A stretch of 64,000 nucleotides of DNA from Erysipelotrichaceae bacterium (GTDB lineage Bacteria > Bacillota_I > Bacilli_A > Erysipelotrichales > Erysipelotrichaceae): assembly GCA_022772735.1 (NCBI GenBank), contig JALEZD010000023.1, positions 123,791-187,790 on the forward strand. Reading direction: 5' to 3'. Each line of letters begins with the position of its first letter. Position 1 is the stretch's first letter. Made by a program: the position numbers and the translations under genes. Under the pieces are notes generated by a model. The model had not been told where the DNA came from, did no database searches, and saw only the letters and a program-made list of their open reading frames with translations. Positions 1 through 64,000 of this stretch are shown piece after piece.

Positions 1-135
1 TTTATTCTACATGGACATATGTCTTTTATGTCAATGAGCAGCTTATTCAACATAATGCCATCAAGCGCCATATTATACCTCACTTTCTTAAATATTATAG
101 CATTATTAAGTAAATGGGCTATAAAAATGGTATAA
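1..135 (+). CDS. C-terminal end of an unidentified membrane protein (5' partial)
   Basis: An open frame runs from base 1 and stops with TAA at 133-135, giving 44 residues with no start inside the window. The visible tail is hydrophobic, with a run of Ile, Leu, Ala, Phe and Tyr followed by Ser-Lys-Trp and a short basic end. This is what the last transmembrane helix of a membrane protein looks like. I do not recognise the family. Being so short and in an AT-rich region, it could also be a chance open frame; the sequence to the left would settle it. Confidence 0.35.
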   Translation, partial: FILHGHMSFMSMSSLFNIMPSSAILYLTFLNIIALLSKWAIKMV

Positions 136-221
136 TGCAACCAAATAATTACAAAATGATATTAAAAATATGTAGTGCAACCAATATTTATGTTGTTATA
201 TTTTTGGTGGAGGTAGATAAA

Positions 222-1574
222 ATGAAATTTTGTGATAAAATCGTAAAACTTAGAAAGGATAGAAATCTTTCTCAAGAACAACTTGCAGAAAAATTAAATG
301 TTTCAAGACAAGCTGTATCAAAATGGGAATCTGGTATTTCATATCCTGATATGAATAAAATGCTTAGTATATGTAAAATATTGGATTGTAAACTTGATGA
401 GTTAATGGATGATGGTGCACTTGGTGAAAATGTAGATAAACCTTCTAATATTAAATTTGATTTAATGGATAATTTAAAGGATTTTTTAGGGTATATTACA
501 AATATTTATAATATGTTTTATTCGATGACTTTTAAGGAAAAGATAAAATGTGTATTTGAAATGATTTTTATATCTATAATTCTTTTGGTTATAAGTTTGA
601 TATTGCTGTTTATTTCTGAAACTATTATTAATTCTATATTTAACTTATTGCCTTATACTAGTTTTTTTGAAAGAATAAATATGATTTTTACAACATTAGT
701 ACTAATTATTTTATTTTTGATTGATGCTATTGTATTTTTTCATTTATTTAAGATTAGATATTTGGATTATTATGTAACGATTGTAGATAAAACCGTTTCT
801 GAAAAAACTATTGAAATTCCAGTAAATAAAAATGATACAAGAAAAATAATCATTAGAGATCCAAAACATTCAAGTCAAAAGTTTTTTGAAGCTTTTTATA
901 AAATGATAATATTTTTTGTGAAGGTAATTACTTTATTTTTAACATTACCATTTATATGTTTGTTTTTATTAGGAGTGTTTATTTTTTCGATATCTATTTA
1001 TAATGGTTTTGTATATAATGATATCTTCTTTTATATTGGTATATGTTGTATTGGATTATGTTTAGCGTTTTATATAATAATCGAGATGTCGTACAAGTTT
1101 ATTTTTAATATTAAACAAAGACTTGCAATTTTATTTTATATAGGAGCTATTGGAGTGTTTGTTGCAGGTGTTGGTGCAGGTTTAACATTCACAAGATATA
1201 TGAGTTTAAATTTTACAAATCCAAAACAAATTATGTTATCAAAGGTAGAATATGTTGAAGATATTGATAAAAAATTTTATTTTAACAGCTTACAACCTGA
1301 ATTTATCGAAGATGAGGAAGTTGAAGGGGTAAAAGTTGAATTTAATTATCCTCAAGGGTTAGAAATATATTTGAATGATTCAGAAGATCAATGTGTAATG
1401 GGGTATTATAGAAAGAGTTATCAAGGCAATGGTTTCCAAGTTTATAAGGAGGTGATGAATGAAATAAAGGAAAATAAGATGTTAATTTTTGAAGAGTTAA
1501 CGGAGTATGCAAACATCAAGGTTTATGCAAAAAAAGATACTTTGAAAAGGATAGTGAAAGGATATGAAAAGTAA
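222..1574 (+). CDS. Membrane-anchored XRE-family transcriptional regulator
   Basis: The protein (450 aa) begins with a classical XRE helix-turn-helix at residues 5-60, with the hallmark strings LSQEQLAEKLNVSRQAVSKWE and DMNKML. After a linker come about five hydrophobic segments near residues 113-137, 154-176, 228-262, 268-289 and 302-324, then a soluble acidic tail of about 125 residues. ATG 222 is chosen because a good Shine-Dalgarno (GGTGGAGG, 207-214) precedes it; the frame is open to 114 but those upstream codons do not look like protein. A TATAAT lies at 131-136. The gene overlaps the next one by 11 bp. I infer a one-component regulator that senses something at the membrane; ligand and targets are unknown. 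Confidence 0.8.
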   Translation: MKFCDKIVKLRKDRNLSQEQLAEKLNVSRQAVSKWESGISYPDMNKMLSICKILDCKLDELMDDGALGENVDKPSNIKFDLMDNLKDFLGYITNIYNMFYSMTFKEKIKCVFEMIFISIILLVISLILLFISETIINSIFNLLPYTSFFERINMIFTTLVLIILFLIDAIVFFHLFKIRYLDYYVTIVDKTVSEKTIEIPVNKNDTRKIIIRDPKHSSQKFFEAFYKMIIFFVKVITLFLTLPFICLFLLGVFIFSISIYNGFVYNDIFFYIGICCIGLCLAFYIIIEMSYKFIFNIKQRLAILFYIGAIGVFVAGVGAGLTFTRYMSLNFTNPKQIMLSKVEYVEDIDKKFYFNSLQPEFIEDEEVEGVKVEFNYPQGLEIYLNDSEDQCVMGYYRKSYQGNGFQVYKEVMNEIKENKMLIFEELTEYANIKVYAKKDTLKRIVKGYEK

Positions 1575-2061
1575 ATATTTAAGCGTATTTTTATTCTTTG
1601 TTTATCTTGTAATTCTATTTTGGATAATAGTATTAAAAACAGAATTTAATATAAGTTCTTTAACTGAGATAAAAATTCAAAGCATTAACTTAGTTCCATT
1701 TACTAGAACGGCTGTTTTAAATAATAAAATTTTCTATGATGAAATTTTATATAATATACTATTATTTATTCCAATGGGTGTTTTTCTATCAATGATTTTT
1801 GAAAATAAACCAATATTTGCTAATATCTTATTTGGCTTATTTATCAGCTTAATGTTTGAAATTATACAATTTATATTTAAAATTGGCATTAGTGATATAA
1901 CCGATTTAATTAATAATACATTTGGATGTGCTTTAGGTACACTAGTATATAAAATATTTAAAAATTTATTTGATGAAAATGCTTTAATTATATGTAATTG
2001 GATTATTAGCATTTGCACGGTGTTATTTATTTTTATAATATTTGTATACACAACTAAATAA
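1564..2061 (+). CDS. VanZ-like family membrane protein
   Basis: A 165-residue integral membrane protein with about four helices (residues 5-25, 60-80, 85-105, 140-160). The VanZ-like signatures are visible: the asparagine-rich NLVPF segment, NILLFIPMGVFL in the second helix, and SLMFEIIQF followed by SDITDLINNTFGCALG. VanZ itself gives low-level teicoplanin resistance, but most family members have no assigned function. It starts inside the end of the XRE regulator gene (11 bp overlap) with AAAGG just upstream, so the two are likely translationally coupled and work together. A strong terminator follows at once. Confidence 0.85.
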   Translation: MKSKYLSVFLFFVYLVILFWIIVLKTEFNISSLTEIKIQSINLVPFTRTAVLNNKIFYDEILYNILLFIPMGVFLSMIFENKPIFANILFGLFISLMFEIIQFIFKIGISDITDLINNTFGCALGTLVYKIFKNLFDENALIICNWIISICTVLFIFIIFVYTTK

Positions 2062-2070
2062 TTTGTGTGA

Positions 2071-2105
2071 AAGTATAAGTTAAATTAAAACTTATACTTT
2101 TTTAT
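2071..2105 (+). terminator. Intrinsic terminator after the vanZ-like gene
   Basis: Perfect 11-bp stem AAGTATAAGTT (2071-2081) / AACTTATACTT (2089-2099), 7-nt loop, then a T-run from 2098. It ends the two-gene XRE-VanZ operon. Confidence 0.85.
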
Positions 2106-2169
2106 TAACAAAACTTAAGTTGTTAAATTGTTAATAATTAATTATCATTTATGATGGTAAGGAGATTTT

Positions 2170-4011
2170 ATGGAAAAAAACGAAAATATAATTGAAAATA
2201 CATTTGCGTTTAAGGGAAGAGTTTTATGGATATTTACAAAATATCAAATTATAACAAAAGTTTTATTATATATAATTGTGTATCCTATATATTCTTTTAT
2301 TGTAAAAATGATTATTCACTCAAGTGGAAGAGTTGGTATTTCTAGTGGAGATTTTTTGTCGTTTTTGTTTAGTTTAAATGGAATATATTTATTGATAATA
2401 ACATTATTTTTAATGGCAATTTTAATAGGTGTGGATATAAATACATATATATACATATCTGCACTAATAAAAGAGAATAAGATGGAGATGTCTTTAAAAA
2501 ACATTATAGGTATAGGTTTAAAATCTCTTAGGATGTTTTGTAGTCCATTAGGTATTTTAAGCATGATATATGTTTCTCTTATATTGCCTTTAGTTGGAGT
2601 AGGGATAACTATTTCACCAATGCAAACATTTCAAATTCCACATTTTATAACTTCCGTAATTTATTCAAATTCTTTTTATTTATCACTTTATGTTTTTATT
2701 CTAGTAATTTTTTTGACAATAAGCTACTTATTTATTTTTTCATTTCATAATGTGCTGATTTTAAATTATGATATAAAATCTGCATTAAAATATTCCTTTA
2801 AGCTTTCTACAAAGTATTGGAAAGAATTTTTAAATGAAATAATATTTAAAGAGTTAAAAAAAGTAGGGCTATTAATTTGTGTATTTATTGTAAATTTAAT
2901 AATTATATATTTATTTGGAATGTTACACATGCTTTATAATGATACGAAATATTTATTTATTTCAATATTTTTTGTTTTTGTTTTATTTGAATTGTCTGCA
3001 TATGTTACACTTATCATCGTTCCAGTTATAATTTTAAAAATTACACAATTATTTTATAAACTTAATAAACTTGAAGGAAAAGAGATAAATTTAAAAGGTG
3101 ACTTTATTTCTGAAAAATGGGATGTAAATTCTAAACCTAGAATTAAAAATAAAACGAAAATAGCATTTGTATTATTTATAGTATTTTTATTTGCAATAAA
3201 TGCTTATATTTCAGAACTATTTATGGAAGGTTTTAGTGAACTCACCACAAATAATAAAAAAATAGAAGTTATTGCACATAGAGGTGGTGGAGATTTAGGT
3301 GCAGAAAATACAATTGAAGGTATAAAGGCTGCGATTGAAAAAAAACTTGATTGGACAGAAATAGATATACAAAGAACTAAAGACAATCATTATGTTTTAA
3401 ATCATGATGGAACATTTAAAAGATTAACTGGCGATAATAGAAAATCTTATGAAATGACATTAGATGAAATAAAAAAATTAAAAGTTAAAAATGAATTTAA
3501 TAAAAATTCAGCATCTCAAGAAGTTGCGACATTAGATGAAGTTATTGATACTACAAAAGGGAAAATCGGTCTTTTTATAGAGTTAAAAGGAACAACAGCA
3601 GATAAAAGAATGGTAGATGATGTTGTTAAAAGAATAAAGGAAGAAAAACTTGAAGATTCAACTGTTTTGTTGTCATTAAATTATTCATTAATTAAATATT
3701 GTGAAGATAATTATCCTGATATAAAAACTGGTTATTTGTATTTCTTTTCCTTAGGAAGTGTAGAAAAATTTGTGGGTGATTATTTAATAATGGAGGAATC
3801 AGAGGCTACAATAGAAAAAGTTGAAAAGATAAAAGAAAGTGGTAAGAAGGTTGTAGTGTGGACTGTAAATACAGATGAGTCTATTGAAAAGTTTATAGAA
3901 AGTGATGTAGATGGTATAATCACCGATTATGCTATGAAAGTTAAAGAAGCTCTTTATGAAAGAAAATATAAGATGGGTATTTCAGTTTTGATAGATAGCT
4001 TATTGCAATAG
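2170..4011 (+). CDS. Glycerophosphodiester phosphodiesterase with N-terminal membrane domain
   Basis: A 613-residue two-part protein. Residues 1 to about 345 form a multi-helix membrane region of the type often fused to GDPD enzymes in Bacillota. Residues about 365-600 are the GDPD domain: the catalytic His-Arg pair (H370, R371, in IAHRGGGDLGAENT), the metal-binding ExD in the WTEIDIQ segment, the LNHDGTFKRLTG segment with the second catalytic His, and late motifs LFIELKG, VVVWTVN and DGIITDY. The family hydrolyses glycerophosphodiesters to glycerol-3-phosphate and an alcohol, in lipid or teichoic acid turnover. The start has a good ribosome site (AAGGAG before 2170). It is monocistronic between two terminators. 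Confidence 0.9.
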   Translation: MEKNENIIENTFAFKGRVLWIFTKYQIITKVLLYIIVYPIYSFIVKMIIHSSGRVGISSGDFLSFLFSLNGIYLLIITLFLMAILIGVDINTYIYISALIKENKMEMSLKNIIGIGLKSLRMFCSPLGILSMIYVSLILPLVGVGITISPMQTFQIPHFITSVIYSNSFYLSLYVFILVIFLTISYLFIFSFHNVLILNYDIKSALKYSFKLSTKYWKEFLNEIIFKELKKVGLLICVFIVNLIIIYLFGMLHMLYNDTKYLFISIFFVFVLFELSAYVTLIIVPVIILKITQLFYKLNKLEGKEINLKGDFISEKWDVNSKPRIKNKTKIAFVLFIVFLFAINAYISELFMEGFSELTTNNKKIEVIAHRGGGDLGAENTIEGIKAAIEKKLDWTEIDIQRTKDNHYVLNHDGTFKRLTGDNRKSYEMTLDEIKKLKVKNEFNKNSASQEVATLDEVIDTTKGKIGLFIELKGTTADKRMVDDVVKRIKEEKLEDSTVLLSLNYSLIKYCEDNYPDIKTGYLYFFSLGSVEKFVGDYLIMEESEATIEKVEKIKESGKKVVVWTVNTDESIEKFIESDVDGIITDYAMKVKEALYERKYKMGISVLIDSLLQ

Positions 4012-4014
4012 TTT

Positions 4015-4047
4015 AAAAAATATTGAATATTTGTTCAATATTTTTTA
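4015..4047 (+). terminator. Intrinsic terminator after the GDPD gene
   Basis: Perfect 13-bp inverted repeat AAAAAATATTGAA (4015-4027) / TTCAATATTTTTT (4034-4046) with a 6-nt loop and terminal T-run. Confidence 0.85.
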
Positions 4048-4084
4048 TATTTTAAAATTTTTTTAAAACTAATTAAAGTAATAA

Positions 4085-4113
4085 TTGACTATATTAAAAT
4101 ATGAATTTATTAT
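4085..4113 (+). promoter_or_regulatory. Sigma-A promoter of gmk
   Basis: TTGACT (4085-4090), 17-bp spacer, TATTAT (4108-4113); the start codon at 4138 gives a leader of about 18 nt. Confidence 0.75.
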
Positions 4114-4137
4114 TGTAAGTAAAATATGGAGATAGAT

Positions 4138-4701
4138 ATGTGCAAAAAAGGAACTTTAATTGTATTTAGTGGACCAAGTGGTGTTGGTAAGGGAACAATA
4201 CTTAAACTTTTTAAAGATGATCCAGAGCTTAAAATTGCGTATTCAGTTTCAATGACTACACGAAAAAAGCGTGATGGTGAAATAGATGGTGTTAATTATT
4301 TTTTTGTTAGTGTAGAAGAGTTTAAAAAAGCAATTGAAAATAATGAATTGCTAGAATATGCTGAATTTGTAGGTAACTATTATGGGACACCTAATAAATA
4401 TGTAGAAGATTTATTAAATAAAGGAAATAATGTCTTATTGGAAATAGAAGTACAAGGAGCATTACAAGTATTAAATAAATGCCCTGATGCATTAAGTATA
4501 TTTATTGTTCCACCAAGTATGGAGGAACTAGAAAAAAGAATTAGGGGAAGAAATACGGAAACTGAAGAAGTTGTATTAAAAAGATTAGAAAAGGCAAAGA
4601 AAGAAATGGAATGTTTGTGTCATTATAAATACGTGATTTGTAATGATATACCTGATAAGGCTAAAGATGAAATAGTTAATATTATAAAAAGATCTATGTA
4701 G
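4138..4701 (+). CDS. gmk: Guanylate kinase
   Basis: The enzyme phosphorylates GMP to GDP with ATP. The 187-residue length and motifs fit: P-loop FSGPSGVGKGT near residues 9-19, the GMP-binding SVSMTTRKKRDGEIDGVNYFF segment (split here only by reading), LLEYAEFVGNYYGTP, and the lid region with RIRGRNTE. An in-frame ATG lies at 4126, but GGAGAT at 4128-4133 makes an ideal ribosome site for ATG 4138, so the later start is preferred. It has its own promoter and terminator and sits upstream of murG. Confidence 0.93.
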   Translation: MCKKGTLIVFSGPSGVGKGTILKLFKDDPELKIAYSVSMTTRKKRDGEIDGVNYFFVSVEEFKKAIENNELLEYAEFVGNYYGTPNKYVEDLLNKGNNVLLEIEVQGALQVLNKCPDALSIFIVPPSMEELEKRIRGRNTETEEVVLKRLEKAKKEMECLCHYKYVICNDIPDKAKDEIVNIIKRSM

Positions 4702-4741
4702 AAAAATCTTTAAAGTTGTATATAACATTAAAGGTTTTTTT
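4702..4741 (+). terminator. Intrinsic terminator after gmk
   Basis: AAAAATCTTTAA (4702-4713) pairs with TTAAAGGTTTTTT (4728-4740) with one G-U pair, followed by a T-run. Confidence 0.7.
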
Positions 4742-4773
4742 ATTGTTCATATATTAGAAATAATTTAAAAAAG

Positions 4774-4802
4774 TTGTATTGATTAAGACAATACCATAAA
4801 AT
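4774..4802 (+). promoter_or_regulatory. Sigma-A promoter of the murG-murB-ftsQ operon
   Basis: TTGTAT (4774-4779), 17-bp spacer, TAAAAT (4797-4802), upstream of the small membrane protein gene that leads the operon. Confidence 0.6.
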
Positions 4803-4843
4803 AGTAGTAAGAATAGTTTATACTATTTTAAAGGTGAATTTTA

Positions 4844-5062
4844 ATGTTTAAAAATAAATTTATTTATTTTGTTATTTGTTTAGTAACTTATATATCGGTT
4901 TTTATTGTTGAACTATTTTTTATTAATTTTGTTTATACACTTTTAAATATTGGATTTTTGTTTTATTCTTTTAGTTATGTTGTTTTATTAATTTTAGTTA
5001 ATCCGTTTTTAACATTTAATTTAGTAGAATACATTATTAAAACTAAATGGATTAATATGTAG
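4844..5062 (+). CDS. Small two-helix membrane protein of unknown function
   Basis: A 72-residue protein made almost entirely of two hydrophobic segments (about residues 6-30 and 38-60) with Lys at both ends. ATG 4844 is preceded by AAAGGTG at correct spacing, and a recognisable promoter lies upstream. Its stop is 8 bp before murG, so it is first in the cell-wall operon. I do not recognise a family. Position suggests a role at the membrane in lipid-linked precursor synthesis or division, but that is inference from neighbourhood only. Confidence 0.65.
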   Translation: MFKNKFIYFVICLVTYISVFIVELFFINFVYTLLNIGFLFYSFSYVVLLILVNPFLTFNLVEYIIKTKWINM

Positions 5063-5070
5063 GAGGCTTT

Positions 5071-6141
5071 ATGAGGGTTGTTGTTGCGACAGGTGGAACA
5101 GGTGGACATATTTATCCTGCTATTTCACTTATTGATGGATTAAAAGAAAATGGATTAGAAGATGTTTTGTTTATAGGTTCAAATAATAGAATGGAATCAT
5201 TAGAAATCCCTAAAAGAGGATATAAATTTAAAGGATTGAATGTTGTTGGTACTAATGGTGGAATAACAAATAAGCTCAAGTCTATTGTATTAATTATTAA
5301 ATCTGTATTTATATGCATTAATATATTAAAAGAATTTAACCCAAATATTGTAATAGGATTTGGTAATTATATTAGTGTACCAGTTATAATTGCTGCAAAA
5401 ATTTTAGGAATAAAAACAATGATACATGAGCAAAATTCGGTTGCAGGTAAAGCAAATAAATTTTTGTCAAAGTTTGTTGATGTTGTTGTTGGGAGTTATG
5501 AGGAAAATTTAAAAGATTTTGATAAAAAAAAGACTAAAATTTTAGGTAATCCTAGAGCTAGTGAAGCTAGTAGTATTGTTGTAGATAAATCTTTAAAAGG
5601 TAATTTTGGGTTTGATGTTAATAAAAAGTTGGTATTGATTGTTATGGGTTCTCTTGGTTCTAGTAGTGTTAGTGAAGTATTAATGGATTATGCAAATAAA
5701 ATTAAGGATAAAAATTATAATATTTTAATTGTTACAGGGGAAAAACAATACGATTTGTTTAATATTAAAGAAAAAGACTATATAAAAAAGGTTAAATATA
5801 TTGAAGGAATACAAGTAATGGCTTTAGCTGATTTAGTTGTGACTAGAGCTGGCGCAACAACTTGTGCAGAAGTTTGTGCCTTAAAAAAGCCTAGTATTAT
5901 TATTCCTAGTCCATATGTTCCTAATAATCATCAACTTATAAATGGAAGAACATTACAAAATGTTAATGCAACAATTTTAATTGAAGAAAGTAATTTAAAT
6001 GCCGAAATTTTAGATGAAACAATTGAAAAATTAATAAACGATGATGAGTTAATGAAATGTATGTCAAAAAACGCTGAAAGCATAGCTAAAGTTAATGCAA
6101 GAGATGATATTATAAATTTAATTAAGGAAGTAATTATATGA
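5071..6141 (+). CDS. murG: UDP-N-acetylglucosamine--lipid I GlcNAc transferase MurG
   Basis: MurG transfers GlcNAc from UDP-GlcNAc to lipid I at the cytoplasmic face of the membrane, making lipid II. The 356 residues show the N-terminal GGTGGHIYPA loop (residues 8-17), a second glycine-rich region GFGNYISVP, the MIHEQNSVAG motif, and the C-terminal nucleotide-sugar site with VVTRAGATTCAE and PNNHQLING. These are GT28-family signatures. The ribosome site AGGAGG precedes ATG 5071. It overlaps murB by 4 bp (ATGA), implying translational coupling. Confidence 0.96.
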   Translation: MRVVVATGGTGGHIYPAISLIDGLKENGLEDVLFIGSNNRMESLEIPKRGYKFKGLNVVGTNGGITNKLKSIVLIIKSVFICINILKEFNPNIVIGFGNYISVPVIIAAKILGIKTMIHEQNSVAGKANKFLSKFVDVVVGSYEENLKDFDKKKTKILGNPRASEASSIVVDKSLKGNFGFDVNKKLVLIVMGSLGSSSVSEVLMDYANKIKDKNYNILIVTGEKQYDLFNIKEKDYIKKVKYIEGIQVMALADLVVTRAGATTCAEVCALKKPSIIIPSPYVPNNHQLINGRTLQNVNATILIEESNLNAEILDETIEKLINDDELMKCMSKNAESIAKVNARDDIINLIKEVII

Positions 6142-7043
6142 GTATAGATAGTATAGCTAAAGAATTATCATTTTATTCAACAGTTGAAGAAAATATTCCA
6201 ATGTCTAGTTTAACATCATTAAGAATTGGTGGTAACGCTAGATATGTAGTTTATCCTTCTACAGTTGAAGCTCTAGGAGAGGTTTTGAAAATTATTAAAG
6301 CTCATAATTTGAAATTTAAAATGTTTGGAAAAGGTAGCAATATTTTATGTTCAGATAAAAATTATGATGGTGTTATTATAAAATTAGACAGAACATTTAA
6401 AGAATGTTATTTCAGTGATGATAGCTGTATTGCACAGGCAGGATGTGCAATTATAAGTGTTTCAAACGAAGCTATGAAAAATGGACTTTCTGGATTAGAA
6501 TTTGCAAGTGGAATTCCAGGAAGTGTTGGTGGTGTAGTTTTTATGAATGCTGGTGCTTATAATTCAAATATGGCAGGTGTTATTGAAGAGGTATTTGTTT
6601 TTAGAGATGGTGTATTGGAATGGATGAGTAATGAACAATGCAAATTTTCTTATCGTTATTCTATTTTTCATGAACACCCCGATTGGATAATTATTGCAGC
6701 TAAATTTAGACTTAAACATAAACCTGTTGATGAAATTAAGTCATTAATTGATTCAAGAAGAGAAAGAAGAATTGCAACTCAACCGTTGAATAAACCAAGT
6801 GCAGGTAGTACATTTAGAAATCCTCTTGAAGCACATGCATGGGAATTAATTGATGGGATAGGTTATAGAGGTAAAAAGATAGGCGGTGCAATGGTTAGTA
6901 CAAAGCATGTAAATTTTTTAATTAATGAAGATAAGGCAACTGCAGAAGACTTTATGAAACTTGTTGTTGAAATTCAGAAAAAAGTTAAAGAAAAATATGG
7001 TATTGACCTTAATATGGAAGTGGAGCGCTTTAATTGGGACTAG
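6138..7043 (+). CDS. murB: UDP-N-acetylenolpyruvoylglucosamine reductase
   Basis: This FAD enzyme reduces UDP-GlcNAc-enolpyruvate to UDP-MurNAc with NADPH. The 301-residue length matches the shorter type II form common in Bacillota. Visible motifs are RIGGNARYVVYPST, FGKGSNIL (FAD binding), ASGIPGSVGGVVFMNAGAY, the YRYS segment, and PSAGSTFRNP with the proton-donating Ser at residue 224. The C-terminal AWELIDGIGYRGKKIGGA and the NxEVERF end are typical. It overlaps murG by 4 bp and ftsQ by 10 bp. Confidence 0.96.
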   Translation: MSIDSIAKELSFYSTVEENIPMSSLTSLRIGGNARYVVYPSTVEALGEVLKIIKAHNLKFKMFGKGSNILCSDKNYDGVIIKLDRTFKECYFSDDSCIAQAGCAIISVSNEAMKNGLSGLEFASGIPGSVGGVVFMNAGAYNSNMAGVIEEVFVFRDGVLEWMSNEQCKFSYRYSIFHEHPDWIIIAAKFRLKHKPVDEIKSLIDSRRERRIATQPLNKPSAGSTFRNPLEAHAWELIDGIGYRGKKIGGAMVSTKHVNFLINEDKATAEDFMKLVVEIQKKVKEKYGIDLNMEVERFNWD

Positions 7044-8047
7044 AAGAAAAAAACTTAATTGATTTTAAAGAAACTTCTTCTGGAGTTGATGAAGTTTTGA
7101 AAAGGCATAAGCAAAGAGTAAATGATGCTAGTTTTTTAAGATATAAGAGATTTTTATTTTCTTTAGCAATTTTATTAGGTTTGCTTATGATTTTAATGAC
7201 TTATTTTTATTCTTCAGCAAGTAAAGTAAAAGCAATATCTGTTAATGGTAATGATTATATTGACTCAGAGTATATAAAAAAATTAAGTGGATTATCACTA
7301 GAGAGTAGATACTACTTAATACCATGGTTTATTACAGAAGCCAAAATTAAAGAGTATCCACTAATTTCAGATGCAAAAATACATTTTGAAGCAAACAATG
7401 TAATAAAAATTGACATAACTGAGAAAAAACCTGTTGGATACAGATATAATGAAAAACCTGAGATAATTTTAAGTGATGGTAAAACGGTGGAACTTACAAG
7501 TGAAATGTTGAGTATTGTTGCAAGGATACCATTAATTACTGGGTTTGTTGAAGATGAAAATTTATATTTGATTACAAAGTCTTTAAATTTAGTTGATAAA
7601 AGTAAAATAGAAAATATTTCAGAAATAAAACAGTATGATTTAAATTATGACAAGAATGCATTAATGTTGTATTTAAGAGATGGAAATTTTGTTTTTTCTA
7701 GTTTTTATAGTTTGGAAATGATAAACTCTTATAATTTTATAGCATCTGAATTAATAGGTAATGGACATTGTATTTTTTTGGATGAAGGACTACAAGTTGC
7801 TTATAGAAAAGTGTGTCCATGGGATGAAGTGATTGTTGAAAAAGAATACTGGAAAAATGCTAATGGAGAATATATATTAAATAAGTATGGAGATAAAGTG
7901 CCAATCCATTATCAAGTTGATGAAAATGGACAGTTTATACTTGATGAAGCTGGAAATAAAATTCCTATTCCAATTAATGAATTTGGTGAAGAAATACAAC
8001 CTGAACCACCTGCTCAAGAAGAAGCTGAACAACAAAATGTAGAATAG
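7034..8047 (+). CDS. divIB: Cell division protein FtsQ/DivIB
   Basis: DivIB/FtsQ is a bitopic protein that links FtsL/DivIC to septal wall synthesis. It has a cytoplasmic N-terminus of about 39 residues, one membrane helix (residues 40-60), then a POTRA-type domain (about 64-135: VKAISVNGNDYIDSEYIKKL) and the FtsQ beta-domain. The start is TTG 7034, with GGAG at 7022-7025; no ATG is available before the membrane helix. It overlaps murB by 10 bp. The last 70 residues are an added tail with two imperfect copies of a NG-[EQ]-[YF]-IL...G-[DN]-K-[VI]-PI motif and a Glu/Pro-rich end, unlike typical FtsQ proteins. Confidence 0.85.
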   Translation: MGLEEKNLIDFKETSSGVDEVLKRHKQRVNDASFLRYKRFLFSLAILLGLLMILMTYFYSSASKVKAISVNGNDYIDSEYIKKLSGLSLESRYYLIPWFITEAKIKEYPLISDAKIHFEANNVIKIDITEKKPVGYRYNEKPEIILSDGKTVELTSEMLSIVARIPLITGFVEDENLYLITKSLNLVDKSKIENISEIKQYDLNYDKNALMLYLRDGNFVFSSFYSLEMINSYNFIASELIGNGHCIFLDEGLQVAYRKVCPWDEVIVEKEYWKNANGEYILNKYGDKVPIHYQVDENGQFILDEAGNKIPIPINEFGEEIQPEPPAQEEAEQQNVE

Positions 8048-8062
8048 TATTTTGTAATAGTT

Positions 8063-8091
8063 TTGATATAGAAAAAATAGTTTGATATAAT
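8063..8091 (+). promoter_or_regulatory. Strong sigma-A promoter of yloU-fakA
   Basis: TTGATA (8063-8068), 17-bp spacer, TATAAT (8086-8091) with an extended -10 TG. Near-consensus. Confidence 0.85.
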
Positions 8092-8115
8092 AAATAACAA
8101 TTGGAGGTAAAAGTT

Positions 8116-8475
8116 ATGGCAATAGAAAAGGTTACTGATTTTGGAAGTATAAATATTTTGCCTGAAGCAATCGCATCACTTACTGGAGGAGTGGTTACTG
8201 AAAGTTATGGAGTTGTTGGTATGGCTTCAAGAAATATTCTTAGAGATGGTATAGCTGAACTTTTAAATAAAGAAAATTATGCTAAGGGTGTAAATGTTAA
8301 AATTACTAATCAAGGTCTAGAAATAGATGTTTATATAATTGTTAGTTTTGGTGTTAGAATTTCTGAGGTTGTTACTGAAGTTCAAAAGAATGTTAAATAT
8401 ATTTTGGAAAAATCACTACAACAAGAAATTGCAGCAGTTAATGTTTATGTTCAAGGTGTTAGCGTAACTGAATAA
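8116..8475 (+). CDS. Asp23/Gls24 family protein (YloU-like)
   Basis: A 119-residue protein of the Asp23/Gls24 (DUF322) family: GVVTESYGVVGMAS near residues 20-35, an amphipathic middle, and the VxVYIIVSFGVRISEVVTEVQKNVK-type strand and helix toward the end. The family is linked to envelope homeostasis and, for YloU, to a conserved place just before the fatty-acid kinase gene, as here. The frame is open from TTG 8101, but GGAGG at 8103-8107 is the ribosome site for ATG 8116. It is followed after 9 bp by fakA, so the two are co-transcribed. Confidence 0.88.
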   Translation: MAIEKVTDFGSINILPEAIASLTGGVVTESYGVVGMASRNILRDGIAELLNKENYAKGVNVKITNQGLEIDVYIIVSFGVRISEVVTEVQKNVKYILEKSLQQEIAAVNVYVQGVSVTE

Positions 8476-8487
8476 TCGGAGGATATG

Positions 8488-10137
8488 ATGGATATAATTA
8501 ATGGTAAAATTCTAAAGGGAATGATTTTTAGTGGTGCTAATAATCTTAATAATCAAAAAAATAATATAGATGCATTGAATGTTTTTCCTGTACCAGATGG
8601 AGATACAGGAACAAATATGTCAATGACTTTTAGCAATGGTCTACAAGAAGTAAAAAAGCTTAGTGATGATAATTTATCTGTTGTTGCAAAGACTTTATCT
8701 CGTGGTTTATTGATGGGTGCACGTGGTAACTCTGGTGTTATTTTATCTCAAATTTTTAGAGGTTTTTATCAAAGTGTAGACGGAAAAGAAACAGTTGATG
8801 CAAAAGATTTAGCCGAAGCATTTAACAAAGGTTCTCAAGTTGCTTATAAAGCTGTTATGAGACCAGTAGAAGGAACAATTTTAACAGTAATTCGTGAATC
8901 TGCATATTATGCAGGTAATTATGTAGAAACTCATCCAAACTGTAATATAACCGAATATTTTAACATTTTATGTAAAGAAGCAAAAATTTCATTAGATAAT
9001 ACTCCAGAATTATTGCCTGTTTTAAAAGAAGTTGGAGTTGTTGACAGTGGTGCAACAGGACTTTTAACCATTTTAGAAGGGTTTAAACTTTTTTTGGAAG
9101 GTAATCCTGTTGAAGTTCAAGATGTAGAAACAACTAATGAAGCTTCACAACTTGAAATTGAAAATGAAGGTTTTGGTTATTGTACAGAATTTATTTTAAG
9201 ATTAGATGAAAAGAGCTTAAAAACTTTTAAAGAAGAAAAGTTACGTGAATTGATGGGGAAACTTGGTGATTCATTGGTAGTTGTACAAGATGAAGATTTA
9301 GTTAAAGTGCATGTACATACATTAACTCCAGGTGAAGCATTAAATGTTGCGCAAAGATATGGAGAATTTGTAAAACTAAAAATTGAAAATATGCAGGAAC
9401 AACATAATCATATTGTTAATAAAGATTTAAAAGTTGAAAATATTAAAGAAGAAAAAGCTGCAATTGATGTTATGGAAGAAAAAGATTATGCAATTATTGC
9501 AGTTGCTGCTGGGGATGGTTTAGTTGATTTATTTAAAGAATATCGTGTTGATAAAGTGATTTCTGGTGGACAAACAATGAATCCTTCTACAGAAGATTTT
9601 ACAGATGCGATTAAAGCAATAAATGCAAAACAAATATTTATCTTGCCAAATAACTCAAATATAATTTTAGCTGCTAAACAAGCTGCGAGTATAATGGAAG
9701 ACTTAAATATACATGTTTTTGAAACAAAATCAATTCCTCAAGGTTTATCAGCTTGTTTAATGTTTAATCCAGAAGCAACACCTGAAGAAAATATTGATGA
9801 GATGCTAAATGCAATAAATCATGTTAAAACTGGACAAGTTACTTATGCAATTAAAGATACAAGTTTTGATGGTATTCAAATTTCATCAGGCGATTATATG
9901 GGTATTAAAGAAAAAGAAATTGTTGTTTCTGTAAAAGATAAAATTGAAGCTACAAAGGCTTTATTAAACTCAATGATTGATGAAAATAGTGAGATTGTTA
10001 CTATTATCTATGGAGAAGATGTAAGTGAAGATGAAATAAACTCTATTTCTTCTTATGTTGAGGAAACATTTAATATTGAAACTGATGTTCAAAACGGTAA
10101 GCAACCTGTTTATAGTTTTATAATTGGTGTGGAATAA
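8488..10137 (+). CDS. fakA: Fatty acid kinase catalytic subunit FakA (DAK2 domain)
   Basis: FakA phosphorylates fatty acids carried on a FakB (DegV-family) partner, feeding exogenous fatty acids into phospholipid synthesis. The 549 residues start with a DAK2 kinase domain: NVFPVPDGDTGTNMS near residues 31-45 (metal-binding Asp37 and Asp39), then RGLLMGARGNSGVILSQ and KPVEGT-type loops, followed by the middle and C-terminal YloV domains. Of two adjacent ATGs (8485, 8488), 8488 has better spacing from GGAGG (8478-8482). A DegV-type FakB candidate is in this window at 39888-40721. Confidence 0.92.
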   Translation: MDIINGKILKGMIFSGANNLNNQKNNIDALNVFPVPDGDTGTNMSMTFSNGLQEVKKLSDDNLSVVAKTLSRGLLMGARGNSGVILSQIFRGFYQSVDGKETVDAKDLAEAFNKGSQVAYKAVMRPVEGTILTVIRESAYYAGNYVETHPNCNITEYFNILCKEAKISLDNTPELLPVLKEVGVVDSGATGLLTILEGFKLFLEGNPVEVQDVETTNEASQLEIENEGFGYCTEFILRLDEKSLKTFKEEKLRELMGKLGDSLVVVQDEDLVKVHVHTLTPGEALNVAQRYGEFVKLKIENMQEQHNHIVNKDLKVENIKEEKAAIDVMEEKDYAIIAVAAGDGLVDLFKEYRVDKVISGGQTMNPSTEDFTDAIKAINAKQIFILPNNSNIILAAKQAASIMEDLNIHVFETKSIPQGLSACLMFNPEATPEENIDEMLNAINHVKTGQVTYAIKDTSFDGIQISSGDYMGIKEKEIVVSVKDKIEATKALLNSMIDENSEIVTIIYGEDVSEDEINSISSYVEETFNIETDVQNGKQPVYSFIIGVE

Positions 10138-10162
10138 GTACATAAAATGTACTTATTTTTTT
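10133..10162 (+). terminator. Intrinsic terminator after fakA
   Basis: Perfect 10-bp stem AATAAGTACA (10133-10142) / TGTACTTATT (10148-10157), 5-nt loop, T-run. The left arm begins inside the fakA stop region. Confidence 0.85.
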
Positions 10163-10206
10163 ATGCATACTAATATATAATATCTTTATATTTGTAAGAG
10201 GTAGAA

Positions 10207-12225
10207 ATGAGTAAGTCTTTAAAAGATTGTGGAATAACAAAAAAAAGAATAGAATTATTTGAAAAAATTAATATTAGAAATGCTGATGAGCTTTTTTCAT
10301 ATTATCCTTTTAGATATGAAAATTTAGATAAAAGCGTATTTAAAGATTGGAATAAGGGTGATAAGGTTGTTTTTGAAGCTACTTTAATTTCTTATCCTTC
10401 AACTTATAGATATTCTAGATTAAAATCTATTACTAAATTTAAAGTTTTTATGGAAGATAATGAACTTGAAATTGTGATATATAATAGACCATGGACTAGT
10501 AATTTAAAAATAAATCAAAAATTAGTTATTGTTGGTAAATACGAAGGGTTAAATAAAGTTACTGCTTTAAATTACAGTGGAAAATCTATTGATGATATTG
10601 TTGGCATAACTCCTGTTTATTCAACAACAAAAGATATTACTCAAAAGATAATACACGAGACAATGAAGAAAGCCTTTGAAAATTCTAAAAATGATATTAC
10701 TAATGATATTCCATTTGAATATTTATCAAAATACAAACTTTTAAATAAAGTAGATGCAATTAGAAAAATTCATTTTCCACAAACTATGAATGATGTAAGT
10801 TTAGCACTTAGAACATTAAAATATGAAGAATTTTTAAAGTTTTATATAGCAATAAATCTTCTAAAAAAAAATAATGACAATAAAATAGTAAAAAACAGTA
10901 AAAAATTTAATTATGATGATGTTTTTTCCTTAGTTAACAATTTATCATTTACTCTTACAAAAGATCAGTTTAGATCTGTTAATGAAATACTAGATGATTT
11001 GCAATCTAATAAGATAATGTATAGATTACTACAAGGAGATGTTGGTTCTGGTAAAACCTTAGTTGCAGCACTTGGTTTATATGCGACATATTTATCGAAT
11101 GAGCAAAGTGCTTTACTTGCGCCAACTGAAATTCTAGCAAAACAACATTATGAAAGTTTAAACCAACTGTTTAAACCAACTGGATTAAAAATTAAAGTTT
11201 TATACTCATCAATGAATTCTCAAGTTAAAAAAGATATTTTAAAAGAACTGATTAATGGTGAAATTGATATTTTAATTGGCACACATGCAATAATACAAGA
11301 AAATGTTGTTTTTAAAAATTTAGGTATGGTTGTTGCGGATGAACAACATAGATTTGGAGTTGAACAAAGAAAAAAACTATTAGAAAAAGGTGAAAAAGTA
11401 GACTTTTTATTAATGAGTGCAACACCAATTCCAAGAACACTTGCAATAACTCTTTATGGTGATATGGATATTTCTACTATTGAAACTATGCCTAGTAATA
11501 GAAAGCCTGTTAAAACTGTTTTAATTCAAGAAAATAGTTTTTATAGTGTAATAAATGATATTGAAGAAAAATTAAATATGAATGAACAAATATATATCAT
11601 ATGCTCTATTATTGAAGAAAATGAAAATTTTGATGCAAGAAATACTATAGATGTTTATGAAAATTTAAAAAAATATTTTAATGGAAGATACAATGTTGGA
11701 TTATTACATGGGAAAATGTCACCTGAAGAAAAAGAAGATGTTATGAATTTATTTTCAAATAATAAAATTCAAATATTAATAAGCACAACAGTTATTGAAG
11801 TAGGTATTAATGTACCAAATGCAAGTGTAATAATTATATATGATGCACATAGATTTGGTTTAAGTCAATTACACCAATTAAGAGGTAGAATTCAAAGGGG
11901 AGATAAGCAAGGAGTTTGTTATTTATTGACTGATAATAAAAATAAAGAAAGTATAAATAGATTAAAAGTTTTACTAAAAACAAATAATGGTTTTGATATT
12001 TCTTCAGAAGACTTACGACTTAGAGGTCCAGGTGATATACTAGGTACAAGGCAAAGTGGTGTGCCAAGTTTTATTTTGGGTGATTTGTTTGAAGATACGA
12101 AAATTATTAATCAAGCAAGAATTGACGCAAATGAAATAATTAAAAATCAAAATGTTCATGATAATAAAAAAATTGTTGATAGTATAATTAGTGATAATGA
12201 TTTAAACATTACTTATATGGATTGA
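10207..12225 (+). CDS. recG: ATP-dependent DNA helicase RecG
   Basis: RecG remodels stalled replication forks and Holliday junctions. The 672-residue length is normal. The N-terminal wedge/OB domain (about residues 1-150) is followed by superfamily 2 helicase motifs: LTKDQF, Walker A GDVGSGKT (Lys283), DEQH box (from residue 378), SATPIPRTL, LLHGKMS, STTVIEVGINVPNA, and QLRGRIQRG. The C-terminal LRGPGDILGTRQSG segment is typical of RecG. It stops with TGA at 12223-12225, just before rnc. Confidence 0.96.
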   Translation: MSKSLKDCGITKKRIELFEKINIRNADELFSYYPFRYENLDKSVFKDWNKGDKVVFEATLISYPSTYRYSRLKSITKFKVFMEDNELEIVIYNRPWTSNLKINQKLVIVGKYEGLNKVTALNYSGKSIDDIVGITPVYSTTKDITQKIIHETMKKAFENSKNDITNDIPFEYLSKYKLLNKVDAIRKIHFPQTMNDVSLALRTLKYEEFLKFYIAINLLKKNNDNKIVKNSKKFNYDDVFSLVNNLSFTLTKDQFRSVNEILDDLQSNKIMYRLLQGDVGSGKTLVAALGLYATYLSNEQSALLAPTEILAKQHYESLNQLFKPTGLKIKVLYSSMNSQVKKDILKELINGEIDILIGTHAIIQENVVFKNLGMVVADEQHRFGVEQRKKLLEKGEKVDFLLMSATPIPRTLAITLYGDMDISTIETMPSNRKPVKTVLIQENSFYSVINDIEEKLNMNEQIYIICSIIEENENFDARNTIDVYENLKKYFNGRYNVGLLHGKMSPEEKEDVMNLFSNNKIQILISTTVIEVGINVPNASVIIIYDAHRFGLSQLHQLRGRIQRGDKQGVCYLLTDNKNKESINRLKVLLKTNNGFDISSEDLRLRGPGDILGTRQSGVPSFILGDLFEDTKIINQARIDANEIIKNQNVHDNKKIVDSIISDNDLNITYMD

Positions 12226-12233
12226 GGTGTTTT

Positions 12234-12914
12234 ATGAATATAATACAATACTTAAAAAATAGAAATATATTTATAAATGATGAAAATATTATAAAACAGG
12301 CATTTATGCATTCAAGTTATGCAAATGAAAATAAAAGTATAAATGATAATGAAAGATTAGAATTTATGGGTGATGCAGTTTTACAAATATGGGTTAGTGA
12401 AAAGCTCTTTAAGAGTGTTCCTGTATTAAATGAAGGTAAGATGACTACATTAAGAGCAAGATTAGTATGTGAAAAAGCGTTATCCATATATGCAAAAGAG
12501 CTAGGTTTAAACAAATATTTACTACTTGGATCTGGTGAAGAAAAAAATGGTGGAAGAAATAAAGATTCTATATTAGCTGATATGTTTGAAGCTTTTATTG
12601 GTGCACTATATATTGATCAAGGATTTAGTAAGGTTGATGAAGTTTTAAATGAAGTGATTTTACCAAGGGTAAATAATCCTGATGTAATAGAAGTGAATAC
12701 AGATTATAAAACTAAACTTCAAGAATATGTTCAAAGTGATATAAGAAAAACAGTTAGTTATGAAGTTATTAATGTAAGTGGTCCAAGCAATAATCCATAT
12801 TTTACTGTTAGAGTAATTGTTGACGATTTAACTTTAGGAGTAGGAAGTGGAAATAGTAAGAAGAAAGCTGAACAAGATGCTGCAAAAAATGCATTTGAGA
12901 AAATGGTGAGATGA
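12234..12914 (+). CDS. rnc: Ribonuclease III
   Basis: RNase III cleaves double-stranded RNA in rRNA and mRNA processing. The 226-residue protein has the catalytic domain with the signature NERLEFMGDAVL, a second metal-binding segment DMFEAFIGALYID, and a C-terminal dsRNA-binding domain starting near residue 155 (DYKTKLQEYVQS) and ending GNSKKKAEQDAAKNAF. The frame is open from TTG 12222, but GAGGTG before ATG 12234 makes that the start. It is 8 bp after recG and overlaps galM by 4 bp. Confidence 0.95.
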   Translation: MNIIQYLKNRNIFINDENIIKQAFMHSSYANENKSINDNERLEFMGDAVLQIWVSEKLFKSVPVLNEGKMTTLRARLVCEKALSIYAKELGLNKYLLLGSGEEKNGGRNKDSILADMFEAFIGALYIDQGFSKVDEVLNEVILPRVNNPDVIEVNTDYKTKLQEYVQSDIRKTVSYEVINVSGPSNNPYFTVRVIVDDLTLGVGSGNSKKKAEQDAAKNAFEKMVR

Positions 12915-13921
12915 TGAAAGATTTTGGGAAAGTTGAAAATAGAAATAGCTATTTATATACAATTGAAAATAATAAATTTATTATGAGTGTTTGTGATTAT
13001 GGTGCAACACTAGTTTCATTTGTAATAAAAGAAAAAAATATTGATATTATCCAAGGCTTTGATAGTGTTGATGGATATGTAAATCAAGTTGTGTATATGG
13101 GGGCAACAATAGGAAGAGTTTGTAATAGAATAAAAAACGGTGAATTTGAACTGGATGGAATTAAATATAAATTGAATATAAATAATGGCCCTAATTCATT
13201 GCATGGGGGAATTAATGGTTTTAATAGTGTTTTTTGGGATATAGAAGTAAGCGCTAACAGTATAATTTGTAAATATTTTAGTAAAGATGGTGAAGAGGGG
13301 TATCCTGGTAATTTAAATGTTAAAGTAGTATACAGTTTAATGGATGATGGTTTAAGATTTGAATATGAAGGTATTAGTGATAAAGATACATTGTTTTCTT
13401 TAACAAATCATGCATTTTTCAATTTTTATGGTCCAACTTCAAATAGTGTTCTTGAACATGAGTTAGTAATTAATGCAAACCATATTGGTATGGTTGATGA
13501 AAATGGACAAACTCTTGAAGAATTAATGAACATTGTTAATACACCATTTGATTTTAGAAATAAAAAGAAGATTGGTGTTGATATTGATAAAGATAATCCA
13601 CAACTAATAAATGGAAATGGATATGATCACCATTATGTTATAGATGGTTGTGGATATCGTAAGATGTTAGAGTGTTATGGAAATAAAATTAAAATGAATG
13701 TTTATAGTGATTTAGATGGATTTCATTTATATAGTGGCAATTTTTTAGATGGTAAATCTAAAGGCAAATTTAATGGTAGTTTTCCAAGAAGAAGTGCTGT
13801 ATGTTTTGAAACACAATATTATCCAAATTCCATAAATTACAGTAGTAAAAAAGCACCTATTTTAAAAGCTAATATATTAAAAAAACATTTAACTGATTTT
13901 ACATTTGAGTGGGAGGAATAG
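12911..13921 (+). CDS. galM: Aldose 1-epimerase (galactose mutarotase)
   Basis: GalM interconverts alpha and beta anomers of galactose before GalK. The 336 residues match the family: YGATLVSFVI near the start, MGATIGRVCNRI, the NNGPNSLHGGI loop with a conserved His, the catalytic His in LTNHAFFN, GYDHHYVI, and the catalytic Glu in CFETQYYPNS. It starts in an ATGATGA overlap with rnc, and galK follows directly, its start lying 2 bp past the galM stop. This is the first gene of a galactose set (galM, galK, mgl transporter) lying in this stretch. Confidence 0.94.
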   Translation: MMKDFGKVENRNSYLYTIENNKFIMSVCDYGATLVSFVIKEKNIDIIQGFDSVDGYVNQVVYMGATIGRVCNRIKNGEFELDGIKYKLNINNGPNSLHGGINGFNSVFWDIEVSANSIICKYFSKDGEEGYPGNLNVKVVYSLMDDGLRFEYEGISDKDTLFSLTNHAFFNFYGPTSNSVLEHELVINANHIGMVDENGQTLEELMNIVNTPFDFRNKKKIGVDIDKDNPQLINGNGYDHHYVIDGCGYRKMLECYGNKIKMNVYSDLDGFHLYSGNFLDGKSKGKFNGSFPRRSAVCFETQYYPNSINYSSKKAPILKANILKKHLTDFTFEWEE

Positions 13922-13922
13922 T

Positions 13923-15191
13923 ATGAAAGTTAGTCAAATCAAAGAAATTTTATTAAGTGGGGAATTAGATGAAAAACTTAAAATTGTATCTTGTAAAAAT
14001 GATGTGAGTCTACAAAGAAAGAGATATTTAGATTTAATAGAAAATTTTATTAAATTTTATGGTGATTTAGATGATGCGCATTTAATATGTGCACCAGGAA
14101 GAAGTGAAGTTGGAGGAAATCACACTGATCATCAACGAGGAAGAGTTTTAGCAGCAAGTGTAAATATGGATATTGCTTGTGTTGTTTGTAAAAACAATGG
14201 TTTTGTAGAGTACAAATCTTATGATTATTCAACAAATACTATTGATATATCAGATTTATCTATCAAAGATAGTGAGAAGTTTACAAGTGAAGCCTTAATT
14301 AGGGGAATACTTTTTAAATTTAATGAGTTAGGGTATAAAATAGGTGGTTTTAAAATTTTTAGCCATAGTGATGTGTTAAAAGGTTCAGGTATTTCAAGTA
14401 GTGCTGCATTTGAAGTTTTAATAGGGAATATAATAAACCATTTATATAATGATGGTAATATTGATAGTATTGAAATTGCTAAAATTGGTCAATATGCAGA
14501 AAATGTATATTTTATGAAACCATGTGGATTGCTAGATCAAATGGCATGTTCTGTTGGTGGTTTTGTTACAATAGATTTTAAAGATAAAAATAATCCTTTA
14601 GTTGAGCCAATTAAGTTTGATTTTTCTGAAAGTGGCTATGATCTAGTTTTAGTGGATACAAAAGGTGATCATGCAGATTTAAGTGATGAATATGGACTTA
14701 TGCCATATGAAATGAAGGAAGTTGCTAAATTCTTTAATAAGGAGGTTTTATCTGAAATAACACTAGATGATTTGTTAAATAATATTGATGAGATTAAAAA
14801 AACGTGTAGTGATAGAGCTATTTTAAGAGCAATACATTTCTTAAATGAAACAGATAGAGTTGTTGAAGAGGTAAATGCACTTAAAAATAATGATTTAGAT
14901 AAATTTAAAACTTTAATAATTGAGTCAGGATATTCATCATATATGTATTTACAAAATGTATATAGTGATTATAAAAAACAAAATTTATCTTTGGCATTAG
15001 CTGTAAGTGAGCAAATTTTAAAAGATAGTGGGGCTTATAGAGTTCATGGTGGTGGACTTGCAGGAACAATTCAAGCATTTGTTAAAAAAGATATAGTAGA
15101 TAAATATATAAAACAAATGAATAAATTATTTGGTGAAAATTGTTGTCATATTTTATCAATTAGAAGTGTTGGTGGATATAAAATTATTTAA
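13923..15191 (+). CDS. galK: Galactokinase
   Basis: GalK phosphorylates galactose to galactose-1-phosphate. The 422-residue protein has GHMP-kinase motifs: CAPGRSEVGGNHTDHQRG (substrate-binding motif 1, in the GNHTDHQ variant rather than GEHTDY), the ATP loop LKGSGISSSAAFEVL, and the C-terminal HGGGLAGTIQAFV motif. The frame is open from TTG 13905, but GGGAGG (13911-13916) is correctly placed for ATG 13923. It is co-transcribed with galM. The variant motif 1 and extra length put it in the divergent galactokinase group seen in Bacillota; its substrate could differ, but the mgl and galM context supports galactose. Confidence 0.88.
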   Translation: MKVSQIKEILLSGELDEKLKIVSCKNDVSLQRKRYLDLIENFIKFYGDLDDAHLICAPGRSEVGGNHTDHQRGRVLAASVNMDIACVVCKNNGFVEYKSYDYSTNTIDISDLSIKDSEKFTSEALIRGILFKFNELGYKIGGFKIFSHSDVLKGSGISSSAAFEVLIGNIINHLYNDGNIDSIEIAKIGQYAENVYFMKPCGLLDQMACSVGGFVTIDFKDKNNPLVEPIKFDFSESGYDLVLVDTKGDHADLSDEYGLMPYEMKEVAKFFNKEVLSEITLDDLLNNIDEIKKTCSDRAILRAIHFLNETDRVVEEVNALKNNDLDKFKTLIIESGYSSYMYLQNVYSDYKKQNLSLALAVSEQILKDSGAYRVHGGGLAGTIQAFVKKDIVDKYIKQMNKLFGENCCHILSIRSVGGYKII

Positions 15192-15195
15192 AATT

Positions 15196-15204
15196 TGATA
15201 TAAT
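15196..15204 (+). promoter_or_regulatory. Extended -10 promoter before the DUF853 gene
   Basis: TGATATAAT at 15196-15204, 21 bp before the start codon region; no good -35. It falls in the short galK-DUF853 gap. Confidence 0.5.
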
Positions 15205-15225
15205 ACATTAGTGGGGTAAATTTAT

Positions 15226-16728
15226 ATGATAAAAGATAATTTAATACTTATAGGAAAATCAGAATCAAAAGAAGTGTTTTTGCTTCCAAATCAAATGAAT
15301 AGACATGGATTAATTGCTGGTGCATCTGGTACAGGTAAAACTGTTACATTAAAAGTTATTGCGGAGTCACTTAGTGATTTAGGAGTTCCGACTTTTTTAG
15401 CAGATATTAAAGGTGATATTAACGGAATGATTCAAGAAGGTGATTACTCAAAAATTGAAGAGAGAGTTTCATCTATGAATATCGATGATTTTAGTGTAAA
15501 AAAATATCCTGTGCATTTTTTCGATGTTTATCAAGAAAACGGACATCCAGTTAGAGCAACAGTTGAAAGTATGGGACCACTTTTAATAAGTAGAATGCTT
15601 GATTTGAGTGAGGCTCAACAAGGAGTTTTAAATATAGTTTTTAAAGTTGCAAAAGATATGAATCTTGCGCTTTATGATTTGAAAGATTTACAAGCAATGG
15701 TTAGTTATGTTGGAGAAAAATCAAGTGAACTTACTATTAAATATGGCAATGTTACAAAACAAAGTGTTGGAGCAATACTAAGACAATTACTAGTTTTAGA
15801 ACAAGAGGGTGGAGATATCTTCTTTGGTCAACCTTCGCTTAATATTGATGATTGGTTTTATACAATCGGACAACAAGGAGTAATGAATATTTTAGATTGT
15901 AGGAAATTAGTTAACAAACCTACATTATATTCTACATTTATGTTGTGGTTATTAAATGTACTTTATGAAAGTCTTCCAGAAGTTGGAGATTTGAGTAAAC
16001 CTAAAATGGTGTTTTTCTTCGATGAAGCACATTTGTTATTTAATAATTGTCCAAGGAACTTGATGGAAAAGATTATTCAAACAGTTAAGTTAATTAGATC
16101 AAAAGGTGTTGGTATTTTCTTTATATCACAAAGTCCGACAGATATTCCTAATGAAGTTTTAGCACAGCTATCAAATAGAATACAACATGCACTTAGAGCA
16201 TATACACCTTCTGAAATAAAAGCTGTGAAACTTGCTGCAGAATCATTTAGAGAAAATCCACTTTTTAATACTGCAGATGTTATTACAAATATGAAAACCG
16301 GGACTGCACTTGTTTCTGTTTTAGACGATGAGGGTGCACCAAGTATGGTTGAACAAGTTAAGATAGTTCCACCAAGAAGTTATATGGGTGCTGTTGACAC
16401 ATATTTACAAAAGAAAACTATTGAAAATGATGTACTTTTTGGAAAATACGAAAAAAGTATTGATAACTTAAGTGCTTTTGAAGAAATAGAAGACATAATA
16501 GAAAAAGAAGCATTTTATAAAGAAGAACAAATAAAACAAAAAGAACAACAAAAACTTGAAGCTGCAAAAGCTAAACAAGAAGCGAAAGAAGCAGAAAGAA
16601 GAGAAAAAAATAATAAAACATTATTTGATAGAGTTGCTAGAAAAACAATAAATAGAATTGAAAATGAAGCAAGTAAACAAATAATGAAAACTGCTAGTTC
16701 ATTTTTGAAATCATTTTTAAAAAAATAA
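15226..16728 (+). CDS. HerA-like ATPase, DUF853 (YjgR) family
   Basis: A 500-residue P-loop ATPase of the HerA/FtsK superfamily. Visible are Walker A GASGTGKTVT (around residue 31), LADIKGDINGM, Walker B MVFFFDEAHLLF, and an arginine-bearing region QLSNRIQHALRAYTP, as expected in DUF853. The last 90 residues are a charged Lys/Glu/Gln coiled tail. The family's biological role is not settled; HerA relatives act in DNA processing or translocation. It lies between the galactose genes and the divergent regulator and may just be a passenger. Confidence 0.85.
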   Translation: MIKDNLILIGKSESKEVFLLPNQMNRHGLIAGASGTGKTVTLKVIAESLSDLGVPTFLADIKGDINGMIQEGDYSKIEERVSSMNIDDFSVKKYPVHFFDVYQENGHPVRATVESMGPLLISRMLDLSEAQQGVLNIVFKVAKDMNLALYDLKDLQAMVSYVGEKSSELTIKYGNVTKQSVGAILRQLLVLEQEGGDIFFGQPSLNIDDWFYTIGQQGVMNILDCRKLVNKPTLYSTFMLWLLNVLYESLPEVGDLSKPKMVFFFDEAHLLFNNCPRNLMEKIIQTVKLIRSKGVGIFFISQSPTDIPNEVLAQLSNRIQHALRAYTPSEIKAVKLAAESFRENPLFNTADVITNMKTGTALVSVLDDEGAPSMVEQVKIVPPRSYMGAVDTYLQKKTIENDVLFGKYEKSIDNLSAFEEIEDIIEKEAFYKEEQIKQKEQQKLEAAKAKQEAKEAERREKNNKTLFDRVARKTINRIENEASKQIMKTASSFLKSFLKK

Positions 16729-16804
16729 CGATGTTATTTTGAAGTGCACCACATAATTTGGACACAGATTATGAAGGTGCATTTCATTTATCGTTATTTT
16801 TTTT
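16719..16804. repeat. Compound inverted repeat between convergent genes, resembling paired IS3-type ends
   Basis: Three nested inverted repeats share one centre: AAAAAAATAACGAT (16719-16732) / ATCGTTATTTTTTT (16790-16803); TGAAGTGCACC (16740-16750) / GGTGCATTTCA (16776-16786, one mismatch); CATAAT (16752-16757) / ATTATG (16768-16773). With T-runs on both sides it can act as a bidirectional terminator for the DUF853 gene and the LacI-type gene. The inner 47 bp start with TG, end with CA, and carry TGCACC followed by TTGGACA, which resembles IS3-family (IS150 group) terminal repeats. The stop codon of the LacI-type gene lies in its right arm. Confidence 0.6.
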
Positions 16805-17797
16805 ACAGCTTTCTCTGATAACTATTTCACATGGTACAGTTATTTTCATTGGATAAACTTTTTTAGAATTTAAATATATTGAAAGTAGTTGAGCACCAAT
16901 TGCTCCCATTTTATTGCTAGGTACATTTATTGTAGTTAAAGGGGGATTCATAAAATTTGTACCATTATCATTATTAAATCCAATTATTGATAAATCTTCT
17001 GGTATTTTAAGATTATTTTTAATTGCTGCGCTTATAGCACCTTGAGCTATTAAATCATTCGCACAAAAAATTGCACTTGGTAGGTTATTACCTTTTTTAA
17101 TTATTTTTTCCATTAAACTAAATCCAGATTCTATAGTGAATTTATCTTCTAAAATCCAATTTTCAAAATCTACCTCATATAAATCACAATATTTTTTAAA
17201 AAATTTTAATCTTTGATCTGGATAAATTTCATTATCACTAGTATATTCGATACCACCAATAAATCCAATTTTTTTATGGTTTAATCCAACCAAATATTCA
17301 ATTGCATCTTTTAAGGCGTTTTCCACATCCATATTAACAGAACTTACATAAATTTTTGAAAGATTCATATCAAGAAATACAATTTTGTCAGTTATTTTTC
17401 TAAATTGTGCTATTTCTTTTTTTGAAAATTTTCCAACACCAATTATCCCATCAACATCATTTATTTTATTTAAGTAATTTTTATCATCTTGATAAACTCT
17501 AATAACTTGTATATTTAGTTTTGTTAAATAGTTTTCAGCTCCAACTCTTAGTGACAAATAAAATGAATCATACAATTCTTTATCCATTGTATACCAATGA
17601 ACAATTGCAACTTTATAATTTTCATAAATATTTTTTCTTTTTATTTTTCTTTTTATATATCCTAAATTTTTTGCAGTTTCAAAAACCTTAATTTTTGTTT
17701 CTTCAGGTACTTGAAGATTAGGGTCATAATTTAATATTCTTGATATTGCGGAAGTTGAAACACCTGTTTTTAATGAGATATCTTTTAAAGTCACCAT
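16784..17797 (-). CDS. LacI/GalR-family transcriptional repressor
   Basis: A 337-residue LacI-family regulator. The N-terminal helix-turn-helix reads VTLKDISLKTGVSTSAISRIL, the hinge region follows near residue 45-60 (with an unusually basic KRKIKRKN stretch), and the remainder is a periplasmic-binding-protein-like effector domain with the typical DGIIGVG, HKKIGFIGG and IFCANDLIAQGA strings. It is divergent from mglBAC, sharing a 274-bp intergenic region with a LacI-type operator at the mgl promoter. I infer it represses mgl and perhaps itself in response to galactose or a related sugar. Confidence 0.9.
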   Translation of the reverse strand: MVTLKDISLKTGVSTSAISRILNYDPNLQVPEETKIKVFETAKNLGYIKRKIKRKNIYENYKVAIVHWYTMDKELYDSFYLSLRVGAENYLTKLNIQVIRVYQDDKNYLNKINDVDGIIGVGKFSKKEIAQFRKITDKIVFLDMNLSKIYVSSVNMDVENALKDAIEYLVGLNHKKIGFIGGIEYTSDNEIYPDQRLKFFKKYCDLYEVDFENWILEDKFTIESGFSLMEKIIKKGNNLPSAIFCANDLIAQGAISAAIKNNLKIPEDLSIIGFNNDNGTNFMNPPLTTINVPSNKMGAIGAQLLSIYLNSKKVYPMKITVPCEIVIRESCKKNNDK

Positions 17798-17819
17798 ATA
17801 AAATCTCCTATTTATTAAT

Positions 17820-17847
17820 AATTTATCATGTAATAAAACATTGTCAA
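17820..17847 (-). promoter_or_regulatory. Promoter of the LacI-type regulator
   Basis: On the minus strand, TTGACA (17847-17842), 16-bp spacer, TAAATT (17825-17820), then AGGAG before the start codon. Confidence 0.6.
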
Positions 17848-17994
17848 TATTTAGTAAAAAAATATATATATTTTAATAAAATGTGAAACAATAACCATAA
17901 GAGAAAATAGCGTGATTATCATATTTTATGGATATTTACTTTAAAAAGTTTTACTAAAACAACATATTTTATTTATTAAAATTCATTCATTTCA

Positions 17995-18023
17995 TTGACA
18001 AAACTTGTTTAAAACAATATATT
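17995..18023 (+). promoter_or_regulatory. Strong sigma-A promoter of mglBAC
   Basis: Consensus TTGACA (17995-18000), 17-bp spacer, TATATT (18018-18023), 49 bp before the mglB start codon. Confidence 0.85.
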
Positions 18024-18037
18024 GTAAGCGTATACAA
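18022..18037 (+). promoter_or_regulatory. LacI-family/cre-type operator at the mgl promoter
   Basis: TTGTAAGCGTATACAA is a near-palindrome with the central CG typical of LacI-family operators, and matches the CcpA cre consensus TGWAANCGNTNWCA except one position. It overlaps the -10 and the start point, so binding should block transcription. It could serve the divergent regulator, CcpA, or both. Confidence 0.75.
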
Positions 18038-18071
18038 AACTATTACTATATAGTATACGGAGGAGAAGTTT

Positions 18072-19118
18072 ATGAAAAATAAAATTTTAGGCTTCCTATC
18101 TGCAGTTATGCTTTTAGGAATGGTAGGATGTACTCCTGCTAAAGAAACAACAGAAACAAAAACTGAAACAAAAACAGAAACTGCTAGCGGTGAAACTGTA
18201 AAAGTCGGAGTTTCAATCTACAAATTCGATGACAATTTTATGACTCTTTACAGAAATGAAATTGAAAGTTATTTCAAATCATTAAATGACGGAAAAACTT
18301 ATGAAGTAACTATTCAAGATGGTAAAAACGACCAAGCAGAACAATCTAACCAAATTGATAACTTTATTCAACAAGGGTATGATGTATTAATAATTAACTT
18401 AGTTCAATCTACAAGTGCTGCGACAGTTATTGATAAATGTGCTAGTGCAAACATTCCATGTATCTTCATTAACAGAGAACCTGAAGAAGCAGATATGAGT
18501 TTATATGATGGAAAAGATTACGAAGGAAAATATACATATGTTGGTGCAGATGCAAGACAATCTGGTAAATTCCAAGGTGAAATCATTGCAAGTTTAGAAA
18601 ACAAAGGTGATTTAAACGGAGATGGTAAACTTCAATATGTAATGGTTGTTGGAGATCCAGAAAATGTTGATGCAAAATATCGTACTGAATTCTCAATTTC
18701 ACAATATAAAGAAGTTTCAGGGTTAGATGTTGAAAAACTTGATGAACAACGTGGAGATTGGGATCAAGCAAAAGGTCAAGAAATCGTTGCAAATGCATTA
18801 AGTAAATATGGAGAAAAAGTAGAAGTTGTATTTAGTAATAATGATTCAATGGCTCTAGGAGCATCACAAGCAATTACAGCTGCTGGTAGAACTGTTGGTA
18901 AAGATATTTATTTAGTAGGTGTTGACGCATTAGAAGAAGCTAAACAATTTATTAAAGATGGAACAATGACAGGAACAGTATTAAATGACCATGTAGGTCA
19001 ATCACATACAGCTGTAGATGCAGCAGTTAAAGCAGTAAATGGTGAAAAATTAGAAAAATACTACTGGGTTGACTATGTAAAAATCACTCCAGAAAATGTA
19101 GCTGAATTTTTAAAATAA
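18072..19118 (+). CDS. mglB: Galactose/methyl-galactoside ABC transporter, substrate-binding lipoprotein
   Basis: A 348-residue secreted binding protein with a lipoprotein signal (MKNKILGFLSAVMLLGMVGC, lipid-modified Cys20) and a Thr/Glu/Lys-rich linker. The mature part is a type I periplasmic-binding fold: VKVGVSIYKFDDNFM, DVLIINLVQST, the QRGDWDQAKGQEIV segment and VFSNNDSMALGASQAI, all typical of MglB. It starts with GGAGGAG before ATG 18072. It opens the mglBAC operon and has visibly more C-ending codons than its neighbours, as expected for an abundant protein. A stable hairpin follows, likely lowering expression of the downstream genes. Confidence 0.94.
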   Translation: MKNKILGFLSAVMLLGMVGCTPAKETTETKTETKTETASGETVKVGVSIYKFDDNFMTLYRNEIESYFKSLNDGKTYEVTIQDGKNDQAEQSNQIDNFIQQGYDVLIINLVQSTSAATVIDKCASANIPCIFINREPEEADMSLYDGKDYEGKYTYVGADARQSGKFQGEIIASLENKGDLNGDGKLQYVMVVGDPENVDAKYRTEFSISQYKEVSGLDVEKLDEQRGDWDQAKGQEIVANALSKYGEKVEVVFSNNDSMALGASQAITAAGRTVGKDIYLVGVDALEEAKQFIKDGTMTGTVLNDHVGQSHTAVDAAVKAVNGEKLEKYYWVDYVKITPENVAEFLK

Positions 19119-19131
19119 TAACTATATAATT

Positions 19132-19164
19132 AATCAAGTGTGCTAAATAGCACACTTGATTTTC
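19132..19164 (+). terminator. Intercistronic hairpin between mglB and mglA
   Basis: Perfect 13-bp stem AATCAAGTGTGCT (19132-19144) / AGCACACTTGATT (19149-19161) with a 4-nt loop but only a short T-run. It is probably a partial terminator or mRNA 3'-end stabiliser that gives more binding protein than ATPase. Confidence 0.75.
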
Positions 19165-19187
19165 TCAAAATATGCAGGGGGACTAAA

Positions 19188-20696
19188 ATGAGTGAATATA
19201 TCTTGCAAATGAAAAATATAAGTAAAAGTTTTCCAGGTGTTAAAGCGTTAGATAATGTTCAATTGAATATTAAAGAAGGTAGTGTACATGCTTTAATGGG
19301 TGAAAATGGTGCTGGGAAATCCACTTTAATGAAATGTCTTTTTGGAATATATAAGATGGATAGTGGAGAAGTTATATTTAATGGTGAAAAGGTAAATATT
19401 ACTAATCCACATGATGCTTTGAAAAAGGGTATTGCAATTGTTCAACAAGAACAATCGCCAATATTAGACAGAAGCATTGCTGAAAATATATTCCTTGGTA
19501 AATTTCCTTTAAAAAGTTATGGTTTTATTAAAGTTGTTGATCATAAAAAAATGTATGAACAAACAGAACAATTACTTAAAGAAGTTAATATGAATTTTAA
19601 TCCTAAAGTTAAATTAAGTAGTTTATCTGTATCTCAAATGCAGTCTGTTGAAATAGCAAAAGCAGTATCTGCAAATGCGAAACTTGTGATTATGGATGAA
19701 CCTACATCGTCTCTTACGGAAAATGAAGTTGAAGGATTATTTGAAATTATTAACAAGCTAAAAAGTAAAGGTGTATCAATTATTTATATTTCTCATAAGA
19801 TGGAAGAAATTTTAAAAATTTCTGATGAAGTAAGTATTATGCGTGATGGTACTTATGTTGGAACATGGCCAGCAAACGAGTTGACCACTGATTTGATTAT
19901 TAAAAAAATGGTTGGAAGAGAATTAACTAATAGATTCCCGAAAAGAGAAAACACACCAAAAGAAGTGGTTTTAGAGGTAAATAATTTTACTTCAATTGAT
20001 GAAAAATCATTTAAAGATGTTAGCTTTAATTTGAGAAAAGGTGAAATACTTGGTATTGGTGGACTTGTTGGTGCACAAAGAACCGAATTAATGGAAGCTA
20101 TTTTTGGTATAAGGCACAAAGTTTCTGGTGAAGTGATATATAAAAACGAAAAATTAGATATTAAAAAACCAAGAGATGCAATAAAAAAAGGAATTTCTCT
20201 TTTAACAGAAGATAGAAGAGCTACTGGTATTTTTGGGGTTTTATCTATTTCTGATAATGTAGGAATTGCATCACTAGACAAGTATTTGAATTTAAAAATA
20301 ATTCTTGATAATAATAAATTAGAAAATGTTGTGAGTGATAATATTAAAAAAATGAATATAAAAACTCCAAGTTCTAAAACACAAATAAAAACATTATCAG
20401 GAGGTAATCAACAAAAGGTTATAATTGGAAGATGGCTTGCGAATAGTCCAGATATATTAATTTTAGATGAACCAACAAGAGGAATTGATGTTGGAGCTAA
20501 ATATGAAATATATTTGATTATTGCAGAACTCGCTAAACAGGGTAAATCTATCATTATGATTTCCTCAGAATTACCTGAGTTAATTGGAATGAGTGATAGA
20601 ATTATGGTTATGAGTCAAGGTAGAGTAGCAGGGTTTGTTTCAGATGAAGAAGCAACACAAGAAAATATAATGACTTTAGCTACTAAATATATGTAA
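19188..20696 (+). CDS. mglA: Galactose/methyl-galactoside ABC transporter ATP-binding protein
   Basis: A 502-residue double ATPase of the sugar ABC type. The first half has Walker A GENGAGKST, signature LSVSQMQSVEIAKA and Walker B VIMDEPTSSL. The second half has the degenerate Walker A GLVGAQRTEL usual in this family, an intact signature LSGGNQQKV and Walker B LILDEPTRGIDVGA. The frame opens at 19140, inside the preceding hairpin; ATG 19188 with GGGGGA upstream is the real start. It couples to mglC 15 bp downstream. Confidence 0.95.
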   Translation: MSEYILQMKNISKSFPGVKALDNVQLNIKEGSVHALMGENGAGKSTLMKCLFGIYKMDSGEVIFNGEKVNITNPHDALKKGIAIVQQEQSPILDRSIAENIFLGKFPLKSYGFIKVVDHKKMYEQTEQLLKEVNMNFNPKVKLSSLSVSQMQSVEIAKAVSANAKLVIMDEPTSSLTENEVEGLFEIINKLKSKGVSIIYISHKMEEILKISDEVSIMRDGTYVGTWPANELTTDLIIKKMVGRELTNRFPKRENTPKEVVLEVNNFTSIDEKSFKDVSFNLRKGEILGIGGLVGAQRTELMEAIFGIRHKVSGEVIYKNEKLDIKKPRDAIKKGISLLTEDRRATGIFGVLSISDNVGIASLDKYLNLKIILDNNKLENVVSDNIKKMNIKTPSSKTQIKTLSGGNQQKVIIGRWLANSPDILILDEPTRGIDVGAKYEIYLIIAELAKQGKSIIMISSELPELIGMSDRIMVMSQGRVAGFVSDEEATQENIMTLATKYM

Positions 20697-20711
20697 TAAG
20701 GGGTTATAAAT

Positions 20712-21704
20712 ATGGAATCAAAAAAAATAAAAGATTTTATTGGAAATAATGCAATAACAATATTGTTGTTGGTACTTGTACTTTATGTAGGTTTTACTCA
20801 AAATGGATTCTTTTCAATGAATAATTTTTCAAATATTGCAAGTAATGTATCACCAAGACTTATAATTGCTCTAGGTGTAAGTGGTTGTTTAATTACAAAA
20901 GGTACAGATTTAAGCGCAGGAAGACTTGTAGGATTGGGTGGTGTTTTATCTTGTACACTTTTACAAAGAGCAGATTATTCATCTAAATTTTTTGCGAATT
21001 TACCAGAGCTGCCAATTTTAGGAGTGTTATTATTAGTTATTGTAATAACTGGATTGTTTGGATTAATTAATGGTACAGTTATTTCTTATTTAAATGTTCC
21101 TCCATTTCTTGCAACATTGGGTATGCAGACTATTGTTTATGGTATAAATTTAGTTTATTCAGGTGCAACACCACTTGGTGGGTTAAGAGAAGATTATACA
21201 AAGATTGCGACAGATGGAATTAATTTGTTTGTAATACAATTAAAATATTTATTATTAATTGCAATTGTTGTTGGGGCTTTTTTCTGGTTTTTATATAATA
21301 AAACAAGACATGGAAAATACATGTACGCAATAGGTGGTAACGAAAATGCAGCTGAGGTATCAGGCGTAAATACATTTTTAACAAAAATAAAAATATATAC
21401 TTTAGCGGGTATTATGTATGGATTTGCAGGATTTTTACTTGCTGCTAAAGCTGGTGGTGCATCTGTAAATTTAGGATTAGGTTATGAATTAGAAGCAATT
21501 GCAGCATGTACTATTGGTGGAGTATCTACAACTGGTGGTATTGGGACTGTTCCTGGAATATTATTGGGTGTGCTTGTATTTGAACTTCTAAAAACTTGTA
21601 TGCAATTTTTAATGATAGATACATCTTATCAATATATAGTGCAAGGTTTAGTGATTATAATTGCTGTTGCATTAGATATTAGAAAATATACTGCAAAAAA
21701 ATAA
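20712..21704 (+). CDS. mglC: Galactose/methyl-galactoside ABC transporter permease
   Basis: A 330-residue permease of the ribose/galactose (BPD_transp_2) family with about ten hydrophobic segments. Typical strings are TKGTDLSAGRLVGLGG, the VPPFLATLGMQTI loop, YAIGGNENAAEVSGV and AIAACTIGGVSTTGGIGTV near the C-terminus. It completes the mglBAC transporter and is followed by a bidirectional terminator shared with the convergent gene. Confidence 0.95.
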   Translation: MESKKIKDFIGNNAITILLLVLVLYVGFTQNGFFSMNNFSNIASNVSPRLIIALGVSGCLITKGTDLSAGRLVGLGGVLSCTLLQRADYSSKFFANLPELPILGVLLLVIVITGLFGLINGTVISYLNVPPFLATLGMQTIVYGINLVYSGATPLGGLREDYTKIATDGINLFVIQLKYLLLIAIVVGAFFWFLYNKTRHGKYMYAIGGNENAAEVSGVNTFLTKIKIYTLAGIMYGFAGFLLAAKAGGASVNLGLGYELEAIAACTIGGVSTTGGIGTVPGILLGVLVFELLKTCMQFLMIDTSYQYIVQGLVIIIAVALDIRKYTAKK

Positions 21705-21731
21705 GGGAATTATAATGAAATTTCCCTTTTT
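21703..21731. terminator. Bidirectional terminator between mglC and the convergent membrane gene
   Basis: AAGGGA (21703-21708) pairs with TCCCTT (21723-21728), helped by flanking A/T pairs and runs on both sides. Confidence 0.65.
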
Positions 21732-22189
21732 TCTTTTTTGTATAAAAAATAAATTTTTATTAAAACAACCAATATATACAATAAAATTAAAATGTAAAAA
21801 AATTTTATATATGAACGACTAGTTCCAAACATGTAAGCAATCACCATAAATGATATAAATTGAAATTTCATTCTTTTTGTTATTGTTTTTTCATCTTCAT
21901 TTATTATCTTATTTTTCCATTTATTTTTTAGTGGAGCTATATCATAAATTAAATATGCAAGATTTATGTATAAAAAATAAAAAATTATAAGTAAAAATAT
22001 TAATGTAATCCAATAGTTATTAAAAAGTATAAAATTTGTTGAAATAAAAATTAATGTTATATATAAAATAGAACTCAATAACAAATAAATCATTAAATCT
22101 AATTCACTAATATATCTTTCGTTTATTTTTTTTGTTTCAAAACTATTAAATGTTCTTAAAATTGCTTGATTTGTTTTTTTATCTCTCAT
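21710..22189 (-). CDS. Membrane protein of unknown function
   Basis: A 159-residue protein with a basic N-terminus, then about four hydrophobic segments (residues 30-55, 58-80, 108-122, 128-150) and a Lys-rich tail. An AGGT-type ribosome site precedes the start. I do not recognise a family. It is monocistronic, convergent with mglC and divergent from the FMN-binding lipoprotein gene, with no evident functional link to either. Confidence 0.6.
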   Translation of the reverse strand: MRDKKTNQAILRTFNSFETKKINERYISELDLMIYLLLSSILYITLIFISTNFILFNNYWITLIFLLIIFYFLYINLAYLIYDIAPLKNKWKNKIINEDEKTITKRMKFQFISFMVIAYMFGTSRSYIKFFYILILLYILVVLIKIYFLYKKEKREISL

Positions 22190-22244
22190 AAAATTACCTC
22201 TAAATATATAATATCATCTTAAGATTTGTAATTGTACAAATAAG

Positions 22245-22273
22245 TTGACTATTTCATTTATTAAAAGTATATT
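22245..22273 (+). promoter_or_regulatory. Sigma-A promoter of the FMN-binding lipoprotein gene
   Basis: TTGACT (22245-22250), 17-bp spacer, TATATT (22268-22273), followed by GGAGGA before the start codon. Confidence 0.8.
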
Positions 22274-22293
22274 AACATAGGAGGAAATTTTAA

Positions 22294-22659
22294 ATGAAAA
22301 ATATTGTTAAATTATTAGTTGCATTATTTGTTAGTGCTTCTTTAGTTGGTTGTTCAGGTTCAAAAACAGCTAGTTCAACAAGTGAAGCTATTTATAACGC
22401 TGGAACTTATACAGGTGTTGGTGCTGGTAGAAATGGTGAATTAACTGTTGAAGTTGTTGTTACAGATAGTAAAATCGAAAGTGTTACAGTAACAGCTCAT
22501 ACTGAAACAGCTGGTATTGCTGATCCTGCAATTGAAAAAGTTCCTGCACAAATCGTTGAAAAACAATCTACAGAAGTTGATGCAGTAAGTGGTGCAACAA
22601 TTACAAGAGATGCAATTGTTGAAGCAGTAAACAAAGCTTTAGAACAAGCAAAAAAATAA
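22294..22659 (+). CDS. FMN-binding domain lipoprotein
   Basis: A 121-residue lipoprotein (signal with VSASLVGC, lipid-modified Cys20) carrying a single FMN-binding domain. The GTYTGVGAGRNGELTVEV start and the flavinylation motif DAVSGATIT (residues 96-104, with Thr102 the likely attachment site) are clear. In this family FMN is joined covalently to Thr by ApbE outside the membrane, and the protein carries electrons in Rnf/Nqr-like or extracellular electron-transfer chains. No apbE or partner oxidoreductase is in the window. It is monocistronic with its own promoter and terminator. Confidence 0.88.
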   Translation: MKNIVKLLVALFVSASLVGCSGSKTASSTSEAIYNAGTYTGVGAGRNGELTVEVVVTDSKIESVTVTAHTETAGIADPAIEKVPAQIVEKQSTEVDAVSGATITRDAIVEAVNKALEQAKK

Positions 22660-22668
22660 CTTTTTAAT

Positions 22669-22700
22669 AAAGATGTTTATATTTATAGACATCTTTTCAT
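22669..22700 (+). terminator. Intrinsic terminator after the FMN-binding lipoprotein gene
   Basis: AAAGATGTTTAT (22669-22680) pairs with ATAGACATCTTT (22685-22696) with one mismatch, then T-rich sequence. Confidence 0.75.
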
Positions 22701-22718
22701 TTTGTATTATTTTATAAA

Positions 22719-22727
22719 TGATATAAT
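22719..22727 (+). promoter_or_regulatory. Extended -10 promoter of polC
   Basis: TGATATAAT, 22 bp before the polC start codon; the -35 position is poor. Confidence 0.5.
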
Positions 22728-22749
22728 ATAAAAATAGGTTGGAGTTGTT

Positions 22750-25700
22750 ATGAAAAAGTTAATAGATATTTTAAAAGACGATTTGACAAATTATAGTGAT
22801 AAAATAATTTTTAATAATTTATATGTTGAAAATATAAAATTTTATAAAAAAAATAAAATAGTGTTGATTAACCTTTTTAATGATAAAGTTTTACCATTTG
22901 ATACTTTTTTTAATATAAAAAATAAATTAGAAAACATTTTAGGGATGAATGTTGATTTAAACATTAATTCAGATGAGAAAACAACAGATTTACAAAATAT
23001 TAATAAATACTTTTTGAATATTATTGATATAAATGCTATTTATTCTTCTTTAAAAGAAAGTATTTTAGATATAAATGATGATAAATTAACTATTTGTTTA
23101 AATAACAAAATGCCAGATGGCTTTTTAAATAGTGCAAAATTATATTTTGAAAATTCATTTAAAAAATATGGATTAATATTAAATATTGAATATATTTACA
23201 AACAAATTGATGTTAGTTTTAATGAAAAAGAGTTAACTGTTAGTTTACCAGAATTTAAAAATAATCAACCTTCTTTACAACAAAACTTTAGAACTAAACC
23301 TAAAAATCTAAAGTTAAAAGATTATAGAAAAATTAAACTAGTTAATGTTGAAAGTGAAGATGAACAAGTACAATTTGATGGAAAAATTATTAATTTAGAA
23401 GTTAAACAATTAAAAAGTGGAAAGAATTTAATGACACTTTTGATAACAGACCATGAAGGAGCTATTTATGCTAAGCTATTTGAATCTAGTTCTATGACTT
23501 TAGAAACTATGAGTCAGATTAAATTAAATCAAAGTTACACTTTTTATGGAAATATAATATTAGATACGTTTTCAAAAGATTTAAGTTTTAATATTAGAGA
23601 TTTGGTAGTAATTGAAGAAGAAAAAATTGTAGATGATTTTGAAACTAAAAGAGTTGAATTACATTTACATACAACAATGAGTGAAATGGATGGTGTTAGT
23701 GATGTTAATGATGTGATTTCTCATGTCTTTAATTTAGGGCATGATGGAGTTGCAATAACAGATCACGGCTCTGTTCAGGCATTTGCGAAGGCTCACAATA
23801 AAGCGATGTCACTTGTTAAATCTAATAAAGATAGAAAATTTAAAGTTTTGTATGGTTGTGAAATGTATTTGGTTGATGAAAAACTCACAATTGTTCGTAA
23901 TTCAAATGATTTAAAACTTTTAGATCAAACATTTGTTGTTTTTGATTTAGAAACAACTGGTTTATCAAATTATTTTGATGAAATTATTGAGTTTGGTGCT
24001 GTAAAAATAAAAAACTATGCAGAAATTGATAGATTGCAAATGTTTATTAAGCCTAAAAAATCTATTCCACACTTTATAGAATCTAAAACTAATATCACTA
24101 ATGATATGGTAAAAAATGCTAAAACATTTGAAGAAGTTGTGGATGAAATATTAAATTGGATTTCAGATTCAGTTTTGGTTGCTCATAATGCAAGTTTTGA
24201 CCATGGTTTTTTAAATGAATCTCTATTAAAAATTGGCAGAAAACCATTACAAAATACAGTTATTGATACGCTTGATTTAGCACGAGCAATGCATAGTGAT
24301 AGAAGATCATATAGGTTAGGTAATATCGCAAGAATGTATAAAATAACATATGATGAAGATGTTGCACATAGAGCTGATTATGATGCTCAGGTGCTAAGTG
24401 ATGTTTTTTTGAAAATGCTAAATAAAGTTAGTGAGGAGAATGTAGTTACATCCAATGATTTACAAAACTTACAAACAGAAAATGCATTTTCTAAAAACAG
24501 GGCTAGTCATATTGTTGTTATGGCAAAAAATCAAGCAGGAATAAAAGATTTATATGAATTGGTAAGCATTTCTAATACGCAGACACTGGCTGTTATGGGT
24601 AAAGGTGGAGATGAATATTTATCTGAACCAAGAATATTTAAAAGGTTATTAAATGAAAGAAGAAATAATTTACTTTTTGGATCTGCCTGTTATAATGGTG
24701 AAGTTTTTGAATGTGCCAGCAACAAAGATCAAAATTCTTTAGAAAAAGCAATGGAATTTTATGATTACATTGAAATTCAACCGCTGTCAAACTATCAACC
24801 ATTAATTACAAATAACGCAATACAAAGTGAAGAAAGATTAATTGAAGTTTTAAAAAGAATAATAAATACAGCTATAAAATTAAATAAAATTATAGTTGCG
24901 ACTGGTGATGTTCATTATATGAATATTGAACAGAAAAAATTTAGAGATGTTTATATTAATTCTCAAGGTGTTGGTGGGGTAAGGCATCCATTATTTATAT
25001 ACAATAAAGATAAAAGAAGAAAAGTTAAAAATCCTGACCAACATTTTAGAACAACAAATGAAATGTTAGAATCATTTAAATGGCTAAATGATGATAAACT
25101 GGCCGAGATGATAGTTATCAATAATACAAGGTTAATCTTTGATATGATTGAAGAAACAAGACCTGTTCCAAGTGAAACATTTCCTCCAGAAATTGAAGGT
25201 TCTGCTGAGAAATTAAAAAACGTTTGCTTTGAAACAGCACATGAAATATATGGTGAAAAACTACCTGAAATTGTTTTAAATAGATTAAATAGAGAATTAG
25301 ACAGTATTATTTCAAATGGTTATGCAGTTGTTTATTATATTTCTCATTTATTAGTTAAAAAAAGTAATGAAGATGGTTATTTAGTTGGTTCTCGTGGCTC
25401 TGTTGGTTCTTCTTTTGTTGCAACAATGTCTAAAATAACAGAAGTAAATCCTCTTGCTCCACACTATGTATGCCCAAATTGTAAACATTCAGAATTCTTT
25501 CTTGATGGAAGTGTTTCTTCAGGATTTAATTTGGATGATAAAGAATGTCCGCATTGTAAAACAATTATGAAGGGTAATGGACACAATATACCGTTTGAAA
25601 CCTTTTTAGGATTTAATGGTGATAAAGTACCTGATATTGATTTAAACTTTTCAAATGAATATCAATCTAAAGCACATGCTTTTACAAAAGTTGTTTTTGG

Positions 25701-27078
25701 AGATGATCATGTTTTTAGAGCAGGTACAATTGGAACTGTTGCGGAAAAAACTGCATTTGGTTATGTTACAGGGTATTTAGAAGAAATGGGACTAGAATCA
25801 AGTGTAAACAAAGCAACCAAAGAATATCTTGCTTCAGGTTGTGTAGGAATAAAAAGAACAACCGGTCAACATCCGGGAGGAATAATAGTAATTCCACATA
25901 ATAAAGAATATTCAGATTTTACTCCAATACAATATCCTGCAAATGAACAAACATCTGAATGGCGTACAACTCACTTTGACTTTCATGATATTCATGATAA
26001 TGTATTAAAGTTTGATTTGCTTGGGCATATTGATCCAACTGCAATGAAATTGCTAGAAAATATTTCAGGTTTAGATGTAACAACTCTTCCTATGAACGAT
26101 GAAAAAGTGTTATCACTGTTTTCTAGTTGTGATGCATTGAATGTTGATACAAGGGTTTATGATGAAAAAACAGGAGCATTAGGATTGCCAGAGTTTGGAA
26201 CTAGAACTACAAGAAGAGTTCTTGAGGAAACAAACCCTAAAACATTTGGTGATTTAGTTATTATTTCAGGTCTAACACATGGGACAGATGTTTGGTCAAA
26301 TAACGCTCAGTTACTAGTGCAAAATGGAATACCTTTAACAGATGTTATTGGTTGTAGAGATGATATTATGACTTACCTAATTGAAAAAGGTTTAGAATCT
26401 ATCACAGCGTTTACTATCATGGAGTCTGTAAGAAAAGGTAAAGGTTTAAAAAGTGAATGGGAAGAAATAATGAAAGCAAATAATGTGCCTGATTGGTATA
26501 TTGATAGCTGCAAAAAAATAAAATATATGTTCCCTAAAGCACATGCATGCGCCTATGTAATAATGGCATTAAGAATTGCATGGTTTAAAGTATATAAGCC
26601 ACATTATTTTTATGTTTCGTATTTAACCTTAAGATGTGATGCATATGAAATTGAAACAATGACAAAAGGAATTGTAGCAATTAAAGAAAGAATGAATGAA
26701 ATTCAAGAAAAGTCTAGCCCTTATGCTAGTGTTAAGGCAACAAATAAAGAGAGGTCGTTATTTGATACACTAGAAATTTGTCTTGAGCTTTATGCAAGAG
26801 GGTATAGAATTGGTAATATAGATTTATATAAATCGAAAGCAACTGAATTTTTAGTATTAGATGATGATTTAAAAACAATTATCCCATCATTTACAACTAT
26901 TGATGGATTAGGGGTAAACGTTGCAAAGTCTATTGAAGATGCTAGAAAAGATGGAGAATTTTTATCAAAAGAAGATTTAATGAATAGAACTCAGTTATCA
27001 AGCAAACTAATAGAAAAATTAGAAAAATTAGGATGTTTAAATGGACTACAAGAAACAAACCAATTATCGCTATTTTAA
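22750..27078 (+). CDS. polC: DNA polymerase III alpha subunit, PolC type
   Basis: The Gram-positive replicative polymerase with built-in proofreading (1442 aa). In order: N-terminal domain, OB domain (about 205-295), PHP domain (His305 and His307 in ELHLHTTMS), 3'-5' exonuclease inserted in the PHP (Asp399 and Glu401 in VFDLETTGLS; VAHNASFDHGFL), second PHP part, then the polymerase core with GSRGSVGSSFVA, the zinc-binding cysteines 908/911/933/936 and catalytic Asp962/Asp964 in PDIDLNFS. It ends in QLSLF, a sliding-clamp binding motif. Length and domain order are normal for PolC. Confidence 0.97.
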   Translation: MKKLIDILKDDLTNYSDKIIFNNLYVENIKFYKKNKIVLINLFNDKVLPFDTFFNIKNKLENILGMNVDLNINSDEKTTDLQNINKYFLNIIDINAIYSSLKESILDINDDKLTICLNNKMPDGFLNSAKLYFENSFKKYGLILNIEYIYKQIDVSFNEKELTVSLPEFKNNQPSLQQNFRTKPKNLKLKDYRKIKLVNVESEDEQVQFDGKIINLEVKQLKSGKNLMTLLITDHEGAIYAKLFESSSMTLETMSQIKLNQSYTFYGNIILDTFSKDLSFNIRDLVVIEEEKIVDDFETKRVELHLHTTMSEMDGVSDVNDVISHVFNLGHDGVAITDHGSVQAFAKAHNKAMSLVKSNKDRKFKVLYGCEMYLVDEKLTIVRNSNDLKLLDQTFVVFDLETTGLSNYFDEIIEFGAVKIKNYAEIDRLQMFIKPKKSIPHFIESKTNITNDMVKNAKTFEEVVDEILNWISDSVLVAHNASFDHGFLNESLLKIGRKPLQNTVIDTLDLARAMHSDRRSYRLGNIARMYKITYDEDVAHRADYDAQVLSDVFLKMLNKVSEENVVTSNDLQNLQTENAFSKNRASHIVVMAKNQAGIKDLYELVSISNTQTLAVMGKGGDEYLSEPRIFKRLLNERRNNLLFGSACYNGEVFECASNKDQNSLEKAMEFYDYIEIQPLSNYQPLITNNAIQSEERLIEVLKRIINTAIKLNKIIVATGDVHYMNIEQKKFRDVYINSQGVGGVRHPLFIYNKDKRRKVKNPDQHFRTTNEMLESFKWLNDDKLAEMIVINNTRLIFDMIEETRPVPSETFPPEIEGSAEKLKNVCFETAHEIYGEKLPEIVLNRLNRELDSIISNGYAVVYYISHLLVKKSNEDGYLVGSRGSVGSSFVATMSKITEVNPLAPHYVCPNCKHSEFFLDGSVSSGFNLDDKECPHCKTIMKGNGHNIPFETFLGFNGDKVPDIDLNFSNEYQSKAHAFTKVVFGDDHVFRAGTIGTVAEKTAFGYVTGYLEEMGLESSVNKATKEYLASGCVGIKRTTGQHPGGIIVIPHNKEYSDFTPIQYPANEQTSEWRTTHFDFHDIHDNVLKFDLLGHIDPTAMKLLENISGLDVTTLPMNDEKVLSLFSSCDALNVDTRVYDEKTGALGLPEFGTRTTRRVLEETNPKTFGDLVIISGLTHGTDVWSNNAQLLVQNGIPLTDVIGCRDDIMTYLIEKGLESITAFTIMESVRKGKGLKSEWEEIMKANNVPDWYIDSCKKIKYMFPKAHACAYVIMALRIAWFKVYKPHYFYVSYLTLRCDAYEIETMTKGIVAIKERMNEIQEKSSPYASVKATNKERSLFDTLEICLELYARGYRIGNIDLYKSKATEFLVLDDDLKTIIPSFTTIDGLGVNVAKSIEDARKDGEFLSKEDLMNRTQLSSKLIEKLEKLGCLNGLQETNQLSLF

Positions 27079-27108
27079 TTGACTTTTAATGTCATTTTAT
27101 GGTAATAT
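27079..27108 (+). promoter_or_regulatory. Sigma-A promoter of rplU-prp-rpmA
   Basis: TTGACT (27079-27084), 18-bp spacer, TAATAT (27103-27108), right after the polC stop. Confidence 0.7.
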
Positions 27109-27114
27109 CACTAT

Positions 27115-27212
27115 GTTATAAGCTCTTTCAAGGGTTGTAACCGCTCAATAATGGGATAAAGTGCAAAATGCCCCCTTAATTGGCGAGTCTTATGCATAAA
27201 GAATTGGAGGTG
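27115..27212 (+). promoter_or_regulatory. Candidate L21-type ribosomal protein leader RNA
   Basis: About 100 nt of transcribed leader separate the promoter from the rplU ribosome site. It is more GC-rich than its surroundings and can close with ATAAG (27118-27122) against CTTAT (27189-27193), with internal GGTTGTAACC and GGGATAAAGTGC...CCCCC pairing. Its place directly before rplU matches the L21 leader known in Bacillota. The fold was judged by eye only. Confidence 0.55.
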
Positions 27213-27220
27213 CTAAATTT

Positions 27221-27532
27221 ATGTATGCAGTAGTTGAAACTGGTGGAAAACAACTATTAGTAAAAGAAGGACAAGAAATTTTTGTTGAAAAACTTGATGT
27301 TGAAGTTGGAGAAAAAGTTGTATTAGACAAAGTGGTTCTTGTATCTAATGGTACTACTAAGGTTGGTTCTCCTTATGTAGAAAATGCTAAAGTAAGCTGT
27401 ACAGTAAGCAAACAAGGAAAAGATAAAAAAATAATTATCTTCAAGTACAAAGCAAAAAAAGGTTCTACACGTCGTAAACAAGGTCATAGACAACCTTATA
27501 CAAAACTTACAGTTAATAAAATTGAAGGTTAA
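27221..27532 (+). CDS. rplU: 50S ribosomal protein L21
   Basis: A 103-residue protein with the full L21 pattern: [17 protein letters not shown] at the N-terminus, [11 protein letters not shown] in the middle and [16 protein letters not shown] toward the C-terminus. It follows GGAGG. It opens the conserved Bacillota operon rplU-prp-rpmA, with prp 3 bp downstream. Confidence 0.97.
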
Positions 27533-27535
27533 TTT

Positions 27536-27847
27536 ATGATACACGTTAATGTTGAAACTCATAAAAATCATATTCGCAAGTTAAAAATAACAGGACATGC
27601 AGGATATGACAAAAGTGGATTTGACATTGTTTGTGCAGGTGTGAGTTCAATCGGATTTGGTTTATGCAATGCTTTGGATATTTTATATCCAAATGCAAAT
27701 TGTAAAATAAATGAAAATTGTATATTAATAGAAGTTGAAGATACTAATGAGATATCTGATACAATTCTTAAAACTGCAATTATTCAGCTAGAAACCATTG
27801 AAGAAAGTTATAAAAAAAATGTAAAAATATATAAACAGGAGGTGTAA
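27536..27847 (+). CDS. prp: Ribosomal-processing cysteine protease Prp
   Basis: Prp (YsxB) removes the N-terminal extension of ribosomal protein L27 in Bacillota. The 103 residues show the family core KITGHAGYDKSGFDIVCAGVSS with the catalytic His (GHAGY) and Cys (DIVCAG). It sits between rplU and rpmA, as in other Bacillota. The substrate L27 directly downstream carries the matching extension, so the pair is functionally consistent. Confidence 0.95.
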   Translation: MIHVNVETHKNHIRKLKITGHAGYDKSGFDIVCAGVSSIGFGLCNALDILYPNANCKINENCILIEVEDTNEISDTILKTAIIQLETIEESYKKNVKIYKQEV

Positions 27848-27850
27848 TCC

Positions 27851-28135
27851 ATGAAGTTTAAGTTAGACATACAGTTCTTTGCCTCTAAAAAAGGTGTAAG
27901 TTCTACAAAGAACGGTCGTGATTCTCATTCAAAACGCCTTGGGGCAAAAAAATCTGATGGAGAATTTGCTAGCGCAGGTTCAATTTTATATCGTCAACGT
28001 GGTACTAAAATTCATCCAGGTCTTAATGTTGGACGTGGTGGCGATGATACATTATTCGCATTAGTTGATGGAATTGTAAAGTTTGAACGTTTGGGCAAAG
28101 ATAAGAAAAAAGTTTCAGTATATCCACAAGCGTAA
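27851..28135 (+). CDS. rpmA: 50S ribosomal protein L27 with Prp-cleaved N-terminal extension
   Basis: A 94-residue L27 with conserved [19 protein letters not shown] and [10 protein letters not shown] motifs. It begins with [10 protein letters not shown] before ASKKG, the hydrophobic extension that Prp cuts after the two Phe in Bacillota. Mature L27 would start at Ala11, placing its N-terminus near the peptidyl-transferase centre. GGAGGTG precedes the start, and a strong terminator follows. Confidence 0.97.
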
Positions 28136-28137
28136 TA

Positions 28138-28166
28138 AAAATCCCCAAATATGGGGATTTTATTTT
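28138..28166 (+). terminator. Intrinsic terminator after rpmA
   Basis: Stem AAAATCCCC (28138-28146) / GGGGATTTT (28153-28161) plus T-run; short GC-rich core. Confidence 0.9.
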
Positions 28167-28179
28167 TAGGAGGTAATAT

Positions 28180-29460
28180 ATGTTCATAGATAGCGTCAAA
28201 ATTAAAGTTAAAGCAGGAGATGGTGGCAATGGTCTTGTGGCTTTTAGAAGAGAGAAATATGTTCCTCTAGGTGGACCATCTGGTGGTGATGGTGGAAAAG
28301 GTGGAAGTATAATTTTTGAAGTTGATACAAATAAATCAACTCTTTTGGATTTAAGATATAGTAAAAGTATTGTTGCAAAAAGTGGTGGTGCTGGAAAAAA
28401 TAAAAAGATGTCTGGTGCTGATGGTGAAGATGTAATTATAAAAGTACCTCAAGGGACTGTTGTTAGAGATTTAAAAGATAATAGTTTAATTGCAGATCTT
28501 GTGGAAGTTAATCAAAGAGCAATAATCGCAAAGGGTGGAAAAGGTGGAAAAGGTAATAGACATTTTGCTACTGGTAGGGATAGTGCACCTGAATTTGCTC
28601 AACCTGGCGAAATTGGAGAAGCTAAAGAAATATCTTTGGAATTAAAATTACTTGCTGATGTAGGTCTTGTTGGTTTTCCATCAGTAGGCAAATCTACATT
28701 ATTATCTGTTGTTAGTGCTGCAAAACCGGAAATTGCAGATTATCATTTCACAACACTTAAGCCTAATCTAGGAATGGTACAGGTTAAAGATGGTAGAAGT
28801 TTTGTAATGGCAGATTTACCAGGATTAATAGAAGGTGCTAGTCAAGGTAAAGGATTAGGACATGAGTTTTTACGTCATATTGAAAGGTGTAGAGTTTTAA
28901 TTCATGTAATTGATATTGGTAGTGTTGATGGAAGAAATCCCATTGATGATTATAAAATTATTAATGAAGAACTTAAACAATATGAATATAGATTAAGTGA
29001 AAGACCACAAATTGTTTTTGCAAATAAAATTGATATGGATAACGCATTAGATAATCTTAAACAATTTAAAAAAGAATTTCCAGATGTTAAAGTTTTTGAA
29101 GGTAGTGCTATTATCCATGAAGGAATTGATGAACTTTTATATGCAACTGCTGACTTACTTGCAGTAACACCACAGTTTCCACTATATGATGAAAGTGTTG
29201 ATAATACACACGTTGTGTATAATTTTATTCCTGAAGAATCTGAAGTTGAGATTAAAAATCTTGGAAATAATCAATGGGAAGTAATTAGTGAAAAAGCAAA
29301 TAGAATTATTAAAACTATTAACTTTGATAAAGAAGAAGGAGTATATAGTTTTGGAGTAATGATGAAAAAACTTGGAGTTGATGAAGCTTTAAGAAATGCT
29401 GGTGCAAAAGATGGAGATTTAATAATTATTAATGAGTTTAGATTTGAATTTGTAGAATAG
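28180..29460 (+). CDS. obg: GTPase Obg/CgtA
   Basis: Obg is an essential ribosome-assembly and stress-linked GTPase. The 426-residue protein has the glycine-rich Obg fold (residues 1-158, with VAFRREKYVPLGGPSGGDGGKGG), the G domain (G1 GFPSVGKST, G3 DLPGLIEGA, G4 NKID), and the C-terminal OCT domain. GGAGG precedes ATG 28180. It is followed by ruvA after 9 bp, forming an obg-ruvA-ruvB set. Confidence 0.96.
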   Translation: MFIDSVKIKVKAGDGGNGLVAFRREKYVPLGGPSGGDGGKGGSIIFEVDTNKSTLLDLRYSKSIVAKSGGAGKNKKMSGADGEDVIIKVPQGTVVRDLKDNSLIADLVEVNQRAIIAKGGKGGKGNRHFATGRDSAPEFAQPGEIGEAKEISLELKLLADVGLVGFPSVGKSTLLSVVSAAKPEIADYHFTTLKPNLGMVQVKDGRSFVMADLPGLIEGASQGKGLGHEFLRHIERCRVLIHVIDIGSVDGRNPIDDYKIINEELKQYEYRLSERPQIVFANKIDMDNALDNLKQFKKEFPDVKVFEGSAIIHEGIDELLYATADLLAVTPQFPLYDESVDNTHVVYNFIPEESEVEIKNLGNNQWEVISEKANRIIKTINFDKEEGVYSFGVMMKKLGVDEALRNAGAKDGDLIIINEFRFEFVE

Positions 29461-29469
29461 GAGTATGCT

Positions 29470-30045
29470 ATGATAGCTTTTATACGTGGTTTAGTTTTTT
29501 CATATGGTATTGATTGGGTTGTTTTAGATGTTGGAGGAGTTGGATACAAAATAAATTTTGTTCATCCTGAGACACTTACTTTAAATAAAGAAAAGCTTAT
29601 ATATACTTACCAACATGTAAGAGAAGATGAGATAAGCTTGTATGGTTTTTTATCTAAAGAAGAAAATGACTTGTTTTTAAAATTAATAAATGTTAAAGGA
29701 ATTGGACCAAAAATTGCTATGAATATGCTTTCAAAGGCTAATCATTTAGATATAATAAATTCAATAGAAAATAATGATATTTCATTTTTAAAAGGGATGC
29801 CAGGTATAGGTTCAAAAGCTGCAAGTCAAATAATACTTGATTTAAAAGGAAAACTTGTAAGTGATTCAGTCTCTAAAAAATTATCAAATGAAATAGAAGA
29901 TGCAATTGAAGGTTTAAAAAATCTTGGATATAAACAAGGAGAAATTAATTCAATTACTAATAATTTATTAGAGTTTTCAAATTTAAGTAGTGATGAATAT
30001 TTAAAATTAGGTCTAAAATTATTAATGAAAAAGAAAATGGGGTGA
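29470..30045 (+). CDS. ruvA: Holliday junction DNA helicase subunit RuvA
   Basis: RuvA binds four-way junctions and recruits RuvB. The 191-residue protein has the OB domain (MIAFIRGLVFSYG, VGGVGYKI, YTYQHVREDEISLYGF), the helix-hairpin-helix pair (LINVKGIGPKIAMNML and LKGMPGIGSKAASQII), and the small C-terminal RuvB-contacting domain. It lies 4 bp before ruvB. Confidence 0.95.
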   Translation: MIAFIRGLVFSYGIDWVVLDVGGVGYKINFVHPETLTLNKEKLIYTYQHVREDEISLYGFLSKEENDLFLKLINVKGIGPKIAMNMLSKANHLDIINSIENNDISFLKGMPGIGSKAASQIILDLKGKLVSDSVSKKLSNEIEDAIEGLKNLGYKQGEINSITNNLLEFSNLSSDEYLKLGLKLLMKKKMG

Positions 30046-30049
30046 TTGA

Positions 30050-31054
30050 ATGATTGAAAATAGAGTTTTATCATACGATAAGGAAATTGGAGATGATGAA
30101 GAAAGTATTCGTCCTCAATCGTTAGATGAATATATTGGGCAAGATTCTTTAAAAAATAACTTAAGAGTTTTTATTAAAGCAGCACTTCAAAGAAATGAAA
30201 CATTAGACCATGTTTTACTTTACGGTCCTCCAGGTCTTGGGAAAACAACTTTATCACATATTTTGGCTAACGAAATGGGTAGTAATGTTAAAGTGTGTAG
30301 TGGTCCAAGTATAGAAAAAAGTGGTGATTTGGCAAGTATTTTATCTACTCTAGAAGCTGGTGATATTTTATTTATTGATGAGATTCATAGACTTCCTAAA
30401 GTTGTTGAAGAAGTTTTATATCCAGCAATGGAGGATTTTTGTATTGATGTTGTTATAGGAAAAGACAGTAATGTTAGAAGCATAAGGTTAGATTTACCAC
30501 CATTTACACTTGTAGGTGCTACAACAAGAGCTGGTGATTTAAGTGCACCTCTTAGAGATAGATTTGGAATTGTTTCAAAATTAGAATATTATACTGAAAG
30601 TCAATTGGAACAAATTGTAAAAAGAACTTCAAGAGTTTTGGACGTTGAAATTAGCGAGGATGCATTAACTCAAATTGCAACAAGATCAAGAGGTACTCCT
30701 AGAATTGCGAATAGATTACTTAGAAGAGTTAGAGATTTTGCACAAGTTTTAAATGATGGATTTATAAGTAATGTACTTGCCAAAGAATCCCTTGACAAAC
30801 TTCATGTTGATTCGCTAGGTTTAGATGAAGTTGATATTAGATATTTAAAAGGGATTATTGAAAGATTTAAAGGTGGTCCTGTTGGACTAGAAACTCTTGC
30901 AAGTTCAATAAGTGAAGAAACAATGACATTAGAAGATGTTTATGAGCCATATCTACTACAAATTGGTTTTATAAATAGAACAAGTAGGGGAAGAGTTGCG
31001 ACAAAAAAAGCTTATGAGCATTTAGGTATTAGCTATAATGAGAGTTTATTTTAA
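30050..31054 (+). CDS. ruvB: Holliday junction DNA helicase subunit RuvB
   Basis: RuvB is the hexameric AAA+ motor of branch migration. The 334 residues show [15 protein letters not shown], Walker [10 protein letters not shown], Walker [10 protein letters not shown], the sensor and arginine-finger region [18 protein letters not shown], and [18 protein letters not shown]. The C-terminal winged helix ends with [13 protein letters not shown]. It forms an operon with ruvA. Confidence 0.97.
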
Positions 31055-31119
31055 AAAACTGATTAAAACTTATTTTAAAAAATTCATTTTTTATTAGTCG
31101 TATTGAATATTTATTTAAC

Positions 31120-31152
31120 AAAAGCAGTAAATGAAAAAATTTACTGTTTTTT
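31120..31152 (+). terminator. Intrinsic terminator after ruvB
   Basis: AAAAGCAGTAAAT (31120-31132) / ATTTACTGTTTTT (31139-31151) with one G-U pair and a T-run, 65 bp past the ruvB stop. Confidence 0.75.
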
Positions 31153-31162
31153 ATTTGAAATT

Positions 31163-31200
31163 AAAAAACCCTTTTTACTAACTTATCAAGTAAAAAGGGT
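31163..31200 (-). terminator. Intrinsic terminator of rpsD
   Basis: Perfect 12-bp stem ACCCTTTTTACT (31168-31179) / AGTAAAAAGGGT (31189-31200). Read on the minus strand it is followed by six T's, so it ends rpsD transcription. Confidence 0.85.
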
Positions 31201-31211
31201 AATTATATTTA

Positions 31212-31814
31212 TTATCTGTTATAGAATTCAACTACTAGAAGTTCATTTACTTCTTGATTTAATTCGCTTCTTTCAGGTAGGCGAACATATGTACCTTTTT
31301 TGTTTTCTTTATCTAAAGTAACAAAAGAAACAGTATTTAATGTTGCTTCTAAAGCTTCAGCAATACTCTTCATGTTTTTGCTAGCTTCTTTAACTTCGAT
31401 TGTTGAACCAGGTTTAACAATGAAACTTGGAATATCAACTTTATTTCCATTTACTAAAATGTGACCATGGTTAACAAGCTGTCTTGCACCACGTCTTGTT
31501 CTTGCAAAACCTAAACGATATACTAGGTTGTCTAATCTTGATTCTAATAAGAATAAGAAGTTATGACCAGCAACTCCAGACATTTTTGTTGCTTTTACAA
31601 ATGTGTTGTAAAATTGTCTTTCATTTACACCATATAAGTGTCTGATTCTTTGTTTTTCTCTTAACTGAGTACCATAGTTACTAAGTTTTACACGTTTATT
31701 TGGTCCATGTTGACCAGGAGCATAAGCCCTTTTCTTTAATTCTTGACCAGTTTCTAATACTGAAAAGCTTAAACGTCTTGAAACTTTCCAAACAGGTCCG
31801 TTAATTCTTGCCAT
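31212..31814 (-). CDS. rpsD: 30S ribosomal protein S4
   Basis: A 200-residue primary 16S rRNA-binding protein. Typical strings are [52 protein letters not shown] and the S4 RNA-binding domain [34 protein letters not shown]. The frame stays open to 31865, but AAGGAGG just before ATG 31814 fixes the start. The gene stands alone with a promoter, a leader of about 160 nt and a terminator, the arrangement in which S4 represses its own synthesis in Bacillota. Confidence 0.97.
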
Positions 31815-31976
31815 ATTTTTCCTCCTTGTGTTTTGGCTAAAACAACAACAGGTACAAATCATCAATGTAGGGTGTTAACTTTAAACCATTTCGCTTATTG
31901 CAGCAAGTTACTTTGGTACACAAATTGTAGTTAACGCTTTATACATGACTTTGTATGCTGCCATCATTTGACGCCA
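31815..31976 (-). promoter_or_regulatory. Long rpsD leader, candidate S4-binding autoregulatory RNA
   Basis: The minus-strand promoter at 32009-31981 implies a 5' leader of about 160 nt before rpsD. It is rich in G/C islands and possible pairings (for example AGCGTTAACTAC with a later GTTAACACC region, and GCAGCATAC/GCTGCAATAAGCG strings). S4 autoregulation through a leader pseudoknot is established for B. subtilis rpsD. No open reading frame of note lies in it. Confidence 0.55.
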
Positions 31977-31980
31977 TATA

Positions 31981-32009
31981 AATATATCAAACCTTATGTT
32001 TATTGTCAA
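31981..32009 (-). promoter_or_regulatory. Strong sigma-A promoter of rpsD
   Basis: On the minus strand, TTGACA (32009-32004), 17-bp spacer, TATATT (31986-31981), preceded by TTTGA. Near-consensus. Confidence 0.85.
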
Positions 32010-32028
32010 TTTTATGATTAAAAATCAA

Positions 32029-32057
32029 TTCAATAAAATTCGTATCTGTGATAGAAT
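32029..32057 (+). promoter_or_regulatory. Probable promoter of ezrA
   Basis: TTCAAT (32029-32034), 17-bp spacer, TAGAAT (32052-32057), 24 bp before the ezrA start; divergent from the rpsD promoter. Confidence 0.5.
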
Positions 32058-32081
32058 ATCTAATAGATGTGGAGGTTACTT

Positions 32082-33812
32082 ATGCAAGGCTTTTTAAATT
32101 TTATAAGTAGAACAGAAGTGTTAATTTCAATAGCTGTTCTTGTAATATTAATTATATTGTGGTTAATAATCAGAAATGTACAGGCAAATAAATATAAAAA
32201 AGAATTGTCTGCATTGGAAATAAGATACAATCAAATAAGTAGTGTTCCTTTAGCTTTTAAGTTAAATAAAGCTGTTGCGATTGCTAGAGTTGATCAAGAA
32301 ATGATGAAAAGTGTTGCAGCATGCAAAGATGATTTTGATTTGGCAATGTCAAATTTAAAACAAATTTCTTCAACTTTAGCTGATATTGAAGATAACATAC
32401 TTATTGGTAAACTAAAACTTGCAAAAGAATCTATTTTAGATGTTGATACTTCTATAAAGCTTGGTGAAGAACAAGTTAGTAAATTAAACACATTTTTAGA
32501 TAGTATACTTGAAAAAGAAACTGAACAAAGAACAGAAGTAACTCAATTAAAAGATAAATTTAGAGAAATAAAAAATGAAGCAAATGAAAAAAATAATTTA
32601 TTAGCTTATTCATGGGTTACTATTGAAAAAAATATTGTAAATATTGAAGGAATGTTTTCTACTTTTGAAGAATGGATGTATGCTTCAGAGTTTGAAAAAG
32701 CTAGCGCTGAGTTAGTAGATATAAAAGAATCTATTAATAAATTGGAACAAATTGTTAAGCAATTACCTGATTTACTTCAAGATGCAAGAGGGGTTGTGCC
32801 TCATATGATTGAAGAAGTTAGTAAAAATTACTCTATTTTAAAAGAAAAAGGTGTTTATTTAAAACATATAAATGTTGAGACTAATATAAGTGTTCTTATG
32901 AATTCTCTTAGAACTGATTTAGATAACCTAAAAAAAGGTGATGCATCAAATGTAAGAGAACATATAAATGATTATAAAGTTAGACTAAAACAAATTAATG
33001 ATTCAATAAAAAGAGAAGGAATATCTTTTAGTGAATTAGAAAAGATAAGCAGTGATAGTGATAGATTAATAAATGAAGCTAAAATAAATGCTGATTATGT
33101 TAGAAATCAATTTAAAAATGTTTCAGTTAGATTTGGTTTAGAAGGAATGGATAAAGATTTAATTGAAAATGAAGAGCTTATAAAGGAATTAAATCAAAAA
33201 TATTTACAAATAGTAGAAACTTCTTCTACACAAGAGCATCCTTCATCAACAATAATTACTGAATTAAAAGAAGTTTTTGATAAATTAACTGTATGTAATG
33301 ATGAATTAAAAACTATGAAGTTAAAACTTGATAGTGCAAAAAGTGATGAAGAAAGAGCTAAAAAACAACTTTTAAAGTTACAACTTATTATGAATGAAAT
33401 GCAAGTTAAAATTAGAAAACATAGATTACCATCAATTTCTACTAGCTATGAATCTGATTTAACACAAGCTTATGAATACATTAACAGCATTGATAAGCTT
33501 ATTTCTGAAACACCTCTTGCGGTTGAACTTTTAAATGCAACATTAAAAGGAGCAATTGATTTTATATATAAACTTTATAACAATGTAAACAATATTGTAG
33601 GAATGGCTATAATGGTTGAAAACACTATTGTTTTTGGTAATAAATATAGATCATCATATCCAGATATTGATTCTGAGCTTACTAGAGCTGAGTTATGTTT
33701 TAGAAATGGTGAATATACCCAAGCGTTAACAATAGCTATTGCGACTATTGATAAGATTCATCCAGGAAGTTATGAAAAATTGGTGAGAGCGAATGCAGCA
33801 GGTGCAAACTAA
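32082..33812 (+). CDS. ezrA: Septation ring formation regulator EzrA
   Basis: EzrA is a membrane-tethered regulator of the FtsZ ring found in Bacilli. The 576-residue protein has one N-terminal membrane helix (about residues 10-33), then a long, almost entirely helical cytoplasmic part of spectrin-like repeats. IPL-type conserved strings (SVPLAFKLNKAVAIAR; LAYSWVTIEKNIVNIEGMFS; HRLPSISTSYE) match EzrA. The frame opens at ATG 32067, but GGAGG (32071-32075) serves ATG 32082. Its end overlaps the cysteine desulfurase start, as often seen for ezrA followed by an IscS-like gene and thiI in Bacilli. Confidence 0.88.
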   Translation: MQGFLNFISRTEVLISIAVLVILIILWLIIRNVQANKYKKELSALEIRYNQISSVPLAFKLNKAVAIARVDQEMMKSVAACKDDFDLAMSNLKQISSTLADIEDNILIGKLKLAKESILDVDTSIKLGEEQVSKLNTFLDSILEKETEQRTEVTQLKDKFREIKNEANEKNNLLAYSWVTIEKNIVNIEGMFSTFEEWMYASEFEKASAELVDIKESINKLEQIVKQLPDLLQDARGVVPHMIEEVSKNYSILKEKGVYLKHINVETNISVLMNSLRTDLDNLKKGDASNVREHINDYKVRLKQINDSIKREGISFSELEKISSDSDRLINEAKINADYVRNQFKNVSVRFGLEGMDKDLIENEELIKELNQKYLQIVETSSTQEHPSSTIITELKEVFDKLTVCNDELKTMKLKLDSAKSDEERAKKQLLKLQLIMNEMQVKIRKHRLPSISTSYESDLTQAYEYINSIDKLISETPLAVELLNATLKGAIDFIYKLYNNVNNIVGMAIMVENTIVFGNKYRSSYPDIDSELTRAELCFRNGEYTQALTIAIATIDKIHPGSYEKLVRANAAGAN

Positions 33813-34932
33813 AATTTATTTTGATAATGCGAGTACCACAAAAGTTAATGAAGAAGTTTTAAGCAGTTATAAAAAATTATTGGATGAACATTTTGCCAAT
33901 AGTGAATCTTTATATGACAGTGGTACAATAATTAGAGATATGATCGAAAAAAGTAGGAAGTCTATTGCTTCCTTTTTTGGCGTTAGTAGTGATTGTGTTA
34001 TTTTTACTAGTGGAGCAAGTGAATCAAACAATTTGGCAATTAAAGGAGTTTGTTTTAATAATTTGAAAAAAAAGCATATTATAACATCCAGTATAGAACA
34101 TTCTAGTGTTTTTAATACCATAATGCAGTTAAAAGAAACATTTGAATATGATGTTACTGTATTGGATGTTGATAATAATGGGGCAATTTCTTTAGATGAT
34201 TTAAAAAACAGTTTAAAAGATGATACAGTACTTGTTTCAATTATGGCAGTAAACAATGAAGTTGGATCTATAAATCCTATTAACGAGATTGCAGATATTG
34301 TTAAAAAATATTCTAGAGCTTTTTTGCATGTTGATATGGTACAGGCATTAGGCAAAGTTGATATAAATTTAAAGAATATTGACTTGGCTAGTTTTAGTGC
34401 ACATAAAATCGAAGGTTTAAAAGGAAGTGGTGTTTTGATAAAAAAACAACATGTAAAACTAAAACCTTTAATATGTGCAGGACAACAAGAATTTGGTTTA
34501 AGAGGTGGAACTAGTAATGCTTTAGTAAATATTCTATTTTACAAAACATTAAGACTATACTTTCAAAATAAAAATGATTTACATATTGAAAATTTAAATA
34601 AGTTATTAATAAATGAATTAAAAAAAATACCAGAAATAAAGATTAATAGCCCGTCAAATTCTGTAAAAAATATTGTTAATTTTTCATGTGATGGAATTTT
34701 TAGTGAAATAATGTTAAACGCTTTAAACAAAAATGGTATTATGGTTAGTGCACAAAGTACATGTTCTAGTAAAAGCGGAAATCCTAGTCATGTATTAAAA
34801 GCTATGGGTTTTGATGATTTAAGAAGTAATTCATGTATTAGAGTCAGTTTTTCTAGATTTAATACAGAAGATGAAATTTATTATTTTATAAGTACTTTAA
34901 AGGAGATAATTAAAAAATATGGTAGTTTATGA
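33793..34932 (+). CDS. Cysteine desulfurase (IscS/NifS family)
   Basis: A 379-residue PLP enzyme that removes sulfur from cysteine and holds it as a persulfide. YFDNASTTKVNEEV starts the fold, TSGASESNN binds PLP phosphate, the PLP-binding lysine is Lys205 in SAHKIEGLKGSG, and the active-site Cys324 lies in QSTCSSKSG. It overlaps ezrA by 20 bp and thiI by 14 bp. The partnership with thiI indicates that it supplies sulfur for 4-thiouridine in tRNA, as NifZ does for ThiI in B. subtilis. Confidence 0.92.
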   Translation: MQQVQTKIYFDNASTTKVNEEVLSSYKKLLDEHFANSESLYDSGTIIRDMIEKSRKSIASFFGVSSDCVIFTSGASESNNLAIKGVCFNNLKKKHIITSSIEHSSVFNTIMQLKETFEYDVTVLDVDNNGAISLDDLKNSLKDDTVLVSIMAVNNEVGSINPINEIADIVKKYSRAFLHVDMVQALGKVDINLKNIDLASFSAHKIEGLKGSGVLIKKQHVKLKPLICAGQQEFGLRGGTSNALVNILFYKTLRLYFQNKNDLHIENLNKLLINELKKIPEIKINSPSNSVKNIVNFSCDGIFSEIMLNALNKNGIMVSAQSTCSSKSGNPSHVLKAMGFDDLRSNSCIRVSFSRFNTEDEIYYFISTLKEIIKKYGSL

Positions 34933-36103
34933 TACGGTTTTGATAAGATATGGTGAACTTAGTACAAAAGGTAAAAATAGAAATCAGTTTATAAGAAAAT
35001 TGTTAGAAAATATAAAAAGGGCATTGAAAGATTTAGAAAAGTTAGAATTTAAAAGTACTTATGATAGAATTTATATAAAAATCAATGGTGAAAATATTGA
35101 AGAACTTGAAAATAGGCTAAAAAAAATATTTGGAATTAGCTCATTTAGTTTTACAATTAAGGTTAAATCAGACTTAGAAGAAATAAAATCAACTTGTTTA
35201 GAATTACTTGAAAATGAAAAAGGTGAAACTTTTAAGGTAATAACCAGAAGACATGATAAAAACTTTATGTATAGAAGTGATGAAATAAATAGACATGTTG
35301 CTGGTAAAATACTTTCTTCAACTAATTTAAAGGTTGATGTTCATAATCCAGATATAAAGCTTCAAATCGAAGTACAAGAAGAAAATACTTTTATAACTTC
35401 AAAAAAGATTGAAGGTGCCGGTGGATATCCAACAGGTATAAATGGAAAAGTGATGCTTTTGTTGTCTGGTGGAATTGATTCACCTGTTGCCGCATATTAT
35501 ATTATGAAAAGAGGTATTGAAGTTGAGGCAGTTCATTTTTCATCTCCACCATATACTTCTCAAAGTGCACAAGATAAAGTTTTAGAACTTGCAAAAATTG
35601 TAAGTATTTATCAAGGTTCAATGAAGGTACATATAGTTAATTTTACTGAATTACAAATGGAAATTTATGCCAAGTGTCATGAGTCATACGCAATTACTAT
35701 TATGAGAAGAATGATGGTTAGATTAGCTGAAAGGCTTGCGATAAAAAATAAGTGTCTTGCAATCGCAACTGGTGAAAGTCTTGGGCAAGTTGCCTCACAA
35801 ACACTTGAAAGTATGAGCGTTATAAATGAAGTGTGTAAAATGCCAATAATTAGACCAATTGTTACTTTTGATAAATTAGATATAATTGATAAAGCTAAAG
35901 AAATAAATACATTTGAAACATCAATATTACCATTTGAAGATTGCTGTACAATATTTAAACCTAAAAATCCAGTTACTAAACCAAGACTAGATAAATCAAT
36001 AAATATGGAAAATTTATTTGATTATGAGTTATTATTAGAAAAAGCTCTATCAAATGTTGAAACATTTTATAAACAACCAAAAGAAATAGATAGCTTCTTA
36101 TAG
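34919..36103 (+). CDS. thiI: tRNA 4-thiouridine synthetase ThiI
   Basis: ThiI adenylates and thiolates U8 of tRNA. The 394-residue protein has the N-terminal ferredoxin-like and THUMP domains (LIRYGELSTKGKNR; RRHDKNFMYRSDEINRHVAG), then a PP-loop ATPase with LLSGGIDSPVAAYYI near residue 180 and ATGESLGQVASQTLESM. There is no rhodanese domain at the C-terminus, as in B. subtilis. It overlaps the cysteine desulfurase gene, its sulfur donor. Confidence 0.94.
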   Translation: MVVYDTVLIRYGELSTKGKNRNQFIRKLLENIKRALKDLEKLEFKSTYDRIYIKINGENIEELENRLKKIFGISSFSFTIKVKSDLEEIKSTCLELLENEKGETFKVITRRHDKNFMYRSDEINRHVAGKILSSTNLKVDVHNPDIKLQIEVQEENTFITSKKIEGAGGYPTGINGKVMLLLSGGIDSPVAAYYIMKRGIEVEAVHFSSPPYTSQSAQDKVLELAKIVSIYQGSMKVHIVNFTELQMEIYAKCHESYAITIMRRMMVRLAERLAIKNKCLAIATGESLGQVASQTLESMSVINEVCKMPIIRPIVTFDKLDIIDKAKEINTFETSILPFEDCCTIFKPKNPVTKPRLDKSINMENLFDYELLLEKALSNVETFYKQPKEIDSFL

Positions 36104-36112
36104 GAGGAAACA

Positions 36113-36352
36113 ATGGCATTATTTAGGAAAAAAAATACTAAAATTATTGAAGCATTCAAAAATGTACTTGATAATAAGGTAAGTAGTGAAAGAGAATTTG
36201 ATGATGAATTGATGAAACTATCAATTATTATCCAAAATAGTAATATAAGCACAAATAGAAAACTTGATTTATATAATTATATTTCAAAATCTAGAAATTC
36301 TAGAGGAAAAGATAGAGAAAAGTATTTAAAAAAACTAAAGAGTTTATTGTGA
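36113..36352 (+). CDS. Small charged protein of unknown function
   Basis: A 79-residue, very Lys/Arg-rich and probably helical protein with no membrane segment. AGGAGG ten bases before ATG 36113 is an excellent ribosome site, and the gene follows thiI by 9 bp, so it is a real part of that operon. I do not recognise a family. Its stop overlaps the end of the convergent metallophosphoesterase gene by 9 bp. A tRNA- or ribosome-related role could be guessed from context, but nothing in the sequence shows it. Confidence 0.65.
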   Translation: MALFRKKNTKIIEAFKNVLDNKVSSEREFDDELMKLSIIIQNSNISTNRKLDLYNYISKSRNSRGKDREKYLKKLKSLL

Positions 36353-37198
36353 AGCTTCTTGAACTTCTAAATTCTTTAGTCTATATACAACAACTTCGGC
36401 ATTAGATAAAAATCTAATGTCTTTTATTATTGTTCCTGTACCACTTGATACATCAATATTTATTTTATTTTCTAATTTATGTTTACCTCTAAAATAATAA
36501 CTTGTAAAGTCAGGTTTATATAAAGAATCAAATAAATAAAAAACTTGTCCTCCAAGACTATGACCAGTTAGATATAAATCAGATGATTCTCTAGGTATTT
36601 TATTTGCGGTATCTGGGGTATGGCAAACTGTTATTGTGTATGCTGTCCTTACAACGTTTTCATATGCTTGATTTATATTTAAATCAGCACTATCTTCATT
36701 GTTTAATCCTATTAAATTTATTGATTGAGAGCCTTTATTTCTAAGTTGTATTCCTTTATTATTTAAGACTTCAAAATTACTTTTATTTAGTATTTCGTTT
36801 ACTAAATCAATATTTGAAATATCATAATCACCATAAACTGCAAATTTTCCAAGAGGGGCGTTAATTCCTTTTAAAAATCCTATAAGATTTTGTTTGTTTT
36901 CTTCACTAATTGTTCCATTTATCAAATCACCACCAAAAATGACTACATCAGGGCTAGAGCTATTTATTGTTTTTATTAAACTCTGTAGCCTATCATCATC
37001 CATAAACAACCCATAGTGCAAATCTGAAAAAAATAATATATTAATATCATTTAATTCTTTTGGTATTCTTACAGATGATGCAGTTTCATACCTTATTATG
37101 AATCTTTTAGGAGCTATATAATAACTATCATATATTAACCCACTTATTATACTTATAAATAGTAATAACAATATGAGTATTTTGTATTGAATTTTCAT
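36344..37198 (-). CDS. Membrane-anchored metallophosphoesterase-like protein with altered active-site motifs
   Basis: A 284-residue calcineurin-like phosphoesterase of the YkuE/YaeI type with an N-terminal membrane helix (residues 7-29). Motif I is intact (Asp59 and His61 in FSDLHYG), motif II is intact (GGDLING, Asp91), but the usual GNHD box reads GDYD (123-126) and the last GHTHGGQ box reads GHSLGGQ (212-218), losing its second His. His193 (VCHTPD) remains. Family enzymes hydrolyse phosphoesters such as UDP-diacylglucosamine or lipid substrates at the membrane. Here the metal centre is altered, so activity is uncertain. Confidence 0.8.
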   Translation of the reverse strand: MKIQYKILILLLLFISIISGLIYDSYYIAPKRFIIRYETASSVRIPKELNDINILFFSDLHYGLFMDDDRLQSLIKTINSSSPDVVIFGGDLINGTISEENKQNLIGFLKGINAPLGKFAVYGDYDISNIDLVNEILNKSNFEVLNNKGIQLRNKGSQSINLIGLNNEDSADLNINQAYENVVRTAYTITVCHTPDTANKIPRESSDLYLTGHSLGGQVFYLFDSLYKPDFTSYYFRGKHKLENKINIDVSSGTGTIIKDIRFLSNAEVVVYRLKNLEVQEASQ

Positions 37199-37250
37199 TA
37201 TTTACTCCTTTCTAGGAATATATTATATAATAATTTATGTAATAAAAACA

Positions 37251-37259
37251 TGATATAAT
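37251..37259 (+). promoter_or_regulatory. Extended -10 promoter of the HAD phosphatase gene
   Basis: TGATATAAT, 20 bp before ATG 37280; TAATTT lies at the -35 position. Confidence 0.5.
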
Positions 37260-37279
37260 TTTAATATGGAGATTTAAAA

Positions 37280-38047
37280 ATGATTAATAAATTTTATATG
37301 ATTGACCTAGATGGAACAATGTTTAATGGTACACAAATAATAGAAGGTGCTAAAGAGTTTATAGATTATTTGATAAAAAATAATATTGGATTTATTTTTT
37401 TGACGAATAATTCATCTCGCACTCAAGAACAGGCAGCCATGCATATGATAAAGATGGGTTTTAATGGAATTAAACCTGAGATGTTTTATACAAGTGCAAT
37501 GGCAGCTGCAGATACAATATCAAGACTATATCCAAATAAGAGAAGAGCTGCTTATATTGGAGAAACTGGTATGAAAAATGCATTATTAGATAATGGTTTT
37601 AAAATTGATCCTGATAAACCAGATTTTTTATTTGTTGGATTGGATAGAAATGCAACTTATAGAGATTATAGTTTTGCGCTTAGAGCTTTAAAAAATGGTG
37701 CTATATTAATTGGTACAAATAATGATAGAGTTCTTTTATCACAAGATGGTGCAAATATTGGGAATGGCTCAATTGTTGCAATGTTTGAATACGCAAGCAA
37801 TACAGAAGCTATTAAAATTGGAAAACCCCATCAAGCTATAATTGAAGGGGCATTAAGGTATACCAAAGTTAATAAAGAAAATATAATTATTATTGGTGAT
37901 AATTTAGAAACTGATATTGTACTTGGAAAAAATGCAGGAATTGACACAGTTCTTGTAACAACGGGTGTAAATGATATGGAAGATTGTTATAAACTTAATA
38001 TTCATCCAACATACATTGTAGATAATTTATCTAGATTGATTAGATAG
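37280..38047 (+). CDS. HAD-superfamily subclass IIA phosphatase (NagD/PGP-like)
   Basis: A 255-residue HAD hydrolase: the nucleophile motif reads YMIDLDGTMFNG (residues 6-17), motif II LTNNSSRTQ, a C2A cap domain in the middle, the motif III Lys in IKIGKPHQAI, and motif IV IIGDNLETDIVLGKNAG. The class dephosphorylates small metabolites, including p-nitrophenyl phosphate and sugar or nucleotide phosphates; the true substrate is not evident. The 3' end overlaps the convergent amidotransferase gene by 8 bp. Confidence 0.92.
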   Translation: MINKFYMIDLDGTMFNGTQIIEGAKEFIDYLIKNNIGFIFLTNNSSRTQEQAAMHMIKMGFNGIKPEMFYTSAMAAADTISRLYPNKRRAAYIGETGMKNALLDNGFKIDPDKPDFLFVGLDRNATYRDYSFALRALKNGAILIGTNNDRVLLSQDGANIGNGSIVAMFEYASNTEAIKIGKPHQAIIEGALRYTKVNKENIIIIGDNLETDIVLGKNAGIDTVLVTTGVNDMEDCYKLNIHPTYIVDNLSRLIR

Positions 38048-38729
38048 CACAATATTCTATAAATTTTTTAAATAAATTTAAATGTTTTGTATCATTTGTT
38101 AGCTGTTCAGGATGCCATTGAACAGCTAATATTTTTTTATCTAATTCAATTGCCTCTATAACACCATCATCACTTATGCCAGAAACAACTAAATCTTTAC
38201 CAATATTTTTTATTGCTTGATGATGAAAACTATTTATTTTATGTCTGTTTCCATAAATTTCATTCATTATAGTGTTTTCTTTGAAATTTGCAAAATATTC
38301 GTATCCAGGATTTTTATCTTGATTATGATTAACTTTTGTTAAATTATCTTTTAATATGTCTTGATATAAAGAGCCACCAAAATAAACATTTATTATTTGC
38401 ATTCCTCTACAAATTCCTAATATGGGCTTATTTAATTCTAAACAAATTTTAATTAAATTTAAATCGTTTTTATCATCTTCAATTTCAAAAGGTTTTGAAA
38501 ATGTTATATCTTCATTATAAAAACAAGGATTTACATCATCACCACCACAAATTATTAATCCATCTAAATCATTCATAATTTCTTTTAGGGTATCATAATC
38601 CGCATTGGGTATAATAATAGGGCATGTATTTAAAGAAAGCAGGGTATTAACATAATTTTTATTGACTCTACTATAATTATAATCATCTGATTTATAACTT
38701 CTATTTGTAAGACCAATCTTTAATTTCAT
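38040..38729 (-). CDS. Class-I glutamine amidotransferase / gamma-glutamyl hydrolase-like (peptidase C26)
   Basis: A 229-residue protein like PuuD and other gamma-glutamyl-GABA hydrolases. The nucleophile elbow is LGICRGMQIIN (Cys107), with His206 and Glu208 in AVQWHPEQ completing the triad; GGDDVNP and NSFHHQAIK are family strings. GGAG six bases before ATG 38729 decides between this start and ATG 38741. It is monocistronic and lies behind a 17-bp palindrome that may be its operator. Confidence 0.88.
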   Translation of the reverse strand: MKLKIGLTNRSYKSDDYNYSRVNKNYVNTLLSLNTCPIIIPNADYDTLKEIMNDLDGLIICGGDDVNPCFYNEDITFSKPFEIEDDKNDLNLIKICLELNKPILGICRGMQIINVYFGGSLYQDILKDNLTKVNHNQDKNPGYEYFANFKENTIMNEIYGNRHKINSFHHQAIKNIGKDLVVSGISDDGVIEAIELDKKILAVQWHPEQLTNDTKHLNLFKKFIEYCAI

Positions 38730-38777
38730 AAAAAACTCCATTTCACATATTTTTACATTATTGTAACATATTTAAAC

Positions 38778-38794
38778 TATACAAAGTTTGTATA
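38778..38794. promoter_or_regulatory. Perfect 17-bp palindrome, candidate operator of the amidotransferase gene
   Basis: TATACAAAGTTTGTATA at 38778-38794, about 50 bp before the start. It lies just upstream of an extended -10 (TGTTACAAT on the minus strand), so a repressor bound there could block the promoter. Confidence 0.5.
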
Positions 38795-38802
38795 TTATAT
38801 AC

Positions 38803-38821
38803 AAGCAATTAATAATTGCTT
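38803..38821. repeat. Short inverted repeat upstream of the amidotransferase promoter
   Basis: AAGCAATT (38803-38810) / AATTGCTT (38814-38821), 3-nt centre. No T-run follows, so it is not an obvious terminator. Confidence 0.4.
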
Positions 38822-38872
38822 TAATAAATATATCCCCCTTAATATATTTATGAACATTCTATCCCTTAAAAT

Positions 38873-38904
38873 AAAGAAAAAGAAGTATTACTTCTTTTTC
38901 TTTT
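38873..38904 (-). terminator. Terminator of the radical SAM gene
   Basis: Long inverted repeat with arms AAAGAAAAAGAAGTA (38873-38887) and TACTTCTTTTTCTTT (38889-38903). It lies 25 bp past the stop of the minus-strand radical SAM gene; the U-run on that strand is weak, being interrupted by C's. Confidence 0.6.
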
Positions 38905-38927
38905 GTAAGAATTATAGACATTGATAA

Positions 38928-39860
38928 TTAGTATAAATCACCTTGATAATAGCCATTTCTTGCCATAAGTTTATCAATTTCATTTAAAACTATTGTTTTT
39001 TTGATTAACCATTTAGGCTCTATTAATTCCTCTTTAACTGGATCTCCAGTAAGTCTTTGTACAATGATTTCTGGTTTTAAATGTCTTAATTGCTCAACAA
39101 CAATTTCAACATACTCTTCTCTTGATAAAAGTTTAAATGGAGATAAAAGAAATTGTTTTTTTATTGGTGCATCTTTAGTTATGCTTAACATATGTATTTT
39201 TATAGCATCAAACGGTAAATATTTGATATCTTTTATCGTGTTAATCATATCTTCTTTTGTTTCATTTGGTAAACCATTTATTATATGTATACAAACTTTT
39301 AAATTTGTACTTGATAATTTTTGTAGACACTCTTTCAAACAATTGAAATCATGTCCACGGTTAATATAATTTGCAGTTTTATCATTTGAAGTTTGTAAAC
39401 CTAATTCGATCCATATTTCTTTTTTATTTGTTAGCGAATTTAAAAAACTTATTTTTTCATCTTCTAAACAATCTGGGCGTGTTGCGATTGCAATCGCAAC
39501 AACATCATCATTTTGTAAAAATGGTTCTACCATATTTTTTATTTTTTCAAGACTTCCATATGTATTTGTATATGCTTGAAAATATGCAATGTGCTTTGCA
39601 TGTGGCCATTTATTGTATATTAATTTTTTGCTTATTTCATATTGATGAGAGATATTAGGCTCTTTGATTGTAAATTCTCCACTGCCTCTTGCAGAACAAA
39701 AAATGCATCCACCATAACCTTTTTTTCCATCTCTATTTGGACAGCTAAATCCAGCATCTAAAGGTATTTTTGCGACTTTTGTATTAAATCTTTTTTGAAG
39801 ATAGTAGTTAAATGTATGATAACGTTTGTTATCGTTAGAATATTCAAATTTATTTTTCAT
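38928..39860 (-). CDS. TIGR01212 family radical SAM protein
   Basis: A 310-residue radical SAM protein of the YtqA/YhcC type. The cluster cysteines are Cys40, Cys52 and Cys55 (C-X11-C-X2-C in FSCPNRDGKKGYGGCIFC), the spacing used by this family and Elp3 relatives. FQAYTNTYG, IATRPDCL, LGLQTSND and HIINGLPNET are conserved. Its reaction is not established; a role in RNA modification has been discussed for relatives. The start has no Shine-Dalgarno and lies 7 nt after a TATAAT, so the mRNA may be leaderless. Confidence 0.92.
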   Translation of the reverse strand: MKNKFEYSNDNKRYHTFNYYLQKRFNTKVAKIPLDAGFSCPNRDGKKGYGGCIFCSARGSGEFTIKEPNISHQYEISKKLIYNKWPHAKHIAYFQAYTNTYGSLEKIKNMVEPFLQNDDVVAIAIATRPDCLEDEKISFLNSLTNKKEIWIELGLQTSNDKTANYINRGHDFNCLKECLQKLSSTNLKVCIHIINGLPNETKEDMINTIKDIKYLPFDAIKIHMLSITKDAPIKKQFLLSPFKLLSREEYVEIVVEQLRHLKPEIIVQRLTGDPVKEELIEPKWLIKKTIVLNEIDKLMARNGYYQGDLY

Positions 39861-39867
39861 ATAAAGT

Positions 39868-39876
39868 ATTATAACA
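39868..39876 (-). promoter_or_regulatory. Extended -10 promoter giving a possible leaderless mRNA
   Basis: On the minus strand TGTTATAAT (39876-39868), then seven bases, then the ATG of the radical SAM gene (39860). It begins where the U-run of the degV terminator ends. Confidence 0.55.
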
Positions 39877-39899
39877 AAAAAAGCCTTTTAGTAGGCTTT
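39876..39899 (-). terminator. Terminator of the degV gene
   Basis: On the minus strand AAAGCCT (39899-39893) / AGGCTTT (39886-39880) with a U-run of seven. The upstream arm lies within the last codons of the degV gene. Confidence 0.8.
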
Positions 39900-40721
39900 A
39901 ATTGATTGGATTGCAATACATTTTGGTCCACCTTGTGTAATAAATGCACAAGATAGTTCTAAAATTTCAAGAGTTACCTCTGGAAATTCTTTAAGAAATT
40001 TATCTTTTATATATAATGCTTCTTCAATGTTAAAAGCATGTGATATATATACTTTGTAATTTTTATTTAAAATAGGTTTATAAAATTCTATTATTTTATT
40101 TATTGCAATTTTAAAATTGCGTGACATACCAAATTTATCCAACTTTTTACCATCTTTTGTTTGTTTTATTATTGGTTGAATTTTTAATAATCCAGCAAGT
40201 GTTGCAGCAATTGGAGTTAATCTACCACCTCTTTTTAAATAATCAAAGTCCTGTGGCAATAAAAAGGATTCAACAGTTTCAATTTTTTCATTAATGGTTT
40301 TAATAATATTTTCAATAGTTTCATTATTTTTAATCATGTTTAAAGCAATTTCAACAAGATGTCTATGTGGACCACACAATGTTTTAGTGTTAATAACGTG
40401 AATTTTTTCGTTTTTTTCTATACTGTTTTTTGCAAGAAGTGCAGTTTGATATGTACCACTTAAACCATCTGCCATTGATAAAACGACACAATCTTCATCA
40501 CAATTTTCTAATTCTTCTGTTAGTCTTCCAAGAGAAGGTTGAGATGATGTTGGTATATATCCATCATTTATTAAATTTAAAAATTCTTCTGTACTTATAT
40601 CTTCAAATTCATTGTATTGTTTATTGTTGATAGTTACAGTTAGTGGATTAACAATAAATCCTAATTCTTTTGCTTGATTTGGCGTATATAGACAAGATGA
40701 GTCTGAAATTAATTTAACCAT
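39888..40721 (-). CDS. DegV family fatty-acid-binding protein (FakB-like)
   Basis: A 277-residue DegV protein. SDSSCLYTP at the N-terminus, the GYIPTSSQPS segment, LSMADGLSGTYQTA and YLKRGGRLTP are the expected motifs. DegV proteins bind one fatty acid and present it to FakA for phosphorylation; fakA is at 8488-10137 in this window. AAGGAG precedes ATG 40721. A perfect palindrome overlaps its promoter, suggesting repression by a dimeric regulator. Which fatty acid it prefers cannot be told from sequence. Confidence 0.92.
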   Translation of the reverse strand: MVKLISDSSCLYTPNQAKELGFIVNPLTVTINNKQYNEFEDISTEEFLNLINDGYIPTSSQPSLGRLTEELENCDEDCVVLSMADGLSGTYQTALLAKNSIEKNEKIHVINTKTLCGPHRHLVEIALNMIKNNETIENIIKTINEKIETVESFLLPQDFDYLKRGGRLTPIAATLAGLLKIQPIIKQTKDGKKLDKFGMSRNFKIAINKIIEFYKPILNKNYKVYISHAFNIEEALYIKDKFLKEFPEVTLEILELSCAFITQGGPKCIAIQSIKAY

Positions 40722-40734
40722 ATTTTCTCCTTGT

Positions 40735-40766
40735 ATCTAGTTATTATAACTAGATGAATTATATCA
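40735..40766 (-). promoter_or_regulatory. degV promoter with 21-bp perfect palindrome (candidate operator)
   Basis: On the minus strand an extended -10 TGATATAAT (40766-40758) is followed by a perfect palindrome at 40755-40735: arms ATCTAGTTAT and ATAACTAGAT around one central base. The palindrome lies at the expected start point and just before the ribosome site, and itself contains TATAAT. Confidence 0.65.
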
Positions 40767-40791
40767 TATTTTTGTTTTTTACTATAGACTT

Positions 40792-40820
40792 TTGACAATA
40801 TTAAATAATTTATATATTAT
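40792..40820 (+). promoter_or_regulatory. Strong sigma-A promoter of leuS
   Basis: TTGACA (40792-40797), 17-bp spacer, TATTAT (40815-40820). Transcription would begin near 40827, in front of the T-box leader. Confidence 0.85.
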
Positions 40821-40826
40821 AAATAC

Positions 40827-41017
40827 ATACGATGAAACAAAGTAGTAAATACTTAACTTTTGTAGAGAGCTAAGGGTTGGTGTAACTTAGTAAAGTAAAC
40901 TATTGAACTTGTTGTGGAGTAATGTAGTTCCTGCGTTAAAGGAAATAAGAGAGCATGTGTTCATGAACTAAGGTGGTACCGCGTATATTTACGTCCTTAG
41001 GATGAACTTTTTTTAAT
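40827..41017 (+). promoter_or_regulatory. T-box riboswitch of leuS
   Basis: The T-box core AAGGTGGTACCGCG is at 40970-40983. Stem I features precede it (AGAGAGC...GGGTTGGTGTAA near 40865-40886). A possible specifier is CTT at 40908-40910 in the TGAACTTG context, a leucine codon. The terminator pairs TGTTCAT and CTAAGG (40959-40973 region) with CCTTAG and ATGAAC (40994-41009), followed by a T-run to 41016. The T-box region can instead form the antiterminator when uncharged tRNA-Leu binds, turning on leuS. Specifier assignment is by eye. Confidence 0.92.
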
Positions 41018-41032
41018 TTTAAGGAGGGTAAT

Positions 41033-43429
41033 ATGGGATATAATCATTTAGAAATCGAAAAGAAATGGCAAAATTATTGGGAAAAAAATCAAACATTTAA
41101 GACTGATGTCTGGGATTTTTCAAAACCGAAGTATTATGCTTTAGATATGTTTCCATACCCAAGTGGTGTAGGTCTTCATGCAGGGCATCCAGAAGGGTAT
41201 ACAGCAACAGACATAATATGCAGAAAAAAGAGAATGGAAGGCTACAATGTTTTACATCCAATGGGATTTGATAGTTTTGGATTGCCAGCAGAACAGTATG
41301 CGATAAGTACTGGCAATCATCCTGAGGGATTTACTTTAAAAAACATTGAAACTTTTAGAAAACAATTAAAAATGCTTGGTTTTTCTTATGATTGGAGTAA
41401 GGAGGTTTCTACAAGTGATCCAAATTTTTATAAATGGACACAATGGATATTTAAACAATTATTTAATGATGGGTTGGCAAAATGTGTAGAAATGCCTGTA
41501 AACTGGTGTGAAGAGCTTGGGACAGTTTTGGCAAATGATGAAGTTATTGATGGTAGAAGTGAAAGAGGAAATTATCCTGTTGTTAAAAAAATGATGCGAC
41601 AATGGGTAATTGATATTGTTGAATATGCTGAAAAACTTTTACAAGGTTTAGATGAAATTGATTGGCCAGAGTCAACAAAAGAAATGCAAAGAAATTGGAT
41701 TGGTAAATCAATTGGTGCAGAAGTTATATTTAAAGTTTATAATTCAGATGAAAGTTTTAAAGTTTTTACAACTCGATGTGATACCTTGTTTGGTGCAACA
41801 TATTGTGTATTATCACCAGAACATGAATTAGTAAATAAAATTACTACTAGTGAATATAAAAATGAAGTTGATAAATATGTTAATGAAGCAAAAAACAAAT
41901 CTGAAATAGAAAGAAGTGACAATACAAAGGAAAAAACAGGTGTGTTTACAGGAGCATATGCAATTAATCCTGTAAATAATAAAAAAATACCAATATGGAT
42001 ATCTGATTATGTTTTAATGGGATATGGTACAGGCGCTATTATGGCTGTACCTGCACATGATGAAAGAGATTTTGATTTTGCTAAAAAATTCCAAATTGAA
42101 ATAATTGATGTTTTAGATGGTAGAAAAGATGATGATAAAGCATATACAGGTGATGGGCTACATATCAATTCTGAGTTTCTAAATGGTTTAAATAAAGAAG
42201 AGGCTATCTCTAAGATGATTGATTGGTTGAAATTAAATAATGTTGGAAAAGATAAAGTAAACTATAAAATTAGAGAGTGGATATTTGCCAGACAAAGATA
42301 TTGGGGGGAACCAATACCTGTTATATATATGAATGATGGTGATATTATTGCGGTTAGTGATGAAAATCTTCCTCTTATTTTACCTGATGTTAATGATTAT
42401 GTACCAAGAAACGGAAAATCACCACTAGAAAATGCTAAAGACTGGGTGAATGTAGAAGTTGATGGCAAGATAGGAAAAAGGGAAACAAGTACTATGCCAG
42501 GTTCTGCTGGTTCAAGTTGGTATTTTTTAAGATATATTGATCCAAAAAATGAAAATGAACTTTGTGATTATAAATTAATGAAGCATTGGTTACCGGTTGA
42601 TTTGTATATAGGTGGTCCAGAACATGCAGTAGGGCATCTACTTTATTCAAGAATGTGGAATAACTACTTGTATGATAAGGGAATAGTTCCAGTTAAAGAA
42701 CCATTTAAAAAGCTTGTGCATCAAGGTATGATATTAGGTGCTAATGGAATAAAAATGGGTAAGAGATTCCCAGAATTTGTGGTTGATCCTGAAGAAGTTG
42801 TTGAAAAATACGGTGCTGATACGCTTAGATTATATGAAATGTTTATGGGACCACTTGAAGCAAGTAAGCCTTGGTCTAATCAAGGAGTTGATGGAGCTAG
42901 AAAATGGTTAGATAGAGTTTACAGAATTTTTATTGAGATGGATAAATTAACGGATGTAAATACTCATGAACTTGACTATGTATATAATGAAACAGTTAAA
43001 AAGGTTACAGATGATATAGAAACACTTAATTTAAATACTGCAATTTCACAGATGATGATTTTTATTAACGAATGTTATAAACAGGAAAAAATTTATAAAG
43101 AATATGCAGTTAATTTTATAAAAATGTTATCTTGTTATGCACCACATATTTGTGAAGAAATGTATTCAATTATTACTGGCAAAACTGGAATTACTTATGA
43201 AACATGGCCAAACTATGATGAAAAAGCTTTAATAAAAGATGAAGTTGAAATTGTTGTACAAGTTAGTGGCAAAGTTAGAGGTAGGTTTACTATAAAAAAA
43301 GGAAGTAGTGAAGAAGAATTAATTAACAAGGCTATTAGCATTGAAAGTGTTAAACAACATCTCGATAATAAGACAATTTTAAAAACAATTGTAGTTGCAG
43401 ATAAAATTGTTAATATTGTTGCAAAATAA
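41033..43429 (+). CDS. leuS: Leucyl-tRNA synthetase
   Basis: A 798-residue class I synthetase charging tRNA-Leu. The HIGH motif reads HAGH (49-52, in [17 protein letters not shown]); the CP1 editing domain shows the conserved [12 protein letters not shown] and [17 protein letters not shown]. The KMSKS loop is atypical: KMGKR at 574-578, followed by [22 protein letters not shown]. The anticodon-binding and C-terminal domains follow. AAGGAGGG precedes ATG 41033. Regulation is by the T-box just upstream. Confidence 0.96.
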
Positions 43430-43438
43430 TAATGGTTA

Positions 43439-43500
43439 AAAAGTGTTCAGTATACTAGATACTAAAAGCTAAATAGTATTTAGAAGATGAACATTTTTTA
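43439..43500 (+). terminator. Long structured terminator after leuS
   Basis: Outer arms AAAAGTGTTC and GAACATTTTTT enclose an inner stem CTAGATACTA / TAGTATTTAG with G-U pairs, then a T-run. About 60 nt in all. Confidence 0.65.
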
Positions 43501-43518
43501 TTATGTTTTAATTTTAGG

Positions 43519-43547
43519 TTGACATTTACAATTTATTTTTATATCTT
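43519..43547 (+). promoter_or_regulatory. Promoter of the coiled-coil/GT-C gene pair
   Basis: TTGACA (43519-43524), 17-bp spacer, TATCTT (43542-43547), 35 bp before ATG 43582. Confidence 0.65.
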
Positions 43548-43581
43548 AAAGTTAATAGCGTACTATATACAGGAGAGATGT

Positions 43582-44292
43582 ATGAACATTAATTTAAAGA
43601 AAAAATTATATAATGACTTTTTTGGTGAAGAATTTAATGAAATTGATAACAATTTTTCTAATACTAAAATAAATGAAGCAGAAAAATTCGAAAAAAATCC
43701 AAAAGATTACTATGAAATGATAAATAGATTAAGAAAAGATATTTATGATGCAAATGTAGAAATTGAAAATTTAAAAATAGATTCAAATAAAGAATTTTTA
43801 AGTACAAAACCAAGAGAAGTTAATTATATACCCAAAAATGAAAACGCTTTATCAAGCGTTGAAACTATTGATGATATAAAAAAAATAGGAAATATTAATC
43901 TCATTGAAGAAAATAAAAGACTTTCTGATATCATTAATTCTTTAAGTGAAATGTTAAACTCAATGGTTTTAAAAGAAGAAAAATTAGTAAAGAAAATTAA
44001 TGAAATTGAAGATAATTATGAAAATAAAATTAATTTAAAATTTTCTGAGATGAACAATTATAAGCTTGAAATTGAAAAATACAAAAAGTTGCTTGTTGAA
44101 AAAATAGAGGATAATAAAAAACTTAAGACAAAAGTTATAGCATCAATTGATTATATTTGTGAGTTATCTGATAAGGTTGAATATTTAGAAGAAACTAATA
44201 AGCTTTTATTAAAACAGTTAGAAGAGCAAAGGCAAAAAAATAGAAAAATTGCCGATTTAGATATTTCTACATATTTTAACGAGAAAAATTAA
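43582..44292 (+). CDS. Coiled-coil protein at the 5' edge of the tad locus
   Basis: A 236-residue, highly charged protein with no signal or membrane segment. Residues about 45-65 and 110-225 have heptad-like Leu/Ile spacing. The C-terminal module (residues 188-229) matches residues 319-359 of the coiled-coil protein at the other end of the tad locus: 24 of 41 positions identical without gaps, including DKVxYL, KQLEEQR and KNR, then LDI. I do not recognise a named family. ATG 43582 has AGGAGAG before it; the frame opens earlier, at a TTG that is really the -35 box. It is 3 bp before the membrane protein gene. Confidence 0.8.
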   Translation: MNINLKKKLYNDFFGEEFNEIDNNFSNTKINEAEKFEKNPKDYYEMINRLRKDIYDANVEIENLKIDSNKEFLSTKPREVNYIPKNENALSSVETIDDIKKIGNINLIEENKRLSDIINSLSEMLNSMVLKEEKLVKKINEIEDNYENKINLKFSEMNNYKLEIEKYKKLLVEKIEDNKKLKTKVIASIDYICELSDKVEYLEETNKLLLKQLEEQRQKNRKIADLDISTYFNEKN

Positions 44293-44295
44293 TTT

Positions 44296-45765
44296 ATGAA
44301 AGTTAAATTTCAAAAAGAAAAAGTAGTATTTATAACTTTGGTATTTTCGTTAATTGTTTTGTATATGTCAATTTTTGTTTCATTATATAATCCCAATTCA
44401 GATGTTTGGTTTATGACTACTATTGGTAGATTTATATCTGAAAACGGTTACGTGCCAAAAATTAATTATTTTACAATACACAATGATTTTTCATTTATTG
44501 TTCAACAATGGATTCCGTCTTTGATTTTTTATCATTTATACAATAACTTTGGATTGTATTCGTTTTATGTTTATTCGTTTGTTATGGGATTTATTAGTTT
44601 GTTGATTTTCTATAAGTTTTCTGGTTATTTTACAAATAATAATAAAGTTAGAATTTTATTATTGGCTGTAATTTGTATGATAATTTCTCCGTTTTTAACT
44701 ACTAGACCTGTGCTTATTAGTTTATCTTTAATTACTTTATTTCTTTGTGTATTAGAAGAATACAAAAAAACAAAAAATTTTAAGGTTTTATTGTTTTTGC
44801 CAGTATTATCACTTATTGAAATAAATGTTCATGCATCATTTTGGCCGTTCTTATTTGTTGTTAGTTTACCTTATATTACACCAGCAATTCCTGATTTAAA
44901 AAAATTTAACTTTAAGCAGTTTCTACTTGAAAATAAATATATATTTTTTGCGCTGATAATTAGTTTTATGTTTGGTTTTTTTAATCCAAACGGAATAAAA
45001 GGAATGCTTTATTTGTTTTTAAGTTATTCTTCTGCAGTGAAAGGAATAGTTATATCAGAGTTAGAAAAACCAACTTTTGCAAGTTTGTTTGGTATAGAAA
45101 TTTTAGCATCGATAATTTTATTTGTAGTGTATATAATTAAGAATAAAAATGAGCTTGACTATAAAATTATATATATGTCATTAGGTTTGATAATTTTATC
45201 AACACTACATATAAGAAATTTAGTATTTCTTCCTTTATTTGTATGTCCATTATTTTGCATTGTTTTTAACAAGTTTATAAATGATGTTTATACTCCAATT
45301 ACTACAAGATATAAAATTTTAATATTAATTTATAGCTTTATATATTTATTGGGGGTTTTTAGAAACATAAACAACTTTAAATATGAATCTGAAATTAAAG
45401 ACATTTATTATACTCCTGTTTTAGCTGTTGATTATTTAAATAAATTAGACAAATCGAAGATAGTTTTATTTACAGAATTTAATAATGGAGCTTTTCTTCA
45501 ATGGAATGGATATAAAGTATATGTTGATGCAAGACCTGAATTATATGAAAAAAGGATAAATGGTAAAGAAAATATATTTACCGAATATTCTAATTTGTTT
45601 AATGGAATATATGATTCTAAAGAATTTTTAGAAAAATACAAATTTACCCATTTAGTTATTGAGGATATAAATCGTTTTGGTGATCAAGTTAAATATATGG
45701 ATGATTATTCATTAGTTTTAAAAGGTAATGGTTATAAGTTGTACGAGAGAAAAAATGAGAATTAA
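44296..45765 (+). CDS. Polytopic GT-C-like membrane protein
   Basis: A 489-residue protein with about ten membrane helices and a soluble C-terminal part (about 375-489). The first loop reads NSDVWFMTTIGRFISENG...PKINYFT...QQWIPSLIFYHLY, the pattern DxW...G..I...G.VP..d.fs...W.p.ll.y.ly that marks a group of GT-C-fold glycosyltransferase-like proteins. The C-terminal FTEFNNGAFLQW...VYVDARPELYE matches the same group (NxGGYLxW...FIDGRxDLY). Such enzymes use polyprenyl-linked sugars outside the membrane. The Asp in DVW could be catalytic. Position next to tad genes suggests pilin glycosylation, which is inference. Confidence 0.7.
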   Translation: MKVKFQKEKVVFITLVFSLIVLYMSIFVSLYNPNSDVWFMTTIGRFISENGYVPKINYFTIHNDFSFIVQQWIPSLIFYHLYNNFGLYSFYVYSFVMGFISLLIFYKFSGYFTNNNKVRILLLAVICMIISPFLTTRPVLISLSLITLFLCVLEEYKKTKNFKVLLFLPVLSLIEINVHASFWPFLFVVSLPYITPAIPDLKKFNFKQFLLENKYIFFALIISFMFGFFNPNGIKGMLYLFLSYSSAVKGIVISELEKPTFASLFGIEILASIILFVVYIIKNKNELDYKIIYMSLGLIILSTLHIRNLVFLPLFVCPLFCIVFNKFINDVYTPITTRYKILILIYSFIYLLGVFRNINNFKYESEIKDIYYTPVLAVDYLNKLDKSKIVLFTEFNNGAFLQWNGYKVYVDARPELYEKRINGKENIFTEYSNLFNGIYDSKEFLEKYKFTHLVIEDINRFGDQVKYMDDYSLVLKGNGYKLYERKNEN

Positions 45766-45853
45766 TTAACATGTACTATATATAGTGTTAATTTAATTTA
45801 ATGGTTTGATAGTAAAAATAATTCTTAAGAAATGTTTAGAATAAAAAAATGTG

Positions 45854-45882
45854 TTGAAATTTAAAAATATTGATGATAGCAT
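45854..45882 (+). promoter_or_regulatory. Candidate promoter of the tad operon
   Basis: TTGAAA (45854-45859), 17-bp spacer, TAGCAT (45877-45882). Its predicted start point lies after ATG 45870, which supports the GTG 45921 start for the peptidase. The 90 bp before it contain only an AT-rich palindrome (ACTATATATAGT at 45775-45786). Confidence 0.5.
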
Positions 45883-45920
45883 ACAGATGTATATATAGTA
45901 CGACTGGGAGCGATGATGTT

Positions 45921-46610
45921 GTGAATATTGATATTTTATTTTCAATTTGTTTTGGTTTTGTTTTTATGGTTCTCACGCCATATTTATCTGAAAAGATAAT
46001 TGAATATAAAAATAAATTAAGAAATAACGAAGATAAACTCGTAAGTAGAGCATATCCGAAGCTTTTATTTATGGCATATGCATTTTTCCTTACGTTTTTT
46101 GTTGTTTCTTTTTCTTTTTCAAATTATTATTGGTGGAAAATTATATTTATTACTGTTTTTTGCTTCATAACTTGTATTGGGACTTTAGTGGATATAAGGG
46201 TAAGAATAATTCCAAATGAAATGGTTCTAATGATAATCGTGCTAGGTATATTTTTGAGATTTATTGAATTTGGTTTTGCTGGTCTTTTAAATAGTTTTCT
46301 TACGGTTTTAGGGACAGTAGCATTTATGTTTTTAAGCTATTTTATCACAAAAGCATTTTATCAAAACTTAAATCCTTTTGGTGCAGGTGATATGAAGCTT
46401 ATCTTGGCAGTAGCATTTGTGATTGGGTATCCAGATGTTTTAGGTGCTTTTACAGTTTGTATAGGTACAATGCTAGCGTACATCTCTGTTGGGATGTTAT
46501 TTAAAAAACTGCATATGAGATCTTATATTCCAATGGCAGGTTTTATATTGATTGGATTGGTTTCAGGTTTGTTATATGGGAGGAGAATATTAGATGTTAT
46601 TGGTTTTTAA
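45921..46610 (+). CDS. Prepilin peptidase (A24 family, TadV/CpaA type)
   Basis: A 229-residue aspartic membrane protease that cleaves the leader of Flp-type prepilins. About seven helices. The catalytic pair is Asp91 (LVDIRVRIIPNE) and Asp157 (GAGDMKL). There is no N-terminal Cys-rich methylase domain, as in TadV/CpaA. GTG 45921 is chosen since GGGAG lies 10 bases before it and the likely promoter lies downstream of the ATG at 45870. It overlaps the first pilin gene by 17 bp. Confidence 0.88.
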   Translation: MNIDILFSICFGFVFMVLTPYLSEKIIEYKNKLRNNEDKLVSRAYPKLLFMAYAFFLTFFVVSFSFSNYYWWKIIFITVFCFITCIGTLVDIRVRIIPNEMVLMIIVLGIFLRFIEFGFAGLLNSFLTVLGTVAFMFLSYFITKAFYQNLNPFGAGDMKLILAVAFVIGYPDVLGAFTVCIGTMLAYISVGMLFKKLHMRSYIPMAGFILIGLVSGLLYGRRILDVIGF

Positions 46611-46785
46611 TTCCGTAGTATCTTTTTTAAAAGATGAAAGCGGACAGTCAATGGTGGAATATGGTTTATTGATTTCACTTTTAGTAGTTGGTGCAATAGC
46701 TGCGTTAGAACTTTTTGGGAAAAATTTATCAGATATGTTTGATAATAGAATTTCTCCAAAAGTAAATAAAGCTATTAATCCATAG
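46594..46785 (+). CDS. Flp pilin 1
   Basis: A 63-residue Flp/Fap prepilin. The leader ends in DESG, with cleavage expected before Gln in GQSMVEYG, and Glu at +5 of the mature form followed by Tyr, the Flp signature. One hydrophobic helix (LLISLLVVGAIAAL) follows and the tail is charged. It differs from pilins 2-5 (S for G after the cleavage Gln, another helix sequence), so it is the most divergent copy. GGGAGGAG precedes the start. Confidence 0.93.
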   Translation: MLLVFNSVVSFLKDESGQSMVEYGLLISLLVVGAIAALELFGKNLSDMFDNRISPKVNKAINP

Positions 46786-46830
46786 ATTTAAGTAATAAAA
46801 GTATTTGTCTAAATTGAAAGGAGGATTTTT

Positions 46831-47025
46831 ATGGTAGATATTAAAAGATTTCTGCTTGATGAAAGCGGACAAGGAATGGTTGAATATGGTTTAATCATCG
46901 CCTTAGTATCAGTTGTTGCGATTGCTGCACTAACAAATATTGGTAAAAATTTAAATACAATGTTTGGAAAAGTTAACAATGCACTTCCATCTGCTGCTCC
47001 AGGTCCAAGATTACCAAAGTTTTAA
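46831..47025 (+). CDS. Flp pilin 2
   Basis: A 64-residue Flp prepilin with leader ending DESG and mature start QGMVEYGLII (Glu at +5). The helix reads ALVSVVAIAALTNIGKNL, and the tail ends in PGPRLPKF, shared with pilin 3. AAAGGAGG precedes the start. It is the first of four close copies. Confidence 0.94.
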   Translation: MVDIKRFLLDESGQGMVEYGLIIALVSVVAIAALTNIGKNLNTMFGKVNNALPSAAPGPRLPKF

Positions 47026-47051
47026 TTGAAAATTATTAAAGGAGGAAATAC

Positions 47052-47234
47052 ATGAAAAATTGGTTACTAGATGAAAGCGGTCAAGGAATGGTTGAATATG
47101 GTTTAATCATTGCCTTGGTATCAGTTGTTGCTATTCTTGCATTAACAAACATTGGTAAAAATTTAAATACAATGTTTGAAAAAGTTAATAATGCGCTTCC
47201 AAAAGCTTCAGGTCCAAGATTACCAAAGTTTTAA
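47052..47234 (+). CDS. Flp pilin 3
   Basis: A 60-residue prepilin almost identical to pilin 2 through the helix; it starts MKNWLLDESG and has QGMVEYG after the cleavage site. The tail KASGPRLPKF is a close copy of the pilin 2 end. AGGAGG precedes the start. Confidence 0.94.
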   Translation: MKNWLLDESGQGMVEYGLIIALVSVVAILALTNIGKNLNTMFEKVNNALPKASGPRLPKF

Positions 47235-47255
47235 TTGAATTTAGAGGAGAAAAAT

Positions 47256-47408
47256 ATGAAAAATTGGTTATTAGATGAAAGCGGACAAGGAATGGTTGAA
47301 TATGGTTTAATTATCGCCTTGGTATCAGTTGTTGCTATTGGCGTATTAACAACAATTGGTAAAAATTTAAATACAATGTTCAACAATGTTGCAAACAATA
47401 TTAAGTAA
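47256..47408 (+). CDS. Flp pilin 4 (50 aa)
   Basis: A 50-residue prepilin: MKNWLLDESG leader, QGMVEYG, helix with SVVAIGVLTTIGKNL, tail NNVANNIK. It lacks the PRLPKF tail of pilins 2 and 3. GAGGAG lies just upstream. Too short for usual ORF cut-offs, but the repeat structure and signature leave no doubt. Confidence 0.92.
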   Translation: MKNWLLDESGQGMVEYGLIIALVSVVAIGVLTTIGKNLNTMFNNVANNIK

Positions 47409-47422
47409 AAGAGGAGAAAAGT

Positions 47423-47575
47423 ATGAAAAATTGGTTATTAGATGAAAGCGGACAAGGAATGGTTGAATATGGTTTAATCATTGCCTTAGTATCAGTTGTA
47501 GCTATTGGTGTATTAGGAACAATTGGTAATAATTTGAAAAATATGTTTAATACTGTTGCTGGTAATATTAAATAA
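47423..47575 (+). CDS. Flp pilin 5 (50 aa)
   Basis: A 50-residue prepilin, the last of the array: same MKNWLLDESG leader and QGMVEYG start, helix with SVVAIGVLGTIGNNL, tail NTVAGNIK. GAGGAG precedes the start. A strong hairpin follows the gene, separating the pilins from the pseudopilin genes. Confidence 0.92.
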   Translation: MKNWLLDESGQGMVEYGLIIALVSVVAIGVLGTIGNNLKNMFNTVAGNIK

Positions 47576-47586
47576 TATTATCAAAA

Positions 47587-47634
47587 TAACATATTACTTA
47601 CAAACGGCATCATTTTGCCGTTTGTAAGTGTTAT
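47587..47634 (+). terminator. Strong hairpin after the pilin array (partial terminator or mRNA stabiliser)
   Basis: Perfect 14-bp stem ACTTACAAACGGCA (47596-47609) / TGCCGTTTGTAAGT (47616-47629), 6-nt loop, extendable by AATAAC/GTTATT around a bulge. No real T-run follows, so read-through into the tadE genes is likely. Confidence 0.75.
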
Positions 47635-47657
47635 TAATAATAAAACACGGAGGTTTT

Positions 47658-48167
47658 ATGTCATTAAAAGTGATAACAAAATTAATTAAAAAGAATAAAA
47701 TAGAATCTGGACAAAGTTTGGTACAGTTTGTTTTAGTGTTACCAGTTTTAATGATAATGTTTGGAATAATTGTTGATACGGGTAGAGTTATTAACGCAAA
47801 AATTATTTTAGGTAACGCTACTGCAGAATGTATTAGATATATCGTTGAAAAACGAACAACACCAATAAGTGACTCTAATTTGAAGGCTTTGACAGATGAG
47901 GCTCTTAACAATGGTAGATTTTATGATTTTTTTGATAAAAGAAAACTTAATATAGATATTACAGTAAGTAATAATAGTCCCCAAGAATATTATTATCACA
48001 AAAGTAATAGGGATTATTATGGAACAAGAGGGTATGTTTATACAAAAGATGTTAAAATAGAACTTTCGTATGAGTTAGATTTGATTATGCCTCTTGCAAG
48101 AGTAGCATTTAAAGGCAATAAAATTGTTTTAAAAAACAGTTTATTGACAAGGGTTGGTTATAAATGA
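47658..48167 (+). CDS. TadE-like pseudopilin
   Basis: A 169-residue pseudopilin with basic N-terminus, then ESGQSLVQFVLVLPVLMIMFGIIVD (written here in two halves in meaning: cleavage site and helix), matching TadE where VEFALVLP is usual. Position +5 is Gln instead of Glu. A soluble domain of about 130 residues follows. ATG 47658 has GGAGG six bases upstream; the open frame before it is non-coding. It overlaps the next gene by 4 bp. Confidence 0.85.
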   Translation: MSLKVITKLIKKNKIESGQSLVQFVLVLPVLMIMFGIIVDTGRVINAKIILGNATAECIRYIVEKRTTPISDSNLKALTDEALNNGRFYDFFDKRKLNIDITVSNNSPQEYYYHKSNRDYYGTRGYVYTKDVKIELSYELDLIMPLARVAFKGNKIVLKNSLLTRVGYK

Positions 48168-48673
48168 TTATAGAAAAATTTAGAAAAATAAAATCAGAAT
48201 CTGGTCAAGCAATGCTTGAATATGCTTTGACGATATTAATGTTTTTATCTGTTGTTTTTGCAATTATGGATATTGCTTGGTATTCTTATCAAAATATTGT
48301 GTTTAATTATAGTTATCAATTAGCATCTTGGCAATTATCGGTGAATGATCCAGATATTGATTCTAACTACTATTATGATGGAAGTTATACAGGTGAATTA
48401 ATATACAATGAAATAACAAAAAATGCTATAGGTATTAATAAATCAAAATTATCTGTATACAATCCAAGAATTGATTTATACACTGAATATTTTAAATATA
48501 GAAACCCGGGTGATCGATCAGATAGAACAGAAAAAAGAAGATATATGCAAATAACTGCAAGAATTGAGTATGAATTTTATCCATTTACATTTATGGGAAG
48601 GATGTTTTTTGGAAGAAGAATTTTATTAGTCAAAAACTTAAGCAGATTAAGATTGTTGCAGGCAAAGAGGTGA
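48164..48673 (+). CDS. TadE/TadF-like pseudopilin
   Basis: A 169-residue pseudopilin with ESGQAMLEYALTILMFLSVVFAI: cleavage after Gly and Glu at +5, as in Flp-type proteins. The remainder is soluble and Tyr-rich (NYYYDGSYTG). ATG overlaps the previous stop (ATGA), so the two minor pilins are translationally coupled, in keeping with a TadE-TadF pair that primes the pilus. Confidence 0.85.
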   Translation: MIIEKFRKIKSESGQAMLEYALTILMFLSVVFAIMDIAWYSYQNIVFNYSYQLASWQLSVNDPDIDSNYYYDGSYTGELIYNEITKNAIGINKSKLSVYNPRIDLYTEYFKYRNPGDRSDRTEKRRYMQITARIEYEFYPFTFMGRMFFGRRILLVKNLSRLRLLQAKR

Positions 48674-48677
48674 TTTT

Positions 48678-49196
48678 ATGATGATAAAAAAGATATTAAA
48701 GGACGAAAAAGGAGATATTCTTATATTATCAACTGCAGTATTTATTGTTTTATTAGGATTTATTTCTTTGTCAATAGATATAGGGTTGGCATATATGTAT
48801 AGAAATAAAATTTTAGAAATTGCAAATGTAATGAGAGATACACGTTTTACTAAGGACGCAAATCAAACGGAAGTGTTATCTAATAATATGAATCCAGGCG
48901 ATTATATGGCTGACTTAATGGCAGAGTATGCTAGAAAAAATAACTTTAAAGGAAAAGTCACCATAAATTTTCATGAACATACAACACATTCTACTGAAAG
49001 AAGATATGATGTAACAATAACAATGGAGTCCGTTTACAAAACAACTACATTAAATGTTTTTAATATAAAAGAGTTACCGATTAAGGTTGTAGTTAAAGGG
49101 TATGGATATAAAAATGGTTCTGATTTATGGAATCCATCTTCAAACAATCCGTATTATACTTCTTGGAATAAAGTTGAAAAGACATATATATATTAA
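48678..49196 (+). CDS. TadG-like pilus assembly protein
   Basis: A 172-residue protein with N-terminal DEKGDILILSTAVFIVLLGF, the TadG-like helix (DEkGaxAv...llG...l.iDvG), then SIDIGLAYMYRNKI and a soluble domain. It is much shorter than full TadG, lacking the vWA-like C-terminal part. Two adjacent ATGs (48678, 48681) follow GAGGTG. It ends 18 bp before cpaB. Confidence 0.8.
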   Translation: MMIKKILKDEKGDILILSTAVFIVLLGFISLSIDIGLAYMYRNKILEIANVMRDTRFTKDANQTEVLSNNMNPGDYMADLMAEYARKNNFKGKVTINFHEHTTHSTERRYDVTITMESVYKTTTLNVFNIKELPIKVVVKGYGYKNGSDLWNPSSNNPYYTSWNKVEKTYIY

Positions 49197-49214
49197 TTTA
49201 ATAAAGGAGAGACT

Positions 49215-50003
49215 ATGAGAAAAATAAGAATTATCGCTTTGATTGCATCAATTATTGTTGCATCAATATTGTTTATATATGTTTCAAAGTTTGAAAATAA
49301 AATAAGTGAAGCAGATATAAAATATAAAGATGTTGTTGTTGCGGTTAATGATATTCCAGCAAACACATACATAAAACCAGAAATGCTTGCGGTTATATCA
49401 GTTCCTGAAAAATCAGTTCATGCTGATTCAGTTTTAGATTATAGTGAAGCTGAAGGAAAATTGTCTAATTCAAAAATATATGCTAATGAAGTTATTTTGA
49501 AATCTAGACTAATTTCAAAAGGTGAAAATAGTGCTTCATATGGACTTGCTTATGTGATTTCTGAAAATTCAAGAGGAGTAAGTGTTGCACTTGAAGCACC
49601 AAGAAGTGTATCTTCTCAACTAAAAATTGGAAATTATGTTGATATTATTTTTAATGGTACTGTTGAAATAAAAGTTAATGACAAATCAAAAACAGAGGAA
49701 ATTTCAATAAATAAAGAATTTACAAAGATGTTACTTCAAAATGTAAAAATTATTGGTTTAGATAAAGTAATTACAGGGGGAAGTGATGATACAAGCAGTC
49801 CACAAGAATATACAAATATCACTTTTGAATTATCACCTGAAGATACTTTAAAATTAGTATACGCAGTAAGAAATGGTGATGTTTGGTTAACACTTAGACC
49901 TCAAGGTGATAACGGGTATATAGAGGATAAAGAAATAATACTAGATGATATTGTAAATAAAGCTAGATTGATTGAATCAGCTGTTGAACAAGTGAAACAA
50001 TAA
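49215..50003 (+). CDS. cpaB: Flp pilus assembly protein CpaB/RcpC (SAF domain)
   Basis: A 262-residue protein with one N-terminal membrane helix (residues 4-22) and a SAF domain (VVVAVNDIPANTYIKPEML), then a C-terminal RcpC region (SRGVSVALEAPRSVSSQLKIGNYVDII). In diderms CpaB works with the secretin; here no secretin gene is present, so it presumably acts in the cell wall. AAGGAG precedes ATG 49215. Confidence 0.92.
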   Translation: MRKIRIIALIASIIVASILFIYVSKFENKISEADIKYKDVVVAVNDIPANTYIKPEMLAVISVPEKSVHADSVLDYSEAEGKLSNSKIYANEVILKSRLISKGENSASYGLAYVISENSRGVSVALEAPRSVSSQLKIGNYVDIIFNGTVEIKVNDKSKTEEISINKEFTKMLLQNVKIIGLDKVITGGSDDTSSPQEYTNITFELSPEDTLKLVYAVRNGDVWLTLRPQGDNGYIEDKEIILDDIVNKARLIESAVEQVKQ

Positions 50004-50013
50004 GGAGGGATAT

Positions 50014-51201
50014 ATGTCTATAAGAACCATTATTTTTGGAGAAAATCCACGAGAAATTGAAAATATTTGTAACAAAATAAATGATAAAGACATTCATATA
50101 CTTAATAAATCAATTAATTTATCTAACGCTTCAGATGAAGTTTCAAAATTAAGACCTAATTTAGTATTAATAACTTGCTCAGATTCAAACTGGGCATTTA
50201 GAGCTTGTCAACAAATAACTTTGTTACAGCCAAATATTGCGACAATTTTAATTTCAACATCTTCAGACTATGAAAACGTAAAAAAAGCAATTGATTCTGG
50301 GGCTACAGGATTTGTAACATTAGATGAACAAGTTAATGAAGAAATAAAGAAAATATATTTTAATCACCAATCAAAATTATCAATGTTACTTGAAAATTCT
50401 GGTATTCAAAGAAAAGCACAAGTTATTTCTGTTTTTGGTACAAAAGGTGGAATAGGAAAAACGACTCTTGCAGTAAACCTGGCTGTTGCTTTATCTAGGA
50501 AAAAGGCAAAAGTTGCTATATTAGATTTGGATTTGCATTTTGGTGATGCACATATGTTTTTAGGTTTAGATGTAAAAGAAACAATAACAGAATTGTTACA
50601 AGAACAAAAAGTTCCAACTATTGATAGTATTAGAAATTATTTTGTTCATCATTCTTCAGGTGTTCAAGTGTTATGTTCACCAATAAGTCCAGAATATGCT
50701 GATGGAATAACTGCATCACAAGTAGAACCGATAATAAATATTTTAAGAACTTATTATGATTATATTATTATTGATACTTCAGCAGATTTTTCAGAATTAA
50801 ATTTATTAATGCTTGAAGAATCTAGCACAATTTTATATGTGACTGGTTTAGATATTTCCTTGTTGAATAACTCAAAAAAAGGATTACTTTTACTTGATTC
50901 ATTAAATCAAAAAGGAAAAGTTAAAGTTGTATTGAGTAGAGATTTTAAAACAGATATAAGTGTATATGATGTTGAAAAAATTATGGATTTAAAGGTTGTT
51001 TCAAGAATACCAAATGACTATAGTGAAGCAGTTAGAGCATTAAATCAGGGTGTTCCAATTGTGTCAAGTTCAGGTAAAAGTATGATTGCTAAAGAAATAA
51101 ACAAGCTTGCTAATTCATTTATACCAAACGCTGTTGAAGAAGGTAGTAAAGCTGTGAAATCTAAGTTTAAATTACCTTTTATTAAAGGGGTGGTTAAATG
51201 A
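50014..51201 (+). CDS. cpaE: Flp pilus assembly ATPase CpaE/TadZ
   Basis: A 395-residue protein with an atypical receiver-like domain (about 1-115) and a ParA/MinD-type ATPase domain: deviant Walker A FGTKGGIGKTT (from about residue 141), LDLDLHFGDAHMFLG, and IIIDTSADFSE. TadZ localises the pilus machine at the membrane or cell pole. AAGGAGGG precedes the start. It overlaps cpaF by 4 bp. Confidence 0.93.
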   Translation: MSIRTIIFGENPREIENICNKINDKDIHILNKSINLSNASDEVSKLRPNLVLITCSDSNWAFRACQQITLLQPNIATILISTSSDYENVKKAIDSGATGFVTLDEQVNEEIKKIYFNHQSKLSMLLENSGIQRKAQVISVFGTKGGIGKTTLAVNLAVALSRKKAKVAILDLDLHFGDAHMFLGLDVKETITELLQEQKVPTIDSIRNYFVHHSSGVQVLCSPISPEYADGITASQVEPIINILRTYYDYIIIDTSADFSELNLLMLEESSTILYVTGLDISLLNNSKKGLLLLDSLNQKGKVKVVLSRDFKTDISVYDVEKIMDLKVVSRIPNDYSEAVRALNQGVPIVSSSGKSMIAKEINKLANSFIPNAVEEGSKAVKSKFKLPFIKGVVK

Positions 51202-52550
51202 GCACTTTACAAGAGAGATTAGAACAAGCACGTTCGATAAAAGTTAATGTAAATGCTCCAAATAGAAGATCCCACGAGATAAGTCAAAATACTTATTTTG
51301 ATGAATATGCAACTTTTAAAAGTAAAGTTCATCAGGAATTATTAAATCAAATGAACTTTGGTAAAGAATTAGAAGCTGGTGATAAAGAAGCAATTTTACA
51401 ATTAATAAAAACAATTGTTGATAATTTAGGAACAGATATTGCAAGACCAGTAAAAAATAGATTAGTTAATGAGATTTATGATGAAACTATTGGATTTGGT
51501 CCTTTGGAAACGCTACTTAAAGATAATGATGTTTCTGAAATCATGGTTAATGGTCCATCACTTGTCTACGTTGAAAGAAGAGGAAGAATTGAATTATCAT
51601 CAATTCAATTCAGAGACAATGAACAAGTATTAAATGTTATAGATAGAATTATTTCACCATTAGGTAGAAGATGTGATGAAAGTAATCCAATGGTTGATGC
51701 TCGTTTGCCTGATGGTTCTCGTGTAAATGCAATCATACCTCCTGTAGCACTTACAGGACCTACAATAACTATAAGAAAATTCTCTAAAACTCCATTAGTC
51801 ATCTCTGATTTAATTAAATATAACTCTCTTTCTTTTGCTATGTCTGCCTTTTTGGATGCGTGTGTAAAGGGAAAAGCAAATATGATTATTTTTGGAGGGA
51901 CTGGTAGTGGAAAAACAACGCTTTTAAACACTTTATCGGGTTTTATTCCTGACAATGAGCGTATTGTAACAATAGAAGATGCTGCAGAATTACAGTTAAA
52001 GCAACCTCACATAGTAACTCTGGAAAGTAGACCAGCAAATGTTGAAGGAAAAGGTGAAATAACAATAAGAGATTTAGTTAGAAACTCTTTACGTATGCGT
52101 CCTGATAGAATTGTTGTTGGAGAAGTTAGATCTGGGGAAGCCCTTGACATGTTACAAGCTATGAATACAGGACATGATGGTTCTTTGACTACTGCCCATG
52201 CTAATACTACAAGAGATTTATTATCAAGACTTGAAACTATGGTTTTAATGGCTGGTATGGGACTTCCTTCACATGCTATAAGAGAACAAATTGCTTCAGC
52301 ATTCAATATAATCGTTCATCAATCAAGATTGCGTGATGGTAGTAGAAAGATTGTAAGTATTTCTGAAGTTTTAGGTATGGAAGGAGATACTATAGTTTTA
52401 CAAGAAATATTTTATTTTAAACAAGAGGGATTTGATGGCTCTGGTAATATAAGAGGAAAATTTTTAGCGACAGGAATTAGACCAAAAGTATTAGAAAGAA
52501 TTACTGCTGAAGGTATTGCAGTAAATGATAGTTGGTTTAATGCTTCTTAA
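51198..52550 (+). CDS. cpaF: Flp pilus assembly ATPase CpaF/TadA
   Basis: The 450-residue secretion ATPase that powers pilus assembly. Typical strings: IGFGPLETLLKDNDVSEIMVNG, Walker A FGGTGSGKTT (Lys239), the Asp box IEDAAEL, Walker B-like RIVVGEVRSGEALDMLQAMNTGHDG, and the His box TTAHANT. It ends with a short CpaF-type tail. Overlaps cpaE by 4 bp; tadB follows 12 bp later. Confidence 0.96.
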   Translation: MSTLQERLEQARSIKVNVNAPNRRSHEISQNTYFDEYATFKSKVHQELLNQMNFGKELEAGDKEAILQLIKTIVDNLGTDIARPVKNRLVNEIYDETIGFGPLETLLKDNDVSEIMVNGPSLVYVERRGRIELSSIQFRDNEQVLNVIDRIISPLGRRCDESNPMVDARLPDGSRVNAIIPPVALTGPTITIRKFSKTPLVISDLIKYNSLSFAMSAFLDACVKGKANMIIFGGTGSGKTTLLNTLSGFIPDNERIVTIEDAAELQLKQPHIVTLESRPANVEGKGEITIRDLVRNSLRMRPDRIVVGEVRSGEALDMLQAMNTGHDGSLTTAHANTTRDLLSRLETMVLMAGMGLPSHAIREQIASAFNIIVHQSRLRDGSRKIVSISEVLGMEGDTIVLQEIFYFKQEGFDGSGNIRGKFLATGIRPKVLERITAEGIAVNDSWFNAS

Positions 52551-52562
52551 AAGGAGGGAAAT

Positions 52563-53507
52563 ATGCATTTAAAAATTATTGTAATAATTATTTCCGTTTT
52601 GATGTATTTAGTTATTTATAATCTTTTAGATTTTCAAAACTTGTTTTTAATAAAAACAAAAAGTAGAATCAATAAATTGATTAGAATGACAGATATTGCT
52701 GATTTTAACCAAGCTACTGCAAGTGCTGGCGTTAAAGATTACAATTATTTTTCATTTATAAAAGTTTCGGACTCTTTAAAAAGAAATTTAATGTCGTCAG
52801 GGTTAAAATTAAAAGCTGAAGAATTTGTTGCGATGTGGTTTGCGATAACTGTTATTCCAACAATTTTATATACTATTTTTAAAGGGTTTGGAGCAATGAC
52901 ACTTTTGGTTATGTTGCTAGGATTTATTTCACCTTTATTAATATTAAATATTAGTAAAAGAAGAAGAATTGCTAAGTTTTCTGTTCAATTAAATGATGCA
53001 TTAATAATTATTGGAAACTCTTTAAGAACTGGATTTACATTTAGACATGCTTTAGCTAGAGTATCTGAAGATTTACCTGATCCAATTTCTGAAGAATTAA
53101 GAAGAGTAATAAGAGAAGTGAATTATGGTGCAAAATTAGAAGATTCATTAGGAGCACTAGCAAATAGAATGAATAGTAAAGAATTGAATATGATAAACTC
53201 TGCGGTTATTATCCAACAAAGAACAGGTGGTAATCTAGCTGAAATAATAGATAAAGTAAGTTTGACTATATCAGATAGAATAAAAATGAAAAATCAAATT
53301 AAAACATTAACTGCCCAAGGTAAAACATCAGGTATTATTATGGCATTAATACCTGTTGCAATACTTTTATCTTTATTTTTTATGAGCCCAGACTATATTA
53401 TGGTATTTTTTACAACTCAAATTGGAATAAGTATATTTGCTTTTTCAATATTTTGGGAATTTATAGGATTTATGTTCATCAAAAAGTTAGTGGATATTAA
53501 ATTTTGA
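52563..53507 (+). CDS. tadB: Flp pilus inner-membrane platform protein TadB
   Basis: A 314-residue protein of the GspF/TadB type with N-terminal helix, a pair of helices near residues 95-135, the cytoplasmic T2SSF domain (LNDALIIIGNSLRTGFTFRHALARV; NSKELNMINSAVIIQQRTGGNL), and two C-terminal helices. AAGGAGG precedes ATG 52563. tadC follows 8 bp downstream. Confidence 0.93.
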   Translation: MHLKIIVIIISVLMYLVIYNLLDFQNLFLIKTKSRINKLIRMTDIADFNQATASAGVKDYNYFSFIKVSDSLKRNLMSSGLKLKAEEFVAMWFAITVIPTILYTIFKGFGAMTLLVMLLGFISPLLILNISKRRRIAKFSVQLNDALIIIGNSLRTGFTFRHALARVSEDLPDPISEELRRVIREVNYGAKLEDSLGALANRMNSKELNMINSAVIIQQRTGGNLAEIIDKVSLTISDRIKMKNQIKTLTAQGKTSGIIMALIPVAILLSLFFMSPDYIMVFFTTQIGISIFAFSIFWEFIGFMFIKKLVDIKF

Positions 53508-53515
53508 GGTGAAAC

Positions 53516-54439
53516 ATGGGAATAATATTTATATTTTTTGCATCAATATTAACATATTGTATATTAATTATTGTTTTTGGTAAAAGGGCAATGATTAATG
53601 AAGAAATAAAAGCTAGACTTGAAAAAACAAAAGTTCAAGCTAATAACAACAATGTTCCATATGAAAATGTTCCATTTATTGAGCGTATAATAAAACCATC
53701 AATTGATAGCTTTATTAGTTTCTTTTCTAGAATTTTACCTGTCAGTGAAAAAGAACAAGCTGAATTATCAAAACAACTTTTGCGTGCAGGAATGAAAATA
53801 AAACCAAATGACTATATTGTAATGAAGCTACTTGTAGTATTTCTTTTTGGTTTAGCGTTTGCTACATACCAATTGACATTTAAAATTAACAGAAGTTTAC
53901 AGCCAGTTTTACTTAATTCTGCGTATGGAATGATTGTTGGATATGGGTTAATGCAATATATGTTAAAAAGAAGAATTAGGATTAGAAAAGAAAAAATGCA
54001 AATGCAGCTCCCTGGTTTTTTAGATCTATTATCAGTTTGTGTTGAAGCTGGTTTAGGTTTTGATCAGGCAGTTTTATATGTTACTGGTGAGTATCCATGT
54101 GAGCTATCTAATGAATTTAAAATAGTAGTGAGAGATACTTCACTTGGTAGTACTCGAAAAGAGGCATTAACTAATCTTCAAGATAGATGTGATATTGATC
54201 AATTGAAAACATTTACTGCTGCAGTTATTCAAGCAGACGAAATGGGTATAACATTAAAAAATATTTTAACAGCACAGGCTTCAAATGTAAGACTTGCACA
54301 TAAACAAAAAGTTGAAGAACAAAGTCAAAAATTACCAGTTAAAATATTAATACCAATGTTAATCTTTATTTTTCCAGTAATCTTTATTATTTTAATTGTT
54401 CCAGCAGCACTGAGAGCTATGTCTGCAATTGGAGGGTAA
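53516..54439 (+). CDS. tadC: Flp pilus inner-membrane platform protein TadC
   Basis: A 307-residue second GspF-like platform protein, paralogous to TadB: LPGFLDLLSVCVEAGLGFDQAVLYV and QLKTFTAAVIQADEMGITLKNIL are the T2SSF core, followed by KLPVKILIPMLIFIFPVIFIIL as the last helix. GAGGTG precedes the start. TadB and TadC together form the membrane platform driven by CpaF. Confidence 0.93.
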   Translation: MGIIFIFFASILTYCILIIVFGKRAMINEEIKARLEKTKVQANNNNVPYENVPFIERIIKPSIDSFISFFSRILPVSEKEQAELSKQLLRAGMKIKPNDYIVMKLLVVFLFGLAFATYQLTFKINRSLQPVLLNSAYGMIVGYGLMQYMLKRRIRIRKEKMQMQLPGFLDLLSVCVEAGLGFDQAVLYVTGEYPCELSNEFKIVVRDTSLGSTRKEALTNLQDRCDIDQLKTFTAAVIQADEMGITLKNILTAQASNVRLAHKQKVEEQSQKLPVKILIPMLIFIFPVIFIILIVPAALRAMSAIGG

Positions 54440-54441
54440 TT

Positions 54442-54786
54442 TTGAAAAAAATAGATATATGTATAGATGACAATAAAATTTTTGATGGACCTATTTATAT
54501 TGCAGAATGTTTTTTAGATAGATTGATGGGGTTAATGTTTAAAAAGAGTATTGGTGTAGAAGAAGGTATATTTTTTACAAATACTAATAGGGTACATACA
54601 TCTTTTATGAAATTTCCTATTGATGTTGTATATCTTAATAAAAATTATGAAGTAATATATAAAGAAACATTAAACCCATGGGTTATTGGTTCAAATGTTA
54701 AAGGAGCAAAGCATTTGATAGAATTAAATAAAGATGTATCAGAAAAATTAAAGATTAATGATAAAATAAAATTAATTAGATATTGA
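54442..54786 (+). CDS. DUF192 family protein
   Basis: A 114-residue DUF192 (UPF0127) protein: RLMGLMFKKS, then NTNRVHTSFMKFPIDVVYLN, the family's HTxFMxFPIDV core. There is no signal peptide. The start is TTG 54442 with GGAGGG at 54431-54436. DUF192 genes are frequent in tad loci of Bacillota and actinobacteria; their function there is unknown. It lies 2 bp after tadC. Confidence 0.88.
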   Translation: MKKIDICIDDNKIFDGPIYIAECFLDRLMGLMFKKSIGVEEGIFFTNTNRVHTSFMKFPIDVVYLNKNYEVIYKETLNPWVIGSNVKGAKHLIELNKDVSEKLKINDKIKLIRY

Positions 54787-54793
54787 GGTGAAT

Positions 54794-55972
54794 ATGATTT
54801 TGGAAGAAAATATTAATAAAGATAATCAAGCATTGAATGAAATTAGAAATAGAAGTATAGAGGAATACCTTGATTCAAAGCTTGAAAATGCATGGATGAC
54901 AAAGGGATATTCAAAAAGTAGTGTTAAAGAATATGTGAATCATCTTTTAAAAGAAATCGATTATCAAAAAGATAGTTTTAAAGTACAAATTAAAGAAATT
55001 CTTGATGAAAAAGAAAGATTAATTAATGAAAAAAATTTAGTTTCTAAACAGTTAGAAGATTCTGTACAATCTTTGAAAGAATTAGAAAATGAAAATTCTA
55101 AGATTGAAGGTTTATATGCCACAATTAATAATCTTAATAGTGAATTAGATAGTTTAAGAAATATTGATAACTCTGTTGAAATTGAAGAATTAAATAATCA
55201 ATTAAATGAATATAGAGAATATATTGATAAACTGGAAAAAAATAACTCTGAATCGGCTGTTAATGATGAGGTGTATAATGAACTATTAGATAAAATAGAA
55301 GTGTTAAATAATGAAAATTTGAGATTGAATTCTGAACTGGAAAGACTTTCTAATGTTGAGATTAAAACATCTGATGTTTTTGTTGATAATAACGATGAAA
55401 ATTTCATTAAAGAATATGAATCACTAAAATCTCAAATTGCAGAATATGAGCGTTTTAAAATTGATAATCAAATGCTTTCTGCAGAAATTTTAGCATTAAG
55501 TAGATTGATTAAAGATTTTACTCAACGAGATAAGGATAATAATAATAAAATAGTTCAATTAAATAAAGATATTGATGATTTAAAAGAAGAACATAAACTT
55601 GATATTCAATCTGTAAGTGCAAATTTTGAAAAAAGAATTGAAGATTTGAATGGTGAAATACAAAAAGTTAATAACGAATTAAATGATGAAAAAAATCAAA
55701 GAACAGTTTTATTAAATGAAAGAGCGGAACTTCAACTTAGACTTTCATCATGTTTGGAATACTTAAATGAACTTTATGATAAAGTTGATTATTTACAATC
55801 TTCAAATAAAATTTTGTCAAAACAACTAGAAGAACAACGTTCAAAAAATAGATTATTGTCGGGATTAGATATACCTCCAATATCACTTGATGCAATTGAA
55901 AATATAAAAAATATGGAAATTGATGAAGATAAGCTAGATTTCTTCAAAGTGGACAGTAATTCAAATTATTAA
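54794..55972 (+). CDS. Long coiled-coil protein at the 3' edge of the tad locus
   Basis: A 392-residue protein that is almost all coiled coil (residues about 50-180 and 205-355), with no membrane segment. The N-terminal GYSKSSVKEYVNHLLKEID weakly recalls the DivIVA pattern (GYxxxxVxxFL). The C-terminal module (319-359, DKVDYL, KQLEEQRSKNR, GLDI) is shared with the protein at 43582-44292. GAGG precedes ATG 54794 with spacing 5; the GTG at 54788 is part of the ribosome site. It is the last gene before a terminator, in the tad operon by spacing. I infer a polar or cytoskeletal scaffold for the pilus machine. Confidence 0.8.
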   Translation: MILEENINKDNQALNEIRNRSIEEYLDSKLENAWMTKGYSKSSVKEYVNHLLKEIDYQKDSFKVQIKEILDEKERLINEKNLVSKQLEDSVQSLKELENENSKIEGLYATINNLNSELDSLRNIDNSVEIEELNNQLNEYREYIDKLEKNNSESAVNDEVYNELLDKIEVLNNENLRLNSELERLSNVEIKTSDVFVDNNDENFIKEYESLKSQIAEYERFKIDNQMLSAEILALSRLIKDFTQRDKDNNNKIVQLNKDIDDLKEEHKLDIQSVSANFEKRIEDLNGEIQKVNNELNDEKNQRTVLLNERAELQLRLSSCLEYLNELYDKVDYLQSSNKILSKQLEEQRSKNRLLSGLDIPPISLDAIENIKNMEIDEDKLDFFKVDSNSNY

Positions 55973-55974
55973 TC

Positions 55975-55996
55975 AAGGACTATACGTCCTTTTTTA
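55975..55996 (+). terminator. Intrinsic terminator of the tad operon
   Basis: AAGGAC (55975-55980) / GTCCTT (55986-55991), 5-nt loop, T-run to 55995. Confidence 0.85.
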
Positions 55997-56033
55997 GTTT
56001 ACTTATAATATTAACTATATCGTAGGAGGAAAA

Positions 56034-56366
56034 ATGCTAAACAAAATTGTAAAAGTAGTTGTTGATAGACCGATAGGAAGTATACATCCAAACTATAAAG
56101 AAACATATTATTCAATAAACTATGGTTATATTGAAGGGACTCTTGCTTTAGATGGTGAAGAAGTTGATGCGTATATATTAGGTGTAGATATTCCAATAAA
56201 ATATTTCACGGGAAAAGTAATTGCTATAATACATAGAGAAGATGATGTGGAAATAAAATGTGTTGTTGCCCCAATAAATATGGAATTTACTTTAAAAGAG
56301 ATAGAAGATAAAGTTCATTTTATTGAAAAGTATTTTAAATCTACTATTATTATGGGTGAAAAGTAA
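56034..56366 (+). CDS. Short inorganic pyrophosphatase-like protein
   Basis: A 110-residue protein resembling the core of family I inorganic pyrophosphatase: VDRPIGSIHPNY (11-21), YYSINYGYIEGTLALDGEEVDAY (25-47 in two motifs). The metal site DxDPxD reads DGEEVD (40-45), with Glu replacing the middle Asp and Pro. Standard enzymes have 165-220 residues, so this lacks a third or more. Short forms occur in Bacillota but their activity is unknown to me. GGAGG precedes the start; a TATAAT lies at 56004-56009. Confidence 0.7.
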   Translation: MLNKIVKVVVDRPIGSIHPNYKETYYSINYGYIEGTLALDGEEVDAYILGVDIPIKYFTGKVIAIIHREDDVEIKCVVAPINMEFTLKEIEDKVHFIEKYFKSTIIMGEK

Positions 56367-56390
56367 ATTTAAATTTATACTTTAGTGCAG

Positions 56391-56416
56391 ATGATTATAT
56401 ATTTTGATATAATCAT
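56391..56416 (+). promoter_or_regulatory. scpA promoter within a palindrome
   Basis: Extended -10 TGATATAAT (56405-56413) lies in a perfect 10-bp inverted repeat ATGATTATAT (56391-56400) / ATATAATCAT (56407-56416). Could be an operator or an AT-rich coincidence. Confidence 0.5.
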
Positions 56417-56432
56417 ATAGCGAGGTGTTTAG

Positions 56433-57155
56433 ATGAACTTTAAGGTTACAATCGATGAATTTGATGGACCATTAGATTTAATGTTACATCTAATTAAAGA
56501 GAATAAACTAGACTTATTTAATTTAGATATAAGTGTTTTAAGCGAACAATATTTGTTATATATTAATCATTTTGAAAAAATACATTTAGAAATTGCAAGT
56601 GAATATTTAGTTGAACTTGCAACACTTATTGAGTTTAAAAGTAAGAAACTTTTACCAAAACAAGATGAAGTTATTGAAGATGAATATCAAGAAGATCCAA
56701 AAGATAGACTAATTAGACGTTTATTAGAGTATCAACAATTTAAAGAAGTAACTAATAGCTTAGATGAATTATATAAAACAAGACTTTTACAATTTTCTAA
56801 ACCTATTACAATTGATGATGATTGGGTTAAACAGGATGATAATATTTCAATTGACGGTAATCCATATGATTTAGTTAAGGCTATGGCAAAATGTTTGAAA
56901 AGACTTCATCTTACCAAACCTATTGAGAAAAAAATTGCTCAAAAAGAAATTTCAATGGAAGAAAGAAGACTTTATATAGTTTCCAAATTGGATAGATTAC
57001 CTAAAACATTTAATTTTGAAAAATTGCTTGAAGATGTTAAAGAGGTAGGAGTATTTATTGTTACCTTTCTTGCAGTTTTGGATTTGGTTAGATTACATAC
57101 TTTATATTTTGATATTGATGAAAATGAAACGATTTGGTTAACAAGAGGTAAGTAG
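56433..57155 (+). CDS. scpA: Segregation and condensation protein ScpA
   Basis: ScpA is the kleisin of the SMC condensin complex. The 240-residue protein starts with FDGPLDLMLHLIKENKLDLFNLDI, then LVELATLIEFKSKKLLP, and a C-terminal winged-helix region (VGVFIVTFLAVLDLVRL). It lies 2 bp before scpB, its regular partner. The SMC subunit is not in the window. Confidence 0.95.
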   Translation: MNFKVTIDEFDGPLDLMLHLIKENKLDLFNLDISVLSEQYLLYINHFEKIHLEIASEYLVELATLIEFKSKKLLPKQDEVIEDEYQEDPKDRLIRRLLEYQQFKEVTNSLDELYKTRLLQFSKPITIDDDWVKQDDNISIDGNPYDLVKAMAKCLKRLHLTKPIEKKIAQKEISMEERRLYIVSKLDRLPKTFNFEKLLEDVKEVGVFIVTFLAVLDLVRLHTLYFDIDENETIWLTRGK

Positions 57156-57157
57156 TT

Positions 57158-57712
57158 ATGGATTATAATAAAGAATATTTAACATCAATTGTTGAAGGAT
57201 TATTATTTATTGTTGGTGAAGAAGGAATAAGTAAAAATCAATTGATGGATGTTTTAGATTTAAATGAAACTATAGTTGATGAATTAATTGAGAATTTACA
57301 AAAATATTATTTATGTGATGAAAGAGGAATAGAGTTAGTAAATTACGGTGGTATTTATAAATTTTTATCTAAAGGTATTGTTCACCAATATGCACAAAAA
57401 CTATTTCAATCAAGCAAACAAAATACTTTATCACAAAGTGCTCTTGAAACATTAGCTATTATTGCGTATAAACAACCAATTACAAGAGTGGAAATTGAAG
57501 AAATAAGAGGTGTTGGTGCAGATATGATGCTTAGAAAACTTCTTGCAAGAAATCTAATTAAAGAATCTGGAAGAAGTGAGGCTGCAGGAAGACCAATATT
57601 ATATGAAGTTACTGAAGAGTTTATGGATACATTTAAACTTTTAAGTTTGAGTGAATTACCAAAATTACCTATTTTTTCTATGGATGAAAACAATGAAAAT
57701 CTTTTTGATTAG
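57158..57712 (+). CDS. scpB: Segregation and condensation protein ScpB
   Basis: ScpB dimerises and binds ScpA in the SMC complex. The 184-residue protein has two winged-helix domains: IVEGLLFIVGEEGISKNQL and LSQSALETLAIIAYKQPITRVEIEEIRGVGAD, both hallmark strings. Its end overlaps the next gene by 20 bp. Confidence 0.95.
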   Translation: MDYNKEYLTSIVEGLLFIVGEEGISKNQLMDVLDLNETIVDELIENLQKYYLCDERGIELVNYGGIYKFLSKGIVHQYAQKLFQSSKQNTLSQSALETLAIIAYKQPITRVEIEEIRGVGADMMLRKLLARNLIKESGRSEAAGRPILYEVTEEFMDTFKLLSLSELPKLPIFSMDENNENLFD

Positions 57713-58418
57713 TATTTTTATTATTTGCTGTAGTGGTTGTTTAAAAAAAAATACAGAAGAATATTCATTATCGTGTAAAAATATAGATTTTTATAATTAT
57801 GATAATAAAGTTCCTGATATTTTTAAAGAAAATGATGAATATTTTTCTGATGCATTGTTTGCAGGTGATTCTAGAATAGGATCATTAGTTTTGTACAATA
57901 AATTGTCTAATGCAGATATTTATTATATAGAGTCTTTGAGTTTAAATATGATAAATATAACAAAAATTGATGGAATTGATAAAACTTTAAATGATGTGAT
58001 AAAAAATAGTGATAAAAAAAATATATACTTTTTTATTGGTATAAATGAAATTGGTATGAATAGTTTTGAAAAATGGGGAGAGAAGTTAGATACCTTTGTT
58101 AAGGATATAAAAAAAATTAGCGAAGACAAACATATATATTTAATACAATCTTATACAGTTTTAAGCGCATATAAAACTCCAAAAGAAAAAATTAAAGAAA
58201 AAGTTTCAATTATTAATGATAAAATAGAATCTGTAGCAAAGGATAATCATGTGTATTTTTTAAATCCAGATGATTATTTACTTGGAGATGATGGTTTTAT
58301 AAAAAAAGAATATGTTTTTGATGGAATTCATTTTAATAGAACGGGTGTAGAAGTTTTTGTTGAATATATAAAAAATCATGTTGCAGGAGAAAAATATGTT
58401 AAAGAAATTTGTAATTAG
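57693..58418 (+). CDS. SGNH/GDSL-hydrolase lipoprotein
   Basis: A 241-residue secreted lipoprotein with lipobox-like ICCSGC (Cys16). SGNH blocks are GDSR (block I, Ser60), a GINEIG block III and DGIHFNRTG (block V with the His). The family hydrolyses esters, often of sugars or cell-wall polymers. ATG 57693 overlaps the end of scpB, so it is coupled to the scp operon, and it overlaps the following DUF4358 lipoprotein by 23 bp. Confidence 0.8.
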   Translation: MKIFLISIFIICCSGCLKKNTEEYSLSCKNIDFYNYDNKVPDIFKENDEYFSDALFAGDSRIGSLVLYNKLSNADIYYIESLSLNMINITKIDGIDKTLNDVIKNSDKKNIYFFIGINEIGMNSFEKWGEKLDTFVKDIKKISEDKHIYLIQSYTVLSAYKTPKEKIKEKVSIINDKIESVAKDNHVYFLNPDDYLLGDDGFIKKEYVFDGIHFNRTGVEVFVEYIKNHVAGEKYVKEICN

Positions 58419-58836
58419 TTTGATTGTTTTAATTTGTTTTGGGTGTAGTAAATCGATTTCATTAAATATTGATGAAGTTTCATCAAAAATTATTAATAAA
58501 TTAAATTTAAGTGATAGTGTATCTAAGTTAGATTTATCTGATATTGAAAATTTATTGTATTTAGATAATGGCACTTTAAAAGATGGTGTTATGTATATTT
58601 CTAATACAAACAAGGCTGACATTATTGGTATTATTGAAACTGATAAAACTAATGATATTAAAAAATTAATTGAGGAATATGTTGAGCTATTAAAAGAACA
58701 AAATTCTAATTACTTTCCAAGTGAAGTTGAAAAGTTAAACAATGCTTTTATAAAAGTAAGTGGAAATTATGTTATTTTAGTTGTTTGTGATGATTTTGAT
58801 TCTATAAAAAATATTGTTGATGAAGTGGTAAAGTAG
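58396..58836 (+). CDS. DUF4358 lipoprotein
   Basis: A 146-residue lipoprotein (FVISLIVLICFGC, lipid Cys13) with a DUF4358-like body: IDEVSSKII, KADIIGIIETD, FPSEVEKLNNAFIKVSGNYVILVVC. AGGAGA precedes ATG 58396; the TTG at 58378 is out of place. DUF4358 proteins often follow SGNH hydrolase genes in Bacillota. Function unknown. Overlaps the SGNH gene by 23 bp. Confidence 0.75.
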   Translation: MLKKFVISLIVLICFGCSKSISLNIDEVSSKIINKLNLSDSVSKLDLSDIENLLYLDNGTLKDGVMYISNTNKADIIGIIETDKTNDIKKLIEEYVELLKEQNSNYFPSEVEKLNNAFIKVSGNYVILVVCDDFDSIKNIVDEVVK

Positions 58837-58862
58837 TGTAATTTAGTTTACACTATTTTTAT
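58834..58862 (+). terminator. Intrinsic terminator after the DUF4358 gene
   Basis: TAGTGTAA (58834-58841) / TTACACTA (58848-58855), 6-nt loop, T-run. Confidence 0.8.
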
Positions 58863-58907
58863 TTGATAAGTTATAATTACAGTATCAATTTTATTGTGGA
58901 GGATAAA

Positions 58908-59606
58908 ATGGAACAAATATATGAAGGTAAAGCTAAAAAGATATTTAAAACTAATAATGATTTTGAAGTTATAATTTATTACAAGGATGATGCAACAGCG
59001 TTTAATGGGCAAAAAAAAGATGTAATTTTAAATAAAGGAATATTAAATAACTCAATTACATCATACATATATGAAAAACTAAATGAAAAAGGTATACCAA
59101 CTCATTTTATTAAAAAGCTTAATGATAGAGAACAATTATGTAAAAAAGTTAATATAATTCCTCTTGAAGTTATTGTGAGAAATGTTATTGCGGGTTCACT
59201 TGCAAAAAGATTTAATATTGAAGAAGGTAAAGAACCATTAAAAATAATAAAAGAATTAAGTTATAAAAATGATTCATTAAATGATCCTTTAATTACTGAT
59301 TCCCAATGTATTGGATTAGGTTTTGCAAGTGAAAAAGATTTAAAGACAATTTATGAAATTACTGATAATGTAAATGAGATTTTAAAGACTTTATTTTTAA
59401 ATGTAGGTATAAAACTTATTGATTTTAAACTTGAATTTGGTAAAGATATTGAGGGGAATATTTTGCTTGCTGATGAAATATCTCCTGATACATGCAGATT
59501 ATGGGATTTAAAAACAAATGAAAAACTAGATAAAGATAGATTTAGAAGAGATATGGGTAATGTTGTAAGTGGCTATGAAGAAATTGCAAAAAGATTAATC
59601 AAATAG
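58908..59606 (+). CDS. purC: SAICAR synthetase
   Basis: PurC joins aspartate to CAIR in purine synthesis. The 232-residue protein reads [31 protein letters not shown]-type [17 protein letters not shown], and [13 protein letters not shown], the signature of the family. The frame opens at TTG 58863, but GGAGG serves ATG 58908. It is 8 bp before purB. A TATAAT lies at 58872-58877. Confidence 0.96.
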
Positions 59607-59614
59607 GAGGAATT

Positions 59615-60910
59615 ATGTTAGATAGATATTCAAGAAATATTATGAAAGAAGTATGGAGTGAAAAAAATAAATTCGATGCTTATTTAAAAGTTGAAATTCT
59701 TGCATGTGAGGCTTGGAGTGAATTGAATGAGATTCCAAAGGAAGATGTCGAAAAGTTATGGAAAAATTCTTCTTTTGATATTGAAAGAATATACGAAATA
59801 GAAAAAGAAACAAAACATGATGTAGTTGCTTTTACTAGATGTGTATCTGAAAGTTTAAATGAAGAAAAGAAATGGATTCATTATGGCTTGACTAGTACGG
59901 ATGTTGTTGACACTGCGTATGGTTATTTGTATAAACAGGCAAATAAAATTTTATTAGAAGATATAAAAGTTTTAATGGATGTTTTAAAAGAAAAGGCAAT
60001 AAAATATAAAGATACTGTTATGATGGGTAGAACACATGGTGTCCATGCTGAAATAACAACTTTTGGGCTTGTATTTGCGCTTTGGTATGATGAATTTAAC
60101 AGGAATTTAAAACGCTTTAAAGATGCTTGTAATGATGTTGAAGTTGGTAAAATTTCAGGGGCGGTTGGAACTTTTGCTAATACTCCTCCATTTGTTCAAG
60201 ATTACGTGTGTAGTAAATTAGGGATTAATTCTTCAAATATATCAACTCAAGTTTTACAAAGAGATAGACATGCAAATTATTTTTCAACACTTGCGTTAAT
60301 TGGTAGCTCACTTGAAAAAATGGCAACAGAAATAAGACATTTACAAAGAACTGAGGTAAGAGAAGCTGAAGAATATTTTAATAAAGGTCAAAAAGGATCA
60401 AGTGCTATGCCACATAAAAGAAATCCAATTGGCTCAGAAAATATTTGTGGATGCTCAAGAGTGTTACGTGGATATATGTTAACTGCATTTGAAAACATTA
60501 ATTTATGGCATGAAAGGGATATATCACATTCTAGTTCTGAACGTATTATTTCAGCAGATGCAACAGAACTTTTAGATTATATGCTTGTAAGATTTACTAA
60601 CATATTAAAAAATTTAACAGTATTTGAAGACAATATGAAAAAAAATATATATGCTACAAATGGTGTTATCTTTTCACAAAGATTTATGCTTAAATTGATT
60701 GAAAAAGGTTTATCAAGAGAAGAAGCGTACGATATTGTTCAGCCAAATGCAATAAAGTCATGGGAAGAAAATTTAAATTTCAGAGATTTGATGAGTGAAG
60801 AAATAGTTGTTAAAAAATTATTGAATAAAGAAGATATTGAAGATTGCTTTGATACAAAATATCAACTAAAAAATGTAGATGAAATATTTAGAAGGGTGAA
60901 AATATTATAA
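59615..60910 (+). CDS. purB: Adenylosuccinate lyase
   Basis: PurB releases fumarate from SAICAR and from adenylosuccinate. The 431-residue protein has [13 protein letters not shown], the [13 protein letters not shown] loop, and the superfamily signature [16 protein letters not shown] with the catalytic Ser. AGGAGG precedes ATG 59615. Its stop overlaps the next gene by 1 bp. Confidence 0.96.
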
Positions 60911-61530
60911 TGAAAAAATTGATTGATAATTCAATTTTGAATTTTGTTGGAATTAATACAGGTATTTCTAATGAAAGCATTTTTGGTGAAAAGGTAATTA
61001 GAGTTACAAAAAACAAAGAAATTGATAAGTTTGATGAAAATACATATGCAAAATTAAATGAATTAAATTTTCATAATGGTGTTATTGAAGTTAAGGTTTT
61101 AAGTAGGCTTTTAAATGATGCACCTGATTATGCAAGAGGTTTTATAGGTATTGCATTTAGAATTAATGAATTGGATAGTGAATTTGAATGTTTCTATTTA
61201 AGACCTACAAATGGAAATACTGAAGATTTGATACGAAAAAATAGAGCATTTCAATATTTTGCATATCCAAATTATAAATTTGACTACTTTAGAAATCTCA
61301 ATATTACAAAATATGAAGGTGAATGTGATATTGATTTAAACAAATGGATTGATTTAAAAATAGTAGTTAATGATGGAACTGCAAGTTTTTATGTTAATGA
61401 TTTTAATAAACCACTTTTGATTGTTGATAAACTTTTTAATGGCTCAAACAAAAAAGGTAAAATTGGACTTTTTGTAGATGTTGGAACTGAAGGATTTTTT
61501 AAAGATTTATGTATTACAAATTATGACTAA
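60910..61530 (+). CDS. LamG/concanavalin-like domain protein, cytoplasmic
   Basis: A 206-residue protein with the jelly-roll pattern of LamG/glucanase-like domains: GFIGIAFRINE, ECFYLRPTNGNTED, AFQYFAYPNYKFD, INKWIDLKIVVN-like LNKWIDLKIVV, ASFYVNDF and KGKIGLFVDVGTEGFFKDL. I have seen this pattern in stand-alone glycan-related proteins of Bacillota. No signal peptide, so cytoplasmic unless exported otherwise. It overlaps purB by 1 bp but has no evident link to purines. Confidence 0.7.
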   Translation: MKKLIDNSILNFVGINTGISNESIFGEKVIRVTKNKEIDKFDENTYAKLNELNFHNGVIEVKVLSRLLNDAPDYARGFIGIAFRINELDSEFECFYLRPTNGNTEDLIRKNRAFQYFAYPNYKFDYFRNLNITKYEGECDIDLNKWIDLKIVVNDGTASFYVNDFNKPLLIVDKLFNGSNKKGKIGLFVDVGTEGFFKDLCITNYD

Positions 61531-61557
61531 AAAATTAAGCATTTTGCTTAATTTTTT
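61529..61557. terminator. Bidirectional terminator between the LamG-like and AraC-type genes
   Basis: Perfect 12-bp stem AAAAAATTAAGC (61529-61540) / GCTTAATTTTTT (61546-61557), 5-nt loop. It overlaps the 3' end of the AraC-type gene. Confidence 0.9.
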
Positions 61558-62705
61558 ATATTATTTTTAAACTGTGTAGGTGTTAAATTGTATTGTTTTT
61601 TAAATAAACTTTGAAAGTGACTTTGACTTGAAAAGTTTAGTTTGTCGCTAATTTCTTTAATCGTATATTCCGTATTAAGTAGTAAATCTTTAGCTTTTTC
61701 AAGTCGTAAGTTTTGTATATATGATTGTATATTAATTCCTGTATCATCAATAAAAGCTTTAGAAATGTAACTTCTATTCATTCCAAAAACTTTAGCCAAA
61801 TTATTAACTTGTAAATTATTATCAATATTGTTATTTATATATTCGATTAAATTTTTAACAATTTGTCTATATTTTGTTTGTGGTTTAAGCTTGTTTGATA
61901 AATCAAATATTTTTTTAATTGCTTCTTTAAAAGTTTCTTCAATTTTTATATAGTTATCTAACTTATTTATTTCAATAATATATTTAAAGATTAAGTTATC
62001 AATTGTTTTATAATCAACTCCTAAATCAATTATATGTTTTGATATTCTAGATAGATAAAATATAATACCACTCTTATAATTTATTAGATTATTTTCTAAT
62101 TGTTTTTCATTAATATTTACCTCAATATTATTTAAAAAAGACATAAATTTTATATGATCAAATTGAGATATAACTTCTTTTAAATTATTATCAAAATTAT
62201 CTACTATTTTTTTAGGGTAATGAATAGTTTTATATTTTCTAATAGTATTTAAATCAGTATTTTTTAATATATCATTATATGTAATATTAGTGAAATTTAT
62301 AGAATAATTTAAAAATATAATCAATTTTATAAAATCATCAAAATCCATCTTAATTAAAGATGTTAATTCATCAGAGACTTTTATAACAATCTTGTTAGGC
62401 ATTTTTAGATATTTACAAATGTCTAATGCATCATCAATTGTTAAATTTCTTTTTACAACTGGACCAATAATTAATTTTAATTTTTCTTTCTTTGTGTAGA
62501 TGGGAATTTGTGCCATAAAAACATTATCTTTAAAGCATTTAAAATCTATTTCGTCAAATGTTTTTTTAAAGTATAAATAGTTAATTAGAGATAATGTGTT
62601 GTTATCTTTTGGAAAATTTATTAAAACATTCTCATTTTTAAGAACTGTAAGTGGAACTAAAGAATATTTATAAAAGTTTTCAATAAATGTATTAAACTTG
62701 TTCAT
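61548..62705 (-). CDS. AraC-family transcriptional regulator with unknown N-terminal domain
   Basis: A 385-residue protein whose last 100 residues are an AraC/XylS DNA-binding domain: NLQVNNLAKVFGMNRSYISKAF (first HTH) and YTIKEISDKLNFSSQSHFQSLFKKQYNLTPTQF (second HTH). The N-terminal 280 residues are soluble, rich in Ile, Asn and Lys, and resemble no sensor I know; related YSIRK-type or YesN-like regulators have similar size. A ribosome site (GAGG on the minus strand) precedes ATG 62705. Convergent with the LamG-like gene, so a sugar-related role is possible. Confidence 0.85.
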   Translation of the reverse strand: MNKFNTFIENFYKYSLVPLTVLKNENVLINFPKDNNTLSLINYLYFKKTFDEIDFKCFKDNVFMAQIPIYTKKEKLKLIIGPVVKRNLTIDDALDICKYLKMPNKIVIKVSDELTSLIKMDFDDFIKLIIFLNYSINFTNITYNDILKNTDLNTIRKYKTIHYPKKIVDNFDNNLKEVISQFDHIKFMSFLNNIEVNINEKQLENNLINYKSGIIFYLSRISKHIIDLGVDYKTIDNLIFKYIIEINKLDNYIKIEETFKEAIKKIFDLSNKLKPQTKYRQIVKNLIEYINNNIDNNLQVNNLAKVFGMNRSYISKAFIDDTGINIQSYIQNLRLEKAKDLLLNTEYTIKEISDKLNFSSQSHFQSLFKKQYNLTPTQFKNNIKN

Positions 62706-62741
62706 TTTTATACCTCAATAAACATTTTACATCAAACATAA

Positions 62742-62758
62742 AAAAAAGGGCATAGCCC

Positions 62759-62760
<2 letters not shown>
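62742..62760 (-). terminator. Intrinsic terminator of purA
   Basis: On the minus strand AAGGGC / GCCCTT (62760-62755 with 62751-62746) with a 3-nt loop and a run of T's. Overlaps the purA stop region. Confidence 0.8.

Positions 62761-64000
<1,240 letters not shown>

Follow-up and report, generated by a model that had tools for sequence, protein, structure and literature searches.

Pilin genes within a Tad operon

The window, by which we mean the whole analysed stretch of 64,000 nucleotides from the contig JALEZD010000023.1 of an Erysipelotrichaceae bacterium (positions 123,791 to 187,790), contains a single Tad (type IVc) pilus operon reaching from a TadV-type peptidase gene (45870-46610) to tadC (53516-54439), in which five Flp pilin genes and a hairpin are placed between the peptidase and the TadE-like genes:

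45870-46610, plus strand: TadV-type prepilin peptidase (Pfam Peptidase_A24 PF01478, E 5.2e-9)
46594-46785, plus strand: Flp pilin copy 1, 63 aa, divergent (PF04964, E 3.2e-8)
46831-47025, plus strand: Flp pilin copy 2, 64 aa, main type with its own leader and PRLPKF tail (PF04964, E 2.6e-15)
47052-47234, plus strand: Flp pilin copy 3, 60 aa, main type, PRLPKF tail (PF04964, E 4.1e-15)
47256-47408, plus strand: Flp pilin copy 4, 50 aa, main type, NIK tail (PF04964, E 3.7e-15)
47423-47575, plus strand: Flp pilin copy 5, 50 aa, main type, NIK tail (PF04964, E 9.9e-14)
47585-47635, plus strand: 20-pair hairpin, -24.2 kcal/mol, beginning nine bases after copy 5, with a poor U tract
47658-48167, plus strand: TadE-like pseudopilin (PF07811, E 5.1e-11)
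48164-48673, plus strand: second TadE-like protein (PF07811, E 5.3e-5)
48678-49196, plus strand: possible TadG-like protein, without Pfam match and suggested by its N-terminus and position only
49215-50003, plus strand: RcpC/CpaB (PF16976, E 1e-16)
50014-51201, plus strand: TadZ/CpaE-type ATPase (AAA_31, E 1.7e-14; ParA/MipZ matches and a weak receiver match)
51198-52550, plus strand: TadA/CpaF ATPase (T2SSE, E 8.6e-67)
52563-53507, plus strand: TadB platform protein (T2SSF, E 1.2e-16)
53516-54439, plus strand: TadC platform protein (T2SSF, E 2.1e-17)

With TadA, TadB/TadC, TadV, TadZ, RcpC and TadE all adjoining flp, the locus has the gene content of a Tad pilus operon; a secretin gene was not found among the operon-region genes searched. 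Low G+C and the TadA relatives, which reach at most 65% identity in a scan of named genomes, point to a Clostridia-type Bacillota. Upstream, the flanking genes at 43579-44292 and 44296-45765 are without Pfam match, and downstream the gene at 54788-55972 shows weak coiled-coil-type matches only.

The five tandem pilin genes at 46594-47575 reported by the first-pass annotation are intact open reading frames, each preceded, as had also been stated, by its own ribosome site of the GGAG/GGAGG type. A chance match is excluded as all five pass the curated cut-off of the Flp_Fap profile PF04964 (33.7-56.4 bits against 32.2; E 3.2e-8 to 2.6e-15), and no other Flp match exists in the draft genome of 1.79 Mb. 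For copy 4 the ATG at 47256 is the most likely start; in the mechanical list of open reading frames it starts with an upstream TTG at 47235. The features described for Flp pilins, namely a glycine before the cleavage site, Glu at +5, Tyr at +6, a hydrophobic helix and a length of about 60 aa (passages of PMC3244431), are matched by the motif SGQ(G/S)MVEY in all five copies and their lengths of 50-64 aa, and the structure model of copy 2 predicts a single helix at residues 2-51 and a tail of low confidence (mean pLDDT 82, pTM 0.44). The earlier statement that the leader is conserved needs a correction for copy 2, which begins with MVDIKRF as against MKNW.

Copy 1, the first 17 bases of which lie within the end of tadV, is indeed divergent, with 63-67% DNA identity to the other copies. 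Among copies 2-5 the DNA identity is 73-87% (33-53 matching aligned residues per pair), for which the earlier description 'near-identical' is too strong, and they carry the two tail types that had been noted, PRLPKF in copies 2-3 and NIK in copies 4-5. The spacers between pilin copies measure 14-45 bases, and the array contains 166-base repeats at a spacing of 167-212 bases. A false expansion by assembly artefact is unlikely, as the window copies differ by at least 13% in DNA.

The differences among copies 2-5 are unevenly distributed. If counting begins two residues ahead of DESGQ, core positions 1-20 are amino-acid identical in the four copies, whereas 7 of the next 17 are variable (Fisher p 0.0019, with the cut at 20 being our own choice), so that changes lie mainly in the outer half and the tail. 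As dS in the first core part is 0.27-0.65, a rough value as all dN/dS estimates from such small genes with few silent sites, the identity reflects constraint and not youth. In Caulobacter Tad pilins the N-terminus sits centrally and the C-terminus points outward (passages of PMC11067988); by analogy, the variable part of copies 2-5 would be the outward end of the subunit and the fixed part the inner one. With the inner 20 residues identical despite many silent changes, all four main copies appear to be functional and compatible in packing.

Relatives and history of the array

According to the first-pass annotation, its reading would be refuted if related genomes showed the same five copies unchanged with only one of them expressed; the first half of this is contradicted by the sister species G002, where, on the same plan, a divergent pilin at the tadV end is followed by one main pilin and the total is two. 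The Tad locus is patchy in the window's family, as only 10 among 272 genomes show any Flp match. Two pilins each are found in the four g60 genomes with matches and in G274, where one alone matches the Pfam model, and G586 has one pilin; the third genome of the window's own genus (80% complete) is without Flp match, and its TadA match reaches only 26%. The related genus g51 has a divergent first pilin followed by its own array of main pilins, with five Flp matches in G201 and four in G117, counts that are lower bounds because the array of G201 contains a 100-N gap and that of G117 is divided between two contig ends. In G117 a frameshifted copy (L135:393-521, minus strand) lies beside intact ones, a sign of birth and death of copies in the array. 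In G201 (L134:4131-5119) two main pilins are the same protein despite silent differences (dS 0.61, dN 0; few sites), and another pair differs in protein with silent sites nearly identical (dN 0.10, dS 0.03; few sites).

Among 80 named tad loci, the largest pilin cluster per locus comprised no pilin in 35 loci, one in 29, two in 12, three in two, and five and seven in one locus each, where a zero may also stem from contig truncation, from a pilin located beyond the flank or from one whose divergence hides it from the profile. This census fits the earlier statement that Flp loci usually have one or two pilins. Two Omnitrophota loci of the census carry seven (L112:14044-16164) and five (L132:12088-13608) Flp-type pilins in a row, arrays larger than that of the window, composed of divergent pilins with long variable tails and without a pilin-end hairpin.

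The pilin tree is short and poorly resolved, 18 of its 30 inner branches being open. It places copies 2-5 in one group (88/95), separate from copy 1 and the main pilin of G002; a tree joining this main pilin with copies 2-5 is not rejected (p 0.27), and a single clade of the first pilins of relatives is neither shown nor rejected (AU p 0.23). Silent divergence among copies 2-5 amounts to 0.25-0.47 per site, compared with at least 1.1 between the copies and the main pilin of G002 (copy 3 not computable) and 1.21 between the TadA genes of the two species. Copies 2-5 are therefore most likely a lineage-specific expansion of a single main pilin that took place after the split from G002, with the caveat that conversion can also keep copies alike. 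Fresh slippage or duplication is ruled out by the same dS of 0.25-0.47. Fourteen of the 16 sites that divide the copies two against two support the grouping (2,3)(4,5), and the two exceptions lie 6 bases apart, a pattern that suggests stepwise duplication without visible shuffling.

A hairpin at the end of the pilin genes

The spacer between copy 5 and the TadE-like gene folds much better than its shuffled versions (z -8.0), which excludes chance folding, and a terminator scan finds the same hairpin as 47595-47630. A known RNA family at the hairpin is rejected, there being no Rfam match in 43000-56500, and no comparable hairpin was found between the window's pilins. The stem ends just 22 bases before the TadE start, which makes it unlikely that a separate promoter lies in between.

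A hairpin lies between the last pilin and TadE in all ten loci of the family (-14.7 to -24.2 kcal/mol, weakest in G586), with its position kept and its sequence differing between genera. G201, G117 and G586 were missed in the first hairpin test; the hairpin of G201 begins more than 120 bases past the stop codon and the last pilin of G117 is on another contig, and the misses were recovered by a scan of the whole spacer that was decided on once the first result was known. In 23 Tad loci, six of the window's family and 17 of Bacillota, a hairpin of at least -14 kcal/mol in strength follows the pilins in 23 of 23 cases, compared with 40 of 213 other gene ends, taken as the ends of mechanically found open reading frames of the same operons (Mann-Whitney p 1e-12). 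In this comparison up to 300 bases were given to pilin ends at long gaps and 120 to other ends, which gives the pilin ends an advantage where gaps are long (as in L134 and L057, among others), and as the loci share ancestry the 23 hairpins are not 23 independent events. The tails after the stems are mostly U-poor. In the Bacillota Tad loci checked, too, it is the hairpin's position after the last Flp gene that is conserved, and not its sequence.

When all phyla are taken together, 33 of 59 pilin clusters pass z < -2.5, whereas upstream stretches do so in 7 of 59 cases and stretches at +400 in 3 of 58; with only 33 clusters passing, the hairpin is not a general Tad feature. Leaving smaller groups aside, this threshold is passed by 16/17 clusters in Bacillota, 7/10 in the window's family, 4/5 in Planctomycetota, 2/4 in Chloroflexota and 2/7 in Pseudomonadota, and by none in Omnitrophota (0/4), Myxococcota (0/3) and Bdellovibrionota (0/2).

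The arrangement, a stable stem between the gene for an abundant subunit and downstream genes of the same operon, matches that of an internal terminator setting a subunit ratio, and we propose that the hairpin is a partial terminator or an mRNA-protecting stem. In clostridia, internal terminators that have a long stem but few U set the subunit ratios of ABC importers (passages of PMC9045158), and a terminator after pilA has been reported to set the pilA-tfpY ratio (passages of PMC11841053). Selective RNA processing and stabilisation is another clostridial route to a subunit ratio (PMC4423207), and pilins go unmentioned in the passages of the literature searched on this subject. For Tad operons, no description of a pilin-end stem-loop or terminator was recognised among the papers listed on the subject by one open-access library, which does not prove its absence.

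A mixed fibre, its alternatives and known systems

From the genes, their order, the constraint pattern and the hairpin we infer co-expression and co-assembly of the main pilins, a role of its own for copy 1 and an action of the hairpin on dose. That copies 2-5 are co-expressed major subunits of a mixed fibre, with their dose raised by the hairpin and copy 1 distinct, is the best explanation of the locus and one we hold to be somewhat more probable than not. Copy 1 would be made at a low level with the peptidase from their shared mRNA, as a distinct subunit that possibly acts as an adapter between filament and tip, as KilK and KilO do; adapter-type minor Flp proteins are separate from the major pilin, weakly expressed and required for attaching the tip, and of copy 1 it is seen that it is divergent and overlaps tadV. 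Copies 2-5 would be four working main subunits on the same mRNA, each translated from its own ribosome site, with the invariant inner helix allowing co-assembly in the same fibre and the differing outer ends and tails creating a mixed fibre surface. The hairpin would end or protect the pilin mRNA, with a minority of transcripts reading on into TadE and the machine genes, such that four genes and a hairpin together may provide many subunits per machine.

Both mixed fibres and dosage, which had been suggested at first sight of the array, fit the data: copies 2-5 are constrained in their amino acids, follow one another in a single gene string with no hairpin inside it and differ mostly in the outer half. 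Dosage alone, with copies 2-5 interchangeable, selection keeping the output high and the tail differences drifting on a tolerant surface, is the less likely of the two but has to be taken seriously: the hairpin also points to subunit excess and the G201 pair of identical main pilins (dS 0.61, dN 0) speaks for it, but the tails are kept as two types, each twice, 7 of 17 outer-half positions are variable and the second G201 pair differs in protein at dN 0.10 and dS 0.03 (few sites). The copies could instead be switched separately in time to supply variants for different conditions, for which 'Ca. Liberibacter asiaticus', where the transcription of six flp genes differs between two hosts (passages of PMC8312247), and the differently regulated flp genes of Bdellovibrio (passages of PMC5430801) are precedents; spacers of 14-45 bases without a terminator-like hairpin between copies, and promoter-like matches not in excess of shuffles (88 versus 95), make such a division of labour improbable here.

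The third suggestion of the first-pass annotation, surface variation by recombination, is not supported in the window. For antigenic or receptor variation through recombination among copies speak the 166-base repeats, the array length varying between genera and the broken copy of G117, but a single history accounts for 14 of 16 informative sites, with the other two close neighbours, the copies are not visibly converted at a silent divergence of 0.25-0.47 per site, and the genome holds no further donor copies, so that we regard this reading as very improbable.

If, as the mixed-fibre explanation has it, the main copies co-assemble, the locus would encode a natural mixed Tad fibre, with its inner packing face fixed and its outer face diversifying. 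The hairpin at 23 of 23 checked loci suggests that Bacillota Tad operons share a way to keep pilin in excess. As a tentative and rather doubtful generalisation, some Clostridia-like Tad pili may be mixed polymers of several major-pilin variants, alike in the invariant inner helix, unlike at the outer ends and made from one mRNA, with the position-conserved hairpin between the last pilin and TadE setting the ratio of subunit to machine across Bacillota.

Precedents have been published for large Flp arrays as well as for terminators at pilin ends. The operon shares with Gram-positive Tad/Flp operons the pilins with Glu +5 and Tyr +6, TadV, TadA, TadB/C, TadZ, RcpC and TadE-like proteins, and differs by its row of five pilins, such arrays being unmentioned in the passages concerned (PMC3244431). 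'Ca. Liberibacter asiaticus' (flp1-flp7) likewise has several Flp genes, six of which are mapped with consecutive locus tags and transcribed, but is an Alphaproteobacterium for which differential expression is reported, a likeness by description only (passages of PMC8312247); the four flp genes of Bdellovibrio were in 2017 called the largest complement known (passages of PMC5430801). Since these sets and those of Omnitrophota exist, the array is an addition to known large Flp sets. Caulobacter PilA (PDB 8u1k) matches copy 2 in sequence (E 1.8e-7, residues 16-56), but its filament was solved as a single-pilin polymer (passages of PMC11067988) and the aligned part is without the PRLPKF tail. In the Kil pilus, KilK and KilO are low-level Flp adapters, small Flp proteins that accompany a distinct major pilin, and of these copy 1 is a proposed analogue (passages of PMC12075869).

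The published passages on internal terminators do not mention Tad operons, and the role of the hairpin here is a predicted one. The window's hairpin is like the clostridial internal terminators in its long stem, its low U content and its place after the gene for an abundant subunit and before a machine or accessory gene, and, conserved in position, it is the most useful new point of the locus and the part most worth following.
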